Shown here: one piece after another, positions 1 to 64,000 of the stretch
Position numbering within the stretch: position 1 is the stretch's first letter
Layout: the number at the start of each line of letters is the position of its first letter
Assembly: GCF_000425365.1 (NCBI RefSeq)
Contig: NZ_AUDH01000003.1
Location: 1-64,000 of the forward strand
Length of the DNA stretch: 64,000 nt
Direction: 5' to 3'
DNA from: Rubritepida flocculans DSM 14296
Lineage (GTDB): Bacteria > Pseudomonadota > Alphaproteobacteria > Acetobacterales > Acetobacteraceae
The notes under the pieces: model-generated
The model's database searches: none
Told to the model about the DNA's origin: nothing
What the model saw: the letters and a program-made list of their open reading frames with translations, nothing else
Translations under genes and position numbers: made by a program

Positions 1-261
1 AAGAAGGACAGCTATCTCCGCGCCCAGTTCCACCATCTGCGACAGCGCCGCGGACCGAAAAAAGCCATCTGCGCCGTCGCCGCCTCCATCCTCACCGCCG
101 TCTGGCACATGCTCCAAAACGGAACCTTCTGGCACGATCTCGGACCAAATCACTTCCACCAACGCTCGCCAGAACAGCAGGCACGTCACCTCGCCGCCCA
201 AATCATAAAGCTCGGCTTCAAGTGCTCCCTCGAACCACAAGCCGAGGGAGTTTCTGTCTAG
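1..261 (+). CDS. IS110-family transposase, C-terminal end (5' part outside window)
   Basis: This is the last 86 codons of a transposase, open from the window edge to TAG at 259-261. The segment with YLRAQFHHLRQRRGPKKAI followed by AVAASILTAVWHML matches the C-terminal (transposase_20) region of IS110-type recombinases, which cut and join DNA through a catalytic serine in this half. Codon use is clearly more AT-rich than the rest of the window, as expected for a transferred element. The TAG interlocks with the stop codon of the oppositely transcribed flavoprotein gene (CTAG read on both strands), so the right end of the insertion sequence must lie at or very near base 261. The N-terminal RuvC-like half and the left end are not visible. 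Confidence 0.85.
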   Translation, partial: KKDSYLRAQFHHLRQRRGPKKAICAVAASILTAVWHMLQNGTFWHDLGPNHFHQRSPEQQARHLAAQIIKLGFKCSLEPQAEGVSV

Positions 262-2006
262 GAGGCAGGGGGACCGGCCGCCGGCACGAGCAGGCTCTCG
301 CCCGGGCGGACCCGCGTGAAGGCGACATTGCGCCAGCCGAGCCGCAGCCCGCCGCCTTCGAGCCAGACCCGGGTATGGGCGAGGCCCTCGCGCTCGTCGC
401 GCGTGTGGGGGAAATCCTCGCGCCAATGCGCGCCGCGGCTTTCCTCGCGCGCGGCGGCGGCCAGCACGATGGCGCGGCTGACGAGGATCAGGCTCTCGAG
501 ATTCAGCCATTCGGCCCAGGAGAGGTTGAAGCCGCGCGCGCCATCCGCGACACCGCAGCCGCGCAGCTCCGCCTCCAGCGCCTCGAGGCCGCGCGCCGCT
601 TCGGCGAGCCCCGCGCCGTCGCGCAGGATGCCCGCCTTCTCCCACATGAGATCGGCCAGCGCCTCGCGCAGCGGCCCGAGCGGCTTCGCGGGGCGGGCGA
701 AGGGCGCTTCGGCCGCCGCCACCGCCTCGGCCAGCGCCGCCTCGTCGGGCGGTGCGAGTTCGCTCTCGCGCGGGACGAAGCGCGCCATCGCCTCGCCCGC
801 GAGGCCGCCGAACACGGTGGAGTTCGCCACGCCATTGCCGCCGAGCCGGTTGGCGCCGTGCACGCCGCCCGTGTCCTCGCCGGCGGCGAAGAGGCCGGGC
901 AGGGCGGTCGCGCCATCGGGGCGGAACTCCACCCCGCCCATCATGTAGTGCGCGGTGGGCACCACGGGCACGCGGCCCGCCGCGAGGTCGAAGCCCATGT
1001 CGGCGCAGCGCTCGACCATGCCCTTGAACTGCCGGCGGACATTCTCGGGGCCGAGATGGCCCATCTCGATCCAGAGCCCGCCCGCGGCGTTCGCGCGGCC
1101 TGCGAGGATTTCGCGCTGCATGGAGCGGCTGACGATGTCGCGCGTCGCGCGCTCGCCGCGCGGGTCGTAGCCGTGCATGAAGCGCTCGCCCGCGCCGTTG
1201 AGCAGGTATCCGCCCGCGCCGCGCAGCCCTTCCTCGATGATGGTGCCCGTCATCCGCGTGCCGGGGCCGGCCAGCACGCCGGTGGGGTGGAACTGCACCA
1301 TCTCCATGTCGCGCAGCGGCAGCCCCGCGCGCAGCGCCATCGCCATCCCGTCGCAGGACTTGTCGCCCGAGGGCGTGTGGTACCTGTACATCGTCGGCCC
1401 GCCGCCGGTGCCGAGCAGCACCGCCTTCGCCTGCACGAAGAGGAAGCCGCCACGCCGGATGTCGAGCAGCAGCACGCCCGAGAGGCGCGCGCCGTCCTTC
1501 GTGCGGATCAGCGCGAGCGCGCGGTGTTCCTCGAGCCTGTCGATGCCGCGCGCCCATGTCTGCTCGGCCAGGCGGTTGATGATCTCGATGCCCGTCAGGT
1601 CGCCCTTGTGGACGGTGCGGTCGAAGGTCTGGCCGGCGAAGGCCTTCTGGTGGATCGTGCCGTCCGGGTTGCGGTCGAAGAAGCAGCCCCAGCGGTTCTC
1701 GAGCTCGCGGATGCGGCGCTGCGCCACGGTGACGAGCGTCCAGGCGAGCTCCTGGTCGTTCAGCCACTTCCCGCCTTCCAGCGTGTCCATGAAGTGGCGC
1801 TCGGCGGAATCCTCGGCCGCGAGCGCGACGTTGTAGCCGCCCTGCACCATGCGCGTGCAGCCGGATTTGCCGAGCAGCCCCTTCACCGCGACGGTGACGG
1901 AGAGATCGGGGTTGGCGGATTTCGCGTGCAGCGCGGCGAGCAGCCCCGCGCCGCCCGAGCCGAGCACGAGGATGTCCGTCTTCGTGCGTGCGATGTCGGC
2001 GGTCAT
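258..2006 (-). CDS. FAD-binding fumarate reductase/succinate dehydrogenase-type flavoprotein subunit
   Basis: A 582-residue flavoprotein of the SdhA/FrdA/aspartate oxidase family that should interconvert succinate and fumarate or a similar dicarboxylate. The FAD-binding GSGGAG is at residues 16-21, the dicarboxylate-binding FHPTG motif near 240, the catalytic-arginine segment RGERATRDIVSRS near 285, TAHYMMGG near 350 and HGANRLGGNG near 385, followed by a full C-terminal helical domain. The usual covalent FAD histidine (SHTxxAQGG) is replaced by cysteine at about residue 50 in SGCTRMVQGG, so the FAD is probably not covalently bound. It is the last gene of a minus-strand block with its own iron-sulfur and membrane subunits plus fumarase. 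Its stop codon overlaps the transposase stop. Confidence 0.85.
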   Translation of the reverse strand: MTADIARTKTDILVLGSGGAGLLAALHAKSANPDLSVTVAVKGLLGKSGCTRMVQGGYNVALAAEDSAERHFMDTLEGGKWLNDQELAWTLVTVAQRRIRELENRWGCFFDRNPDGTIHQKAFAGQTFDRTVHKGDLTGIEIINRLAEQTWARGIDRLEEHRALALIRTKDGARLSGVLLLDIRRGGFLFVQAKAVLLGTGGGPTMYRYHTPSGDKSCDGMAMALRAGLPLRDMEMVQFHPTGVLAGPGTRMTGTIIEEGLRGAGGYLLNGAGERFMHGYDPRGERATRDIVSRSMQREILAGRANAAGGLWIEMGHLGPENVRRQFKGMVERCADMGFDLAAGRVPVVPTAHYMMGGVEFRPDGATALPGLFAAGEDTGGVHGANRLGGNGVANSTVFGGLAGEAMARFVPRESELAPPDEAALAEAVAAAEAPFARPAKPLGPLREALADLMWEKAGILRDGAGLAEAARGLEALEAELRGCGVADGARGFNLSWAEWLNLESLILVSRAIVLAAAAREESRGAHWREDFPHTRDEREGLAHTRVWLEGGGLRLGWRNVAFTRVRPGESLLVPAAGPPAS

Positions 2007-2019
2007 GCGAGGGGTTCCA

Positions 2020-2628
2020 TCACGCCGCCCCCAGCTTCGCCAGCACCTCGGCGCGCCTGGCCGCCACGCGCTCCTGAACGCCGCGGTAGAGGCTGCCGCC
2101 GTGGCTGTCCATGCCCACGATCAGCGGGCCGAAATCCTTGATGGCGAAGCGCCAGAGGCTCTCGGGGTTGAGGTCGTCGAGGTCCACGTCCTCGATGGCG
2201 GTGATCCAGGTCGTCTCCAGCGCCGCCGCGCCGCCGATGACCGCGAGATAGGCGCCGCCCAGTTCCTGGAAGGCGCGCGCGCTCTCCTCGCGCAGGCCCC
2301 CCTTGCCGATGATGATGCGCACGCCCTCGCGCTCCATCAGCGGGCGGGTGAAGCGCTCCATGCGGTCGGAGGTGGTGGTGCCGATGCACACGGCCTCGTA
2401 GCCCGCCTGGTTGGACCCGGTTGGCGCGACCTTGCGCACGTTCGGCGCGGTGTGGATGACGGCGTGGCCGTTGAGGTCGAAGCGCGTGCGCCGGCCGCGG
2501 TCGAACATGTGGATCTGCGTCGCGTCGCGGATGCCGAAGAGCGTGTCCTGCAGCGTCACCGTGTCGCCCACACGCAGCGCGCGCACCTGGGCCTCGGTGA
2601 TGGGCATGTGGAGGGTGTGGTGCGTCAT
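2020..2628 (-). CDS. Class I fumarate hydratase, beta subunit (TtdB/FumB-type)
   Basis: A 202-residue beta subunit of an iron-sulfur, two-subunit hydro-lyase (fumarase, or tartrate dehydratase) that hydrates fumarate to malate. The family core is present: GDTVTLQDTLFGIRDATQ near residue 20, GTTTSDRMERF near 90, GKGG near 110, and a TTWITAIEDVDLDDLNPESLW-like region near 155. The start at 2628 is preceded by a strong AGGAGG. The first ten codons (MTHHTLHMPI) are repeated twice more upstream by the 97-bp tandem repeat, but only this copy is in frame with the rest of the protein. It lies 13 bases before the flavoprotein gene and after the alpha subunit. Confidence 0.87.
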   Translation of the reverse strand: MTHHTLHMPITEAQVRALRVGDTVTLQDTLFGIRDATQIHMFDRGRRTRFDLNGHAVIHTAPNVRKVAPTGSNQAGYEAVCIGTTTSDRMERFTRPLMEREGVRIIIGKGGLREESARAFQELGGAYLAVIGGAAALETTWITAIEDVDLDDLNPESLWRFAIKDFGPLIVGMDSHGGSLYRGVQERVAARRAEVLAKLGAA

Positions 2629-2822
2629 GTCAGCCTCCTGCCCGCGGCGCGGAGGGTTGGCGTGGCGGCTGCGCGCCGCGGGCGTGGCGAAGCGCGATGG
2701 GCATGTGGAGGGTGTGGTGGGTCATGGCAGCCTCGTGCCCGCGGCGCGGAGGGTTGGCGTGGCGGCTGCGCGCCGCGGGCGTGGCGAAGCGCGATGGGCA
2801 TGTGGAGGGTGTGGTGGGTCAT
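2626..2822 (-). repeat. 97-bp tandem repeat carrying three copies of the fumarase beta translation start
   Basis: The minus-strand start region ATG ACC CAC CAC occurs at 2628, 2725 and 2822, exactly 97 bases apart, and the 70 bases of leader between the copies are also repeated almost perfectly. As 97 is not divisible by three, the two upstream starts read into another frame. From 2822 a 65-codon reading frame runs to a TGA at 2625-2627 that overlaps the true ATG at 2626-2628 (ATGA). Only the downstream copy has a perfect AGGAGG; the middle copy has a degraded ACGAGG version. The arrangement looks like a recent slippage or unequal-exchange duplication that left the real gene readable only from the last copy. 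Confidence 0.9.
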
Positions 2823-2832
2823 GGCGCGGCCC

Positions 2833-3735
2833 TCAGAAGCCGATCTCCACGCCTTCCGGCGTGAAGGTGGCACTCGCCCGCCGGGCCGAGTGGCACTGGA
2901 TGTTCACCGCCACCGGGTTCATGGTGATGTGCGTCGCCGCCACCTCCACATGCACGGCGAAGGCGGTGGAATCCCCCCCCAGCCCCTGCGGCCCGATGCC
3001 GAGGCTGTTCACCGCCTCGGAGAGTTCCTGCTCGAGCTTCGCGCCCTCCGGATCGGCGCAGAGGGTGCCGAGCGGGCGCGTCGCCGCCACCTTGGCGAGG
3101 TGCATGCACAGGTCGCTCGTGCCGCCGACGCCGACGCCCAGGATGGTGGGCGGGCACACCTTGCCGCCGGCCTGGATCGCCGCGTCCACCACGAAGCGCT
3201 TCACCCCGGCGAGGCCGTCGGCGGGAATGAGCATCCTGAGGAAGCTGCCGTTCTCGCTGCCCGATCCCTTGGGGATCATGACGAGGCGCAGGATGCGCGG
3301 CGTCTCGACGAAATCGATGTGGATCACGGGCACATGCGCCCCGCAGGAGCTGTGCGCGTTCACCCGCGTGATGGGATGGACCACGCTGCTGCGCAGCGGG
3401 TGCTCGCGCGTCGCGCGCTCGGTGCCGCGCGCGATGGCCTGCTTCAGCGCCCAGCCGTCGAGCTCCACCTCGCGGCCGATCTCGACGTTGAAGATGGGGA
3501 TGCCCGTGTCCTGGCAGAGCAGGTTCTCGGTGCGCTCCGCCACCGCGATGTTCTCGATCATGGTGGCGAGGACGGATTTCGCGAGCCCGTCCGTCTCGGA
3601 GGCGTCCAGGCGGTGGAAGCCCGCCTTGATGTCGTCGGGCAGGATCTTCAGCGCGCGGATGTAGAGGAGCTTCGCGGCCTCCTCGATCGCATCGGGGCTG
3701 ATGCGCAGCTTTTCGGGCGGGGGGATGACGGACAT
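2833..3735 (-). CDS. Class I fumarate hydratase, alpha subunit (TtdA/FumA-type)
   Basis: A 300-residue alpha subunit of the two-subunit [4Fe-4S] fumarase/tartrate dehydratase family. All three cluster cysteines can be placed: LCQDTGIPIF near residue 85, GGKVCPPTILGVGVGGTSD near 195, and NIQCHSARRA near 280. Length and motif spacing match the family. It precedes the beta subunit gene and follows the TauE-like permease by 9 bases, so all are probably co-transcribed. With the flavoprotein, iron-sulfur and anchor subunits around it, the block could carry succinate through fumarate to malate, or the reverse. Tartrate dehydratase cannot be excluded, but the sdh-like neighbours favour fumarase. Confidence 0.88.
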   Translation of the reverse strand: MSVIPPPEKLRISPDAIEEAAKLLYIRALKILPDDIKAGFHRLDASETDGLAKSVLATMIENIAVAERTENLLCQDTGIPIFNVEIGREVELDGWALKQAIARGTERATREHPLRSSVVHPITRVNAHSSCGAHVPVIHIDFVETPRILRLVMIPKGSGSENGSFLRMLIPADGLAGVKRFVVDAAIQAGGKVCPPTILGVGVGGTSDLCMHLAKVAATRPLGTLCADPEGAKLEQELSEAVNSLGIGPQGLGGDSTAFAVHVEVAATHITMNPVAVNIQCHSARRASATFTPEGVEIGF

Positions 3736-3744
3736 GGCGTTTCC

Positions 3745-4476
3745 TCACACCAGCAGGAACAGGCCGGAGACGAGCAGCAGGCCGAGCAGCAGCAGCCGGA
3801 ACCCCTTGGCCGGCAGCGCCCGGCCGAGGCGCAGGCCGAGCCAGGCGCCGAGCAGCAGGGCCGGCACGGCGCTCGCCGTCAGCAGCAGCGCCTCGCGCGT
3901 GAACAGCCCCGCGAGCAGCAGCCCCGGAATGGTCAGCGCCTGCATGATGGCGATGAAGGGCTGCATCAGCGCGCGCGTCTCGCGCGGGGGCATGGCGGTG
4001 GCGTCCGCCCACATGCCGAGCAGCGCGCCCACATAGCCGCCGATGCCGCCCAGCACGCCGCAGGCGAAGCCCACCAGCGCATCGGCGCCCCGCCCGCCCG
4101 CGAAGGCGGCGGGGGCGAGGCCGAGCGCGATGCGCGCCAGCGTGTAGCCCGCATAAAGCACCAGGAGCGCGCCGACGAAGCCCACGATCCAGCGCGCCGG
4201 GCCGAGCGCGAGGAAGGCGAGGCCGAGCGGCAGCCCCGGCAGCGCCGCGCCGAGATAGAGGCCGAGCCGCGGCCAGGGGATCGCATCGCGCACCGCCCAG
4301 CTCCCGATGCCCTGCACGATCAGGCTGCCCGTGACGAGAATGGGCGCGACCAGGGCGGGCGACAGAAAGGGCAGCAGCACCGCCGCGCCCACCAGCACGA
4401 AGGCGAATCCCGCGACGCTCGCGCAGAGCGCCGCCAGCAGGCAGCCGGCCGAGACGAGGGCGGCCTCAGCCCACAT
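3745..4476 (-). CDS. TauE/SafE family membrane permease
   Basis: A 243-residue, almost wholly hydrophobic protein with seven or eight predicted membrane spans and the glycine-rich repeats of the TauE/SafE (DUF81) family, whose members export organosulfur compounds or organic anions through the inner membrane. It starts 11 bases inside the upstream anchor gene and ends just before the fumarase alpha gene, so it sits in the middle of the sdh-like/fumarase block. The position suggests it moves a substrate or product of this pathway, for example a dicarboxylate or a sulfonate analogue; that is inference from context only. The usual annotation 'sulfite exporter' would be too specific. Confidence 0.8.
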   Translation of the reverse strand: MWAEAALVSAGCLLAALCASVAGFAFVLVGAAVLLPFLSPALVAPILVTGSLIVQGIGSWAVRDAIPWPRLGLYLGAALPGLPLGLAFLALGPARWIVGFVGALLVLYAGYTLARIALGLAPAAFAGGRGADALVGFACGVLGGIGGYVGALLGMWADATAMPPRETRALMQPFIAIMQALTIPGLLLAGLFTREALLLTASAVPALLLGAWLGLRLGRALPAKGFRLLLLGLLLVSGLFLLV

Positions 4477-4801
4477 GCAGCAGGAACAGCAGGCCCACGG
4501 CCAGCGCGAAGCCCGCGCCGATCGCCGCCATGTCCTTCTGGCGCGCGCGCCAGCCCAGGAACTCGAGCGCCATCACGCGCAGCCCCCCCGCGAGGTGCAG
4601 CGCGAGCAGCACGACGAGCCCCCATTCCGCGAGCTTGAACAGCCAGTGGTCCGTCCAGCGCAGGAAGCCCTCCAGCGCCGCCTCGCCCTGCAGCGCCTGA
4701 CCGAGCGCCCAGAAATGCACGGGCAGGAACAGCGCGAGCGCGAGGCCCGAAAGCCGGTGCGCCAGGAAGGCGAGGTAGGTGGGGTGCCGCCGGTCAGCCA
4801 T
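4466..4801 (-). CDS. Succinate dehydrogenase/fumarate reductase membrane anchor (SdhC/FrdD-like)
   Basis: A 111-residue protein with three membrane helices. The pattern HRLSGLALALFLPVHF near residues 15-30 and LHLAGGLRVM near 83 is the usual anchor layout, giving histidines that could bind heme b or line the quinone site. I start it at the ATG at 4801, which gives the expected length; the longer frame upstream is the overlapping first anchor gene. It overlaps its neighbour anchor by eight bases and the TauE gene by eleven, which implies translational coupling. It is expected to hold the flavoprotein and iron-sulfur subunits on the cytoplasmic face of the membrane. Confidence 0.78.
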   Translation of the reverse strand: MADRRHPTYLAFLAHRLSGLALALFLPVHFWALGQALQGEAALEGFLRWTDHWLFKLAEWGLVVLLALHLAGGLRVMALEFLGWRARQKDMAAIGAGFALAVGLLFLLHVG

Positions 4802-5129
4802 GGTAGAGCCCCCAGGCGGCGCGGATGCCGAACAGCGCGGTGAGCAGGCCGATGCCGAGCCAGGCGATGTCGAGCCCGCGCCCGCGCCAGCCCAGCCACT
4901 CGGCCGCGATGGCGCGCAGCCCGATGGCGGCGTGCAGCCCCGCCGCCAGGGCGAAGCCCGCGTAGAACAGCAGCCAGGCCTCGCTGCCCCGCGTGCGCGC
5001 CAGGATTTCCGCCGCCGAGAGCCCGCCCCGCACGGCGATGATGATGGTGACGAGATGCACCGCCACCGCAAGCGCCAGGAAGGCGGCGGTGACGCGCTGC
5101 GCGATCCAGAGATGCAACTGCCCCCTCAT
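4794..5129 (-). CDS. Succinate dehydrogenase/fumarate reductase second membrane anchor
   Basis: A 111-residue, three-helix protein between the iron-sulfur subunit and the other anchor. The first helix carries AVAVHLVTIIIAV (histidine near residue 24), the second ALAAGLHAAIGLRAI (histidine near 71), matching the one-histidine-per-helix pattern of heme-binding anchors. The ATG at 5129 overlaps the stop of the iron-sulfur gene by four bases. Anchor subunits are poorly conserved, so assignment rests on size, topology, histidine placement and position next to an unmistakable SdhB-type gene. Confidence 0.75.
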   Translation of the reverse strand: MRGQLHLWIAQRVTAAFLALAVAVHLVTIIIAVRGGLSAAEILARTRGSEAWLLFYAGFALAAGLHAAIGLRAIAAEWLGWRGRGLDIAWLGIGLLTALFGIRAAWGLYHG

Positions 5130-5860
5130 CCGCGCCGCCCCAGCAGCGCATCCCAGAACAGGCTGCGCTTCAGCCCCGCGATGGCCGAGGAGGGATCGAG
5201 CCCCTTCGGGCAGCGCTCGGTGCAGGATTGCGTCGAGTGGCAGGAGTGGCAGCCCGCATCGCCGCTGACCGCATCGAGGCGGGCGCGCCGCGCGCCGTCG
5301 CGCACGTCGTTCACCAGCGTCCAGGCGCGGTTGAGTGCGGCCGGGCCGAGATAATCGGGGTTCCAGCCCACCACGTCGCAGGAGGCGTAGCAGACGCCGC
5401 AGCCGATGCACTCGATCCCGGCATCCGCCTCGCGCCGCGGCTTCGAGCCGGGCGGGACCACGGCGAAATCCTCCGGAACCGCACCATCGGGCGCGTCCTT
5501 CGGCTGGAAGCTGCCCTTCGCCCGCGCCCATTTGTCGAAGAAGGGCGCCATGTCGGTCGCGAGGTCGCGGATCACGGGCAGATGGGGCAGGGGCCGCAGC
5601 GTCAGCGCCTCGCCCGGCTTCGCCACGCGCTTCACATGGGTGCGGCAGGTCCAGCGCGCGCGGCCGTTCACCTCCATGGCGCAGGAGCCGCACATGCCCA
5701 CCCGGCAGGCGAAGCGGTAGGCGAGCGCGGGCTCCTGCTCGCGCTGGATTTCGCTGACCACGTCGAGCACCGTCTGGTTCTCGCGCGCCGGGACCTCGTA
5801 GGCGGAGAAGGCGCCGCCCGCGGCGTCCCCGCGCCAGATCCGCACCTTGAGCGTTTCCAT
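5126..5860 (-). CDS. Succinate dehydrogenase/fumarate reductase iron-sulfur subunit
   Basis: A 244-residue SdhB/FrdB-type electron-transfer subunit with all three cluster motifs: the ferredoxin-like [2Fe-2S] set C52, C57, C60 and C72; the [4Fe-4S] set C151, C154, C157 with C217; and the [3Fe-4S] set C161, C207, C213 or neighbours in CHSCHSTQSC. It passes electrons between the flavoprotein FAD and quinone at the membrane. It is the first gene of the minus-strand block, whose order (iron-sulfur, anchor, anchor, permease, fumarase alpha, fumarase beta, flavoprotein) is unlike the usual sdhCDAB. The flavoprotein is separated from its partner by four genes. Confidence 0.9.
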   Translation of the reverse strand: METLKVRIWRGDAAGGAFSAYEVPARENQTVLDVVSEIQREQEPALAYRFACRVGMCGSCAMEVNGRARWTCRTHVKRVAKPGEALTLRPLPHLPVIRDLATDMAPFFDKWARAKGSFQPKDAPDGAVPEDFAVVPPGSKPRREADAGIECIGCGVCYASCDVVGWNPDYLGPAALNRAWTLVNDVRDGARRARLDAVSGDAGCHSCHSTQSCTERCPKGLDPSSAIAGLKRSLFWDALLGRRG

Positions 5861-5884
5861 CCCGCGATCCTGCCCCCGGCTTGA

Positions 5885-5898
5885 GTCTTATACAAGAC
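5885..5898. promoter_or_regulatory. Candidate operator palindrome between divergent transcription units
   Basis: GTCTTATACAAGAC has five-base perfect arms (GTCTT/AAGAC) around a TATA-like centre and lies in the 69-base gap between the divergent iron-sulfur gene and the ThDP-enzyme gene. It is one of the few AT-rich spots here and resembles GntR-type operators of the TTGTATAA kind. A HutC-type GntR regulator is encoded directly downstream of the ThDP enzyme, so it is a natural candidate to bind here. The link is inference. Confidence 0.45.
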
Positions 5899-5929
5899 CG
5901 GGCCAGTCTCGCGGCGAAAGGAAACGCCC

Positions 5930-7543
5930 ATGCAGCACGAGATGAGAGGCGCCGACATCGTCTGGAACGCGCTTCGCAAGGGCGGCGTCAGCCGCGTCTT
6001 CAGCCTCTCCGGCAACCACATCATGGAGGTCTATGACGCCGCCTTCGGCAACGGCATCGGCATCGTCCATGTCCGGCACGAGGCGGCGGCGCTGCACATG
6101 GCCGAGGCCTGGGCGCGGCTGACGGGCGAGGTGGGTGTCGCGCTCGTCACCGGCGGGCAGGGGCACACCAACGCCTGCGCCGGCCTGCCCACCGCCATGG
6201 CGGGCGAGGCGCCGGTGCTTCTGCTCTCGGGCCATGCGCCGACCACCGAGCTCGGCATGGGCGCCTTCCAGGAGACGCCGCAGGTGGAGATGGCCGCGCC
6301 GCTCACCAAGGCCGCCTGGATGGCGCGGCGCGCGGAGGAGCTCGGCGCGGACATCGCGCGCGCCATGCGCCTCGCGCGCAGCGGCCGGCCTGGCCCCGTC
6401 CACGTCTCCCTGCCGACAGACGTGCTGGAAGCGAGGGCCGCCCCCGCCCTGCCGGAGGAGGCGGAGTTCCTCGCCCGGCCCATGCCGCTCTCGCCGGATT
6501 CCGCCGCCGCCGTGCTCGCCGCGATCCATGCGGCCGAGCGCCCGCTGCTGGTCTGCGGCTCTGCGCTGAACACGCCCGAGGGCGCGCGGGCGCGGGCGGC
6601 GCTGGCGCGGGGGTTGAACCTGCCCATCGCCATCATGGAAAGCCCGCGCGGGCTGAACGATCCGTCGCTCGGCGATCTCGCCTCGGCGCTGCGCCGCGCC
6701 GATCTCGTGGTGCTGCTCGGCAAGCCGCTCGACTTCACGCTGCGCTACGGGGCGGCGGCGCCGGAGGCGCGCTTCGTGGCGATCGAGCCCGATGGGCAGT
6801 GGATCGACCGCGCCGCCCGCGCGCTGGGGCCGCGCCTCGCGCTCGTCGCGCCCGCGGCACCCCTCGCGGCGGCCGAGGCGCTGGCCGCGCTCGCCACGCC
6901 GCACCGCAACGCGGAGTGGGGCGAATGGGCGCGCATGGCCATCCTGCATCGCCCGGAATCCTGGGCGGCCCTGCGCAACCGCCCCGGCGGGCCGCTGCAC
7001 CCCGCCACGCTGGCCTATGCGCTGCAGGAGCATCTGGTGGGCGAGACCACGCTGCTGATGGATGGCGGCGAGGTGGGCCAGTGGATGCAGGCCATCCTCC
7101 AGGCCGATGAGCGCCTGACCAATGGCGTGGCGGGCGCGATCGGCGCGGTGCTGTGCTTCGCCGTCGCCGCGCGCGCGGCGCGGCCGCAGGGGCGGGTGCT
7201 CGCCTGCATGGGCGATGGCACCTTCGGCTTCCACATGGCCGAGCTGGACACGGCCGTGCGCCACAACCTCCCCTTCGTCTGCGTGGTGGGCAATGACGGG
7301 CGCTGGAACGCGGAATACCAGATCCAGCGCCGCGACTACGGCGAGGCGCGCGCGCATGGCTGCGATCTCGGCCGCGCCACGCGCTACGATCTCGTCGCCA
7401 CCGCGCTCGGCGGGCATGGCGAGTTCGTGACCTGCTTCGAGGAGCTGCACCCCGCCCTGGAACGCGCCTTCGGCAGCGGCCGCCCCGCCGTGGTGAACGT
7501 GCTGATCGAGGGGCAGCCCGCGCCCAGCCTGCGCCGGGCATGA
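5930..7543 (+). CDS. Thiamine diphosphate-dependent enzyme (acetolactate synthase/benzoylformate decarboxylase-like)
   Basis: A 537-residue enzyme of the ThDP-dependent decarboxylase/carboligase family. The catalytic glutamate that activates the thiazolium ring is E51 in VRHEAAALHMAEA. The central NAD/FAD-like domain spans about 190-330. The C-terminal cofactor motif begins at GDG 428-430 and ends at GNDGRWN near 456, which is the GDG-x25-30-N rule for Mg-ThDP binding. It is too divergent for me to say whether the substrate is pyruvate, a phenylglyoxylate or another 2-oxo acid; there is no small regulatory subunit, so true acetolactate synthase is unlikely. Preceded by GAAAGGAAACGCCC as ribosome site; the stop overlaps the next start (ATGA). 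Confidence 0.82.
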   Translation: MQHEMRGADIVWNALRKGGVSRVFSLSGNHIMEVYDAAFGNGIGIVHVRHEAAALHMAEAWARLTGEVGVALVTGGQGHTNACAGLPTAMAGEAPVLLLSGHAPTTELGMGAFQETPQVEMAAPLTKAAWMARRAEELGADIARAMRLARSGRPGPVHVSLPTDVLEARAAPALPEEAEFLARPMPLSPDSAAAVLAAIHAAERPLLVCGSALNTPEGARARAALARGLNLPIAIMESPRGLNDPSLGDLASALRRADLVVLLGKPLDFTLRYGAAAPEARFVAIEPDGQWIDRAARALGPRLALVAPAAPLAAAEALAALATPHRNAEWGEWARMAILHRPESWAALRNRPGGPLHPATLAYALQEHLVGETTLLMDGGEVGQWMQAILQADERLTNGVAGAIGAVLCFAVAARAARPQGRVLACMGDGTFGFHMAELDTAVRHNLPFVCVVGNDGRWNAEYQIQRRDYGEARAHGCDLGRATRYDLVATALGGHGEFVTCFEELHPALERAFGSGRPAVVNVLIEGQPAPSLRRA

Positions 7544-8253
7544 GCGCGCCCCCGCTCTACGCGCGCGTGGAGCGGGAGCTGCGCGCGCGCATCGCGGCGG
7601 GGGAATGGCCCCCCGGCGCGGCGCTGCCCACCGAGCCGGCGCTGGCGCGGCGCTTCGGCGTCTCGCAGGGCACGCTGCGGCGGGCGCTCGCGGCGCTGGA
7701 GGCGCAGCGCCTCATCGCCCGGCGCCAGGGCGCGGGCACCTATGTCGCGGAGGCGACGAGCGAGCGCGCCCTGTTCCACTTCTTCCGCGTGGAGGATGCG
7801 GCGGGCCGCCGGCCCGTGCCGCGCTCCATCGCCCACAGGCTGGATCTGCGCCCGGCGAGCGCGGAGGAGCGCGCCCTTCTCGCGCTGCGCCCGCGCGCGC
7901 GGGTGGTGGCGCTGGAGCGGCTGCGCCTGGTGGAGGGGCGGCCGGCCATGCTCGAATCCATCGCGCTGCCTGCCGCGCGCTTCCGCGGCTTCGCCCTGCC
8001 GCTCCATGTGGAGCTGGAGGACGAGCTCTACGTCCACTACCAGCGCCACCATGGCGTGACCGTGCTGCGCGTCGAGGAACGCCTGACGGCCGAGCCCGCG
8101 CCCGCCGAGGCCGCGCGGCGGCTGGGCTGCGCGCGCGGCGCGCCGCTGCTCGCCATCCGCCGCCTCGCCCATGACGCGCTGGACCGGCCGGTGGAGCTGC
8201 GCCGCGCCCTGCTGCTGACGCGCGGCCTCGCCTACGGGGTGGAGCTGCGCTGA
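7540..8253 (+). CDS. GntR family transcriptional regulator, HutC subfamily (UTRA domain)
   Basis: A 237-residue regulator. Residues 5-70 form the GntR winged helix-turn-helix, including LPTEPALARRFGVSQGTLRRAL and the wing sequence RRQGAGTYV. Residues 85-230 fit the UTRA effector domain of the HutC subfamily, which binds small carboxylates, sugars or histidine intermediates. The start overlaps the stop of the ThDP-enzyme gene by four bases, so the regulator is translated with the enzyme it probably controls; the palindrome at 5885-5898 is a possible site. The last 22 bases overlap the convergent glycosyltransferase gene. Confidence 0.87.
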   Translation: MSAPPLYARVERELRARIAAGEWPPGAALPTEPALARRFGVSQGTLRRALAALEAQRLIARRQGAGTYVAEATSERALFHFFRVEDAAGRRPVPRSIAHRLDLRPASAEERALLALRPRARVVALERLRLVEGRPAMLESIALPAARFRGFALPLHVELEDELYVHYQRHHGVTVLRVEERLTAEPAPAEAARRLGCARGAPLLAIRRLAHDALDRPVELRRALLLTRGLAYGVELR

Positions 8254-9164
8254 GCGGCGGCGAGATAGGCGAGGCGCTTCATCTCCCGCCGGCTGTGCGT
8301 CACCGCGTTCAGGATCAGCCCCACCGAGAGCGAGAGGAAGGAGGCGATCATCAGCGCCGAGGCGAGGATGGCCGTGGGGAAGCGCGGCACCAGGCCGGTG
8401 GCGAGGAACTCCGTCACCACCGGCACGCCGAAGCCGAGCGAGAGCAGGAAGAGCAGCGCCGAGACGGCGCCGAAGAACTCCAGCGGCCGCTCCCGCTGCA
8501 CCAGGATGCCGATGAGGGTGAGGATCAGGAAACCGTCCCGCCAGGTGGCGAGCTTGCTCGTCGAGCCCTCGGGCCGCTCGCCATAGGGCGCGCTGATCTC
8601 CGAGACGGGCAGGCGCAGCTCCAGCGCATGGATCATCAGCTCCGTCTCGATCTCGAAGCCCTGGCTCATCGCCGGGAAGCTCTTCACGAAGCGGCGCGAG
8701 AAGATCTTGTAGCCCGAGAGCATGTCGGTGGTGCGGCTGCCGAAGATGGCGCCGACGAGCCCCGTGAGCACGCGGTTGCCGAAGCGGTGCCCGGCCCGGT
8801 AGGCCTTCTCGCCCGCCTGCACCCGCGCGACGTTCACCATGTCGAAGGGGCCGGATTGCGCATGCGCCACGAGGCGCGGCGCGGCCGAGGCGTCGTAGGT
8901 CGCATCCCCGTCCACCATGATGTACCAGTCGGCCTCGATGTCGGCGAACATGCGCCGCACCACGCTGCCCTTGCCGGGCTGGCTCTCGAAGCGCACCACC
9001 GCGCCGGCCTCGCGCGCCGCATCGGCCGTGCCGTCGGTGCTGTTGTTGTCGTAGACGTGGATCGTCGCCTCCGGCAGCGCGGCGCGGAACCCCTCGACCA
9101 CGGCGCGGATGGTCAGCGCCTCGTTGTGGCAGGGGACGAGGACGGCGATGCGGGGCGTGCTCAT
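8232..9164 (-). CDS. Family 2 glycosyltransferase, dolichol-phosphate mannosyltransferase-like
   Basis: A 310-residue membrane-associated glycosyltransferase. The GT-A fold begins IAVLVPCHNEALTI at residue 5, has the nucleotide-sugar motif DNNSTDGTAD near 40, the metal-binding VDGDATYD near 89, and the acceptor-side SQGFEIETEL near 170. Two strong membrane helices follow at about 232-255 and 262-290, typical of DPM1/GtrB-like enzymes that move a sugar from a nucleotide donor to a polyprenyl phosphate. A GtrA-type protein is encoded separately at 13801-14211. ATG at 9164 starts the fold at the usual distance; the reading frame continues further upstream without homology. Confidence 0.85.
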   Translation of the reverse strand: MSTPRIAVLVPCHNEALTIRAVVEGFRAALPEATIHVYDNNSTDGTADAAREAGAVVRFESQPGKGSVVRRMFADIEADWYIMVDGDATYDASAAPRLVAHAQSGPFDMVNVARVQAGEKAYRAGHRFGNRVLTGLVGAIFGSRTTDMLSGYKIFSRRFVKSFPAMSQGFEIETELMIHALELRLPVSEISAPYGERPEGSTSKLATWRDGFLILTLIGILVQRERPLEFFGAVSALLFLLSLGFGVPVVTEFLATGLVPRFPTAILASALMIASFLSLSVGLILNAVTHSRREMKRLAYLAAAQRSSTP

Positions 9165-9244
9165 GGGCGGCGAGTAGCGCAAAGCCCCGTGGCGCGGTAG
9201 CGGCGCGGGCGTGGCGCGGCGGTGGCGCGCGCCCGTCTCCCCGT

Positions 9245-10306
9245 TCAGGCCAGCAGCGCCTCCGCCTCGCGCCAGATGCGCGCGAGCAGCTCGCCCGCCG
9301 GCTCGGCCCGCGCCAGCGCGGCGCCCTGCCCGGCCCAGAGCTGCATGCGCGTCCAGTCGCCCTCCGCCTGGGCGGCGGCGCGCATGGGTGCGGTCAGCGC
9401 GCGCTGGATGGGGTAGGGGGCGGGCGGGGTGGCCTCGAATGCGCGGGTGGCGGCGTTGGCGATGCCGCGCCCCAGCCGGCCGGAGAAGGCGCGCGTCAGC
9501 ACCGTGTCCTCGGGCCGGGTGCGGGGCAGGGCCTCGGCCCAGGCGGCGGGCAGCGCCGTCTCGGGGCAGCGCAGGAAGGCGGTGCCGAGCTGCGCCGCGC
9601 TCGCCCCCAGCGCCAGCGCCGCCGCCACGCCCCGCCCGTCCATGATGCCGCCGGTGGCGATGACCGGCACGCGCAGCGCATCGGCGAAGCGCGGCAGCAG
9701 GGCGAAGAGGCCGGTGAGCTGGCGCTCGGCCGCCGCGGCGTCGAAGCTGCCGCGATGCCCGCCGGCCTCCGCCCCCTGCGCCACGATGGCGTCCGCGCCC
9801 GCGGCCTCGGCGGCCAGCGCCTCCTCGAGCGTGGTGGCGTTGGCGATCCAGCGGATGCCGCGCGCCTTCAGCGCCGCGGCGAACTCGGGCGGCCAGAGCC
9901 CCATGATGGTGGAGACGACGGGCGGCGCGGCGGCGAGAAGCGCCGCGCACTGGGCGGCGAAATCCTGGGTGAAGGGGCCCTCGCCGGGCTCGGGCGGCGG
10001 GGGGCCGAGGCGGGCGAGCGCCGCGCGCGCCGCGGCCTCGCGCGCCGGATCGCGCGGCGGCGGCGGGTCCGGGATCCAGAGATTGATCTGCACCGCGCCG
10101 TTGGAGGCCGCGCGCACCGCGCCCATCCAGGCCGCGATCTCGGCCGGGCCCATCAGCAGCGCGCCGCAGCCGCCGAGCCCCCCGGCATTGGCCACGGCGG
10201 CCGCCAGCGCCGGCGGGCAGGCCCCGGCCATGGGCGCCTGGAGCAGGGGGAGGCGAAGGCCGAAGGCCTCGCAAAATCGGCGGGCACGGTCGCGCGGGGT
10301 GGCCAT
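9245..10306 (-). CDS. Nitronate monooxygenase / 2-nitropropane dioxygenase family protein
   Basis: A 353-residue FMN-binding TIM-barrel protein. [12 protein letters not shown] at the N-terminus, INLW near 95, the [11 protein letters not shown] motif near 185 (catalytic histidine in class I enzymes) and the phosphate-binding [13 protein letters not shown] near 225 are family hallmarks. Such enzymes oxidise alkyl nitronates such as propionate 3-nitronate, and are FMN dependent. The start at 10306 is the last methionine before the conserved barrel; the frame extends upstream but only as the shadow of glmM. It is transcribed divergently from glmM with about 150 bases between them. Confidence 0.85.
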
Positions 10307-10456
10307 GGGGCGAGGGTTCCGCGCTTCGGCCGCCCTGTCCATGGCCGCCCCCTCCATGGCCCCCCCTTCATGGCCTCCTGGGGCAGCCTCTGATGGACGC
10401 CCCGCCGCGGCGGCGTTAGCAAGGCGGAGAGCCCCGCCAGAGGAATCCGCTCCCCC
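10307..10456. other. Divergent intergenic region between nitronate monooxygenase and glmM
   Basis: This 150-base gap must hold the promoters of both genes but I see no convincing -35/-10 pair. Its only structure is three imperfect direct copies of a CCATGGCC-CCCCCT unit at about 10338-10377 and a GAGG ribosome site ahead of the glmM ATG. Confidence 0.4.
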
Positions 10457-11859
<1,403 letters not shown>

Positions 11860-11863
<4 letters not shown>

Positions 11864-12663
11864 AGGGGCGCGTGCTGATCTGCGCCGGCTCGGATTCGGG
11901 CGGCGGCGCGGGCATCCAGGCGGACATCAAGGCGGTCACCGCGCTGGGCGGCTTCGCCATGACGGCCATCACGGCGCTGACGGCGCAGAACACGCTGGGC
12001 GTGCAGGGGGTTCTGGGCGTGGCGCCCGGCTTCATCCGCGCCCAGATCGCAAGCGTGCTGGACGATCTCGGCGCGGACGCGATCAAGACCGGCATGCTGC
12101 ACGACAGCCCGACCATCGAGGCCGTCTGCGAGGAGATCGCCGCCCGCGCCCCCGGCGTGCCCCTGGTGGCGGACCCGGTGATGGTCGCCAAGGGCGGGCA
12201 CCGGCTGCTCGCCGCCGATGCGGTGGAGACGCTGAAGCGCCGCCTCATGCCGCTCGCGGCGCTGCTCACGCCCAACATCCCCGAGGCGGAGGTGCTGGCG
12301 GGCATGGACATCCGCACCGAGGCGGAGATGCACCACGCGGCCGAGGCGTTGCTCACCCTCGGCGTGCCGGCGGTGCTGCTCAAGGGCGGGCATCTGCCGG
12401 GCGAGCGCGTGGTCGATCTGCTGGCCACCCCCGAGGGCACCACCCGCTTCGAGGATGCGCGAATCGAGACGCGCCACACCCATGGCACGGGCTGCACCCT
12501 CGCCTCCGCCATCGCCACGGGGCTCGCCCAGGGCATGGCGCTGGCCGAGGCGGTGGTGCGGGCGCGCGGCTATGTGCGCGCGGCCATGCTCGCCGCGCCC
12601 GGATACGGGGCGGGGCATGGGCCGCTGAACCACGCCGTGACCATGGACCCCGGGCGGATTTGA
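11860..12663 (+). CDS. thiD: Bifunctional hydroxymethylpyrimidine/phosphomethylpyrimidine kinase
   Basis: A 267-residue ribokinase-like enzyme that phosphorylates hydroxymethylpyrimidine twice for thiamine synthesis. [16 protein letters not shown] at residues 8-23 is the ThiD signature; [12 protein letters not shown] near 105 and [14 protein letters not shown] near 206 (anion hole and catalytic cysteine loop) complete it. Its ATG overlaps the glmM stop (ATGA), a coupling with a cell-wall gene that has no obvious metabolic logic. The thiamine product would also serve the ThDP enzyme at 5930, but that is only a remark on shared cofactor. Confidence 0.95.
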
Positions 12664-12696
12664 CCGCCGAATCCCCGCCGAGCAGGACGCCGCAGC

Positions 12697-13158
12697 ATGG
12701 AGACCCCTCGCACCCCCGTTCCCGCCACGCCCGAGGCCATCGCGCCCTTCGGCACGCTGATCGAGCCGAGCGAGGACGGCACGCCCTTCGGCCCGGCCGA
12801 TGCGGCGCTGGACCTCTCGGGCGGCACGCCGCGCCTCTACATCATGCGGCTGCCCGGGCGGGCGCTTCGGGTCGCCGCCATCACCCGGCATCGGCGCGTC
12901 ACGCAATGCCTCGCCAGCGCCACGGGGCGGGACTGGTTCATCGGCCTCGCCGCGCCGGAGGCCACCCCCTCGGCCGAGACCATCACCGTCTTCCGCATCC
13001 CCGGCGGGCGGGCGCTGGCGCTGCGCAAGGGCTGCTGGCACGCCGGCCCCTTCTTCGAGGGCGAGGAGGCGGATTTCCTCAACCTCGAACTCTCCGACAC
13101 GAACGAGACGGACCACGACACGGTGCGCCTGGCCGCGCCGATCCTGTTCGCGCCCTGA
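12697..13158 (+). CDS. Ureidoglycolate lyase-like protein (AllA family)
   Basis: A 153-residue cupin-type protein. ITRHRRVTQCLAS, the middle WFIGLAAP, FRIPGGRALALRKGCWHAGPF and the C-terminal LELSDTNETDHD fit the AllA family, which releases glyoxylate and urea from ureidoglycolate in allantoin breakdown. The GCWHAGPF histidine and the final acidic cluster are the likely metal or substrate ligands. No other allantoin gene lies beside it; a polysaccharide deacetylase that resembles PuuE allantoinase is encoded 48 kb away in this window. A role in another cupin reaction is possible. Confidence 0.72.
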   Translation: METPRTPVPATPEAIAPFGTLIEPSEDGTPFGPADAALDLSGGTPRLYIMRLPGRALRVAAITRHRRVTQCLASATGRDWFIGLAAPEATPSAETITVFRIPGGRALALRKGCWHAGPFFEGEEADFLNLELSDTNETDHDTVRLAAPILFAP

Positions 13159-13174
13159 AAGGCGCCGATCGCGC

Positions 13175-13753
13175 TCAGCGGCGCGGATCGAAGCCGAGGA
13201 AGCCGATGGCGGGGATGGGCTGCCCCCCGTCGGTGCTGACGGGCAGCATCCGCACCGGCTCGGGGCGCGGGGCGCGCTCGGGGCGGGCGGGCGGCTCGGG
13301 GCGTTCGCGCACGGGGCGCGCGGGGCGGCGCTCGTCGAAACCGGGCGGCGGGCCCTGGCTCGCCATGCCCGCGCCCCCGCGCACCGAGAGCAGGTAGAAG
13401 GTGATCTCAGGCCGCCCCTGGTCCACCGCCGCGTCGAGCGGGGTGAGACCGAGCGCGTTGCGCGCGCGCAAATCCGCGCCGCGATTCACCGCGTCGCGCA
13501 CCGTCTCGAGATCGCCGCGCGCGATGCCGTCGAAGAGCGCGTCATTGGGGTTCATCGCGGCCGTGGAGCCCTGTGCCGGCACGGGCTGCACATTGCGCCG
13601 CTGCAGCAGCCCGGGCAGGGCGGGCGGCGGGGGGCGCTGGGCCGAGGCGGCGGGCGCGCCGCCGCCGCCGCCCATGCCGAACTGCGCCTGGGCCAGCCCG
13701 GGAAGCGCGGCGAGCAGCCCGGCGAGGGCGAGGCGGGTGGTGAGAGCACGCAT
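13175..13753 (-). CDS. Secreted protein with an ankyrin-type repeat and proline/arginine-rich tail
   Basis: A 192-residue protein with a clear signal peptide (about 23 residues, ending LAQAQ). Residues 68-125 contain an ankyrin-like unit: DALFDGIARGDLETVRDAVNRGADLRARNALGLTPLDAAV. The following region to about 170 is rich in proline and arginine ([25 protein letters not shown]). It probably acts in the periplasm in protein contacts, but no partner is evident. The frame extends further upstream into the GtrA gene; the ATG at 13753 is chosen because it begins the signal peptide. Confidence 0.65.
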   Translation of the reverse strand: MRALTTRLALAGLLAALPGLAQAQFGMGGGGGAPAASAQRPPPPALPGLLQRRNVQPVPAQGSTAAMNPNDALFDGIARGDLETVRDAVNRGADLRARNALGLTPLDAAVDQGRPEITFYLLSVRGGAGMASQGPPPGFDERRPARPVRERPEPPARPERAPRPEPVRMLPVSTDGGQPIPAIGFLGFDPRR

Positions 13754-13800
13754 GGCGGGTTTCTCCCATGTCCGGCCCTCGCGGGGCAAGGGCGCGCGCC

Positions 13801-14211
13801 TCACGACGCCCCCGGCGCGGGGCGGAAGATGAGCTGCCGCGAGAGGAAGAAGTTGAGGAACATCCCCGCCACCGAGCCCGCCGCCACGCTGAGCACGAGG
13901 TGGCGCGCGCCGATCTCCGTCCAGGCCACCAGCCCGGCGTAGGTGCCGTAGTTCGCGGCGAAGCCGACGAGGTTCAGCACGAGGTAGGCGCCCCATTGCC
14001 GCGCCAGCGGCGCGCCGCCCGGCCGGTCGCGGAAGGTCCAGGCGCGGTTGAGCGCGAAGACGGCGCTGGCGGCCACCACATAGGAGATGGCCCGCCCGCC
14101 ATAGGGCCCGGCCCCCAGCGCGACGGCGAGCAGCAGCGTGCCCGCATCCACCAGGAACCCCAGCGTGCCCACCACGCCGAAGCGCAGGAACTGGACGATC
14201 AGCGCCTTCAT
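13801..14211 (-). CDS. GtrA family membrane protein
   Basis: A 136-residue protein with four membrane helices, beginning FLRFGVVGTLGFLVDAG and containing SYVVAASAVFALNRAWTFRD, both typical of GtrA. GtrA proteins are thought to flip polyprenyl-linked sugars across the inner membrane for O-antigen or wall-polymer glucosylation. The likely donor-side partner is a DPM1/GtrB-like transferase such as the one at 8232-9164, although the two are not adjacent. The promoter must lie in the short gap shared with the divergent dehydrogenase gene. Confidence 0.82.
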   Translation of the reverse strand: MKALIVQFLRFGVVGTLGFLVDAGTLLLAVALGAGPYGGRAISYVVAASAVFALNRAWTFRDRPGGAPLARQWGAYLVLNLVGFAANYGTYAGLVAWTEIGARHLVLSVAAGSVAGMFLNFFLSRQLIFRPAPGAS

Positions 14212-14292
14212 GGCGCGGGCTTCTGGGCGGCGGGCATGGCGCAATTGCGGCGGCGGATTATCCTTGGCGCCCAGGCTGCAGGAGGGCAGGGC

Positions 14293-15138
14293 GTGATCGG
14301 AGTGCTGGGGCTGGGCCGCATGGGCGGGGCGATGGCCGCGCGACTCGCGGGGCTGGGCGAGGCGGTGCAAGGCTGGGACGCCGACCCCGCCTGCCGCGCC
14401 CGGGCCGAGGCCGCCGGGGTGCGGCTGGCCGAACCGCCCGCCGCGCCCCTCGTGCTGCTCTCGCTGCCGCAGGAGGCGGCGGTGGCCGCCGTGCTGCCCG
14501 GGCTGCTCGCCGCCATGCCGAAGGGCGGCGTGATCGCCGACACCTCCACCCTCGCCCCCGAGGCCGCGCGGCGCTTCGCGGCCGAGGCGGGGCGCGCCGG
14601 GGTGGCCTATCTGGACGCGCCCGTCTCCGGCGGCCCCGCGGGCGCGGCCGCCGGGACCATGGCGATCATGGTGGGCGGCGAGGCCGAGGCCCTCGCCCGC
14701 GCAAGGCCGGTGCTGGAGCGCCTGGCCGCGCGCATCGTCCATGTCGGCGGGCCCGGCGCGGGGCAGGTGGCGAAGCTCGCCAACAACCTGCTGGTGGCGA
14801 CGCATCTGATGGCCGCGGCCGAGGCGCTGCGCATGGCGGACGCGGCCGGGGTGCCGCCCGCCGCGCTGCTGCCGGTGATCAACGCCGCCTCCGGCCGCTC
14901 CGCCGCCACGGAGGTGAACTGGCCGCGCTGGATCGAGGGCGGGGCCTTCGACAGCGGCTTCGCGGCGGGGCTGATGCGCAAGGATGTGCGGCTCGCCCTG
15001 GGTCTCGCCGAGTCGGTGGGCGCGCCGCTTGCGGTCTGCGCCGCCGCCGCGCGGCTGTGGGAGGAGGCCCCCGTGCCGGACGAGGCCGAGTTCAACCGCG
15101 CCCCCCACGCGCTTTTCGCGGAGCGCGCCCATGGCTGA
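14293..15138 (+). CDS. NAD(P)-dependent beta-hydroxyacid dehydrogenase (3-hydroxyisobutyrate dehydrogenase-like)
   Basis: A 281-residue dehydrogenase with Rossmann motif GVLGLGRMGGAMA at the very start, the substrate loop DAPVSGGPAGAAAGTM near 113, and the catalytic GQVAKLANNLL with lysine near 162. It oxidises a 3-hydroxy acid to the semialdehyde or reduces the reverse. I start it at GTG 14293, which has GGAGGG eleven bases upstream and places the nucleotide fold correctly; an in-frame ATG at 14236 would add 19 unrelated residues. It overlaps the downstream aldehyde dehydrogenase gene by eight bases, so the pair likely oxidises an alcohol through the aldehyde to an acid. Confidence 0.85.
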   Translation: MIGVLGLGRMGGAMAARLAGLGEAVQGWDADPACRARAEAAGVRLAEPPAAPLVLLSLPQEAAVAAVLPGLLAAMPKGGVIADTSTLAPEAARRFAAEAGRAGVAYLDAPVSGGPAGAAAGTMAIMVGGEAEALARARPVLERLAARIVHVGGPGAGQVAKLANNLLVATHLMAAAEALRMADAAGVPPAALLPVINAASGRSAATEVNWPRWIEGGAFDSGFAAGLMRKDVRLALGLAESVGAPLAVCAAAARLWEEAPVPDEAEFNRAPHALFAERAHG

Positions 15139-16630
15139 GCCCTCCCGCGCCGCCGCCGCGCTCGCCGAGCACATCGCCGCCTGGTTCGCCCCCGCCCTGC
15201 CCGGGGCGGTGATCGCGGGCAGGCCCCATCCGGGGGCGGGAGAGGCGCTGGCGCTGACCGATCCGGTGACCGGCGCGCCGCTGCTCGCCTACGCCCAGGC
15301 CGGCGCGGCGCTGGCCGCAGAGGCCGCGCGCGCCGCCGCGGCGTCGCAGCCCGGCTGGACCGCCCTGCCGGGGGCGGAGCGCGGGCGGCGGCTCTGGGCG
15401 CTGGGGGCGGCGATCCGCGCCGAGGCGGAGGCGCTGGCGCGCGCCGAATGCGCCAACACCGGCAAGCCCATTCGCGACTGCCGCGCCGAGGTCGCCCGCG
15501 TGGCCGAGATGGCCGAGTACTACGCCGGCTGGGCCGACAAGATCGAAGGCCGCGTGATCGGCGTGCCCTCGGGCCATGTCGTGACCGTGCGGCCGGAGCC
15601 CTATGGCGTGGTGCTCGCCATCACACCCTGGAACGCGCCGCTCTTCACCGCGGGCTGGAACGCCTTCCCCGCCCTGGCCGCGGGCAATGCGGTGGTGCTG
15701 AAACCCTCCGAGCTCACGCCCGTCACCTCGCTCAGGCTCGCGCAGCTCGCCCATGCGCTGGCCATCCCGCTCGCCGTGGTGGCGGGCGGCGCGGCGGAGG
15801 CCGAGGCGCTGATCGCCGCGCCCGAGGTGGCGAAGCTCTGCTTCGTGGGCGGCCCGGCCACGGGGGCGCGGGTGGCCGCGCTCTGCGCGGCGCGCACCCT
15901 GCCGCATGTGCTCGAGCTCGGCGGGAAGAGCGCGAACATCGTCTTCGCCGACGCCGATCTCGACGCCGCCGTGCAGGGCGCGCAGCAGGCGATCTTCGCG
16001 GGGGCGGGGCAGTCCTGCGTGGCGGGCTCGCGGCTGCTGCTGGAGGCGCCGGTGGCGGAGGGCTTCCTCGATTCCCTCGCGCGCGCCATGGCCCGCATCC
16101 GCATGGGCGACCCGCTGGACGAGACGACGGAGATGGGCCCCATCGCCCATCCCCGCCAGCATGCGCATGTGCGCGCGATGATCGAGGCCGCGCGGGCCGA
16201 GGGCGCGCGGGTGCGCGCGGCGCCGACGGGCCTCGGCGCCTGCTTCGTTCCGCCCACGGTGCTGGAGGGGCTCGGCCCCGCCGCGCGCGCCGTGCAGGAG
16301 GAGATCTTCGGCCCCGTGGTCGCGGCGCAGCGCTTCGCGACGGAGGCGGAGGCGCTCGCGCTCGCCAACGGCACGCGCTTTGGTCTGGCGGGCGCGGTCT
16401 GGACGCGCGATGTGGGCCGCGCGCACCGCATCGCGGCGGGGCTGCGCGCGGGCACGGTCTGGGTGAACGGCTATCGCACCATCCATGTCAGCGTGCCCTT
16501 CGGCGGTTTCGGCGCCTCGGGCCATGGGCGCTCCTCGGGGGCGGAGGCGCTCGCGGAATACGTGCAGAGCAAGGCCGTCTGGATCGAACCGCGCGAATCC
16601 CCCGCGCTCGGCTTCGGCCATCGCCCCTGA
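15131..16630 (+). CDS. NAD(P)-dependent aldehyde dehydrogenase
   Basis: A 499-residue aldehyde dehydrogenase. ITPWNAPLFTAGWNAFPALAAGN near 160, the catalytic glutamate in LELGGKSANIVF near 265, and the catalytic cysteine in GAGQSCVAGSR near 297 are all present, with the EEIFGPVV and PFGGFGASGHGR motifs near the C-terminus. It oxidises an aldehyde to the acid. Its start lies eight bases inside the preceding dehydrogenase gene, so both are co-translated and probably act in sequence. The exact substrate is not evident; the sequence resembles betaine- or semialdehyde-type members. Confidence 0.9.
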   Translation: MAEPSRAAAALAEHIAAWFAPALPGAVIAGRPHPGAGEALALTDPVTGAPLLAYAQAGAALAAEAARAAAASQPGWTALPGAERGRRLWALGAAIRAEAEALARAECANTGKPIRDCRAEVARVAEMAEYYAGWADKIEGRVIGVPSGHVVTVRPEPYGVVLAITPWNAPLFTAGWNAFPALAAGNAVVLKPSELTPVTSLRLAQLAHALAIPLAVVAGGAAEAEALIAAPEVAKLCFVGGPATGARVAALCAARTLPHVLELGGKSANIVFADADLDAAVQGAQQAIFAGAGQSCVAGSRLLLEAPVAEGFLDSLARAMARIRMGDPLDETTEMGPIAHPRQHAHVRAMIEAARAEGARVRAAPTGLGACFVPPTVLEGLGPAARAVQEEIFGPVVAAQRFATEAEALALANGTRFGLAGAVWTRDVGRAHRIAAGLRAGTVWVNGYRTIHVSVPFGGFGASGHGRSSGAEALAEYVQSKAVWIEPRESPALGFGHRP

Positions 16631-16758
16631 GCGGCGGGTGCTGATCGCTGGAGAGGGCGCGCGCGGGCGCTGGACAGGGGGCGCGCGGGCGGTTCTGATG
16701 CGCGCCACGAGAAGCGCGGCGCCGCCGCACGCGGCGCGCATCGAGGGAGACGAGACGA

Positions 16759-18375
16759 ATGAGCAAGAGCCCGCGCATCACGCGCCGTGACCTTTTCCTC
16801 GCCGCGGGGGCGGGGGCGCTCGCCGCGCCGGGGCTGGCCGAGGCGCAGGCCGCGCGCGTGCTGCGCTACGTGCCGCACGCGAATCTGCCGAACATCGACC
16901 CCTTCACGAACACCGCCTTCGTGGCGCGTGACCACGCGATGCTGGTGTTCGACCAGCTCTACGGCATGGACGAGAACTTCGTCCCCCGCCCGCAGATGGT
17001 GCAGGGCCATGTGGTGGAGAATGACGGGCTGCTCTGGCGCTTCACCCTGCGCGAGGGGCTTCGCTTCCACGACGGCGCGCCGGTGCGCGGGCGCGACTGC
17101 GTCGCCTCCATCCGCCGCTGGGGCCGGCGCGACGCCTTCGGCCAGGTGCTGATGGCGCGCGTGGCCGAGATGACGGAGGAGAGCGACCGCGTCTTCTCCA
17201 TCCGCCTCAACCAGCCCTTCCCGAAGATGCTGCAGTGCTTCGCGAAGGTGACGACGAGCTGCCTCTTCGTCATGCCCGAGCGGCTGGCGAACGTGGACCC
17301 CTTCCAGAACATCACCGAGGCGGTGGGCAGCGGCCCCTACCGCTTCGTGCAGAATGAATGGGTGCCGGGCTCGCGCCTCGCCTATGTGCGGAACCCGGAC
17401 TACGTGCCGCGGCAGGAGGCGCCCTCCATGACGGCGGGCGGCAAGGTGGCGCATTTCGACCGCATCGAGTGGCTGATCATGCCGGACCCGGCCACCGCCT
17501 CGGCCGCGCTGCAGTCGGGCGAGATCGACTGGTGGGAGCAGCCGACGGCCGATCTCTTCCCGCTCTTCCTGCGCGGGGCGAATGCGCGCAACATCCGCGT
17601 GGACATCATCAACAACACGGGGCTGATCGGCATCTTCCGCCCCAACCACGTCACCGCCCCCTTCAACAACCCCGCGGTGCGCCGCGCGGTGCTGACCGCC
17701 ATCAACCAGATGGACTTCATGACGGCGGTGATCGGCACCTCCGGCGTCGAGGGCCGGGCCGACCTGCGGCGCGAGGGGATCGGCTATTTCGCCCCCGAAA
17801 GCCCCTCGGCCTCGGATGTCGGGATGGAGCGGCTGCGCAAGAACCTCGACGCGGCGCGGGCGGAGCTGCAGGCGGCGGGCGCGATGGGCGCGCGGCTCGT
17901 TCTGCTCAACGCCACCGACCTCAGCTCCATCAACGCGGCCACGCTGGTGGGGGCGGACCTCTTCCGCCGGATGGGCTTCAACGTGGAGCTGGTCTCCACC
18001 GACTGGGGCACGCTGGTGGCCCGCCGCGCGAGCCGCAACCCGCTGGAGCAGGGCGGCTGGTCGGGCTTCTTCACCTTCTGGTCCGGCGTGGACCACTGGG
18101 ATCCTTCGAGCCACGCCTCCATCCGCGGCCATGGCGAGAGCGCCTGGCCCGGCTGGCCGACCATCCCGGCCATCGAGGCGCAGCGCGACGCCTGGTTCAA
18201 CGCGCCCAACGAGGCCGCGGAACGCGCCGCGACGCGCGAGATGCAGCGCATCGCCTTCGAGGAGGTGCCCTATGTACCGACGGGCATGTACTACCAGCCC
18301 ACCGCCTATCGGCGGAACCTCACCGGCATCCTGAAGGGCCAGCCGCCGCTCTTCTGGAACGTCCGGCGCGGTTGA
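16759..18375 (+). CDS. ABC transporter substrate-binding protein, family 5 (copy 1 of 4)
   Basis: A 538-residue periplasmic binding protein of the peptide/opine/nickel type (SBP_bac_5). It starts with a twin-arginine signal (TRRDLFL at residues 8-14, cleavage near AEAQA), so it may be exported folded. FHDGAPVRGRDCVASIRRW near 115 and the TDWGTLVARRASRNP block near 415 are shared with the next three genes. First of four tandem paralogues that precede one permease/ATPase set. Its middle differs most from the others (an ESDRVFSIRLNQPF segment and NNTGLIGIFRPNH rather than the LRFNHLHPPF seen in copies 2 and 4), suggesting another ligand. Confidence 0.92.
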   Translation: MSKSPRITRRDLFLAAGAGALAAPGLAEAQAARVLRYVPHANLPNIDPFTNTAFVARDHAMLVFDQLYGMDENFVPRPQMVQGHVVENDGLLWRFTLREGLRFHDGAPVRGRDCVASIRRWGRRDAFGQVLMARVAEMTEESDRVFSIRLNQPFPKMLQCFAKVTTSCLFVMPERLANVDPFQNITEAVGSGPYRFVQNEWVPGSRLAYVRNPDYVPRQEAPSMTAGGKVAHFDRIEWLIMPDPATASAALQSGEIDWWEQPTADLFPLFLRGANARNIRVDIINNTGLIGIFRPNHVTAPFNNPAVRRAVLTAINQMDFMTAVIGTSGVEGRADLRREGIGYFAPESPSASDVGMERLRKNLDAARAELQAAGAMGARLVLLNATDLSSINAATLVGADLFRRMGFNVELVSTDWGTLVARRASRNPLEQGGWSGFFTFWSGVDHWDPSSHASIRGHGESAWPGWPTIPAIEAQRDAWFNAPNEAAERAATREMQRIAFEEVPYVPTGMYYQPTAYRRNLTGILKGQPPLFWNVRRG

Positions 18376-18468
18376 GGCTTGTGTTGCCTGCCCCGGCACG
18401 CTTCACTCGCGCGCGCCGGGGAGGCCGCCAGTCCCGCACTGTGAAGCCGGGGGAGCTGGAGAGACACA

Positions 18469-20052
18469 ATGAAGCGTCGTGACGTCCTGCTGGGGATGGG
18501 GGCGGCCGCGCTCGCGCGCCCCGCCATCGCGCAGCCCGCGCAGAACCGCCTGCTGAAGTTCGTGCCGCAGGCGAACCTGACCAGCCTCGATCCGATCTGG
18601 ACCACGGCGACCGTCACCCGCAACCACGGCTACCTCGTCTATGACACGCTCTACGGGCTGGACGAGGAGTTCCGCCCGCACCCCCAGATGGCCGAGGGCA
18701 CGGCCTTCGAGGATGGCGGGCGCATCGCCACCGTCACGATCCGCCCCGGGCAGGTCTTCCACGACGGCGAGCCGGTGCGCGCGCTGGACGTGGTGGCGAG
18801 CCTGCAGCGCTGGATGCGGCGCAGCCCGATCGGGCAGAAGCTCGCGGAATACACGGACAGCCTGGAGGCGTTGGACGATCTTCGCCTGCGCTTCCGCCTG
18901 AAGCGCCCCTTCCCGCTGCTGCTGAACGCGCTGGGCTCGGTCGCCACGCCCACGCCCTTCATCATGCCCGAGCGGCTGGCGCGCACCGATCCCTTCCAGC
19001 AGGTGCGCGAGAGCATCGGCAGCGGGCCCTTCCGCTTCGTGGCGAGCGAGTTCAACTCGGGCAGCCTCGCCGTCTATGCGCGCAACGACCGCTACAGCCC
19101 CAACCCGAACGCCGGGCCGCTGTCGCTCACCGCCGGGCCCAAGCAGGTGCATTTCGACCGGCTGGAATGGCACATCATCCAGGACACGGCGACGAGCACC
19201 GCCGCGCTGATCCAGGGCGAGATGGACTGGTTCGAGCAGCCCACGCCCGAGAACCAGCTCCTGCTGCGGCGCAACCGCAACGTGGTGGTGGAGAAGCTCA
19301 CGAAGTTCATGAGCCTCGGCGTGCTGCGCTTCAACCACCTGCACCCGCCCTTCGACAATCCGGCCATCCGCCGCGCCATCCTGCCCGCGATCAACCAGGC
19401 GGATTTCATGATCGCCGCGCAGGGGCCGGACCCCGAGAACTGGCGCGCGGGCGTGGGCGTCTTCACGCCCGACACGCCGATGGCGAACGATGCGGGCCTC
19501 GCCCCGCTCATGGGCCCGCGCAGCATCGAGCGCGCGCGCGCCCTGCTGCGCGAGGCGGGCTACACCAACCAGCCGGTGCGGCTGCTCGGGCCCACCGACA
19601 TCCTCAACCCCGCGGCGCTGACGCAGGTGGCGGCGGACCTTTTCCGCCGCCTGCAGCTCAACCTCGATCTCGTGCTGACCGACTGGGGCACGGTGGTGCA
19701 GCGCCGCACCAGCCGCGAACCGCTGGAGCGCGGCGGCTGGTCCGTCACCTGCACCACCTTCGCGGGCTTCGAGGTGATGGACCCGGTGAGCCATTTCCCG
19801 CTGCGCGGCAACGGCGCGGGCGCCTGGTTCGGCTGGCCCAACATCCCCCGCCTCGAGGAGCTGCGCAGCGCCTGGATCGACGCGCCCGACCTCGCCGCGC
19901 AGCAGCGCATCGCGCGCGAGATGCAGGAGGTGGCGATGGCCGAGCTGCCCTTCGTGCCGGTGGGGGCGGTGGCCTCCATCACCGCGCTGCGGCGCAACCT
20001 CACCGGACGAATCCCCGGCTTCGCGCAGTTCTGGAACATCCGGCGCGCCTGA
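18469..20052 (+). CDS. ABC transporter substrate-binding protein, family 5 (copy 2 of 4)
   Basis: A 527-residue binding protein with a short twin-arginine leader (MKRRDVLLGMGAAAL). It shares with its neighbours the opening block NRLLKFVPQANLTSLDP, the PERLARTDPFQQ segment near 170, LRFNHLHPPFDNPAIRRA near 290 and TDWGTVVQRRTSREPLERGG near 405. It lies 93 bases after copy 1, enough for a separate ribosome site but with no clear terminator. Ligand is unknown; the family captures oligopeptides, opines, glutathione, nickel complexes or glycosides in the periplasm. Confidence 0.92.
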   Translation: MKRRDVLLGMGAAALARPAIAQPAQNRLLKFVPQANLTSLDPIWTTATVTRNHGYLVYDTLYGLDEEFRPHPQMAEGTAFEDGGRIATVTIRPGQVFHDGEPVRALDVVASLQRWMRRSPIGQKLAEYTDSLEALDDLRLRFRLKRPFPLLLNALGSVATPTPFIMPERLARTDPFQQVRESIGSGPFRFVASEFNSGSLAVYARNDRYSPNPNAGPLSLTAGPKQVHFDRLEWHIIQDTATSTAALIQGEMDWFEQPTPENQLLLRRNRNVVVEKLTKFMSLGVLRFNHLHPPFDNPAIRRAILPAINQADFMIAAQGPDPENWRAGVGVFTPDTPMANDAGLAPLMGPRSIERARALLREAGYTNQPVRLLGPTDILNPAALTQVAADLFRRLQLNLDLVLTDWGTVVQRRTSREPLERGGWSVTCTTFAGFEVMDPVSHFPLRGNGAGAWFGWPNIPRLEELRSAWIDAPDLAAQQRIAREMQEVAMAELPFVPVGAVASITALRRNLTGRIPGFAQFWNIRRA

Positions 20053-20080
20053 GCGCGCCGCGGCAGGAGGGCAGGCAGGC

Positions 20081-21664
20081 ATGAACACCACCCGACGCGG
20101 CACGCTGCTGGGGGCGGGCGCGCTGCTCGCCGCCCCGGCGGCCCGGGCGCAGACGGCGGCGGCGAACACGCTGCGCGTGATCCCGCAGGCGAACCTCACC
20201 AGCCTCGATCCGGTCTGGACCACCGCGGTGGTCACGCGCAACCACGCCTTCCTTGTCTATGACCAGATCTGCTGCGTGGACGGGCAGGGCGGCATCAAGC
20301 CGCAGATGGCCGAGGGCTGGGAAATCGCGCCCGACCAACTCTCCTGGACCTTCACGCTCCGCGAGGGGCTGATGTTCCACGACGGCGAGCGCGTGCTGGC
20401 GCGGGACTGCGTGGCCTCCATCAACCGCTGGGCGCGGCGCGACCCGTTCATGCAGGTGTTGCAGCCCAATGTCGCGGCCATCGAGGTGCTGGACGACCGG
20501 CGCTTCCGCTTCCGCCTGCACCGGCCCACGCCCATGCTCGCCATGGCGCTGGGACAGACGCCCTTCCCCTGCTTCGTGATGCCCGAGCGCATCGCCGCCA
20601 CCGACGCCTTCCAGCAGATCCGCGACGCGGTGGGCAGCGGCCCCTTCCGCTTCGTGCGCGAGGAGTGGAACCCCGGCCAGCGCGCGCTGTGGGTGCGCAA
20701 CGAGCGCTACGTGCCGCGCAACGAGCCGGTGGACGGGCTGGCGGGCGGGCGCGTGCCGCGCATCGAGCGCGTGGAGTGGACCATCCTGACCGACCCCGCC
20801 ACCAGCGCGAACGCGATGATCCAGGGCGAGCAGGACTACTGGGAGTATCCGCTGCACGACCTGCTCGGCCTGATGCGGCGCAACCGCAACCTCGTCGTGG
20901 AGCAGCGCCTGCAGGACGGCACCTACGGCGTGTGCCGCTTCAACACGCTGCACCCGCCCTTCAACAACCCCGCCATCCGCCGCGCGGTGGCCATGGCGGT
21001 GGACCAGCGCGACTATCTGCGCGCCGTGGCGGGCGACGACCCGGCCGGCTGGGAGGTATGCGAGGGCGTGTTCACCTGCGGCACGCCGATGGCGAACGAG
21101 GAGGGCAGCGAGATCCTCAAGGTCCGCAGCGTGGAGCGCGCGCGCGCCGCGCTGCGCGAGGCGGGCTATGCGGGCGAGCGCGTGGTGCTGCTCACGCCCG
21201 GCGACTATCCGCAGATCAACGCGCTCGGCCTCGTCACCGCCGACCTGATGCGCCGCATCGGCATGAACGTGGAGGTGGTGGCGACCGACTGGGGCACGCT
21301 GGTGCAGCGCCGCGCGAGCCGCGAGCCCGTGGAGCGCGGCGGCTGGAGCGTGTTCCACACCACCTCGGCCGGGCTGTCGCTGCAGCAGCCGGTGACGCAC
21401 CTCTTCCTGCGCGCGAACGGCGCCCAGGCCTGGTTCGGCTGGCCCGACGAGCCCGAGATCGAGCGGCTGCGCGCCGAGTGGGTGGAGAAGGGCGCGGATC
21501 CGGCCGAGAACCGGCGCATCGCCGCCGCGCTCAACCGCCGCGCGATGGAGTCCATGTACTACATCCCGCTCGGCTTCTACTGGCAGCCCAGCGCCTGGCG
21601 GCGGAACCTGCAGGGCGTGTTCCGCGCGCCCGCCACGGTGTTCTGGAACATCCGCAAGGCGTGA
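20081..21664 (+). CDS. ABC transporter substrate-binding protein, family 5 (copy 3 of 4)
   Basis: A 527-residue binding protein starting with MNTTRRGTLLGAGALLAAPAARAQ, a twin-arginine-like signal. The same blocks as copies 2 and 4 recur, including PQANLTSLDPVWTT, FHDGERVLARDCVASINRW, RFNTLHPPFNNPAIRRAV and TDWGTLVQRRASREPVERGG. The gap to copy 2 is only 28 bases with GGCAGGAGGGCAGGCAGGC as ribosome site, so copies 2 and 3 are almost certainly on one transcript. The C-terminal RRNLQGVFRAPATVFWNIRKA resembles the ending of copies 1 and 2, which is the common family end. Confidence 0.92.
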   Translation: MNTTRRGTLLGAGALLAAPAARAQTAAANTLRVIPQANLTSLDPVWTTAVVTRNHAFLVYDQICCVDGQGGIKPQMAEGWEIAPDQLSWTFTLREGLMFHDGERVLARDCVASINRWARRDPFMQVLQPNVAAIEVLDDRRFRFRLHRPTPMLAMALGQTPFPCFVMPERIAATDAFQQIRDAVGSGPFRFVREEWNPGQRALWVRNERYVPRNEPVDGLAGGRVPRIERVEWTILTDPATSANAMIQGEQDYWEYPLHDLLGLMRRNRNLVVEQRLQDGTYGVCRFNTLHPPFNNPAIRRAVAMAVDQRDYLRAVAGDDPAGWEVCEGVFTCGTPMANEEGSEILKVRSVERARAALREAGYAGERVVLLTPGDYPQINALGLVTADLMRRIGMNVEVVATDWGTLVQRRASREPVERGGWSVFHTTSAGLSLQQPVTHLFLRANGAQAWFGWPDEPEIERLRAEWVEKGADPAENRRIAAALNRRAMESMYYIPLGFYWQPSAWRRNLQGVFRAPATVFWNIRKA

Positions 21665-21828
21665 GGCGCGCGCCCTTGCGCCTGCCGCCTGTTCGGGCAA
21701 GCTGCCGGCAAAGCAGGCGGCGGCCTGCGGGGGCGCGGGGGTTTCCGCGGAAGCCCCCCCTCTCATGCGCCGCCGCGGCTGCGGGATAATCGGCTCCATG
21801 CAGGAGCCCGACTGACAGGGAGAGTGGA

Positions 21829-23418
21829 ATGAATCGTCGTGACGTCCTGGCGCTCGGCGCCGCCGCCGGTGCGGCCGCGCTGCTGCCCGCCCCCGCCATC
21901 TCGCAGGCGGCGAACCGCGTGCTGCGCTTCGTGCCGCAGGCCAACCTCGCCAATTTCGACCCGATCTGGGGCACGCAGTTCGTCGTCCGAAACGCCTCGA
22001 TGATGGTGTGGGACACGCTCTATGGCATCGACAACAGCTTCACGCCCCGCCGGCAGATGGTGGAGAACGAGGAGGTCTCCTCCGACGGGCTGACCTGGAC
22101 CTTCCGCCTGCGCCCCAACCTGCGCTGGCATGACGGCGAGCCGGTGCGCGCGCAGGACTGCGTGGCGAGCCTGGAGCGCTGGATGGTGCGCGACGGCATG
22201 GGCCAGATGATCCGCGCGCTGCGGCAGGAGCTTGTGGCGGTGGATGACCGCACCTTCCGCCTGCGCCTGTCCGCGCCCTATCCGAAGATGCTGCTCGCGC
22301 TCGGCAAGAACAACACGCCGATCGCCTTCATGATGCCCGAGCGCATCGCGCGCACCGATCCCTTCCAGCAGATCACGGAATATGTCGGCTCCGGCCCCAT
22401 GCGCTTCAACAGGGCCGAATGGGTGCCCGGGGCGCGCGCCACCTTCAGCCGCTTCGAGCAGTATGTGCCGCGCGACGAGGCGCCGAACTGGCTCGCAGGC
22501 GGCAAGCGCATGCTTGTGGACCGGGTGGAGTGGATCATCCAGCCCGACCCCGCCACCGCCTCGGCCGCGCTGCAGCAGGGCGAGGTGGACTGGTGGGAGA
22601 CGCCGCTGAACGACCTGATCCCCGTCATGCGGCGCAACCGCAACATCCGCATCGACGTGGCCGATCCGCTCGGCAATGTCGGCTGCCTGCGCTTCAACCA
22701 CCTGCACCCGCCCTTCAACGACGTGCGCGCGCGCCAGGCCGTGGCCTGGGTGGTGAACCAGCCGGACTTCATGCGCGCCGTGGTGGGCGGCGACGACGCG
22801 CTGTGGAAGCAGATGAACGGCTTCTTCACGCCCGAGACGCCGAACTACACCGAGGCGGGCGGCGAGATCCTCTCGCGGCCGCGCGATGCGGCGACGGCGC
22901 GGCGCCTGCTGCAGGAGGCCGGCTACAACGGCCAGCCCGTGACCATGCTGGTGGCGCAGGATCTCGCGCCGCTCTCCGCCATGGGGCAGGTGGCCAACGC
23001 GGCGCTGCGCGCGATCGGCATGAACGTGGATTTCGTCGCGACCGACTGGGGCACGGTGGGCGCGCGGCGGGCGAGCCGCGAACCGCGCGAGCGCGGCGGC
23101 TGGAACATCTTCTTCACCTGGTTCGCCGGGGCCGACTGCACCAACCCCGCGAGCTATCTCGGCCTGCGCGCGCATGGCGACGGCGCCTGGTTCGGCTGGC
23201 CGAACGATCCGGCCATCGAGGCGGGGCGCGACAAGTGGTTCGCCGCGCGGAACGCCGCCGAGGAGAAGGCGGCCTGCGAGGAGATCAACCGCGCGGCCTG
23301 CCAGAGCCTGCCCTTCGTGCCCACGGGCTTCTACCGCGCCTATCAGGCCTGGCGCAGCAACGTGAACGGGATCGTCGCCGGCCCGCTGCCCTGGTTCTGG
23401 GGCGTGTCGAAGTCGTAA
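21829..23418 (+). CDS. ABC transporter substrate-binding protein, family 5 (copy 4 of 4)
   Basis: A 529-residue binding protein (MNRRDVLALGAAAGAAALLP leader, cut near ISQAA). It carries LRFVPQANLANFDPIW, FHDG replaced by WHDGEPVRAQDCVASLERW, LRFNHLHPPFNDVRARQAV and TDWGTVGARRASREPRERGG. It sits directly upstream of the permease genes (96 bases), the position usually taken by the single receptor of a Dpp-type operon, so it is the likeliest original partner of this importer. A 164-base gap separates it from copy 3 and could carry its own promoter. Confidence 0.92.
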   Translation: MNRRDVLALGAAAGAAALLPAPAISQAANRVLRFVPQANLANFDPIWGTQFVVRNASMMVWDTLYGIDNSFTPRRQMVENEEVSSDGLTWTFRLRPNLRWHDGEPVRAQDCVASLERWMVRDGMGQMIRALRQELVAVDDRTFRLRLSAPYPKMLLALGKNNTPIAFMMPERIARTDPFQQITEYVGSGPMRFNRAEWVPGARATFSRFEQYVPRDEAPNWLAGGKRMLVDRVEWIIQPDPATASAALQQGEVDWWETPLNDLIPVMRRNRNIRIDVADPLGNVGCLRFNHLHPPFNDVRARQAVAWVVNQPDFMRAVVGGDDALWKQMNGFFTPETPNYTEAGGEILSRPRDAATARRLLQEAGYNGQPVTMLVAQDLAPLSAMGQVANAALRAIGMNVDFVATDWGTVGARRASREPRERGGWNIFFTWFAGADCTNPASYLGLRAHGDGAWFGWPNDPAIEAGRDKWFAARNAAEEKAACEEINRAACQSLPFVPTGFYRAYQAWRSNVNGIVAGPLPWFWGVSKS

Positions 23419-23514
23419 GGCGCCGCGCGGGGCGGGCGGGCTTGCCTGTCCGCCCCATCGGCTTCAAGAGCGTGGCGTATCGAGTCCGGGCCGAGTGCCG
23501 GGGGGTGAACTGAG

Positions 23515-24456
<942 letters not shown>

Positions 24457-24469
24457 AGGAGGGCCACCG

Positions 24470-25396
24470 ATGAGCGCGACCTCCCTCCCGCCCGGCGTGA
24501 CCATCCCGCCTGGCCTCGCCATCGCCAAACTGCCGGGCGACATCCTGCCCGAGGTGAAGCCGAAGCGCGGCGCGATCGGCTTCCTGCGGCGGCACCCCAC
24601 CATGGCCATCGGCGGCGGGCTGCTGCTGGTGATGGTGCTCGTCGCCGTCTTCGCGCCCTTCCTCTGGACGAAGGATCCGACGGCGCTCGCGCCCGCCCTG
24701 CGCACGCGCGAGCCCTCGGCCGATTTCTGGTTCGGCACCGACATGCTGGGCCGCGACGTGTATTCGCGCGTGCTCTACGGCGCGCGCGTCTCGCTGATCG
24801 TCGGTTTCTCGGTGGCGATCCTCGCCTCCATCGCGGGGCTGGTGATCGGGCTCGTCTCCGGCTTCAACCGGCTGGCGGACAGCATCATCATGCGCGTGAT
24901 GGACGGCATGATGAGCATCCCGCCCATCCTGCTCGCCATCGCGCTGATGGCGCTGACGCGCGGGTCGGTGCGCAACGTGATCATCGCCATCACCATCGCG
25001 GAAATCCCGCGCGTCTCGCGCCTCGTGCGCGGCGTGGTGCTGAGCCTGCGCGAGCAGCCCTATGTCGAGGCCGCAGTCGCCTCGGGCACGCGCACCTGGA
25101 AGATCATCTTCAAGCACATCCTGCCCAACACGCTGGCGCCGCTGACGGTGCAGGCCACCTACATCTGCGCCGCGGCGATGATCACGGAGGCCATCCTCTC
25201 CTTCATCGGCGCGGGCACGCCGCCCATCATCCCCTCCTGGGGGAACATCATGGCGGAGGGGCGCGCGCTGTGGCAGGTGAAGCCCTACATCGTGTTCTTC
25301 CCCGCCGTGTTCCTCTCCATCACCGTGCTGGCGGTGAACCTGCTGGGCGACGGGCTGCGCGACGCCATCGACCCGCGCCTGGCCAAGCGGATCTGA
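24470..25396 (+). CDS. ABC transporter permease, DppC/OppC type
   Basis: A 308-residue permease. Residues 40-65 are the first helix, [23 protein letters not shown] near 88 is the conserved DppC block, and the EAA loop is [23 protein letters not shown] near 195. It pairs with the preceding permease. The start has a textbook AAGGAGG and follows the DppB stop by 13 bases. The N-terminal 35 residues before the first helix (proline-rich) are cytoplasmic and longer than in some homologues. Confidence 0.93.
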
Positions 25397-25412
25397 GGGG
25401 GTGAGCGAGCCC

Positions 25413-26413
<1,001 letters not shown>

Positions 26414-26417
<4 letters not shown>

Positions 26418-27445
26418 GCCAGCGCGTGTTGGAGGTCACGGACCTCAAGAAGCATTTCCCCATCCGCGGCGGGCTGTTCGGCTCCACCATCGGCTACGTC
26501 TATGCGGTGGACGGCGTCTCCTTCCACATCGACAAGGGCGAGACGCTCTCCCTCGTGGGCGAATCCGGCTGCGGCAAATCCACCGTGGGCAAGGCGGTGC
26601 TGCGCCTCTTTCCGCTCACCTCCGGCCAGGTGGTGCTGAACGGCCAGCGGATCGACGACATGAGCGCGGGGGCGCTGAGGCCCCTGCGCCGGCAGATCCA
26701 GGTGGTGTTCCAGGATCCCTTCTCCTCGCTGAACCCGCGCATGAAGGTGCGCGACATCCTGGCCGAGCCCATCCGGAACTTCGGCCTCGCGCGCAGCGAG
26801 GCGGAGGTGGACGAGAAGGTGGGCAGCCTGATGGACAAGGTGCGCCTGCCGCGCGATGCGGTGAACCGCTGGCCGCACGAGTTCTCGGGCGGGCAGCGCC
26901 AGCGCATCTGCATCGCGCGCGCGCTCGCCGCCGAACCCGACGTGATCGTCTGCGACGAGGCCGTCTCCGCGCTCGACGTCTCGGTGAAGGCGCAGATCGT
27001 CAATCTGCTGCAGGACCTGCAGAGCGAGCTCGGCCTCGCCATGCTGTTCATCAGCCACGACCTCGCCATCGTCGAGCACATGACGCACCGTGTGGCCGTG
27101 ATGTATCTCGGCCAGATCGTCGAGGTGGCGGAGCGGCGGGCGCTGTTCGGCGCGCCGCGCCACCCCTACACCGAGGCGCTGCTCTCCGCCGTGCCGATCC
27201 CCGAGCCCGGGGCGGCGCGCGAGCGCATCGTGCTGCAGGGCGATGTGCCGAGCCCCATCAAGCCCCCGCCCGGCTGCCGCTTCCACACGCGCTGCCCCTA
27301 CTCGATGGAACGCTGCCGCAAGGAGGCGCCCAGGCTGCGCGACGACGGAACCGGCCATCTCGCGGCCTGCCACCTGCACGACCTGCCGGCCGCCGAGAAC
27401 CCGCTGCTGAACAAGGCGCCGCCCACCGCCTTCCGTGCCGCCTGA
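26414..27445 (+). CDS. ABC transporter ATP-binding protein, DppF/OppF type
   Basis: A 343-residue ATPase with Walker [18 protein letters not shown] near 55, [14 protein letters not shown] near 98, signature FSGGQRQRI near 157, Walker [15 protein letters not shown] near 178 and the C-terminal [14 protein letters not shown] cysteine cluster. The start overlaps the preceding ATPase by four bases (ATGA). Together with that protein it drives the two permeases. Its last 11 bases overlap a small membrane-protein gene that starts with GTG. Confidence 0.92.
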
Positions 27446-27737
27446 GCCCATCCGCTTCGTCGCCCGGGCGCCGCGCTCGGGCTTCGGGCGGCTCGTGAAG
27501 GGGCTGTTCTGGCTGGTGCTGCTCGCCCCGCCCCTGCTCATGCTCGGCACCTGCGCGGGGCTTTCGCGCTTCGTGCTTTCCGAGGACGAGGAGGTGGCGA
27601 TGGGCGCGCTGCTCTTCGGCGCCGAGGCGCTGGGCTGGCTCTGGACGGCCTGGCTGCTCGGCGTGCCGGCGCTGCTGCTGCTCGTGCTGCTCACGCGGGG
27701 ACGCAGGCTCGTCATCGAACGTCCACCTTCCGGTTGA
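27435..27737 (+). CDS. Small two-helix membrane protein of unknown function
   Basis: A 100-residue protein starting GTG at 27435 within the end of the DppF-type gene. Residues 20-48 and 60-90 form two strong hydrophobic helices ([19 protein letters not shown] and [17 protein letters not shown]). It has no recognised domain. The overlap with the ATPase gene and the terminator straight after its stop place it as the last gene of the importer operon; a role in that importer is possible but unsupported. Confidence 0.6.
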
Positions 27738-27780
27738 GCCCCGCCCCGGCCGGCGCGCCGCGCTTGACGCGGGGCGGGGC
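27738..27780 (+). terminator. Probable rho-independent-like hairpin ending the importer operon
   Basis: GCCCCGCCCC at 27738-27747, directly after the stop codon, is perfectly complementary to GGGGCGGGGC at 27771-27780. There is no T run after it, so it is a strong hairpin rather than a textbook intrinsic terminator. Confidence 0.5.
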
Positions 27781-27828
27781 ATTGGCGAGTCTCGCGCCAC
27801 GCACGGGACGAACAGGGAGGCGGGCGCC

Positions 27829-28332
<504 letters not shown>

Positions 28333-28394
28333 CCCGCCGCAGGCGGGCGCAGGCGGCGCCACAAGCCGCCGCGCCGACCAGGGAGGAAGAAGCC

Positions 28395-30767
<2,373 letters not shown>

Positions 30768-30777
30768 GGAGCCCGCC

Positions 30778-31572
30778 ATGTACGACTTCGCCTACCACAA
30801 GCCCGCCACTCTCGCGGACGCCGTGAAGCTCCTCGCGGCGGACCCCGACGCGAAGGCCGTCTCCGGCGGGCACACGCTGATCCCGGCGCTGAAGCTGCGG
30901 CTGAACAAGCCCTCCGCGCTGGTGGACCTCTCGGGCATCGCCGAGATGAAGGGCATCCGCCGCGAGGGCGGCGCCCTGGTCATCGGCGCGCTGACCAGGC
31001 ACGCCGAGGTGGCCGAGAGCGCCGAGGTGAAGGCCGCCATCCCCGCGCTCGCCTATCTCGCGGCGCATATCGGCGATGTGCAGGTGCGCAACCGCGGCAC
31101 GCTCGGCGGCAGCGTCTCCAACAACGATCCGGCGGCCGACTACCCGGCCGCGGTGCTCGGCCTCGGCGCGACGGTGCACACCAGCAAGCGCAAGATCGCG
31201 GCCGATGACTTCTTCCTCGGCATGTTCACCACGGCGCTGGAGCCGGACGAAATCCTCGTCGCCATCTCCTTCCCCATCCCGGAGAAGGCGGGCTACGCGA
31301 AGATGAAGAACCCGGCCTCGCGCTACGTGATGGCGGGGGCCTTCGTCTCGAAGGGGCCGATGGGCGTGCGGGTGGCGATCAATGGCGCGGGCCCTTGCGT
31401 GTTCCGCCAGTCGGCCATGGAGGCGGCGCTCGCCGCCCAGTGGTCGCCCGAGGCGGTGGCCGGCATCAAGCAGGACGCGGATGGGCTGAACAGCGACATC
31501 CACGGCAGCGCCGAGTATCGCGCGCATCTCGTCACCGTGATGGCCAAGCGGGCGGTGGCGGCGGCGGGCTGA
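30778..31572 (+). CDS. Molybdenum hydroxylase FAD-binding medium subunit (CoxM-like)
   Basis: A 264-residue subunit of the PCMH FAD family. The two flavin motifs are SGGHTLIP near residues 29-36 and [20 protein letters not shown] near 103-122, followed by the C-terminal CO_deh_flav domain. It passes electrons from the [2Fe-2S] subunit to the outside acceptor. It begins ten bases after the large subunit gene with GAGGAGCCCGCC. Completes the three-subunit enzyme; followed by a clear hairpin. Confidence 0.93.
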
Positions 31573-31602
31573 TCCCGCCGCGCCGGCATCGCGGCGCGCG
31601 GC

Positions 31603-31639
31603 AGGCCGCGTCCCTCCGGGGGCGCGGCCTTTCGCATCT
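31603..31639 (+). terminator. Hairpin terminator after the molybdenum hydroxylase operon
   Basis: AGGCCGCG at 31603-31610 pairs with CGCGGCCT at 31623-31630 across a 12-base loop and is followed by the T-containing TTCGCATCTT. It lies 30 bases past the medium-subunit stop. Confidence 0.55.
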
Positions 31640-31732
31640 TCGTCGCCGGCGCGTCATGGGAACTTGGTTTGCTCCGCCTCCGCCCCGCGCCCGATGGTGG
31701 GGCGCGGCCAGAGCGCCGCGCGGAGAACCCTG

Positions 31733-32182
31733 ATGCGATCCGACCTGCCCGATCCCGACGGCGGCACGCTGTCGCCCCCGTTCGTGCTCGTCTTCCTGCC
31801 CCGGCCCCTTCGCCCCTTCGGCGCCCGGGCGGAGGCGGCGGCGCGCGCCGCGCCGCTTCCCTGCGCCGAGGCGCCAGGCGCTCGCGCCGGCGCCGCGTGG
31901 GGGCTGTCCGGCACGGCCGGCGGCGGCGCGCCCGGCCCCGAGGAGCCACCCGAAGAGGGGCTCGAGGACGAGGATGCCCTCGAGGGGGACGAGCAGCCCT
32001 TCGAGGAGGACGAGGACGACGAGGCCGACGAGCCTGAGACCGACCAGGAGGACTCCGCCGAGGACGACGGCTGGGAGGACGACGCCGAGGAGGATGAGCC
32101 AGAGCACGACGCCGAGGCGGAGGAGTCCGGCGAGGACGCCGACCCCGAGGGCGACGACCTGGAGCAAGATTCGATCCCCTGA
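31733..32182 (+). CDS. Hypothetical protein with a long acidic tail
   Basis: A 149-residue open frame with GGAGAACCCTG as ribosome site. Residues 1-75 are neutral and rich in alanine and proline; from about residue 75 to the end it is almost wholly Glu/Asp with scattered Ala, Pro and Gln (for example DEDDEADEPETDQEDSAEDD). Codons in the acidic stretch end nearly all in C or G, as in real genes here. The exactly antisense frame is also open and hydrophobic, because GAG/GAC read backwards as CTC/GTC, so strand assignment is not certain. No family recognised; the composition suggests a disordered, charge-driven binding protein. Confidence 0.45.
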   Translation: MRSDLPDPDGGTLSPPFVLVFLPRPLRPFGARAEAAARAAPLPCAEAPGARAGAAWGLSGTAGGGAPGPEEPPEEGLEDEDALEGDEQPFEEDEDDEADEPETDQEDSAEDDGWEDDAEEDEPEHDAEAEESGEDADPEGDDLEQDSIP

Positions 32183-32237
32183 CGCGCGCTGAAGGGGGGG
32201 GCGCGCTGCGGCCGCCCCTCGTCTATCCTCGGGCGCG

Positions 32238-33497
32238 ATGGTCCATGTCGCGATTCTCGGCGGCGGCGTGATCGGCGCCTGCTGCGCCCTCGCCGCCCAG
32301 GCGGAGGGCTTCTCCGTCACCCTCATCGAGCCGGAGCAGCCGGGCGGCGAACAGGCCGCCAGCTACGGCAACGGCTGCTGGCTCAGCCCGCAATCGGTGG
32401 TGCCGCCCAGCCTGCCGGGGCTGTGGCGCAAGGTGCCGAAGTTCCTCTCCGACCCGCTCGGGCCGCTCGCCATCCGCTGGTCCTACCTCCCGCGGGTCGC
32501 GCCCTGGCTGATCCGCTATCTCTTGGCGGGCTGGACGGAGGCGAAGGTGCGCCGCACCGCCCATGCGCTGCGCCCGCTGCTCGAGGGCGCGCCCGCCCTG
32601 CACGCGGAGCTGGCGGCCCAGGCGGGGGTGGCGCGCCTGATCGAGCGCAAGGGGCTGCTCTACATCTACCCCTCCCGCGCGGAGTTCGAGGCCGAGGCGC
32701 TGGCCTGGCGGCTGCGCGCCGAGACCGGGATGCGCTGGCTCGAGATCGGCGAGGACGAGCTGCGCCAGCGCGAGCCCGACCTCGACCGCCGCTACCGCTT
32801 CGGCGTGCTGGTGGAGGAGGGGGGCCATTGCCGCGACCCCGGCGCCTATGTCGCCGCGCTGGTGGCGCTCGCCGAGCGCCAGGGGATGCGGCGCATGAAG
32901 GCCCGCGCCACCGGCTTCCGGATCGAGGGCGGGCGGCTGCGCGCCGTGCGGACCGACCAGGGCGAGGTGGCGGCGGAGCGCGCGGTCATCGCCGCCGGCG
33001 CGCGCTCCGCCCCGCTGGCCCGCGCCGCCGGGGACCGCGTGCCGCTGGAGAGCGAGCGCGGCTACCACGCCGTGATCGAGGGGGCGGAGGTGGGCCCGCG
33101 CACCGCCATGATGCCCTCCGACGGCAAGATGGCCGTGACCATGACCGAGGCCGGGCTGCGCTGCGCCGGCCAGGTCGAGATCGCGGGGCTGGAGGCCGCG
33201 CCCAACTGGAAGCGCGCCGAAATCCTGCGCGACCATCTGCTGCGCAGCTTCCCCGGCCTGCCGCGCGATCTCGATCCCGCGCGGGTGAAGTTCTGGATGG
33301 GCCACCGCCCCTCCACGCCGGACGGGCTGCCGGTGATCGGCCCGGCCTCGGGAAGCGGCGACGTGATCCACTGCTTCGGCCATGGCCATATCGGCCTGGT
33401 CACCGCCCCGCGCTCGGCCGCCATCGTGGGCGCGCTGCTGGCCGGGCGGCCGCCCGCGCCCGACGCCGCGCCCTATTCCGCGCGGCGCTTCGGCTGA
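32238..33497 (+). CDS. FAD-dependent D-amino-acid dehydrogenase-like oxidoreductase (DadA/DAO family)
   Basis: A 419-residue flavoprotein. The ADP-binding fold VAILGGGVIGACCALAAQAEGFSVTLIE opens the protein; ASYGNGCWLSPQS near 45, CRDPGAYVAAL near 200, and the C-terminal MGHRPSTPDGLPVIGP and HCFGHGHIGLV motifs match DadA-type enzymes that deaminate D-amino acids to 2-oxo acids and pass electrons to the respiratory chain. No alanine racemase gene is adjacent. It could also act on another secondary or primary amine. Confidence 0.85.
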   Translation: MVHVAILGGGVIGACCALAAQAEGFSVTLIEPEQPGGEQAASYGNGCWLSPQSVVPPSLPGLWRKVPKFLSDPLGPLAIRWSYLPRVAPWLIRYLLAGWTEAKVRRTAHALRPLLEGAPALHAELAAQAGVARLIERKGLLYIYPSRAEFEAEALAWRLRAETGMRWLEIGEDELRQREPDLDRRYRFGVLVEEGGHCRDPGAYVAALVALAERQGMRRMKARATGFRIEGGRLRAVRTDQGEVAAERAVIAAGARSAPLARAAGDRVPLESERGYHAVIEGAEVGPRTAMMPSDGKMAVTMTEAGLRCAGQVEIAGLEAAPNWKRAEILRDHLLRSFPGLPRDLDPARVKFWMGHRPSTPDGLPVIGPASGSGDVIHCFGHGHIGLVTAPRSAAIVGALLAGRPPAPDAAPYSARRFG

Positions 33498-33597
33498 ATC
33501 GCTTTTCGCGTGCATTTCCGCGCGGGGGATGGCACTCTGTTCGCGCCGGCCCAGCATCCCGTTTGGCCGCGAACTGCTTCATGGATTGAACACCGAC

Positions 33598-34323
33598 GTG
33601 TCTGACGATTTTTCGCCTGCGGGCGGCGAGGGCCTGATCGAGGCCAAGGTCAAGTGGTACAACGGGCGCAAGGGCTTCGGCTTCGTCCTTGGACCGGACG
33701 GGCAGGATGTCTTCTTCCACGCCTCGGCGCTGACCGAGGCCAATGTGGACCAGCCCGACACCGATGACATCCTGGTGTGCGAGATCGGCACGGACCGGCA
33801 GGGCCGTCGCCTCGTCACGCGCATCGCCGAACTCAAGCGCGGCCCCGGCGGCGGCGCCCCGCGGCGCGATTTCGGCGACCGCCCGCCGCGGCGCGACTTC
33901 GGCGACCGCCCCCCGCGCCGTGACTTCGGCGGCGGCGGCGGTTTCGGCGGCGGCGGCTTCGGCGACCGCCCGCCCCGGCGCGATTTCGGCGGCGGCGGCT
34001 TCGGCGACCGTCCGCCCCGGCGCGACTTCGGCGGCCCGGGCGGCGGCGGCTTCGGCGGCCCGCGTGGCGGCTTCGGCGATCGCCCGCCGCGCCGCAACTT
34101 CGACGAGGGCACGGGCCCGGTCTATCCGCTCAACGGCACCGTGAAGTGGTTCGACCAGGTGCGCGGCTTCGGCTTCGTGACGCCCGACGATGGCGGGCAG
34201 GACGTGTTCCTGCACTCCTCCGTGCTGGCGCGCGCCGGGCGCAGCGACCTGCAGCAGGGCGAGAAGGTCTCGCTCGACGTGCGCGACGGCCAGCGCGGCC
34301 GCCAGGCGGTCGGCATCAAGTAA
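33598..34323 (+). CDS. Two-domain cold-shock protein with RG-rich linker
   Basis: About 241 residues. The first cold-shock domain (residues 14-80) has VKWYNGRKGFGFV and VFFHASAL, the second (about 178-241) has GTVKWFDQVRGFGFV and VFLHSSVL, giving two RNP1/RNP2 nucleic-acid-binding faces. The 95-residue linker holds five FGDRPPRR units among glycine runs, a likely disordered RNA-binding or condensing region. No ATG sits well: I start at GTG 33598; TTG 33586 and ATG 33529 are in frame, and an out-of-frame ATG GAT TGA mini-ORF lies at 33581-33589. Probably binds RNA as a chaperone. Confidence 0.85.
   Translation: MSDDFSPAGGEGLIEAKVKWYNGRKGFGFVLGPDGQDVFFHASALTEANVDQPDTDDILVCEIGTDRQGRRLVTRIAELKRGPGGGAPRRDFGDRPPRRDFGDRPPRRDFGGGGGFGGGGFGDRPPRRDFGGGGFGDRPPRRDFGGPGGGGFGGPRGGFGDRPPRRNFDEGTGPVYPLNGTVKWFDQVRGFGFVTPDDGGQDVFLHSSVLARAGRSDLQQGEKVSLDVRDGQRGRQAVGIK
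33856..34104 (+). repeat. Imperfect in-frame repeats encoding FGDRPPRR(D/N) units
   Basis: Inside the cold-shock gene, a unit of about 27 bases encoding FGDRPPRRD recurs five times (the first two in direct tandem, then separated by glycine-rich spacers). The nucleotide copies differ mainly at third positions, so selection has acted on the protein sequence; copy number could vary between strains. Confidence 0.8.
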
Positions 34324-34389
34324 CGCGCCCTTTTCGGCGCGTGGCGCAGGGCCCCGGGGGGAGACCTCCGGGGCCTTCGTCGTTTCTTC
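34323..34389 (+). terminator. Double-hairpin terminator after the cold-shock gene
   Basis: Two stems follow the stop: ACGCGCC at 34323-34329 with GGCGCGT at 34336-34342, and GGCCCCGG at 34350-34357 with CCGGGGCC at 34368-34375, the second followed by TTCGTCGTTTCTTC. The second is a good intrinsic terminator. Confidence 0.7.
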
Positions 34390-34414
34390 ACCCGCGCGCG
34401 CCCAGCCTCGCGCC

Positions 34415-34726
34415 ATGCGCGCGCTCGCCGCCCTGCTGCTGCTCCTCGCCGCGCCCGCCGCGGCGCAGGTGCCCATCTGCAACGCGCTGCGCGAGGGCAT
34501 GACGGCCTGTTTCGACGGGCGGCTCTGCGTCTGCCGCTTCCAGCCGGGCGGGCAGCTCACCGCCCGGCCGGACGGGCATCGCTGGGATTGCGGGCCGCTG
34601 CGCCCCGATTGCCGCCCGCCGCCCGCCACGCTGGATGCGCCGCACAAGCCGCCCTGGCCGCAGTTCATCCCGCCGCCGCAGCTCTGGCTCGAGCCGCCGC
34701 GCCCGCCCCCCGAGCGGCCGCGCTGA
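34415..34726 (+). CDS. Small secreted cysteine-containing, proline-rich protein
   Basis: A 103-residue protein with an 18-residue signal peptide (ALLLLLAAPAAAQ). The mature part has five cysteines in CNALREGMTACFDGRLCVCRF and WDCGPLRPDC, enough for two disulfides, then a proline-rich end. No known family; the start is the first ATG with a signal peptide. Secretion and disulfides point to a periplasmic or outer location. Confidence 0.6.
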   Translation: MRALAALLLLLAAPAAAQVPICNALREGMTACFDGRLCVCRFQPGGQLTARPDGHRWDCGPLRPDCRPPPATLDAPHKPPWPQFIPPPQLWLEPPRPPPERPR

Positions 34727-34798
34727 GCGGGGCAGGGATCATTCCCATGCCGGGAGGCCCGGCCTACACTCCGCGCATTCCCGCGAAGGAGGATCCCC

Positions 34799-35779
34799 AT
34801 GCGCCGCCGTTCGCTGCTCGCGCTGCCGCTCATCGCCGCGCCCGCGCTGGCCCGGGCCCAGGAGGGCTGGCCCAACCGCCCCATCACGCTGATCGGCGGT
34901 TTCCCCAATGGTTCGGGGGTGGACATCTACCAGCGCCGCCTCGCCGAGCCGCTCTCCCGCGCGCTCGGCCAGCCCATCGTGGTGGACAACCGCACCGGGG
35001 CAGGGGGCAACATCGCCTCCGACCTCGTGGCCAAGGCGCGGCCCGATGGCTACACGCTCTATTTCGGCACGGCCGGCACCCACGCGATCAACGCGAGCCT
35101 CTACCGCAGCCTGCCCTTCGACGTGGTGCGCGACTTCACGCCCATCGCGCATCTGGGCGATGTGCCCAATGTGCTGACCGTGAGCCCCGAGCGCCGGCCG
35201 CACTACACGGACTGCGCGGCGCTGCTCGCCGCAGCCCGGGCCAATCCGGGCCGGCTCAACTACGCCAGCACGGGCAATGGCGCCTCCACCCATCTCGCCG
35301 GGGCGCAGTTCGCGGCCGCAGCGGGGGTGGAGCTGACGCATGTGCCCTTCCGCGGCCAGCCGGGTGCGGCGCTCGCCCTGCTCAACGGCGATGTGGACCT
35401 GTTCTTCAACCAGACCGGCCCGGCCATCCCGATGATCCGCCAGGGGCAGGTGCGCGCGCTCGGCGTCACCACCGCGACCCGCCTGCCGAGCCTGCCCGAT
35501 GTGCCGACCATCGCCGAGGCCTGCAACCTCCCCGGCTTCGTGAGCACCACCTGGTACGGGCTGTTCGGCCCCGCCAACCTGCCCGCGCCCATCGTGCAGC
35601 GCCTCTCGACGGAGGTGACGCGCATCCTCCAGTCGCCGGATTTCCAGCGCTGGCTGGTGGAGAGCCAGGGCATCGCGCCCCCCACCGTCTTCACGCCCGC
35701 TGAGTTCGCCGCGATCCAGCGGCGCGACATCGCCCATTGGGCCGAGGTGGTGCGGCGCTCGGGCGCCACGGTGGACTGA
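34799..35779 (+). CDS. Bug-family periplasmic receptor of tripartite tricarboxylate transport (copy A)
   Basis: A 326-residue TctC/Bug binding protein with a signal peptide (about 22 residues, ends ARAQ). PITLIGGFPNGSGVDIYQR near 27, VVDNRTGAGGNIAS near 61, the NYASTGNGASTHLAG loop near 153 and ELTHVPFRGQPGA near 178 define the family, which captures carboxylates (citrate, aromatic acids and others). No TctA/TctB membrane genes accompany it, so it is an orphan receptor, common in Bug-rich genomes. It precedes a FadR-type regulator gene and may be under its control. AAGGAGGATCCCC is the ribosome site. Confidence 0.9.
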   Translation: MRRRSLLALPLIAAPALARAQEGWPNRPITLIGGFPNGSGVDIYQRRLAEPLSRALGQPIVVDNRTGAGGNIASDLVAKARPDGYTLYFGTAGTHAINASLYRSLPFDVVRDFTPIAHLGDVPNVLTVSPERRPHYTDCAALLAAARANPGRLNYASTGNGASTHLAGAQFAAAAGVELTHVPFRGQPGAALALLNGDVDLFFNQTGPAIPMIRQGQVRALGVTTATRLPSLPDVPTIAEACNLPGFVSTTWYGLFGPANLPAPIVQRLSTEVTRILQSPDFQRWLVESQGIAPPTVFTPAEFAAIQRRDIAHWAEVVRRSGATVD

Positions 35780-35796
35780 AAATCCGCTGGACGGCG

Positions 35797-35810
35797 CCTG
35801 ACATGTCAGG
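35797..35810. promoter_or_regulatory. Perfect 14-bp palindrome, likely FadR-type GntR operator
   Basis: CCTGACATGTCAGG reads the same on both strands and ends 14 bases before the GntR start codon. Such palindromes close to a FadR-type (FCD) regulator start are usual autoregulatory sites. No second copy was noticed elsewhere in the window. Confidence 0.65.
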
Positions 35811-35824
35811 ATAGGGTCATCGGC

Positions 35825-36514
35825 ATGTCGCTGCTGACCCCGATCGAGGCGCCGCCCTCGCTCACCGAGCAGGCGCTCGCCGCGCTGCGGCGGGACATCC
35901 TCTCCACCCGCCTCGCCCCGGGCGAGACGATCAGCGAGGCCGCCACCGCCCAGCGCCTCGATCTCGGCAAGGCCCCCATCCGGGCCGCGCTGGCGCGGCT
36001 TGCGGAGGAGGGGCTCGTCACCGCGCTGCCGCGCCGCGGCTGGGTGGTGAGCCTCGTCACCATCCGCGACATCCATGAGGTGTTCGACCTGCGCGGCCTG
36101 CTCGAGCCCGAGGCCGCGCGCCGCGCCGCGGGCCGGGTGGACGCGGCCATGCTCGCCCGCCTCGATGCCGTCTGTGCCGAGGGCTATGACTGCGCCGACG
36201 AGGACAGCGTGCTGTGCTTCCTCGCCGCCAACAAGGCCTTCCACCTCGCCATCGCGGAGCTTTCGGGCAATGCGCGCCTCGCCCGCCAGCTCGACCGGCT
36301 GCTGGACGAGAGCACGCGCATGCTCGTCCTCGGCCTGCGCCGGCGCGACCGCACGGGCGAGATGGCGCATGAGCACCACGCGCTGGTGGAGGCGCTCGCG
36401 CTCGGCCAGGCCGAGCACGCCGCGGCGCTGATGCGCGAACAGGTGGCCGCGAGCCGCGCCATGGTGCTGGCCGCGCTCACCGCCCCCGACGCCATGACCC
36501 CCGTGACGGCCTGA
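35825..36514 (+). CDS. GntR family regulator, FadR/FCD subfamily
   Basis: A 229-residue regulator: winged helix-turn-helix at about 10-78 (LRRDILSTRLAPGETISEA, then LGKAPIRAALARLAEEGLV) and an all-helical FCD domain at 85-215 whose metal-binding residues can be placed in DLRGLLEPEAARRAA and EHHALVEAL. FCD domains bind carboxylates through a metal. Lies 45 bases after the Bug receptor and 12 before the cupin gene, so it may control either. The palindrome at 35797-35810 is immediately upstream. Confidence 0.88.
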   Translation: MSLLTPIEAPPSLTEQALAALRRDILSTRLAPGETISEAATAQRLDLGKAPIRAALARLAEEGLVTALPRRGWVVSLVTIRDIHEVFDLRGLLEPEAARRAAGRVDAAMLARLDAVCAEGYDCADEDSVLCFLAANKAFHLAIAELSGNARLARQLDRLLDESTRMLVLGLRRRDRTGEMAHEHHALVEALALGQAEHAAALMREQVAASRAMVLAALTAPDAMTPVTA

Positions 36515-36526
36515 AAGGGTGCGCGG

Positions 36527-37033
36527 ATGAACGCCCTGACCTCCACCCGCCTCGACGCCCTCCTCTCCGCCGTCGCCGCCGCGGCGCGCGAGCCGCTGGC
36601 CCGCCGCCCCGCTGCCGTGGCCGAGGCGATGGCCCCGCACCTCGCCGCCCCCGATCTGCTCGCGGGGCGCGACTGCCCCTGCTGCCCCGACCGTTACGTG
36701 CGCCACCTGCTGCACGCCGACCCCGAGGGTGGCTATGCGGTGGTGGCGCTGGTCTGGCGGCCCACGCAGATGTCGCCCATCCACGCGCACCGCACCTGGT
36801 GCGCCTTCGGCGTGCACCGCGGGGTGCTGACCGAGCACCATTTCGCCCCGGGCGCGCCGCCCCGGCCCATGGGCGCGCATCTGCGCCACCCCGGCGAGAC
36901 CTGCCACGGCCCCGCCGACCCCGATCTCATCCACCGCCTGGGCAATTGCTCCGCGGAGGAGGCTGTCTCCATCCATGTCTATGGCGTGCCCTATGAGCGT
37001 TTCGGGGATCAGGTGAACCTGATCCTCGGTTGA
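36527..37033 (+). CDS. Cysteine dioxygenase-like cupin (thiol dioxygenase)
   Basis: A 168-residue cupin. MSPIHAHRTWCAFGVHRGVLTE near 82-104 supplies the two metal-binding histidines (H-x-H) and the usual cysteine, and AVSIHVYGVPYE near 146 supplies the third histidine. This is the non-heme iron arrangement of cysteine or 3-mercaptopropionate dioxygenases, which add O2 to a thiol to give the sulfinate. Which thiol is used cannot be told here. It follows the GntR gene by 12 bases. Confidence 0.85.
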   Translation: MNALTSTRLDALLSAVAAAAREPLARRPAAVAEAMAPHLAAPDLLAGRDCPCCPDRYVRHLLHADPEGGYAVVALVWRPTQMSPIHAHRTWCAFGVHRGVLTEHHFAPGAPPRPMGAHLRHPGETCHGPADPDLIHRLGNCSAEEAVSIHVYGVPYERFGDQVNLILG

Positions 37034-37085
37034 CCGGGGGCGGCGCGGGGCGGCACACCCATGCCGTGCATTCCGCCCCGCCCGC

Positions 37086-37967
37086 ATGACCCCGAGGTTG
37101 CTGCTCGGCCTCCTCATGGGGGGCGTCGCCTCCGTGATCTGGGGCGGGCATGCGGCGGTGGCGCGGCTGGCGCTGACCGGCCAGGGCCTGCATGTGCTCG
37201 ACCTGCTCTTCTGCCGCTACGTCCCGGCGGCGCTGCTGCTCGCGCCGCTCGCCTGGCGCGCGCGCGGCGAGATCGCGGCGCTGGGCGTGCGGCGGCTGCT
37301 GCTGCTCGTGGTGTTCGGGGGGGCGGGGAACCTCACCCTCTTCGTCTCGGCGCTGCATGTCGCCCCGGCGAGCCATGGCGCCACCATCGCGCCGATGACG
37401 GGGCCCGTGGTGGCGGCACTCACCGCCTGGTGGCTGCTGGGCGAGCGGCCCACGCCCGGGCGCGTCGCCGCGCTCGCCGCCATGCTGGGCGGCGTGCTGA
37501 TGATCGGCTGGGACGGGCTCGGCCTCGCGCCCGGCGTCTGGCGGGGGGATCTGCTGCTGGTGGCGGCCGGCGGCACCTGGGGCGTGTTCACCGTGCTGCT
37601 GCGGCGCTTGCGGCTCGCGGCCATTCCCGCCACCGCGGCGGTCACGCTCGCCTCGCTGCCCTTTGTGCTGCCGCCCTTCCTGCTGTTCCGGGCCGAGGCC
37701 TTCTTCGCCCAGCCGCCCGGGCTCGTGGCCTGGATGATCGTGGCGCAGGGGCTGCTGCTGGGCGTGATCTCGATGTTCCTCTTCGCGCGCGGGGTGGAAC
37801 TGCTGGGCGCCACGCGCGCGGGCACGCTCTCGGTGCTGGTGCCGGTGGTGGGGCTGCTGCTCTCGGCCTGGCTGCTGGCCGAGCCGATCTCGCTGCTGAA
37901 GGGGCTGGGGGCGGGGCTGGCGGCGGGGGCGATGCTGGTGGCCGTGCTGTTCACGGGCCGACGCTGA
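37086..37967 (+). CDS. EamA/DMT family transporter
   Basis: A 293-residue protein of ten membrane helices in two EamA repeats (about 1-140 and 150-290), with the repeat signatures WGGHAAVARLAL and MTGPVVAALTAWWLLGERPT. These are metabolite exporters or importers of the drug/metabolite family. Substrate is not predictable. Its 3' end overlaps the convergent thioesterase gene by 17 bases. Confidence 0.88.
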   Translation: MTPRLLLGLLMGGVASVIWGGHAAVARLALTGQGLHVLDLLFCRYVPAALLLAPLAWRARGEIAALGVRRLLLLVVFGGAGNLTLFVSALHVAPASHGATIAPMTGPVVAALTAWWLLGERPTPGRVAALAAMLGGVLMIGWDGLGLAPGVWRGDLLLVAAGGTWGVFTVLLRRLRLAAIPATAAVTLASLPFVLPPFLLFRAEAFFAQPPGLVAWMIVAQGLLLGVISMFLFARGVELLGATRAGTLSVLVPVVGLLLSAWLLAEPISLLKGLGAGLAAGAMLVAVLFTGRR

Positions 37968-38358
37968 CCCACTGGCTCGTCGCGTGCGCGCAGACCGCGC
38001 CCGTATCGGCGCGCGCGAGCGTGACCTCGCCGTAGAGGCTGCGGCCGCGCGGCTTGATGAGCCGCGCCTCGGCGATCACGGCCCCCGTGCCGGCGGGGCG
38101 CAGGAAGGCGATGTTCAGCGTGGCCGTCAGGCTCTCGTCCCGCCCCTCGTTCAGCCCGAGCAGCGCGGCCCAGAAGGCCATGTCCGCGAGCCCCATCAGC
38201 GCCGGGCCGCAGAGGGTGGGGCCGGGGCGCAGCAGCGCCTGGCTGGGCGGGAGTTCGAGCCGCGCCCGGCCCGCCCCCGCCTCCAGCACCCGCACCCCCC
38301 AGGCGGCCGAGAGGGGCAGCTTCGCGTGCATCACCGCCTCGATGTCGCGTGGAATCAT
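37951..38358 (-). CDS. Hotdog-fold thioesterase (PaaI-like)
   Basis: A 135-residue protein with the PaaI thioesterase core: [27 protein letters not shown] near 43-69 and [16 protein letters not shown] near 78. It probably hydrolyses an acyl-CoA. Its ATG overlaps the hutI stop (ATGA), so it is the third gene of the hutH-hutI transcript, an unusual partner for histidine breakdown since no CoA ester appears in that pathway. A missannotation as a hut function should be avoided. Confidence 0.82.
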
Positions 38359-39551
38359 GCCGCCACACCCCCCACCACGCGGCCCAGGCAGGGCGCGCCG
38401 CCCAGCCAGTAGCAGAGCTCGGCCGGGCGGGAGACGCGATAGAGCGCGAGGTCGCAGCGCGCGCCCTCGGCCAGCACCCCGCGGTCCTTCAGGCCGAGCG
38501 CGAGGGCGGCGTTGACCGTGATGCCGCGCAGCGCCTCCGCCACCGTCAGGCGGAACAGGGTGCAGCCCAGATGCGCCATCAGCAGCAGCGAGAGCACGGG
38601 CGAGGAGCCGGGGTTCATGTCGGTGGAGAGCGCGATCCGCACCCCCGCCGCGCGCATCGCCGCCACATCGGGCATGTGCGTCTCGCGCAGCACCAGCGTC
38701 GCGCCGGGCAGCAGCACCGCCACCGTGCCGGCGCGGCCCATGGCGGCGATGCCCTCGGGGTTCGCGCGCTCCAGATGGTCCGCGCTCAGCGCGCCGTGGC
38801 GCGCGGCGAGCGCCGCCCCGCCCGCGTCGGTGAGCTGGTCGGCGTGCAGCTTCACGGGCAGGCCGGCCGCGCGCGCGGCGTCGAACACCCAGCCCGCCTC
38901 CTCGGCGGTGAAGGCGATGGAGTCCGAGAACACGTCCACCGCATCGGCGAGCCCCTCGCGCGCGGCGAGCGGCACGATGTGCTCGGCCACATGGCGCGCG
39001 TAGTCGGCGCGGCGGCCGGCGTATTCGGGCGGCGTGGCGTGGGCGGCGAGCAGGCTCGTCACCACGCTCACCGCGCGGTGGCGGGCGAGATCGCGCGCCA
39101 CGCGGAGCTGCTTGAGCTCCGCCTCCGCCTCCAGCCCGTAGCCGGACTTGATCTCGACCGTGGTCACGCCCTCGGCCAGCAGCGCGTCGAGGCGCGGCAG
39201 CGCCGCGTCGCGCAGTGCGGCCTCCGAGGCGGCGCGCGTGGCGCGCATGGTGGAGAGGATGCCCCCGCCCGCGCGCGCGATCTCCTCGTAGCTCGCGCCG
39301 GCGAGCCGCGCCTCGAACTCGCCCGCACGGTCGCCGCCGAAGACGAGATGGGTGTGGCAGTCCACCAGCCCGGGCAGGATCCAGGCGCCGGCGCAATCGG
39401 TCACGGGCGCCTCATGGGCGGGCAGGGCGCTGCGCGGCCCCACCCAGGCGATGCGCCCCTCCCGCGCGGCGATCGCGCCGTCCTTGATCACGCCGAGCCC
39501 CTCGCCCTGCATGGTGGCGAGGTTCGCGTTCAGCCAGACGCGGTCGAACAT
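38355..39551 (-). CDS. hutI: Imidazolonepropionase
   Basis: A 398-residue metal-dependent amidohydrolase that opens imidazolonepropionate to formimidoylglutamate. The metal motif [12 protein letters not shown] is near residue 67, the substrate region [12 protein letters not shown] near 94, KLHADQLTD near 238 and [10 protein letters not shown] near 314. Its start overlaps the hutH stop by one base (TGATG), giving tight coupling. Upstream hutH supplies urocanate; the intervening urocanase (hutU) is not in the window. Confidence 0.95.
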
Positions 39552-41062
39552 CAGGGCAGCTCCACCGCCGCGGCGAAGCGGGGATCGGCGATGAGCCGCC
39601 GCGCGGCGGCGATGTCGGGGGCCATGGCGCGATCCTCCTCCCAGGGCGCGACATGCGCGCGCAGCGCGGCGTGCGCGGCCTCGAGCGGGGCGGAGGAGCG
39701 CAGCGGTCGGTGGAACTCCACCCCCTGCGCGGCGGCGAGCAGCTCGATGGCGAGGATGCCCTCCAGATTGTCCAGCATGGGGGCGAGGCGCAGCCCGGCG
39801 TTGGTCGCCATGGAGACATGGTCCTCCTGGTTCGCGGAGGTGGGCAGGCTGTCCACGCTGCGCGGGGCGGCGAGGGCGCGGTTCTCCGCCGCCAGCGCGG
39901 CGGCCGTGACCTGCGCGATCATGAAGCCCGAGTTCAGCCCGCCCGCGCGCACCAGGAAGGCGGGCAGGCCGGAAAGCGCGGGGTCCATCAGCAATGCGAT
40001 GCGCCGCTCGGCGATGGCGCCGAGCTCGGCGAGGGCGAGGGCGATGGCATCGGCGGCGAAGGCCACCGGCTCGGCGTGGAAATTGCCGCCCGAGAGGAGT
40101 TCCCCGCCCTCTACCAGCAGCGGGTTGTCCGTCACCGCATTCGCCTCGCGCAGCAGCACGGCGGCGGCGAGCTCCAGCAGGTCGAGGCAGGCGCCGGCCA
40201 CCTGGGGCTGGCAGCGCAGGCAGTAGGGGTCCTGCACGCGGATGTCGTTCTCGCGGTGGCTTTCGCGGATGTCCGAGCCCGCGAGCAGCGCGCGCAGCGC
40301 GGCGGCGCAGCGCATCTGCCCCGGCTGGCCGCGCAGCGCATGGATGCGCGCATCGAAGGGCGTGTCCGCCCCGCGCGCCGCGTCCACCGAGAGCGCGCCC
40401 GTCAGCAGCCCGGCGCGCAGCAGATCCCGCGCGCGGAACAGCGCGTCGAGGGCGAGCGCGGTGGAGACCTGGGTGCCGTTGAGCAGCGCGAGCCCCTCCT
40501 TGGGCCCGAGCTCGAGCGGCGCCATGCCCAGCGCGGCCAGCGCCGTCGCGCCGCCATGGGCGACGTGCTGCGCGTCGGTCGCGCTGCCCTCGCCCACCAG
40601 CACGAGCGAGAGATGCGCGAGCGGCGCGAGATCGCCCGAGGCGCCCACGCTGCCCTGGGCCGGGATGTCGGGCAGCATGTCGGCCTCCAGCAGCCGCAGC
40701 AGCGCCTCGACGACGACGGGCCGCACGCCCGAGGCCCCGCGCGCGAGGGAGAGCGCCTTGAGCGCAAGGGTGAGGCGCACCACCGGCCGCGGCAGGGGCG
40801 CGCCCGTGCCGGCGGCGTGGCTGCGCAGCAGGTTGAGCTGCAGCCGCGCCAGGTCCGCCGCGCCGATGCGGGTGGTGGCGAGCTTGCCGAAGCCCGTGTT
40901 CACGCCATAGAGCGCCGCCCCCGTGCCCAGCGCCGCCTGCAGCGCCGCCGCCCCGGCCTCGACCGGCGCGCGCCAGCCCTCGGCGAGGCGCAGCGCCGCG
41001 CCGTCGCGGATGCGCCGCAGCGGCGCGAGATCGGCCTTCCCGGCCGCGATCGTCTCGGTCAT
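39551..41062 (-). CDS. hutH: Histidine ammonia-lyase
   Basis: A 503-residue lyase that removes ammonia from histidine to form urocanate. The self-forming MIO cofactor comes from A141-S142-G143 in [24 protein letters not shown] near 52 holds the catalytic tyrosine, and [11 protein letters not shown] near 270 and [11 protein letters not shown] near 320 are further family blocks. It is the first gene of the minus-strand unit hutH-hutI-thioesterase, transcribed away from hutF. Length matches the family. Confidence 0.96.
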
Positions 41063-41096
41063 GGCGCGAGGATAGCGCGGCCGCCGGCCCTGTCAC

Positions 41097-41124
41097 ACCA
41101 GCGGCCGCTTGCGATGACTCCTGA
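41097..41124 (+). repeat. Left-half copy of a palindromic element shared with 58282-58334
   Basis: Within the 135-base gap between hutH and hutF, ACCAGCGGCCGCT is followed seven bases later by ACTCCTGA; the same words at the same spacing recur at 58284-58311 (22 of 28 bases alike). The right arm that completes the palindrome at 58321-58334 is missing here, so this looks like a decayed copy. The rest of the gap shows no clear promoter. Confidence 0.55.
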
Positions 41125-41197
41125 ACCGGCGGCGCGGCTTGCGCGCCCGCGCCCCGCCCGCTTTCCTGCGCGGCGCGATTCCAGGACCGCCACGCCC

Positions 41198-42556
41198 ATG
41201 CCCGATTTCCTCGCCGCCCATGCGCTGCTGCCCGAGGGCTGGGCGCGCGAGGTGCTGATCTCCTGCGGCGAGGACGGGCTGATCACGGCCGTGACGCCCG
41301 GCGCGCGCGCGCCGGGGGCGCGGCGGCTCGCGGGCCATGTGCTGCCCGGGCTCGTCGACCTGCACAGCCACGCCTTCCAGCGCGCCATGGCCGGCGGGGC
41401 CGAGCGCCGCAGCCCCGCGGGCCGCGACAGTTTCTGGACCTGGCGAGAGACCATGTACCGCTTCGCCCTCGGCATGACGCCCGAGGACGCGGAGGCGGTG
41501 GCCGCCCAGCTCTACGCCGAGCTTCTCTCGCGCGGCTTCACCCAGATCTGCGAGTTCCACTACCTGCACCACGACCGCGACGGCGCGCCCTATGCGAACC
41601 GCGCCGAGATGGCGCTGCGCCACATGGAGGCGGCGCGGCGCGCGGGGGTGGGCGTGACCATGCTGCCCTCGCTCTACCGCCATGGCGGCATCTTCGGCCT
41701 GCCGCCGCTCGAGGGGCAGCGGCGCTTCCTCAACGACCTCGACGGCTTCATGGCGATCCTCGATGCGGTGCGCGCCGCCTGCGCCGCACAGCCGCTGGCC
41801 GCCTGGGGGGTCGCGCCGCACAGCCTGCGCGCGGTGACGCCCGCCATGCTCGAGGCGCTGGCGGCGCTCGATGCCCCCATCCACATCCACGCCGCCGAGC
41901 AGCGGCGCGAGGTGGAGGAATGCCGCGCCGCCACCGGGCTCCGGCCCGTGGAGTGGCTGCTGCGCCACGCGCCGCTCGACGGGCGCTGGTGCCTTATCCA
42001 CGCCACCCACATGACGGAGGAGGAGGCGAGGGGGCTCGCCGCCAGCGGGGCGGTGGCCGGGCTCTGCCCCAGCACCGAGGCCTCGCTGGGCGACGGGATC
42101 TTCCCGCTGCCCGTCTTCCGCGCCGCGGGCGGGCGGCTCGGCTTCGGCACGGACAGCCATGTGGGCATCTGCCCCGCGGCCGAAATCCGGCAGCTCGAGA
42201 CGAGCCAGCGCCTCGCGCTCGAGCTGCGCTCCGTCGCCACGGACGAGGCGAACCCGCACCCCGCCCGGGCGCTGCTCGAGGCGGCGCTGCGCGGCGGGGC
42301 GCAGGCGGCCGGGGTGGCGATGGGCGCGCTCGCGCCCGGGCTGCGCTGCGACCTGGTGGAGCTGGACGAGACCCACCCCACCCTGATCGGCCGCGAGGGG
42401 GATGGGCTGCTCGACGCCTGGGCCTTCGGCCCGCAGGACAGGATGGTGCGCAGCGTGGCCGTGGCGGGGCGCATGGTGGTGGAGGCGGGCCGGCACGTGA
42501 GGGAGCGCGAGATCGCCGAGGGCTTCGCCCGGGCGATGCGGCGGCTCGGCGCATGA
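41198..42556 (+). CDS. hutF: Formimidoylglutamate deiminase
   Basis: A 452-residue amidohydrolase turning formimidoylglutamate to formylglutamate and ammonia, which marks the five-step histidine route. Metal motif [12 protein letters not shown] near residue 56, [16 protein letters not shown] near 230 with zinc ligand histidines, HATHMTEEE near 268 and FGTDSHVGI near 315 are present. Start chosen at ATG 41198, right before the conserved fold; the frame runs on upstream over hutH without homology. It overlaps the SDR gene (ATGA). The final enzyme HutG is not in the window. Confidence 0.94.
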
Positions 42557-43305
42557 GCGGGCCGCTTGCGGGGAAGATCGCCTGGGTGACGGGCGGCAGC
42601 CGCGGCATCGGCCGGGCCTGCGCGCTCGCCTTCGCCGAGGCGGGGGCGGATGTGGCGATCTGCCACCTCGGCGACGAGGAACAGGCGCGCGGCCTGGTGC
42701 AGGCCGTCACCGCGCGCGGCCGGCGCGGCTTCCAGATGGAGGCGGACATGGGGCGCACCGCCGCCATCCGCGCCTTCGCCGCCGCCGCCGAGGCCGCGCT
42801 CGGCCCCTGCGACATCCTGCTCAACAATGCGGGGCTCAACATCCGCGCGCCCTTCGAGGCGGTGAGCGAGGAGGGCTTCGACCGGGTGATGGAGGTCCAC
42901 CTCAAGGGCATGTTCTTCATGGCCCAGGCCGTCTATCCGGGCATGGTGGCGCGCGGGGGCGGGCGGATCATCAACATCGCCTCGCAGCTCGGGCTGAAGG
43001 GCGCGCCGGGCATCGTGCCCTATTGCGCGGCGAAGGCCGGCGTTATCGGCTTCACCCGCGCCCTGGCCCATGAGGCGGGCCCGAAGGGGGTGCTGGTGAA
43101 CGCCATCGCCCCCGGCCCCATCGAGACGGACCTCACCCGCGCCCGCGGCCCCGAATGGCGGGCCGAGATCGAGGCGCGGCTGCCGCTTGGCCGGCTCGGC
43201 CGGGTGGAGGAGGTGGCGGCCACCGCTCTGCTGCTCGCGGGCCCGGGCGGCAGCTATTATTGCGGGGCGACGCTCTCGCCCAATGGCGGGGACATCATGC
43301 ATTGA
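42553..43305 (+). CDS. Short-chain dehydrogenase/reductase (SDR)
   Basis: A 250-residue classical SDR: cofactor motif TGGSRGIGRA near 14, NNAG near 91, catalytic serine in INIASQLG near 140, and YCAAKAG (Tyr 155, Lys 159 approx.) as active site, with PGPIETDL near 185. Oxidises or reduces an alcohol/ketone with NAD(P). It is translationally coupled to hutF and followed closely by an acetyltransferase gene; a part in histidine breakdown is possible but not shown by sequence. Confidence 0.9.
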   Translation: MSGPLAGKIAWVTGGSRGIGRACALAFAEAGADVAICHLGDEEQARGLVQAVTARGRRGFQMEADMGRTAAIRAFAAAAEAALGPCDILLNNAGLNIRAPFEAVSEEGFDRVMEVHLKGMFFMAQAVYPGMVARGGGRIINIASQLGLKGAPGIVPYCAAKAGVIGFTRALAHEAGPKGVLVNAIAPGPIETDLTRARGPEWRAEIEARLPLGRLGRVEEVAATALLLAGPGGSYYCGATLSPNGGDIMH

Positions 43306-43313
43306 GCGGCGAT

Positions 43314-44153
43314 GTGACCATCCGCGCCCTGGGCGCGGCGGAGGTGGAGACGGCCGTGGAGTGGGCGGCGCGCGAGGGCTGGAACCCCGGCCTCGCCGAT
43401 GCGGCGGCCTTCCGCGCGGCGGACCCCGACGGCTTCCTCGGCGCATTCCGCGGCGAGGAGATGCTGGCCTGCATCTCGGCCGTGCGCACGGGCGAGGGCT
43501 TCGGCTTCATCGGCTTTTACATCGCCCGGCCCGAGGCGCGGGGGCAGGGCATCGGCTGGCGCGTCTGGCAGGCGGGCATGGCGCGGCTCGCGGGGCGCTG
43601 CGTCGGGCTCGACGGGGTGGTGGCGCAGCAGGAGAACTACCGGAAATCGGGCTTCGCGCTGGCCTGGAACAATGCGCGCTACCAGTCCGAGGCGCCGCGC
43701 ATCCCCGAGGCGGACACGCGCGGCATCGAGGACGCGGCCGCCGTGCTCTTCGAGGCGCTGCTCGCCTTCGACGCCGCCTGCTTTGGCCTGCCCCGGCCCG
43801 AGTTCCTGCGCGGCTGGATCGCCGCCCCCGGCCACCGCGCCCGGGTGGCGCGGGATGCGGCGGGTGCCGTCACGGGCTTCGCCGTGCTGCGCCCCTGCCG
43901 GGCGGGGGCGAAGCTCGGCCCGCTCTTCGCGGTGGATGCCGCCACGGCCCGGGCGCTGGTCGCCGACGCCGCGCCGCACCGCCCGCCGGGGCCGCTCATC
44001 CTCGACCTGCCCGAACCCCATGCCGAGGCGGTGGCGCTGGCGCAGGCGATGGGCATGGAGAAGGTCTTCGAGACGGCGCGCATGTACACGCGCCCGCCCC
44101 CGCCGATGCAGCGGGAGTGGATCTTCGGGCTGACCAGCTTCGAGCTGGGGTGA
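43314..44153 (+). CDS. GNAT family N-acetyltransferase with second acetyltransferase-like domain
   Basis: A 279-residue protein. The N-terminal GNAT domain has GFYIARPEARGQGIGWRVWQAG (acetyl-CoA loop near 75) and the YRKSGFALAWNNARYQ segment near 115 leads into a second GNAT-like half (about 140-270), as in YitH-type proteins. The GTG at 43314 lies eight bases after the SDR stop; a TTG at 43302 would overlap the SDR stop. Acceptor amine unknown. Third gene of the hutF unit. Confidence 0.8.
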   Translation: MTIRALGAAEVETAVEWAAREGWNPGLADAAAFRAADPDGFLGAFRGEEMLACISAVRTGEGFGFIGFYIARPEARGQGIGWRVWQAGMARLAGRCVGLDGVVAQQENYRKSGFALAWNNARYQSEAPRIPEADTRGIEDAAAVLFEALLAFDAACFGLPRPEFLRGWIAAPGHRARVARDAAGAVTGFAVLRPCRAGAKLGPLFAVDAATARALVADAAPHRPPGPLILDLPEPHAEAVALAQAMGMEKVFETARMYTRPPPPMQREWIFGLTSFELG

Positions 44154-44164
44154 CGGGGCGGCGC

Positions 44165-44416
44165 CTACCCCGCCCCGCGCTTGCGCAGGCGTATGCGGCC
44201 CGGGGCCTCGCCTTCCGGAAACACCACCTCCAGCACCTCATGGCCCAGTTCGCGGGCGCTGCGCGGGATGTTCTCGCCCGGTTCCCGGCCCAGGAAGCGC
44301 ACTTCCAGCCCCTGTCCCGGGCTCATCCTGTCCAAATGCAGCCGGGTGCGGACGAAGGTCATGGGGCAGACCTCTTTCGTCACGTCCAGAACAGGCCAGC
44401 ACTGCTCCTCATTCAT
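44165..44416 (-). CDS. TusA/SirA-like sulfurtransferase family protein
   Basis: An 83-residue protein of the TusA fold. LDVTKEVCPMTFVRTRLHLDRM contains the catalytic cysteine (residue 17) but the usual CPxP is CPMT, a variant often seen in alphaproteobacterial members. Such proteins pass sulfur as persulfide in tRNA thiolation, molybdenum cofactor or sulfur oxidation; the role of the CPMT group is less clear. Transcribed divergently from mucR with 100 bases between. Confidence 0.83.
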   Translation of the reverse strand: MNEEQCWPVLDVTKEVCPMTFVRTRLHLDRMSPGQGLEVRFLGREPGENIPRSARELGHEVLEVVFPEGEAPGRIRLRKRGAG

Positions 44417-44458
44417 GCCGTGAGGTTCCTTTTCGTGCAGGATTCAAGCGACTGCGCC

Positions 44459-44486
44459 TTGCCAACTCAGCCCGGTCGTACATAAT
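44459..44486 (+). promoter_or_regulatory. Sigma70-like promoter of mucR
   Basis: TTGCCA at 44459-44464 and CATAAT at 44481-44486, 16 bases apart, each match five of six consensus bases. The start would lie about 25 bases before the mucR ATG. The AT-rich TACATAATAGAG stretch is also the kind of sequence MucR itself binds. Confidence 0.65.
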
Positions 44487-44516
44487 AGAGAGCAAGAGAA
44501 CCGGAGCGCTGCTTCC

Positions 44517-44948
44517 ATGGCCGAACATCCCACCGGAGCCGATCTACTGGGCCTGACGGCGGAAATCGTGTCCGCCCATGTCTCCAACAATCCCGTTTCG
44601 ATGACGGACCTGCCGGCCCTGATCACCGAGGTGCATCGCACCCTGGCCTCGCTGGGGGCGGTGGCCGCGCCGGTCGAGGCGGAGAAGAAGGCGCCCGCCG
44701 TTCCGATCAAGAAATCCATCACGCCCGACTATCTCATCTGCCTCGAGGACGGAAAGAAGCTGAAGATGCTGAAGCGGCATCTGCAGACCGCCTATGGCCT
44801 GACGCCGGAACAGTATCGCGAGAAATGGGGCCTGCCGCCCGACTACCCGATGGTCGCGCCGAACTACGCCAAGCACCGTTCCTCGCTGGCGAAGCAGATC
44901 GGCCTGGGCACCCAGTCGCGCAAGGGCGAGGCCTCTGCTAAGGGCTGA
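44517..44948 (+). CDS. mucR: Ros/MucR family zinc-finger-type transcriptional regulator
   Basis: A 143-residue member of the Ros/MucR family, histone-like gene silencers of alphaproteobacteria. The N-terminal half (to about 55) mediates oligomer formation; the DNA-binding part is DYLICLEDGKKLKMLKRHLQ with C75, D78 and H88 followed by LTPEQYREKWGLPPDYPMVAPNYA. The fourth zinc position, His in many Ros proteins (HLxTH), is Ala92 here (HLQTAY), as in some family members that fold differently or without zinc. Promoter and probable autoregulation site lie just upstream. Confidence 0.9.
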   Translation: MAEHPTGADLLGLTAEIVSAHVSNNPVSMTDLPALITEVHRTLASLGAVAAPVEAEKKAPAVPIKKSITPDYLICLEDGKKLKMLKRHLQTAYGLTPEQYREKWGLPPDYPMVAPNYAKHRSSLAKQIGLGTQSRKGEASAKG

Positions 44949-45042
44949 GGCGCCGGCGCGGCGGGCGCGGGGCTGAGAGCCCCGCCCGCCGCAGCCCGGC
45001 AGGACGGCCAGCGGAGGGGGAGTTCGCGCCATCAGCGAAACC

Positions 45043-45483
45043 ATGTCGCGGATCGAGCGCATGTGCGTGGAGCGGGGCCTGAAGATGACGGGCCAGCGCC
45101 GCCTGATCGCGCGCGTGCTCTCCGACAGCGATGACCACCCGGATGTGGAGGAGCTCTACCGCCGCGCGGTGGCGCTCGATTCGCGCGTCTCGGTCGCCAC
45201 CGTCTATCGCACCGTGCGGCTGCTGGAGGAGAAAGGCATCCTCGAACGCCGCGACTTCGGCGGCGGCCGCGCCCGCTACGACCCGGCCGACCGCGGCCAC
45301 CACCACCACCTGATCGACGTGGACACGGGCAAGGTGATCGAGTTCTCCGACGCCGAGCACGACCGGCTCGCCCGCGCCATCGCCGAGCGGCTGGGCTTCG
45401 AGCTGGTGCAGCTCCGCCTCGAGCTGTTCGGCCGCAAGCCTGGCGGCGCGGCGGCGCGGCCCAAGCCGGATCGCACGGCGTGA
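45043..45483 (+). CDS. fur: Fur family ferric/manganese uptake regulator
   Basis: A 146-residue Fur-type repressor. Winged helix at about 14-80 (GQRRLIARVL, VSVATVYRTVRLLEEKGIL); the metal region reads DRGHHHHLIDVDTGKVIEFSD, four histidines where most alpha Fur/Mur proteins have HHDHLI. No CxxC structural zinc site, as usual for alpha Fur. It may sense iron or manganese. ATG at 45043 is 23 bases past a GGAGGGGG run, too far for a normal ribosome site, so the true start may be unusual or slightly earlier. It overlaps the olsB-like gene (GTGA). Confidence 0.9.
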   Translation: MSRIERMCVERGLKMTGQRRLIARVLSDSDDHPDVEELYRRAVALDSRVSVATVYRTVRLLEEKGILERRDFGGGRARYDPADRGHHHHLIDVDTGKVIEFSDAEHDRLARAIAERLGFELVQLRLELFGRKPGGAAARPKPDRTA

Positions 45484-46283
45484 GCGGCCCCGCCCATTTC
45501 GAGGAGCTGCGCGCCGGCAATCTGGGCGTGCGCATCGCCAGCACGGAGTGGGAGGTGCGCGCCGCCCAGGCGCTGCGCTACCGCGTCTTCTACGGGGAGA
45601 TGGGCGCGCGCGCCGACGCCGAGACCGCCGCCTCGGGCCTGGACGCCGACGAATTCGACACGGTGGCCGATCATCTCCTCGTGCTCGACCATGACCGGGG
45701 CGAGGGGCCCGAATCGGTGGTGGGCACCTATCGCCTCATCCGGCGCGAGGCCGCGGCGCGCATCGGGCGCTTCTACTCCGCGGCGGAGTACGAGATCGGG
45801 CCCATCCTCGCCTTCCCCGGCGAAATCCTGGAGCTCGGCCGCTCCTGCACCGATGCGGCCTACCGCACGCGCGGCACGCTGCAGCTCCTCTGGGGCGGGA
45901 TCGCGGCCTATGTGTTCCGCCATGGCATCGCGCTGATGTTCGGCTGCGCCAGCCTGCCGGGCACCGACCTCGAGGAGAACGCGGCGCTGCTCTCCTATCT
46001 GCACCACCACCACCTCGCGCCCGAGGCGCTGCGCCCGCGCGCCCTCGCGGCCCGCTATGTGCCCATGGAGCGGCTGCCGCGCGGCGCCTACGACGCGAAG
46101 GCCGCGCTGCTCGCCCTGCCGCCGCTCATCAAGGGCTATCTGCGCCTCGGCGGCTTCGTGGGCGATGGCGCGGTGCTGGATCAGCAGTTCAACACCACCG
46201 ATGTCTGCGTCGTGGTCAAGACCGACCAGGTGACGGAGAAGTACTACCGCCACTACGAGCGCAAGGCCGGCGCGCGCGGCTGA
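45480..46283 (+). CDS. olsB: GNAT-type L-ornithine N-alpha-acyltransferase (OlsB-like)
   Basis: A 267-residue acyltransferase that should place a 3-hydroxyacyl chain from ACP on ornithine, the first step of phosphorus-free ornithine lipids. RYRVFYGEMG near 34, DEFDTVADHLLVLD near 57, ILELGRSCTDAAYRTRG near 119 and FGCASLPGTDLEE near 158 are OlsB hallmarks. The GTG start overlaps the fur stop. No olsA lies beside it. Pairing with Fur suggests that lipid remodelling may follow metal state, which is inference. Confidence 0.82.
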   Translation: MSGPAHFEELRAGNLGVRIASTEWEVRAAQALRYRVFYGEMGARADAETAASGLDADEFDTVADHLLVLDHDRGEGPESVVGTYRLIRREAAARIGRFYSAAEYEIGPILAFPGEILELGRSCTDAAYRTRGTLQLLWGGIAAYVFRHGIALMFGCASLPGTDLEENAALLSYLHHHHLAPEALRPRALAARYVPMERLPRGAYDAKAALLALPPLIKGYLRLGGFVGDGAVLDQQFNTTDVCVVVKTDQVTEKYYRHYERKAGARG

Positions 46284-46347
46284 GCCGGCCCATGTTGCGC
46301 CGCATCAACGCGCCGCGCGCGGCCCTGCGTGCTAGGCTGGCAGGAAG

Positions 46348-47376
46348 ATGCTGCGCCGCCGGCTGATCCTCCTTCTGCTGCTCGCCGGCCTCGCTTCGGG
46401 TGCCTGGTGGTGGTTCCAGCGCCCGCTCCCGGTCGAGACGGTCGCCGTCGCCCGCGGGCCCGCGGTGGAGGCCGTCTATGCGACGGGCGTGGTGGAGCCG
46501 CTGCACTGGGCGCGCGTGGGCCCGGCGACGCGCGGGCGGCTGACCGCCGTGCTGGTGGAGGAGGGGGAGCGCGTCCGCGAGGGCCAGCCGCTCGCGCGCC
46601 TCGACGACCGCCAGGCCCGCGCGCAGGCCGAGGAGGCGGAGGCCCGCGCCCGCTTCGCCATGGAGGATCTGGCGCGCACCCGCGCGCTGGTGGGCCGCGA
46701 CATCGCCACCCGCGCCGCGCTGGAGCGCGCCGAGCGCGACGCCCGCGCCGCCCGCGCCGCCGCCGACATGGCGATCCATCGCCTCGACGACTACGTGGTG
46801 CGCGCCCCGGCCGATGGCGTGATCCTGCGCCGCGACGCCGAGGTGGGCGAGGTGGTGGACACCCCCGCCGCCCTGTTCTGGATCGGCGAGCCGCGGCCGC
46901 TGCGCGTCACCGCCGAGGTGGACGAGGAGGACATCGCCCGCGTCGCGCCCGGCCAGCGCGCGCTGCTGCGCGCCGACGCCTTCCCCGGCCGCGCGCTGGA
47001 GGCGCGGGTGGCGCAGATCACGCCCAAGGGGGACACGGCGCGCAAGGCCTATCGCGTGCGCCTCGCCCTGCCCGAGGACACGCCGCTGCTGATCGGCATG
47101 ACGGTGGAGGCCAACATCGTGCTGCGCGAGGAGGCGGCGGCGCTGCTGCTGCCGCCCTCGGCCGTTTCCATCGCCCCGGGCCAGACGGGCTCGGGCCCGC
47201 GGCTCGGCCATGTCTGGCTGGTGCAGGAGGGCCGGCTCGCGCGGCGCGAGGTGCGGATCGGCGTGCAGGGCGCGCGCGCCTTCGAGGTGCTGGAGGGCCT
47301 CGCCGAGGGCGATCGCGTCGCCGCCGCGCCGCGCGCCGGCTTCCGCGAGGGCCATGCGGCCCGCGCCCTGCCATGA
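46348..47376 (+). CDS. Periplasmic adaptor (membrane fusion protein), MacA/HlyD-like
   Basis: A 342-residue adaptor with an N-terminal membrane anchor (residues 6-22), barrel-sandwich segment YATGVVEPLHWARVGP near 48, an alpha-helical hairpin at about 95-155 and beta-barrel to about 300. It bridges the inner-membrane ABC transporter encoded next to an outer-membrane channel that is not encoded here. Coupled by ATGA overlap to the permease. Role: export of a lipid, peptide or drug from the inner membrane or periplasm. Confidence 0.85.
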   Translation: MLRRRLILLLLLAGLASGAWWWFQRPLPVETVAVARGPAVEAVYATGVVEPLHWARVGPATRGRLTAVLVEEGERVREGQPLARLDDRQARAQAEEAEARARFAMEDLARTRALVGRDIATRAALERAERDARAARAAADMAIHRLDDYVVRAPADGVILRRDAEVGEVVDTPAALFWIGEPRPLRVTAEVDEEDIARVAPGQRALLRADAFPGRALEARVAQITPKGDTARKAYRVRLALPEDTPLLIGMTVEANIVLREEAAALLLPPSAVSIAPGQTGSGPRLGHVWLVQEGRLARREVRIGVQGARAFEVLEGLAEGDRVAAAPRAGFREGHAARALP

Positions 47377-48617
47377 GCCTCATCCTCGACCTCGCGCGCG
47401 GGATGCTGCGCCGCCGGCGGCGGCAGACGCTGGTCTCGGTCGGCGGCGTGGCGCTTGGCGTGGCCTTCTTCATCGCCATCGCGGCGCTGATGCGCGGCTT
47501 CCAGGGCTTCATCATCGCCCAGCTCCTCGACGTCGCGCCGCATGTGACGATCAAGGACGAGGCGCGCGAGCCGCCGCTGCAGCCCGTGCTGATCGTGGAA
47601 CGCGAGGGGGCGGTGGCGGTCAGCGGCGTGCGCCCGCGGGACAGGGTGCGCGGCATCCGCGCGGCCGGCGAGAAGCTCGCCATGCTGGAGGCCATGCCGG
47701 GTGTGGCCGCGGCCCCCGTGCTGCAGGGCCAGGCGCTGCTGCGCTACGGCGCGCGCGACGTCTCGGCCGTGCTGACCGGCCTCGATCCCGAGCGGCACCG
47801 CCGCGTCTCGAACATCGAGAAGGACATGGTGGCCGGGCGGCTTGAGGACCTGCGCGCCAGCGCCAACGGAATCATCCTCGGCGCGGAGCTCGCCCGCCGC
47901 CTCGGCCTCGGCATGGGCGACACGCTGAGCGCGCTCTCGCCCGCGGGGGTGATGCTCTCGATGAAGGTGGTGGGGCTGTTCCGCACCGGCATCCAGAGCG
48001 TGGACCAGAACAACGCCTTCGCCCTGCTGACCGTCCAGCAGGTGCTGCAGGACCGGCCGAACGTGGTGAACCAGATCGCGCTGCGGCTCGAGGACGTGAG
48101 GCGCGCCGAGCCGCTCGCGCGCGAGATCGAGGCCCGCTTCGGCGACCGCACGGAGAGCTGGGAGGAGCAGAACCGCAACATCCTCACCGTCTTCGTGATC
48201 CAGAACGCCATCATGTACAGCGTCACCGGCGCGATCCTGCTGGTGGCGGCCTTCGGCATCTACAACATCATCTCGACCGTGGTGTTCGAGAAGACGCGCG
48301 ACATCGCCATCCTGAAATCCCTCGGCTTCGAGGCGGGCGACATCCAGCGGCTCTTCCTGCTGCAGGGGCTGGTGGTGGGGGTGATCGGGGCGGCGGCGGG
48401 CTCGGCGCTGGGGGCGCTGATGATCGAGGGGCTCGCGCAGGTGCGCTTCGGCACGGCGACGCCGGCGGGGAACGAGGGGTTCATCCTGGCGCGGGACTGG
48501 CGGATCTACCTGGTGGCGAGCGGCTTCGCCCTGCTCGCCTCCGGGCTCGCCGCGCTGATTCCGGCGCGGCGGGCGAGCCGGCTCGATCCGGTGCAGGTGG
48601 TGCGGGGCGCGGCGTGA
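47373..48617 (+). CDS. FtsX/MacB-type ABC transporter permease
   Basis: A 414-residue permease with one helix near residues 17-42, a large periplasmic domain (about 45-270, MacB_PCD type) and three C-terminal helices from about 280. IYNIISTVVFEKTRDIAILKSLGFEAGDIQRLFLLQGL near 300 is the FtsX/LolC coupling region. Four-helix mechanotransmission topology, as in LolC/MacB. Acts with the next ATPase and the previous adaptor. Confidence 0.9.
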   Translation: MSLILDLARGMLRRRRRQTLVSVGGVALGVAFFIAIAALMRGFQGFIIAQLLDVAPHVTIKDEAREPPLQPVLIVEREGAVAVSGVRPRDRVRGIRAAGEKLAMLEAMPGVAAAPVLQGQALLRYGARDVSAVLTGLDPERHRRVSNIEKDMVAGRLEDLRASANGIILGAELARRLGLGMGDTLSALSPAGVMLSMKVVGLFRTGIQSVDQNNAFALLTVQQVLQDRPNVVNQIALRLEDVRRAEPLAREIEARFGDRTESWEEQNRNILTVFVIQNAIMYSVTGAILLVAAFGIYNIISTVVFEKTRDIAILKSLGFEAGDIQRLFLLQGLVVGVIGAAAGSALGALMIEGLAQVRFGTATPAGNEGFILARDWRIYLVASGFALLASGLAALIPARRASRLDPVQVVRGAA

Positions 48618-49297
48618 GCCCGCCGCTGCTGCTCGCGGAGGGGGTGACGCGCCGCCTGCCCGAAGGGGTGGTGCTGGTGCGCGACGTGACGCTCTCCATC
48701 GGGCGGGGCGAGTTCATCGCCATCACCGGGCCTTCGGGTTCGGGCAAATCCTCGCTGCTCTACCTGCTCGGGCTGCTCGACCGGCCGAGCGAGGGGCGGA
48801 TCGCGCTGGAGGGGCGCGAGATGGAGACGCTCTCCGATCCGGACCTGGCCGCGGTGCGGCTCGCGCGGCTCGGCTTCGTCTTCCAGTTCCACTTCCTGCT
48901 GCCCGAGTTCACCGCGCTCGAGAACGTGCTGATCCCGATTCGCAGGCTCGGGCGGCTCTCGCGCGCCGAGGCGGAGGCGCGGGCGCTGCGGCTTCTGGCC
49001 GGTCTCGGCCTTGCCGATGCGGCGGGGAAGCTGCCCGAGCAGCTCTCGGGCGGCATGCGCCAGCGCGTCGCCATCGCCCGCGCCCTGGCCAACGCGCCCC
49101 TGCTGCTGCTGGCCGACGAGCCGACGGGCAACCTCGACACGAAGAACGCCGCGGCGGTGTTCGACATCTTCGAGCGCCTGGCGCGCGAGGAGGGGCGCAG
49201 CGTCGTCGTCGTCACCCATGACGCGGAGCTGGCGCGGCGCGCGACGCGGCGGATTCACCTGGTGGACGGGGTGGTCGTCTCGGACGAATCGGCCTGA
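48614..49297 (+). CDS. LolD/MacB-type ABC transporter ATPase
   Basis: A 227-residue ATPase: Walker A GPSGSGKSS near 42, LGFVFQFHFLLPEFTALENV near 87, signature [15 protein letters not shown] near 140, Walker B LLADEPTGNLD near 160 and the H-loop VVVVTHDAELA near 195. The FQFHFLLPEF Q-loop is typical of LolD. GTG start overlaps the permease stop. With no LolE, the permease probably works as a homodimer. Confidence 0.92.
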   Translation: MSPPLLLAEGVTRRLPEGVVLVRDVTLSIGRGEFIAITGPSGSGKSSLLYLLGLLDRPSEGRIALEGREMETLSDPDLAAVRLARLGFVFQFHFLLPEFTALENVLIPIRRLGRLSRAEAEARALRLLAGLGLADAAGKLPEQLSGGMRQRVAIARALANAPLLLLADEPTGNLDTKNAAAVFDIFERLAREEGRSVVVVTHDAELARRATRRIHLVDGVVVSDESA

Positions 49298-49673
49298 GGC
49301 GGGCGGCGCTGTCGGGGGGGCGAAGAGGCCGGCCGCCGGGAGGAGCGCGAGCCCCGCGCCCCGCGCAAGCCGGGTTTTTTCCCTTGGCGGCACAAAGGGC
49401 TTGCATGGGGGGGGTGTTGGGCGTAAGGCCCCCCTCACAAGACGCAGTACGCACGTGCCTCTGGCCCCAGGCCCACGGAGCGGAGCCGCCTTTCGGCTCG
49501 CCACCGCGGCGCAAGGTTTACGCAACGACGTCAAGCGTTCTGGCACCCCCGTGTGGGGCCCCGGCAACGGGGTGTCGCGCGGTTTCTCTTGGTCGCTGGT
49601 TCGTTCGACCGTTTCGTCAACTTCGGGGCCGCCCCGGTCGGGGGGTTCCACAGTCTGTGTGGAGGATGGTGCG
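49298..49673 (+). promoter_or_regulatory. Long structured leader of the ornithine decarboxylase gene
   Basis: 376 bases without a convincing gene. It holds a T6 run (GGGTTTTTTCCC near 49373-49383), a G-run/C-run pair (about 49407-49415 with 49429-49434), a clean hairpin GAGCCG-CCTTT-CGGCTC at 49483-49499, and a GGCACCCC/GGGGTGTC pairing around 49541-49577, then GGAGG before the gene. Alphaproteobacteria carry a known speF-motif RNA in the same place before ornithine decarboxylase genes; this region has the right position, size and strength of structure, but I could not check the consensus. Confidence 0.5.
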
Positions 49674-50804
49674 ATGACCCCGAAGGTCGCTCGCTATCTT
49701 GCTGCCCATCAGCCGGCCACGCCGTGCCTGGTGCTGGATGTGGATCGCGTGGAGGAGAATTTCCGCCGGCTGCAGGCGGCGCTGCCGCTCGCGCGCATCT
49801 ACTACGCGGTGAAGGCGAACCCGGCGGCGCCCATCCTGGAGCGTCTGGTGCGGCTCGGCTCCTTCTTCGACGCGGCCTCCTGGCCCGAGGTGCGCATGTG
49901 CCTCGACGCCGGCGCGCGTCCGGAGGCGATCAGCTACGGCAACACCATCAAGAAGGAGCGCGACATCGCGGCCGCCTATGCGGCGGGCGTGCGCATGTTC
50001 GCCTTCGACAGCGAGGCGGAGCTGATGAAGCTCGCCCGCTCCGCCCCCGGCGCGCGGGTCTATTGCCGCATCCTGGTCGGCAATGACGGCGCGGAGTGGC
50101 CGCTCAGCCGCAAGTTCGGCTGCGAGGTGGAGATGGCGCGCGCGCTGATGCTCAAGGCGGGCGAGCTCGGGCTCGACCCCTACGGGCTCAGCTTCCACGT
50201 CGGCAGCCAGCAGACGCGCACCGCGGCCTATGAGGCGGCCATCGCCAAGGTCGCCATGCTCTTCACCGACCTCACCGAGGCCGGGGTGAAGCTGCGCATG
50301 GTGAACCTCGGCGGCGGCTACCCGGTGCGCTACAAGGCGGAGGTGCCGGAGATCGACGATTTCGGCGCGGCCATCATGGGCGCGATGGCGGAGCATTTCG
50401 GCAACGCCCTGCCCGAGATCGTGATCGAGCCCGGCCGCTTCCTGGTGGCCGACGCCGGCGTGGTGCAGAGCGAGGTGGTGCTCGTCTCCCGCAAGGGCGA
50501 GGACGATCCGGTGCGCTGGGTCTATCTCGACATCGGCCGCTTCGGCGGGCTCGCGGAGACGGAGGGCGAGGCGATCAAATACGCCTTCCGCACCCCGCAT
50601 GACGGCACGGACGAAGGGCCGGTGACCATCGCCGGGCCGAGCTGCGACAGCACGGACACGCTCTACGAGAAGAGCCATTACCGGCTGCCGCTCGCCCTGC
50701 GCGACGGCGACAAGGTGGAGATGCTGGCCACCGGCGCCTATGTCACCACCTACGCGAGCCAGAGCTTCAACGGCTTCGCGCCGCTCGCCGAGCACTACAT
50801 CTGA
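49674..50804 (+). CDS. odc: Ornithine decarboxylase (fold III; possibly also lysine)
   Basis: A 376-residue PLP enzyme that decarboxylates ornithine to putrescine. The PLP lysine is K47 in YYAVKANP; SFHVGSQQTR near 180, LGGGYPVRY near 215, EPGRFLVADAG near 253 bind cofactor; C324 and D328 in GPSCDSTD are the active-site residues given by the partner monomer. Fold III enzymes of alphaproteobacteria may accept lysine too. The ATG has GGAGG nine bases upstream and a 3-codon ATG GTG CGA TGA frame overlaps the start. A strong hairpin follows the stop. Confidence 0.93.
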   Translation: MTPKVARYLAAHQPATPCLVLDVDRVEENFRRLQAALPLARIYYAVKANPAAPILERLVRLGSFFDAASWPEVRMCLDAGARPEAISYGNTIKKERDIAAAYAAGVRMFAFDSEAELMKLARSAPGARVYCRILVGNDGAEWPLSRKFGCEVEMARALMLKAGELGLDPYGLSFHVGSQQTRTAAYEAAIAKVAMLFTDLTEAGVKLRMVNLGGGYPVRYKAEVPEIDDFGAAIMGAMAEHFGNALPEIVIEPGRFLVADAGVVQSEVVLVSRKGEDDPVRWVYLDIGRFGGLAETEGEAIKYAFRTPHDGTDEGPVTIAGPSCDSTDTLYEKSHYRLPLALRDGDKVEMLATGAYVTTYASQSFNGFAPLAEHYI

Positions 50805-50807
50805 TCC

Positions 50808-50837
50808 GACAGGTCCGGCCAATCGGCCGGGCCTGTC
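50808..50837. terminator. Shared hairpin between convergent odc and azlD
   Basis: GACAGGTCCGGCC at 50808-50820 pairs with GGCCGGGCCTGTC at 50825-50837 (one G-T wobble) over a four-base loop. It follows the odc stop and reaches the azlD stop from the other side, so it probably ends transcription from both directions; no T run is seen. Confidence 0.55.
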
Positions 50838-51153
50838 ACCCCAGCACCGAGCCCAGCAGCGTCCCTCCCAGCCCCGCCAGCAGCGGCGCGAGCAGCCCGC
50901 CGCACGAGGCCAGCACCGCCAGCGCCGCGCCGAGCCCGAGCAGCCGCCCCGAGAGCGGGATCAGCGCCAGCGCCCCCGTAGGCGCCACCACCGCCAGCGT
51001 CACGAAGGCCGCGAGCGTGGCGAGGGAGACGCTCGCCGCCCAGCGCACGAAAGGATGATCGGGCGAAAGCCGCCCCGCCACCAGCAGCCCCGCCCCGCGC
51101 ATCCCCGCGCAGGCGAGCACGAGCAGCCCGAGCGCCAGGTCATCGCCGCTCAC
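50836..51153 (-). CDS. azlD: AzlD-like branched-chain amino acid exporter small subunit
   Basis: A 105-residue protein with three or four membrane helices, fitting AzlD, the small partner of AzlC in export of branched-chain amino acids. I start it at GTG 51153, which overlaps the azlC stop by 14 bases and gives the usual size; the frame runs further upstream with polar sequence unlikely to be translated. LLVLACAGMRGAGLLVAGRL near 9-28 is the usual AzlD opening. Confidence 0.75.
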   Translation of the reverse strand: MSGDDLALGLLVLACAGMRGAGLLVAGRLSPDHPFVRWAASVSLATLAAFVTLAVVAPTGALALIPLSGRLLGLGAALAVLASCGGLLAPLLAGLGGTLLGSVLG

Positions 51154-51811
51154 GGCGCCCCCAAAGGAAGGCGAGGCTCCCGCCCGCCAGCCCCGCGCCC
51201 AGCAGCGCAAGCGTGGGCGGCAGCAGCAGCCCGAGCGGCGCGGCCAGCGCCCCCAGCAGCACCGCCCGGCGCACGAAGGGCGCGCGCAGCTCGGCCGCGA
51301 TGATCAGCCCGAAATAGAGCGGGTTCACGAAGAGCAGCGCCGCCAGCACCCACAGCGGCAAAAGCGGCGCCAGCGCATGGCCGCCCGCGGTGGAGAGCCC
51401 CGCGACGCTCCAGGAGGTCAGCGCGAAGCCGAGGAACCAGGGCAGCCGCGCCGGCGCGGGCAGGGCGGGCAGGCGGCGCATCGCCATGGCCCAGGGCGTC
51501 ACCGCGATGAAGGGCAGGGCGAGCCAGCGCCGCACGCCTCCGCCGAGCCAGGGCGCGAGCGCCACCGCCATCGGCACGAATCGCGCATTGGCGGCCACCG
51601 CCCCGGGCACCGCCGCGAGCGCCCCGCCGGGCGTGCCGATGGCGGCGAGCAGCACCATCTGCCCCGGCATGCCATAGACCAGCAGGCTCGCGGCCAGCGC
51701 CCAGCCGAGCCCCACCCCCGCCGCCTGCACCGCCGCGCCGAAGGCGAGGAAGGTGGCCGCCATGGCCAGCGCCGGCGCGCCCAGCGCCTCGCGCAGCCCC
51801 GCTCCGAGCAT
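51140..51811 (-). CDS. azlC: AzlC-like branched-chain amino acid exporter large subunit
   Basis: A 223-residue membrane protein with the AzlC core AATFLAFGAAVQAAG and MPGQMVLLAAI near 48, then ARFVPMAVALAPW near 75. AzlCD pairs export leucine, isoleucine and valine or their analogues. The stop overlaps azlD. It diverges from the RND pump gene with 153 bases between, where the GCTGAACGGAACTAGAACAGAAGCTGAACC stretch (two GCTGAAC words 20 bases apart, around 51910-51937) is the only notable repeat. Confidence 0.82.
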   Translation of the reverse strand: MLGAGLREALGAPALAMAATFLAFGAAVQAAGVGLGWALAASLLVYGMPGQMVLLAAIGTPGGALAAVPGAVAANARFVPMAVALAPWLGGGVRRWLALPFIAVTPWAMAMRRLPALPAPARLPWFLGFALTSWSVAGLSTAGGHALAPLLPLWVLAALLFVNPLYFGLIIAAELRAPFVRRAVLLGALAAPLGLLLPPTLALLGAGLAGGSLAFLWGRRERR

Positions 51812-51964
51812 CAGCGCAAGCCCTCCATGGGGCCATGCTGGCCGCCCTGGCGGGGCGGGTCGAGGGCGGCGGGGATGACGGATCCCTCACACAGGGGCAT
51901 GCTGAACGCAAGCTGAACGGAACTAGAACAGAAGCTGAACCACTGCGGACCCGATCCCTCCCTC

Positions 51965-54900
51965 ATGCGCCATCTCATCGCGTTCTCGATCCAGAAACGG
52001 CTGCTCGTGCTGCTGCTCTTCCTGGCCTTTCTCGCGGTGGGGGCGGCGGGCTTCGCGCGCCTGAACATCGAGGCCTACCCCGACCCCGTGCCGCCGACCG
52101 TGGTGGTCATCACCCAGAATCCGGGCCATAGCGCGGAGGAGGTGGAGCGCTACATCACCATCCCCGTGGAGACCGGCCTCGCGGGAATGCCGCAGCTCCA
52201 GCGCATCCGTTCCACCTCGCTCTTCGGGCTGTCGGTGGTCCAGGCGCAGTTCGGGCACGGCTTCAGCTACGAGCAGGCGCTGCAGCAGGTGCTGAACCGG
52301 CTGGGGCAGATCGCGCTGCAGCCCGGGGTGCAGCCGCAGATCAGCCCCTGGTCGCCGATCGGGGAAATCCTGCGCTATCGCCTCGAGGGGCCGCCCGGCT
52401 TCTCGCCGGCCGATCTGCGCGTGCTGCAGGACTGGGTGCTGCAGCGCCGCTTCAAGCGCGTGCCGGGCGTGATCGATGTCACGGCCTATGGCGGGCCCAG
52501 CAAGGCTTTCAACGTGGTGCTGGACCTGCCCCGGCTCGCCGCCCATGGCCTGAGCGTGGCCCAGGTGGCCGAGGCCATCGGCCAGGGCGGGGCGACCGTG
52601 GGCGCGGGCGTGATCAGCGTGGGGCCCCAGGCGGCGGTGGTGCAGGGGGTGGGGCTGATCCGCTCGCTCGAGGACATCGAGGCGGTGGTGCTCGGCGCCC
52701 GCGACGGCACGCCCATCCTGCTGCGCGACGTGGCCCGGGTGGAGACGGGCGCGCTGCCGCGTCTCGGCATCGCCGGCCATGACGAGGACGACGACGTGGT
52801 GATGGGCGTCGTCCTCATGCGCCGGGGCGAGCAGACCCTGCCCGTGATCCGCGCGGTGGAGCGCGAGGTCGAGGCCATCAACGCGGGCGGCGTGCTGCCG
52901 CCGGGCGTGCGCGTCGTGCCCATCTACGACAGGCAGGAGCTGGTGATGCTCACCACCCACCACGTGGTGAAGAACATCCTGCTCGGGGTCGCGCTGGTGG
53001 TGTTCATCCAATGGATCTTCCTGGGCGATCTGCGCGGCGCCCTGGTGGTGGGCGCGACCATTCCCTTCGCCTTCTTCTTCGCGGTGCTGGTGATGCTGCT
53101 GCGCGGGGAGAGCGCGAACCTGCTCAGCCTCGGCAGCCTGGATTTCGGGCTGCTCGTGGACGCGACCGTGATCATGGTCGAGAACATCTACCGCCACCTG
53201 CATCACCCGGCCCCGGGCCCGGGGCGGCTGCGCGGCGCGGCGCGAGGCCTCGCCCCGCTGCACGCCACCATCCTGCGCGCCGGGGGAGAGGTGGGCGGCG
53301 CCATCTTCTTCTCCGCGCTCATCGTCGTCGCGGCCTTCCTGCCCCTCTTCGCCATGGGCGGGATCGAGGGGCGGATCTTCGGGCCGATGGCGCAGACCTA
53401 CGCCTACGCCATCATCGGCGCCATCATCGCCACCTTCGCGGTCTCGCCCGCCCTCGCCGCCCTGCTCTTCACCGCCGAGACGCGCGAGCGCGAGACGCCG
53501 CTCGTGCGCTGGCTCGCCCGCGCCCACCGGGCCCTGCACGGCGCGGCGCTGCGCCGCCAGGGCACGACTCTCGCGCTCGCGCTGTTCCTGCTCATGGGCG
53601 CGGGCGGATTCTTCGCCCGGCTGGGCGGCGAATTCCTGCCGACGCTGGAGGAGGGCAGCATCTGGATGCGCGCCACCCTGCCCGCCACCATCTCGCTGGA
53701 GGAGGGGAACGCCGTGGTCAACCGCATGCGCCGCGTCGTCATGGAGTTCCCGGAGGTGATCACCGTCACCTCGCAACAAGGCCGGCCCGACGACGGGACC
53801 GACAGCGCGGGCTTCTTCAACGCGGAGTTCTTCATCCCGCTGCGGCCGATGGAGGAGTGGCGCACCGCCCGCGGCAAGGAGGCGCTGGTGGCCGCGATCG
53901 AGCGGCGGCTGCGCGAGGAGTTCGTCGGCGTGGAGTTCAACTTCAGCCAGTACATCAGCGACAACGTCCAGGAGGCGGCCTCGGGCGTGAAGGGCGCGAA
54001 CGCGCTGAAAGTGATCGGCCCCGACCTCGAGGTGCTGACCCGCCTCGCTGCGCGCATCCGCACCGAGATGGAGCAGGTGCGCGGCGTGGCCGACCTCGCG
54101 GCCTTCCGCACCCTGGGCCAGCCCACCCTCTCGATCCGCGTGGACCGCCAGCGTGCCGCCCGCTACGGCCTCTCCGTCAACGACATCAACGCCACCATCG
54201 AGGCGGCCATCGGGGGGCGCGAGGCGGGGCGGCTCTACGAGGAAGGCAGCGACCGGAACTTCCCGATCATGGTGCGCCTCGACGGGGCCTATCGCGCGGA
54301 CGCCGAGGCGATCGGGCGGATCGCGGTGAACGCCGCCTCGGGCGCGACTCTCGCCGATGTGGCGACGATCCGGCTTCTCTCGGGCCCCTCCTACATCTAC
54401 CGCGAGGACGGGCAGCGCTACGTGCCCGTGAAGTTCAGCGTGCGCGGGCGCGACCAGCAGGGCGCGGTGGAGGAGGCGGCGGCGCGGGTGGCGGCGAATG
54501 TCTCCCTGCCGCCCGGCTACCGGCTCGAGTGGGTGGGCGAGTTCCGCAACCTCCAGGACGCGGTGGCGCGGCTGCGGATCACGGTTCCCGCGGCGGTGCT
54601 GCTCATCGCCGTGCTGCTCTACGTCCAGTTCGGCACCTTGCGCGATGCGTTGCTGATCATGCCGGTGCTTCCGCTCTCCTGCGCGGGCGGGGTCGCCGCG
54701 CTGCACCTGACCGGGCTGCATTTCAGCGTGCCGGCGGCCATCGGCTTTCTCGCCCTCTTCGGCATCACGGCGATGGAGGGAATCATCCTGCTTTCGCATT
54801 TCCGCGGCCTTCTGGCGCAGGGGATCGCCTGGCGCGAGGCGCTCGACCGCGCCGGAGCGGACCGGATGCGGCCGGTGATGATGACCTGCATGGCCGCGAT

Positions 54901-55078
54901 GGTGGGGCTGCTGCCCATGGCGCTCGCGACGGGCATCGGCAGCGACCTGCAGCGGCCGCTGGCCGTGGTGGTGGTGGGCGGCACGCTGTTCCTGCCGCTC
55001 CTCATCCTTCTGGTGCTGCCGGTAATGATCGAGCGCTTCGGCCAGCCCCGCCGCGTGCTGCGCGCGGCCCCGGCGTGA
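51965..55078 (+). CDS. RND efflux pump inner-membrane protein, CzcA/HME-like
   Basis: A 1037-residue RND transporter with twelve helices and two large periplasmic loops. NIEAYPDPVPPTVVVITQNPGHSAEEVERYITIPVE near the N-terminus and DFGLLVDATVIMVENIYRHL near 395 are typical of the heavy-metal (HME) branch; the second half repeats at TGLHFSVPAAIGFLALFGITAMEGIIL near 920. Uses the proton gradient to drive export. Unusually it has no adaptor or outer-membrane partner gene next to it, so it either shares parts or acts alone. Start ATG follows the divergent gap with azlC. Confidence 0.9.
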   Translation: MRHLIAFSIQKRLLVLLLFLAFLAVGAAGFARLNIEAYPDPVPPTVVVITQNPGHSAEEVERYITIPVETGLAGMPQLQRIRSTSLFGLSVVQAQFGHGFSYEQALQQVLNRLGQIALQPGVQPQISPWSPIGEILRYRLEGPPGFSPADLRVLQDWVLQRRFKRVPGVIDVTAYGGPSKAFNVVLDLPRLAAHGLSVAQVAEAIGQGGATVGAGVISVGPQAAVVQGVGLIRSLEDIEAVVLGARDGTPILLRDVARVETGALPRLGIAGHDEDDDVVMGVVLMRRGEQTLPVIRAVEREVEAINAGGVLPPGVRVVPIYDRQELVMLTTHHVVKNILLGVALVVFIQWIFLGDLRGALVVGATIPFAFFFAVLVMLLRGESANLLSLGSLDFGLLVDATVIMVENIYRHLHHPAPGPGRLRGAARGLAPLHATILRAGGEVGGAIFFSALIVVAAFLPLFAMGGIEGRIFGPMAQTYAYAIIGAIIATFAVSPALAALLFTAETRERETPLVRWLARAHRALHGAALRRQGTTLALALFLLMGAGGFFARLGGEFLPTLEEGSIWMRATLPATISLEEGNAVVNRMRRVVMEFPEVITVTSQQGRPDDGTDSAGFFNAEFFIPLRPMEEWRTARGKEALVAAIERRLREEFVGVEFNFSQYISDNVQEAASGVKGANALKVIGPDLEVLTRLAARIRTEMEQVRGVADLAAFRTLGQPTLSIRVDRQRAARYGLSVNDINATIEAAIGGREAGRLYEEGSDRNFPIMVRLDGAYRADAEAIGRIAVNAASGATLADVATIRLLSGPSYIYREDGQRYVPVKFSVRGRDQQGAVEEAAARVAANVSLPPGYRLEWVGEFRNLQDAVARLRITVPAAVLLIAVLLYVQFGTLRDALLIMPVLPLSCAGGVAALHLTGLHFSVPAAIGFLALFGITAMEGIILLSHFRGLLAQGIAWREALDRAGADRMRPVMMTCMAAMVGLLPMALATGIGSDLQRPLAVVVVGGTLFLPLLILLVLPVMIERFGQPRRVLRAAPA

Positions 55079-55150
55079 CCGCGCAGCACGATTCCCGCCG
55101 GCCGCGGCATCGGCTAAACGGGGGTTAATCACGCCCCAGGGAGGCCCGTC

Positions 55151-56134
55151 ATGACCCAGCCCTTCGCCCGCCGCGCGCTGCTCGCGGCCCCGCTGCTCGC
55201 CGCACCCGGCCTCGTTCGGGCCCAGGCGCCGGTGGTGAACCGCACCGCGCGCATCCTGGCAGGCTTCCCCGCCGGCGGCACGGTGGACCTCACCTGCCGC
55301 CTGCTGGCCGAGCGGCTGCGCGGCGTCTGGGCCCCGCAGGTGGTGGTGGAGAACCGGGTGGGGGCGACGGGGCGGCTCGCCATCGAGGAGCTGATCCGCG
55401 CCGAGCCCGACGGAACCACCTTCCTCGTCACCCCCGCGAGCATGGTGACGATCTACCCGCACCTCTACGGCGACCGGCTGCGCTACGAGCCGCTGCGCGA
55501 CATGGCGCCCGTCTCGCCCGTGGTGGTCTATCCCTTCGGGCTGGCGGTCGGGCCGGGGGCGCCGGGGGTGACGAACCTCGCGCAGATGCTCGACCTCGCG
55601 CGGCAGCGGCGCGGCCTCTCCTACGCCTCGCCCGCCGCAGGCTCCGTGCCGCATTTCACCGGCGTGATGCTGGCCCGCGCGAGCGGCGTGGAGCTGACCC
55701 ATGTGCCCTATCGCGGTGCCGCCCCGGCCATCGCCGACACGCTGGGCGGGCAGATCGCCGCCACCATCAATGTGCTGGGCGACCTCGTGCCGCACCATGA
55801 GGGCGGGCGGCTGCGCATCATCGCGCTGACCAGCGCCCAGCGCCTGGCGCGGCTGCCGGGCGTGCCCACCTTCGCCGAGCAGGGCCACCCCGACCTCACG
55901 GCCGACGAGTGGTTCGGCGCCTTCCTGCCCGCGCGCGCGCCGACCGGGCTGGTGGGGCAGCTCAACGCGCTGCTCGCCGAGGCGGTGCGCCACCCGGAGA
56001 TGCGTCAGAACCTCGAGAACCGCGCCTTCGACGTGGCGCACAGCAGCGCGGCCGATTTCACCGCGCGCATCCGCGCCGAGACGGCGAAATGGGGCCCGAT
56101 CGTGCAGGCCTCGGGCTTCCGTCCGGAGGATTGA
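55151..56134 (+). CDS. Bug-family periplasmic receptor of tripartite tricarboxylate transport (copy B)
   Basis: A 327-residue TctC/Bug receptor with a signal peptide ending near LVRAQA. RILAGFPAGGTVDLTCRLLAE near 36, VVVENRVGATGRLA near 63, SYASPAAGSVPHFTG near 157 and ELTHVPYRGAAPAI near 182 define the family. About 30 percent alike to the receptor at 34799 by eye. No membrane components nearby; ligand probably an organic acid. A short gap with CAGGGAGGCCCGTC precedes it. Confidence 0.88.
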   Translation: MTQPFARRALLAAPLLAAPGLVRAQAPVVNRTARILAGFPAGGTVDLTCRLLAERLRGVWAPQVVVENRVGATGRLAIEELIRAEPDGTTFLVTPASMVTIYPHLYGDRLRYEPLRDMAPVSPVVVYPFGLAVGPGAPGVTNLAQMLDLARQRRGLSYASPAAGSVPHFTGVMLARASGVELTHVPYRGAAPAIADTLGGQIAATINVLGDLVPHHEGGRLRIIALTSAQRLARLPGVPTFAEQGHPDLTADEWFGAFLPARAPTGLVGQLNALLAEAVRHPEMRQNLENRAFDVAHSSAADFTARIRAETAKWGPIVQASGFRPED

Positions 56135-56160
56135 TAAGGGCGGCGGTCACGCCGGACGGT

Positions 56161-56724
56161 TCAGCCCGCCGCGGCGCGGCGGGCCGGCAGCATCCGGGAG
56201 GGCAGCGCGGCGAGGCCCTCCATCTCGGCGGGGCTCGCGCCCGCCCCGGCGCGGCCGAGCCCGGCGAGCCGCGCGGCCAGGTTGAGCACCGTCTCGCGCA
56301 GCTCCGGCGCCTCGATCAGCGCGAAGCTCTGCAGCAGGGCGGCGTTCTCCGCGAGACGGCGCGCCGCCTCGCCCGAGGCCTTCGCGTTCGCGGCCTCGCT
56401 CAGCCCGTCGAGCAGGAGGGGCAGCGGCGCCTCCAGCAGCCCGGCCAGCCGCACCAGCCGGCCGATGGAGAGACGGTCCTGCCCCAGCTCGTATTTCTGG
56501 ATCTGCTGGGCGGTGACGCCGAGCCGCTCCGCCGCCTCGCGCCGCGTGATCCCGCGCTGGAGCCGGAGCCGCCACAGCCGCTGGCCGAGCTCCGCGTCGA
56601 TCGCATCCGCCCGCCGCGCCCCGCGCGGGGAAGGCGGCGAGGCCTCGCACCCGGGCGCGCCTGCGGCCACCGGCGCGGGAAGTCCGGGGCGGCAGGAGGG
56701 CGCGGCGGGGGGCATCGGTGCCAT
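56161..56724 (-). CDS. XRE/Cro-type helix-turn-helix regulator
   Basis: A 187-residue regulator. Helix-turn-helix near residues 43-98: LWRLRLQRGITRREAAERLGVTAQQIQKYELGQDRLSIGRL is an XRE domain with the recognition helix TAQQIQKYELG. A 40-residue proline/alanine-rich lead and a helical C-terminal tail (to RRAAAG) flank it. ATG at 56724 has AAGGAG nine bases before it; an upstream in-frame ATG at 56853 lies in AT-rich promoter-like sequence. Target unknown; it lies downstream of, and runs in the same direction as, the OYE gene. Confidence 0.78.
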   Translation of the reverse strand: MAPMPPAAPSCRPGLPAPVAAGAPGCEASPPSPRGARRADAIDAELGQRLWRLRLQRGITRREAAERLGVTAQQIQKYELGQDRLSIGRLVRLAGLLEAPLPLLLDGLSEAANAKASGEAARRLAENAALLQSFALIEAPELRETVLNLAARLAGLGRAGAGASPAEMEGLAALPSRMLPARRAAAG

Positions 56725-57080
56725 CGGCTTTCGCTCCTTCAGGGTCGCACAGCTCTGATCGCAGATCGGGGGAGGGCGGTTCGGCCAGCGCGGGCTTTTG
56801 CGCCATATCCCCGTATATTCTGCCAGCATGACAAAACCGAGCGGAAAATACAACCGAGGCGGGTGCGGCGGGTGATCGTTTCTCTGATACGGCGTGCCGG
56901 GCGGCCGGGGTGCGCGCGGAATACCGCGCCGTCACGCCGGCTGCGCGGCGCTACAAGCCAGGGTTGTGTCCCGGGCGCGGCGTCGCCGCATGGCAGCCGC
57001 CGCTGGTCTGCTGCCGTTCTCGCGCGCCGCCGCCCGCCAAACCGGCGCGCCCCTTTCCTTCGGCGTCACCGCCGGCTGCA
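56725..57080. other. 356-base gap between the XRE gene and the OYE gene
   Basis: Bases 56810-56860 are clearly AT-rich (GGATATGGCG, GAATATAC on the minus strand) and probably hold the XRE promoter, including a near-palindromic TATAC-GG-GGATA that could be its operator. The rest is GC-rich without coding or repeat signal that I can see. Confidence 0.4.
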
Positions 57081-58199
57081 TCACCCGGGAAGCGCGGGCA
57101 TGGGCGCCCCCACGGGCCGCGCGATGCTCATCTTCCCGAGGCTGCCCCAGCCGCGCTCGTATTGCGGCGGAACCGAGAGCGCCTCGGTCCTTCCCAGCGC
57201 CACCGCCGCGTTCAGCACCCAGTAGGGGTCGCGCAGGAAGGCGCGGGCCAGCAGCACCATGTCCGCCTTGCCCTCCGCGAGGATGGCCTGGGCCTGGGCG
57301 GGCTCGGTGATCAGCCCCACCGCCATCACGGGCAGCCCCGCCCCCGCGCGCACCGCCGCCGCGCCGGGCACCTGGTAGCCGGGGCCGAGGGGAATCCGCT
57401 GCGCGGGGTCGAGCCCGCCCGAGCTCACATCCACCACATCCACGCCGAGCGCCCGGAGCCGGCGGGAAAGTTCCACGCTCTCCTCCGTCGTCCAGCCGCC
57501 CTCCACCCAGTCGGTGTGGGAAATTCTCACCCCGAGGGCCACCCCGGCCGGAAGCGCGGCGCGCACGGCGGCCACCGCCTCGCGCAGCAGCCGGGTGCGG
57601 CCCTCGAAATCCCCGCCCCAGGAATCCTTGCGGCGGTTGGAGAGCGGCGAGAGGAACTGGTGCAGCAGATAGCCATGCGCCGCGTGCACCTCGATCAGCC
57701 GGTAGCCCGCGCGCACCGCCCGCCGCGCCGCGGCCACCATGTCCGCGATCACCTGCGCCACCTCCGCCTCCGTCATCGCGCGCGGCACGGCGTAGTGGCC
57801 GAAGGCGAGGGGGGAGGGCGCCAGCGCCTCCCAGCCCGGCACGGCGGGCCCGGAATCCCAGGCCGGCAGGCGGCTCGCCTTGCGCCCGGCATGGGCGAGC
57901 TGGATCGCCGGCACCGAGCCCGCATGGGCGATGGCGGCGGCGAGCCGCGCATGCGGCCCCACATGCGCCTCGCTCCAGATGCCGAGGTCATGCGCGCTGA
58001 TCCGCCCCTCGGGGCTGATCGCCGCGGCCTCGGTCATCACCATCCCCGGCCCGCACACGGCGCGCGAGACGAGATGCGCGAGGTGCCAGTCCGTCGGCAG
58101 CCCGTCCTCGCCGGCGCAATACTGGCACATGGGCGAGACGCCGATGCGGTTGCGGAAGGTGACGCCGCCGAGCGTGAGCGGGCTGAACAGGTCGGTCAT
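57081..58199 (-). CDS. NADH:flavin oxidoreductase, old yellow enzyme (YqjM-type)
   Basis: A 372-residue FMN-dependent ene-reductase. ISPMCQY-like segment VSPMCQYCAGEDG near 22 (cysteine near 25 is the YqjM redox switch), WHLAHLVSRAVCGPGM near 38, HAGRKA near 102, EVHAAHGYLLHQFLSPLSNRRKD near 170 and the final R-W/phosphate-binding region are class III OYE features. Reduces activated C=C bonds such as enals or maleimides with NAD(P)H. Start ATG 58199. Confidence 0.9.
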   Translation of the reverse strand: MTDLFSPLTLGGVTFRNRIGVSPMCQYCAGEDGLPTDWHLAHLVSRAVCGPGMVMTEAAAISPEGRISAHDLGIWSEAHVGPHARLAAAIAHAGSVPAIQLAHAGRKASRLPAWDSGPAVPGWEALAPSPLAFGHYAVPRAMTEAEVAQVIADMVAAARRAVRAGYRLIEVHAAHGYLLHQFLSPLSNRRKDSWGGDFEGRTRLLREAVAAVRAALPAGVALGVRISHTDWVEGGWTTEESVELSRRLRALGVDVVDVSSGGLDPAQRIPLGPGYQVPGAAAVRAGAGLPVMAVGLITEPAQAQAILAEGKADMVLLARAFLRDPYWVLNAAVALGRTEALSVPPQYERGWGSLGKMSIARPVGAPMPALPG

Positions 58200-58281
58200 G
58201 GGGCGGGGCTGTCCGTCGGTGGAGGGTCCGCTTCATTCCACACCCGGGGGCGGGGCCTGTCATCCCCGCCACGCAGCCATC

Positions 58282-58334
58282 ATACCAGCGGCCGCTGATT
58301 TCGACTCCTGAGGGGTCTGTGCGGCCGCTGGTAT
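58282..58334. repeat. Palindromic repeat element with 14-bp perfect arms
   Basis: ATACCAGCGGCCGC at 58282-58295 is exactly complementary to GCGGCCGCTGGTAT at 58321-58334, around a 25-base centre that includes GACTCCTGA. Its left half is shared with 41097-41124 (22 of 28 bases). The right arm ends in TGGTATAC, so the element supplies an extended -10 motif TGGTATACT to the gene that follows. Confidence 0.75.
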
Positions 58335-58407
58335 ACTTTTGTTTTGGCGCGCAGCCGCCACACCAACCCTGCGCGCGATACGGTCGGCATGTCATGCCGA
58401 CCGTATC
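58331..58407 (+). promoter_or_regulatory. Promoter with an overlapping 31-bp palindrome (operator candidate) before the heme-monooxygenase-like gene
   Basis: TATACT at 58332-58337 behind TG is an extended -10; a weak CTGAGG at 58308-58313 could be the -35. Downstream, GATACGGTCGGCATG at 58377-58391 and CATGCCGACCGTATC at 58393-58407 are perfect 15-base arms around one T, ending 38 bases before the start codon. This is a much longer palindrome than a typical metal box. Confidence 0.6.
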
Positions 58408-58445
58408 ACTCGCCGGAACGGGTCGGCTCTGGCATGATCCGCCCC

Positions 58446-58772
58446 ATGTTTGTCGCCGCCAACCGTTTCCGCGTCATCCCCGAGCACGCCCCCGCCTTCG
58501 AGCAGGCCTGGCTGACCCGCGAGAGCCACCTGCACGAGCTGCCGGGCTTCCTCTCCTTCCACCTGCTGCGCGGGCCCGCGATGGAGGACCATGTGCTCTA
58601 CTCCTCCATGACCCTATGGGCCTCGCGCGAGGCCTTCGAGGCCTGGACGCGCAGCGAGCAGTTCCGCCGCGCCCATGCCGGGGCGGGCGAGAGCAAGCCC
58701 ATGACCCTCGGCCCGCCGCAGTTCGAGGGCTTCGAGGTGCTGCAGACCCTCACGCCCGGCGGCCCTGCGTGA
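58446..58772 (+). CDS. Heme-degrading monooxygenase-like protein (antibiotic biosynthesis monooxygenase fold)
   Basis: A 108-residue ABM-fold protein: FVAANRFRVIPEHAPAFEQAW at the start, LPGFLSFHLLRGP near 38, YSSMTLWASREAFEAWTRSEQFRRAH near 55. This is the IsdG/HmoB type that opens heme or acts on quinols; the asparagine-arginine at the N-terminus (NRF) and the W/H pair fit. Start ATG 58446 is chosen over 58434, as homologues begin MFVA. Followed by the PHP gene with GTGA overlap. Confidence 0.75.
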   Translation: MFVAANRFRVIPEHAPAFEQAWLTRESHLHELPGFLSFHLLRGPAMEDHVLYSSMTLWASREAFEAWTRSEQFRRAHAGAGESKPMTLGPPQFEGFEVLQTLTPGGPA

Positions 58773-59668
58773 GCGACCCCGCCTTCGCCCGCCCGGGCCG
58801 CTTCTGGAAGGGCAATCTCCACACCCATTCCACCCGCTCGGACGGGGCGCGCAGCCCCGAGGCCGTCTGCGCCGCCTACCGCGAGGCGGGCTACGACTTC
58901 CTCGCCCTGACCGACCATTTCTGGGCGAAATACGGCTTCCCCATCGTGGACACCCGGCCCTTCCGCGCGCCGGGCTTCACCACGCTGCTGGGGGCGGAGC
59001 TGCACGCGCCCGCCACGGCGCTCGGCGAAATCTGGCACCTGCTCGCCCTCGGCCTGCCGCTCGACTTCCCGCCCACCGCGCCGGAGGAGACGGGGCCCGC
59101 GCTCGCCGCCCGCGCGCTCGCGGCCGGGGCCTTCCTCGCCATCCCGCACCCCGGCTGGTACGGGCTGACGGCAGAGGACGCGGCCAGCATCCCCGGCGCC
59201 CACGCGGTGGAGGTGTACAACCACACCTCCCAGCTCCGCACCGAGCGCGGCGAGGGCGTCTATCTGGCCGACCAGCTTCTCGCCCAGGGCCGGCGGCTTG
59301 GCCTGCTCGCGGTGGACGACGCGCATTTCAAGTCGCCCGACGCCTTCGGCGGCTGGGTGATGGTCAAGGCCGAGGCCAATGAGCCCGAGCCGCTGCTGGA
59401 GGCGCTCAAGGCCGGCGCCTACTACGCCACCCAGGGCCCGCTGATCCACGACATCGCCTGGGGCGAGGAGGCGGTGGAAGTGGTCTGTTCGCCCGCCCTC
59501 TCCATCATGGTGCTGGGCCGCGGCTCCAAGGCCGAGCAGTCGGTGGCGCTGGGGCAGACCCGCGCGCGCCTGCCGCTGGCCGGGCTGCGCCCCGGCGGAT
59601 ACGCCCGCGTGGTGGTGGCCGACGCCATGGGCCGCCGCGCCTGGTCCAACCCCATGCATTTCCGATGA
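58769..59668 (+). CDS. PHP-domain metal-dependent phosphoesterase family protein
   Basis: A 299-residue protein. The PHP motifs NLHTHSTRSDG near 18 (HxH and D), ALTDH near 48, ELHAPA near 72, PHPGWYGL near 130 and VDDAHF near 190 set a trinuclear metal site, the classic PHP arrangement. The C-terminal 90 residues form a beta-rich domain. Such proteins hydrolyse phosphoester bonds. GTG start overlaps the preceding stop; its stop overlaps the next start, so three genes form a tight unit. Confidence 0.82.
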   Translation: MSDPAFARPGRFWKGNLHTHSTRSDGARSPEAVCAAYREAGYDFLALTDHFWAKYGFPIVDTRPFRAPGFTTLLGAELHAPATALGEIWHLLALGLPLDFPPTAPEETGPALAARALAAGAFLAIPHPGWYGLTAEDAASIPGAHAVEVYNHTSQLRTERGEGVYLADQLLAQGRRLGLLAVDDAHFKSPDAFGGWVMVKAEANEPEPLLEALKAGAYYATQGPLIHDIAWGEEAVEVVCSPALSIMVLGRGSKAEQSVALGQTRARLPLAGLRPGGYARVVVADAMGRRAWSNPMHFR

Positions 59669-60231
59669 CGGACAACGCGCCCATGCACCCCATCCTCGCC
59701 GAGATCGAGGCCCTGCTGACCGGCAAGGCCGAGGGCCGCTACGGCCTCAGCGCCGTCAACCAGCGGCAGCACGCGCTGCAATGCGCCTGGCTCGCCGAGA
59801 AGGACGGCCATGGCGATGCGCTGATCGCCGCCGCCCTGCTGCACGACATCGGCCACATGGTCCATGACCTGGGCGAGGACCCCGCCTCCGAAGGCGTGGA
59901 CGACCGCCACGAGGAGCTGGGCCAGGCCTGGCTCGCCGCGCATTTCGGCCCGGAAGTCACGGAACCCGTGCGCCTGCACGTCGCCGCCAAGCGCTACCTC
60001 TGCGCGGTGGAGCCCGATTACTTCGCCCGCCTCGCCCCCGACAGCGTGAAAAGCCTCGCCCTGCAAGGCGGGCCCATGAACGCCGAGGAAGTGACCGCCT
60101 TCGAAGCGAACCCGATGTTCCGCGAGGCCGTGCAACTCCGCCGCTACGACGAACAGGCCAAGGTGAAAGACCTGCCCACCCCGCCCGTAAGCCACTTCCT
60201 GCCCGCCGTCGCCCGCTGCCTGAGGGGGTAG
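59665..60231 (+). CDS. HD-domain oxygenase-like protein (PhnZ/phosphonate-degradation family)
   Basis: A 188-residue HD protein. NQRQHALQCAWLAEK near 33, AALLHDIGHMVHDLG near 54, DRHEELGQAWL near 80, VRLHVAAKRYL near 102 and LALQGGPMNAEEVTAFEANP near 130 match the PhnZ/TmpB group of diiron oxygenases that cleave 1-hydroxy phosphonates. In PhnZ a tyrosine-glutamate lid precedes the HD region; here the Tyr is kept (YGLSAVNQ) but I do not see the Glu. No phosphonate genes are nearby; the PHP protein next to it could act on the phosphate product. Confidence 0.78.
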   Translation: MTDNAPMHPILAEIEALLTGKAEGRYGLSAVNQRQHALQCAWLAEKDGHGDALIAAALLHDIGHMVHDLGEDPASEGVDDRHEELGQAWLAAHFGPEVTEPVRLHVAAKRYLCAVEPDYFARLAPDSVKSLALQGGPMNAEEVTAFEANPMFREAVQLRRYDEQAKVKDLPTPPVSHFLPAVARCLRG

Positions 60232-60240
60232 CCCCGCAGG

Positions 60241-60457
60241 CGGGGAAGGGCGCCGCCCTTCCCCGGACCCCATCCCACCAAGGGGCAGTGGCCCCTTGGA
60301 ACCCTGAACCGTGTCGGGCTTGGGGGGAGGGGCCGGCGCGACCGCCCGGCCCGGCGCTTCCTCCGGCCCCTCCCCCCAAGCCCGACATGATGCCCGAGGT
60401 CCAGGAGGCCACGGCCTCCTGGCGGGTGGGGTGCGGGGAGGGCAGGGCCCTCCCCGC
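60241..60457. repeat. Intergenic cluster of five perfect hairpins
   Basis: Five stems follow one another in 220 bases: 11-bp arms 60241-60251/60255-60265; 9-bp arms 60278-60286/60291-60299 (CCAAGGGGC/GCCCCTTGG); 25-bp perfect arms 60312-60336/60363-60387; 10-bp arms 60401-60410/60413-60422 (CCAGGAGGCC/GGCCTCCTGG); 11-bp arms 60433-60443/60447-60457. The region lies between the convergent HD and lipocalin genes. Likely a composite palindromic repeat, also working as a two-way terminator. Confidence 0.8.
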
Positions 60458-60477
60458 CGGCCGCGCGCCCCCCTTGG

Positions 60478-61008
60478 TCAGGGCGTCGCGCGGATCAGGC
60501 GGGTCAGGTCGAAGCCTTCGCGGCGGGCGATGGCGAGGGCGGTGTCGAGGTCGGTTTCCCTCATGCGTTCGCTGCGCGAGAGGATCCACAGCGAGCGGCG
60601 CGAGGGCGAGCCCACCACGGCCCAGCGGTAGTCCGGGTCGAGGCCGATCACCCAGTAGTCGCCGTAGAAGGGCTTGAAGAAGGAGACGCGCAGCCGCGCG
60701 CCCTCGCTGCCCTCCACCACATAGGCCTCGCCCTGCGCCACGCGGCGCGGCGCGTCGGGGTCGAGGGCGTTGAGGCAGGAGTTGGTCACGCGGATGCGCC
60801 CAGGGCCGAGCGGCGCGTATTCCGCCGTGGTGGCGGTGCAGCGCAGCGTCGCGCTGTCCTGGAAGCGCTGGGGCAGGCGCGCGGCCTCGTGCCAGGTGCC
60901 GAGATAGCGCGCGAGGTCCACCCGCTCGACCGTGCGCGGCGTGGTGGGGCCGGGCTCGGTGGCGCAGGCGGCGAGCGCGAGCAGGCCGAGAAGGGCGGCC
61001 CGCCTCAC
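60478..61008 (-). CDS. blc: Bacterial lipocalin lipoprotein (Blc-like)
   Basis: A 176-residue outer-membrane lipoprotein with lipobox LAAC (cysteine near 15). The lipocalin start GTWHEAARLPQRFQ near 38, then CTATTAEYAPLGPGRIRVTNSC, GDYWVIGLDPDYRWAVVG and RSLWILSR-type strands match Blc, which binds lysophospholipids and fatty acids. GTG start at 61008 overlaps the stop of the deacetylase gene (GTGA). It is the second gene of a two-gene unit. Confidence 0.85.
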   Translation of the reverse strand: MRRAALLGLLALAACATEPGPTTPRTVERVDLARYLGTWHEAARLPQRFQDSATLRCTATTAEYAPLGPGRIRVTNSCLNALDPDAPRRVAQGEAYVVEGSEGARLRVSFFKPFYGDYWVIGLDPDYRWAVVGSPSRRSLWILSRSERMRETDLDTALAIARREGFDLTRLIRATP

Positions 61009-61892
61009 GGGATCGCGCCTTCCGGCCAGGTCATGCAATGGTCGAAGACGCCGCCCGCGGTGGTGATCCACACCGCCTCGCGCTGCGCCGCGATTTCGGC
61101 GAGCGCGCGGCGCAGCGCGCGCAGCCGGTAGGGCTGGCCGATGATGTAAGGGTGCAGCGCGATGCCCATCACCTGCGGCAGCCCGTCGCGCGTCTGGCGC
61201 AGGCGTTCGCGGAAATCCTCGAGGATCATGTCGGCGAACTGGCGCGCGCCGTCCTTGCGCGCGACGATGGCGGGGATGTCGTTCGCCTCCTGCGGGTAGG
61301 GGATGGCGAGCAGCCGCCCCGCGCGGGTGCGCATCCAGACTGGCTGGTCGTCCATGCACCAGTTCAGCGTGTAGGCGTAGCCGGCCTCGGCCAGCAGATC
61401 GGGGGTCGCGTGGCTTTCGGCGATCCAGGGCGAGAGCCAGCCGCGCGGCGGCCGCCCCTCGTGCCGCGCGATGAGGGCGGTGGCTTCGGCGATCAGCGCG
61501 CGCTCGGCCGGCTCGTCCAGCACGGACTGGCGCTCGCTGTTGGTCCGGCCATGGCCCGCGATCTCGTCGCCGCGGGCGCGGTGCGCGGCCACGAGATCGG
61601 GCGCGTAGGCGTACATGGCGCTGTTCAGCAGCACGGTGCAGGGCAGGGCGAGCTCCTCGAGCACCTCGAGCAGGCGGAAGGCGCCCACGCGGTTGCCGTA
61701 GTCGCGCCAGGCGTAGTTCAGCACATCGGGCGGCGGGCCGCCGGGCGCGAGCTCCGCCCCCAGCCCCTCGCCGAAGGCGAAATGCTCGAGGTTCACGCCG
61801 AGATAGACGGCGAGCTTGCGCCCGCCCGGCCAGGATTCGCGCGGGCGGCGCGCCCAGGGCGTCCAGTCGTAGCGGCCATGGGTCTTGAGCAT
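61005..61892 (-). CDS. Polysaccharide deacetylase family protein (PuuE allantoinase-like)
   Basis: A 295-residue NodB-fold protein: LAVYLGVNLEHFAFGEG near 27, LNYAWRDYGNRVGAFRLLEVLEE near 58, ALPCTVLLNSAMYAYAPDLV near 81, GDEIAGHGRTNSE near 107, GWLSPWIAES near 148, VMGIALHPYIIGQPYR near 240. The layout resembles the cofactor-independent allantoinase PuuE rather than cell-wall deacetylases. An AllA-like gene lies at 12697, far away. Could act on allantoin or a related ureide. Confidence 0.78.
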   Translation of the reverse strand: MLKTHGRYDWTPWARRPRESWPGGRKLAVYLGVNLEHFAFGEGLGAELAPGGPPPDVLNYAWRDYGNRVGAFRLLEVLEELALPCTVLLNSAMYAYAPDLVAAHRARGDEIAGHGRTNSERQSVLDEPAERALIAEATALIARHEGRPPRGWLSPWIAESHATPDLLAEAGYAYTLNWCMDDQPVWMRTRAGRLLAIPYPQEANDIPAIVARKDGARQFADMILEDFRERLRQTRDGLPQVMGIALHPYIIGQPYRLRALRRALAEIAAQREAVWITTAGGVFDHCMTWPEGAIP

Positions 61893-61972
61893 GGGTCCCC
61901 CTTCGTTCCGCCCTCATGTCGGCCCGTCCGGCCCGTGGCGCAACCGGGTGCCTTCGCCTACAAACGCCGGCA

Positions 61973-63637
61973 ATGGAACCGCCCGTGAACGGCCGCGCGG
62001 CATCGGCCTGGCTGAGGAAGGAGGCGCGCGCCCAGCGGGGGCGCGTGGCGCTGCCCATCGCGCTCGGGCTGCTCTCCACGCTCTGCGCCGCGGGGCTCGC
62101 CTGGCTCATCGCGCGGCTGCTCGCCACGCTGCTGGGCTTTCCGGGCGGCGGCTGGGCGGATGTCGGGCTCGCGCTGCTGCTCATCCTCGTCGTCGCGCTG
62201 CTCGGCATGGCGCAGGAGGCGGCGCAGACCCGCGCGGGCGAGGCGGCGCGCGCGCGCATCCGCGCCGCGCTCTTCGCGCGGCTCATGGCGCTCGGCCCCG
62301 ACGATCCGCGCGGCGTGGGCGAGAAGGCCTCGCTGCTGGTGGACAGGGTGGAAGCGCTGGAGGGCTTCTTCGCGCGCTGGCTGCCGGCCATGGCGCTCGC
62401 GCTGCTCTCGCCGCTGCTGATCATCCTGATCGCCTGGTGGGCGGACTGGGTGAGCGCGCTGGTGCTGCTCGTCATGGGGCTGCTCGTGCCGGTCGGCATG
62501 GCGGTGACGGGCATCGGCGCGGCGCGCGAGAGCCGGCGGCAGCTCGAGGTGCTGGGCCGGCTTTCGGGCCGCTTCGTGGACCGGCTGCGCGGCCTCGCCA
62601 CCCTCGTGCAGTTCGACCAGGCGGAGGCGGAGGCGCGCGCGCTCGCCGGCAAGGCCGAGGAGTTCCGCGCGCGCACCATGCGCGTGCTGCGCGTGGCCTT
62701 CCTCTCCACCACGGTGCTGGAGCTGCTGGCCGCCGGGACCATCGCCTACCTCGCCTGGCGGCATGGCGCGCATCTGGGCGCGAACCACCCGGACCCGGCC
62801 ACGGCGCTGTTCTGCCTGCTGCTCGTGCCCGCCTTCTTCCAGCCGCTGCGCACCTTCTCCCAGGCCTATCACGAGGCGCTGGCGGCGCGCGGTGCGGCGG
62901 CCGATCTCGCGCCGCTGCTCGAGGGCGCGCCGCCCGCCGGTCTGCGGCTTGCGGAAGTGCCGCCGCGCGTGGCGGTGGCCTTCACCGAGGTGAGCCTCGC
63001 CTATCCCGGCGCGCCCGCGCCCGCGCTCGATCGCCTCACCTTCGCCCTCGCGCCGGGCGAGGCGCTGCTGCTGGTGGGCCCTTCGGGGGCGGGCAAATCC
63101 TCGGTGCTGAAGCTGCTGATGGGCTTCGCGCGGCCCACATCGGGGCGCATCGCGCTGAACGGTCAGGACGCGACGCTGCTCGCGCCGGCCGAGCTGCGCC
63201 GCCTCTCGGCCTATGTGGGCCAGCGCGCGCATCTCTTCGCGGGCACGATCCGCGAGAACATCCTGCTCGCCCGGCCCGAGGCGAGCGAGGCGGAGCTGCT
63301 GCGCGCCGCCGAGGCCGCGCGCGTTCTCGCCTTCGCGCGCGAACTGCCCGAGGGGCTGGAGACGCGCGTGGGCGAGGGCGGCTACGGCCTCTCGGGCGGC
63401 CAGGCGCAGCGCGTCGCGCTCGCCCGAGCCTTCCTGCGCGATGCGCCGCTCGTGCTGCTGGACGAGCCCACCACCGCGCTCGATCCGGGCACGGAGGCCG
63501 AGGTGATGGAGGCCATCGCGCGGCTCTGCGCCGGGCGCACCGCCATCATCGCCACCCATTCGCCCGTGCTGCGCGGCCTCTCGGCCCGGGTGCTGGCGCT
63601 GGGCGAGGGCCGCCGCGCCGAGAGCCCCGTGGCATGA
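61973..63637 (+). CDS. cydD: Thiol reductant ABC exporter subunit CydD
   Basis: A 554-residue fused permease-ATPase that, with CydC, exports cysteine and glutathione to the periplasm and is needed to assemble cytochrome bd. Six helices to about 320; Walker A GPSGAGKSS near 368, signature LSGGQAQRVALARAFLRDAP near 470, Walker [13 protein letters not shown] near 491. ATG 61973 is the first start that gives a short cytoplasmic tail before helix 1. Overlaps cydC by ATGA. No cydAB in view. Confidence 0.92.
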   Translation: MEPPVNGRAASAWLRKEARAQRGRVALPIALGLLSTLCAAGLAWLIARLLATLLGFPGGGWADVGLALLLILVVALLGMAQEAAQTRAGEAARARIRAALFARLMALGPDDPRGVGEKASLLVDRVEALEGFFARWLPAMALALLSPLLIILIAWWADWVSALVLLVMGLLVPVGMAVTGIGAARESRRQLEVLGRLSGRFVDRLRGLATLVQFDQAEAEARALAGKAEEFRARTMRVLRVAFLSTTVLELLAAGTIAYLAWRHGAHLGANHPDPATALFCLLLVPAFFQPLRTFSQAYHEALAARGAAADLAPLLEGAPPAGLRLAEVPPRVAVAFTEVSLAYPGAPAPALDRLTFALAPGEALLLVGPSGAGKSSVLKLLMGFARPTSGRIALNGQDATLLAPAELRRLSAYVGQRAHLFAGTIRENILLARPEASEAELLRAAEAARVLAFARELPEGLETRVGEGGYGLSGGQAQRVALARAFLRDAPLVLLDEPTTALDPGTEAEVMEAIARLCAGRTAIIATHSPVLRGLSARVLALGEGRRAESPVA

Positions 63638-64000
63638 GCATGTGGGCGGATCTGGCGAGCGTCTGGCGGCTGTGGGCGGCGCGGCGGCGCGCGCTGTGGG
63701 CGGGGCTCGCGGTGGCCATGCTCTCCGCCCTGGCGGGCGTGGCGCTGATGACGCTGGCGGGCAAGGGCGTGGCGGCCGGGGTGGCGGGAGGCGGGATGCT
63801 CGGCGTCGCCGCGCTGCTCTGGCTGCGCCCCTTCGTGCTGATCCGCCCCGCCCTGCGCTGGTGGGAGCGCATGGCGAGCCATGACGCCGCCTTCCGCGCC
63901 CTGGCCGACACGCGGGTGTGGTTCTTCCGCCGCCTCGCCGAACGCATGCCGGGCGGCATCGGCTTCACCGGCTCGGGCGATCTGCTGGGGCGCCTCGTCT
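63634..64000 (+). CDS. cydC: Thiol reductant ABC exporter subunit CydC, 5' part
   Basis: First 122 residues of CydC; the gene leaves the window open. WRLWAARRRALWAGLAVAMLSALAGVALMTLAG and RWWERMASHDAAFRALADTRVWFFRRLAERMPGG are characteristic of CydC helix 1-3 and the coupling helix. Overlaps cydD by four bases; both are needed as a heterodimer. The ATPase half lies outside. Confidence 0.88.
   Translation, partial: MSMWADLASVWRLWAARRRALWAGLAVAMLSALAGVALMTLAGKGVAAGVAGGGMLGVAALLWLRPFVLIRPALRWWERMASHDAAFRALADTRVWFFRRLAERMPGGIGFTGSGDLLGRLV

Follow-up and report, generated by a model that had tools for sequence, protein, structure and literature searches.

In the window, the whole 64,000-nucleotide stretch of Rubritepida flocculans DSM 14296 analysed here, the start of the fumarase beta subunit gene occurs three times on the minus strand, which raises the question of how a gene start came to be tripled behind the alpha subunit gene and whether the additional copies take part in beta translation. 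As the original prediction had it, the three ATGs (2822, 2725 and 2628) are spaced by 97 bp, ATG 2628 alone is in frame with fumarase beta while 2822 and 2725 are out of frame, and the first copy opens a 65-residue reading frame whose stop overlaps the true start as ATGA; each of these points was confirmed, the spacing also by Tandem Repeats Finder. Two elements had been overlooked: the second copy opens a reading frame of its own, with an AGGAGG just before its end, and the spacer between the starts is a dispersed hairpin (Table 1).

Table 1. Features of the fumarase alpha/beta junction in the window, with the decoy reading frames found at other places
Feature	Position	Strand	Details
Fumarase alpha subunit gene	2833..3735	-	300 aa; stop TGA 2835-2833; Pfam Fumerase, E 4.7e-88; ORF
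Copy 1 of beta start (first ten codons)	2793..2822	-	Decoy; presumed ancestral start position behind alpha
Hairpin 1	2737..2780	-	12-bp stem, arms 2780-2769 / 2748-2737; invariant tip 2767-2750
Copy 2 of beta start	2696..2725	-	Decoy
Hairpin 2	2640..2683	-	Arms 2683-2672 / 2651-2640; invariant tip 2670-2653
AGGAGG ribosome-binding sequence	2634..2639	-	Before true beta start; read from sequence
Decoy ORF 1	2625..2822	-	65 aa; ATGA overlap with true start
Decoy ORF 2	2630..2725	-	31 aa; TGA one base ahead of true start (TGA-C-ATG)
Fumarase beta subunit gene	2020..2628	-	202 aa; true start ATG 2628; Pfam Fumerase_C, E 1.3e-29; ORF
Decoy at L155			37 aa; end -4 nt from true start
Decoy at L107			30 aa; end +5 nt
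Decoy at L334			28 aa; end -1 nt
Decoys at fmt-truA			14-19 aa; end -1 nt in 7 genomes

The fumarase junction in the window and in relatives

Tandem Repeats Finder places the repeat at 2599-2825 (period 97, 2.3 copies, 97% matches) with a score of 433, the highest of its 32 rows in the window and followed by a runner-up of 176. Along the minus strand from 2822 to 2599, starts and spacers alternate (start, spacer, start, spacer, start), and the counterpart of AGGAGG at copy 2 reads CACGAGG, an ACGAGG-like sequence. The leader folds somewhat more stably than in shuffled form (z value -2.15, with 6 of 200 shuffles equally good), and both hairpins are formed.

The alpha/beta locus was searched for in 60 genomes, that of R. 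flocculans included, and was found in 15 of the 20 other genomes of the same genus. One of these, the sister species G018 (L010, 93% identity), carries the identical three starts 97 bp apart. The two 97-bp units of the window differ at 2 of 97 bases and the sister species shares this arrangement but carries substitutions of its own, so that an assembly artefact is unlikely. In each of the remaining 14 genomes of the genus that have the locus, a single start follows alpha without any hairpin, the distance between alpha stop and beta start being -4 to 11 nt in ten and 47 nt in one, with inserts of 374 to 510 nt in the remaining three. Because the junctions of these relatives are hairpin-free and have one start, the spacer is derived; the "leader of the gene" that the original prediction placed in the repeated unit is thus a misnomer, as none of the 14 has such a leader. 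The alignment with close relatives that it had proposed as a check returned the three-copy layout in one sister species but a single start in the others. On these comparisons, the tripled start is a real and derived feature common to two species. The units differ by 2 and 5 bases within the two species and by 6 to 11 between them, which suggests that units exchanged sequence or were re-duplicated separately.

Some relatives carry other material at this junction. Whole extra reading frames of about 500 bases lie between fumarase alpha and beta at L015 and L020, the insert at L015 being a GNAT acetyltransferase gene (Pfam), and L019 has another insert, of 374 nt. Elsewhere in the window, positions 1-260 hold a lower-GC open frame that by eye resembles the end of an insertion-sequence transposase; a Pfam search of these first 260 bases for the suspected remnant gave no match.

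A dispersed hairpin with an invariant tip

The tip of the hairpin, AGCCGCCACRCCAACCCT, occurs 51 times exactly in the R. flocculans genome. A search with the spacer core returned 52 places at E values up to 10 (the fumarase locus counted, some of them weak), and 62 sites were found at up to three mismatches with none for the reversed control. Of these 62, 47 have flanks that belong to one amplified longer repeat, and the remaining sites include hairpins with different stems around the same tip. Stem and tip of the window hairpin together recur at C2:266407-266457 with 96% identity.

Stems differ and yet covary strongly around the invariant tip. A perfect stem of at least five pairs is present at 190 of 266 unique exact-tip sites, compared to 0.24% of 20,000 random places, and the 266 sites display 133 distinct 8-nt arms. 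For the covariation analysis, each distinct 8-nt 5' arm was represented by a single sequence, taken without regard to pairing. In this set of 133, stem cells are paired in 85.7% of cases versus 56.6% in shuffles, with double-sided changes in 468 cells versus 165 +/- 10 and a covariation score of 0.668 versus 0.171, which falls to 0.21 or less when the partner is slid by one to three columns. None of 500 shuffles reaches the observed pairing or the observed number of double changes, a count that is not a strict probability because related sequences occur among the 133. On one strand the 18-nt tip reads GGTTGGYGTGGCGG, a spacing that could allow a two-tetrad quadruplex; some tip variants break a GG run.

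Within the genus, 18 of 21 genomes contain the tip (one mismatch allowed, R. flocculans included; reversed control 0), most relatives having one to nine hairpin copies. Exact matches occur in 43 of 249 genomes of the family (R. flocculans and five of the genus included; reversed control 0) and in 10 of 385 genomes of a class-wide sample (R. flocculans included), where the reversed control gave one match, in one genome. At least 111 stretches of named genomes contain the tip; among the 80 matches listed, 79 belong to what we take, from the taxonomy of the names, to be alphaproteobacteria or simply Proteobacteria, and one to a cyanobacterium, where the stem has two pairs and is negligible. Viral contigs contributed 33 stretches with 37 unique sites, 28 of which have a perfect stem of at least six pairs and 26 a stem of at least ten with one mismatch allowed. 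On three viral contigs (L351, L354, L358), tip-like sequences in opposite orientation with changed letters (GGTTGGCTAGGTGG and GGTTGGCGGGGCGG types) lie beside exact-tip hairpins, and the hairpin family may therefore be broader than the exact tip pattern.

According to a rough gene caller, 82 of 243 sites have co-directed genes on either side, 28 convergent and 3 divergent ones, and 27 fall inside a called gene, with 103 not resolved. ARAGORN found tRNAs at 16 of 22 loci scanned. At 12 of these 16, the tRNA 3' end is followed by the tip after 15-24 nt; 11 are distinct, L201 and L229 being one contig (L179, L197, L201, L205, L211, L226, L230, L233, L271, L282, L303). In three others the tip precedes the 5' end by 20-22 nt, and at L071 the tRNA is distant. 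Parts of the tRNA 3' end are found again on the far side of the hairpin at L197, L203, L230, L221 and L303.

Other arrangements of the same tip were seen. A composite longer repeat with three neighbouring inverted repeats around it is present at window positions 58346-58376 and at some 46 other places of the genome (e.g., L060, L065, L070), by eye often adjoining a stop codon of the opposite strand, and comparable composites with other stems exist in other genera (L163, L184, L189). Groups of two or three same-tip hairpins arranged head-to-tail were observed at L039, L066, L071, L067, L088 and L190; tandem duplication is therefore common for such hairpins.

No described family was recovered. 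Ten loci searched against Rfam at gathering scores gave one tRNA and nothing else, and window positions 2500-2900, searched down to E 10, gave only matches below the gathering score. Six spellings of the tip core are absent from the text of the PMC papers searched, where letters in figures or supplements would escape notice. Judged by title and start of abstract, none of the matches listed in literature searches on REP-like repeats (Acetobacteraceae, Roseomonas), small dispersed repeats, Rickettsia-type elements, palindromes with target duplication, or coupling and repeats describes the hairpin family.

Duplicated starts flanking hairpins at other junctions

Strong direct repeats (score of at least 14) flank the hairpin at 18 of 228 non-tandem sites, compared to 0.35% of 6000 mismatched pairs, and the other 210 sites have no flanking repeat at that score. 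Sorted by hand, the 18 comprise seven duplicated gene starts (L155, L107, L334 and four fmt-truA sites), two tRNA 3' ends and nine arms of neighbouring repeats; given that strong repeats occur at 18 sites and half of these are repeat arms, duplication is seen at a minority of sites. The gene names fmt, and below obg and leuB, are presumptive and were assigned from translated ends, truA excepted.

The duplicated-start layout of the fumarase junction is thereby found at four other places. For three of these, relatives in the genus have a single start. Nine of the 14 relatives read for L155 show an overlap of 31-62 bp between the two flanks, and 10 of 15 for L107 one of 21-33 bp, leaving a single start there; in the remaining relatives, the alignment ended before the junction or one flank was missing. 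The 22 fmt-truA loci comprise seven genomes with a duplicated start, eight with a single start, one repeat locus and six unreadable ones with the motif, so that 8 of 15 distinct junctions are single and 7 duplicated; one of the seven carriers (L400) has kept the duplicated start and lost the tip. The fourth place, L334, is on a viral contig, where two starts likewise flank the hairpin. In carriers at L155, L107 and fmt-truA, two starts flank the hairpin versus one in relatives, and at these junctions as at fumarase the target is present once in hairpin-free relatives and twice in carriers. We read the patterns at L155, L107 and fmt-truA as traces of an insertion that duplicated its target over varying lengths. 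The duplications, that at fumarase among them, measure about 15, 21, 30, 38 and 44 bp, with no fixed length. From this we infer that the hairpin element is mobile and that the flanking duplication is a target-site duplication.

Comparison with known elements reveals both likeness and difference. DDE transposases produce target duplications of fixed length, whereas those flanking the hairpin vary (15-44 bp). Rickettsia palindromic elements are small palindromic insertions that can be translated through and lie in-frame within genes, while here the frame that reads through is a short decoy and the gene that follows it is intact. Two accounts (PMC3733652, PMC3116915) describe REP/REPIN sequences as short, dispersed palindromic repeats with GTAG or CGTC tags. 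The hairpin resembles them as a short dispersed palindrome that is mainly intergenic, single or grouped, with stems differing between families, and it too is a many-copy palindrome (62 sites in the own genome, control 0), 47 of these sites having the flanks of one amplified longer repeat. However, REP loops mostly have 2-5 nt and families are set by the terminal GTAG or CGTC tag (PMC3733652, PMC3116915), whereas in the window-type hairpin the 18-nt tip is invariant and the stem changes. Neither a terminal GTAG or CGTC tag, as read at the window hairpins, nor a conserved stem, over the 266 sites, was found, and CGTC repeats are missing in Acetobacteraceae according to PMC3733652. Unlike REP/REPIN, some hairpin copies are flanked by duplicated gene starts.

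Short reading frames across the hairpin and competing readings

The reading that we consider probable, with some reserve, comprises an insertion, a later tandem duplication and relay reading frames. A hairpin element with a variable stem and the tip AGCCGCCACRCCAACCCT would have entered fumarase beta ten codons in, with a target duplication of about 30 bp. An intact beta start would thereby have come to lie downstream, and the old one, still next to the alpha stop, would have become a decoy. Three starts would then have arisen when the 97-bp unit of start and hairpin was duplicated in tandem. Less certainly, a ribosome leaving alpha might restart at a decoy ATG, open the hairpin while translating the short frame, stop at the next start beside AGGAGG and restart on beta; alpha-beta coupling could thus survive the insertion.

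The decoy frames are consistent with such a relay. In five of five cases, the decoy crosses the hairpin and ends -4 to +5 nt from the true start, as in termination-reinitiation, where an upstream stop lies within a few bases of a downstream start. The chance of ending within -4 to +6 nt is 0.32-0.35 per case (shuffled spacers, random frame), giving a joint chance of 0.012 for the four cases beyond the window, which were not used to frame the idea, and of 0.004 for all five. Measured from the decoy ATG, the closest stop of a long upstream frame is -1 to 26 nt away. Decoy length changes among relatives (59 to 53, 59 to 44 and 110 to 146 nt) are multiples of three in three of three cases, with the frame kept open. 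At L363, in relative G003, the tip of an L155-type hairpin is split by 36 extra bases and the decoy remains open (49 aa, end -4); these 36 bases contain a second small inverted repeat. The coupling of decoy to beta that the original prediction had considered is therefore the better supported half of its interpretation: decoys stop at the true start in the four other places too, although a chance of 0.012 for these is not very small, and the 65-residue form with its ATGA overlap is peculiar to this genome. In the sister species, both decoy copies have 31 residues and stop at TGA-C-ATG, as does copy 2 of the window, while TGC replaces TGA in copy 1 of the window, which has lost its own stop and reads on to the overlap.

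The same insertion and duplication could instead have left a neutral scar, with idle decoy frames and beta started independently by the AGGAGG at 2639-2634. The strength of this ribosome-binding sequence speaks for such a scar, and the decoy peptide is not conserved: four of the six base differences between unit 2 of the two species change an amino acid, and a Pfam search of the 65-aa peptide gave no match. The chance of the decoy-end coincidence is, moreover, no smaller than 0.012. Against it stand the position of all five decoy ends at the true start, the in-frame length changes and decoy starts so near the upstream stop, and we consider a purely neutral scar unlikely, though a serious contender. 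A relay role of the decoy frames is plausible and fits the data; the short frames may carry ribosomes from alpha to beta.

Termination-reinitiation coupling at ATGA and TGATG overlaps is described in PMC6728339, with stop and start overlapping or touching as they do here (ATGA, TGATG, TGA-C-ATG); the first partner there is a gene, and the putative first partner here a remnant of 14-65 codons of a duplicated start. An engineered upstream nonsense frame boosts translation, as PMC13255528 reports, and is likewise a short meaningless frame just upstream of a gene with a strong ribosome-binding sequence beside its stop; the decoy differs from that design in being natural, putatively insertion-made and hairpin-bearing.

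A further reading, compatible with an insertion origin, takes the hairpin as a selected regulatory RNA or DNA site that is bound via its tip and adaptive before beta. The invariant tip on covarying stems would agree with this, as would orthologous positions common to many species, for instance before obg and in fmt-truA. At the leuB junction, however, both orientations occur in different species (by eye), the fumarase site is confined to two species and no known RNA family was matched; we hold such a site to be improbable, if not markedly so. A slippage-prone switch, in which loss or gain of a 97-bp unit would raise or lower beta expression as the original prediction suggested, could draw on two near-identical head-to-tail units and on tandem similar hairpins elsewhere in the genome (L039, L066, L071). 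Yet both carrier species have two units of identical length that diverge separately in each, the 14 relatives have no insert, and unit loss would leave the beta protein unchanged because every unit end is out of frame. With unit number and length equal in both carriers, the switch was set aside as very improbable. If an old leader had simply been duplicated in tandem on the spot, without any inserted element, the head-to-tail units would be explained; this reading scarcely deserves credence, given that none of the 14 other relatives with the locus has the spacer and that the spacer core is a dispersed hairpin.

Beyond the insertion and relay reading of the fumarase junction, we put forward, more tentatively and with less than even confidence, an undescribed alphaproteobacteria-wide class of tiny mobile hairpin with an invariant 18-nt tip and a freely changing stem, which would enter coupled operon junctions and tRNA ends with 15-44 bp of target duplication and leave a relay frame carrying ribosomes across the insert. 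That the tip stays invariant while its stems covary, both throughout a bacterial class and in viral contigs, suggests a trans-acting partner for the hairpin. If the insertion and relay reading holds true, the triple start of fumarase beta would be one case of a general rule, by which a tightly coupled operon can stay intact when a small structured element enters it, since the junction is duplicated in the process and a bridging reading frame is left.
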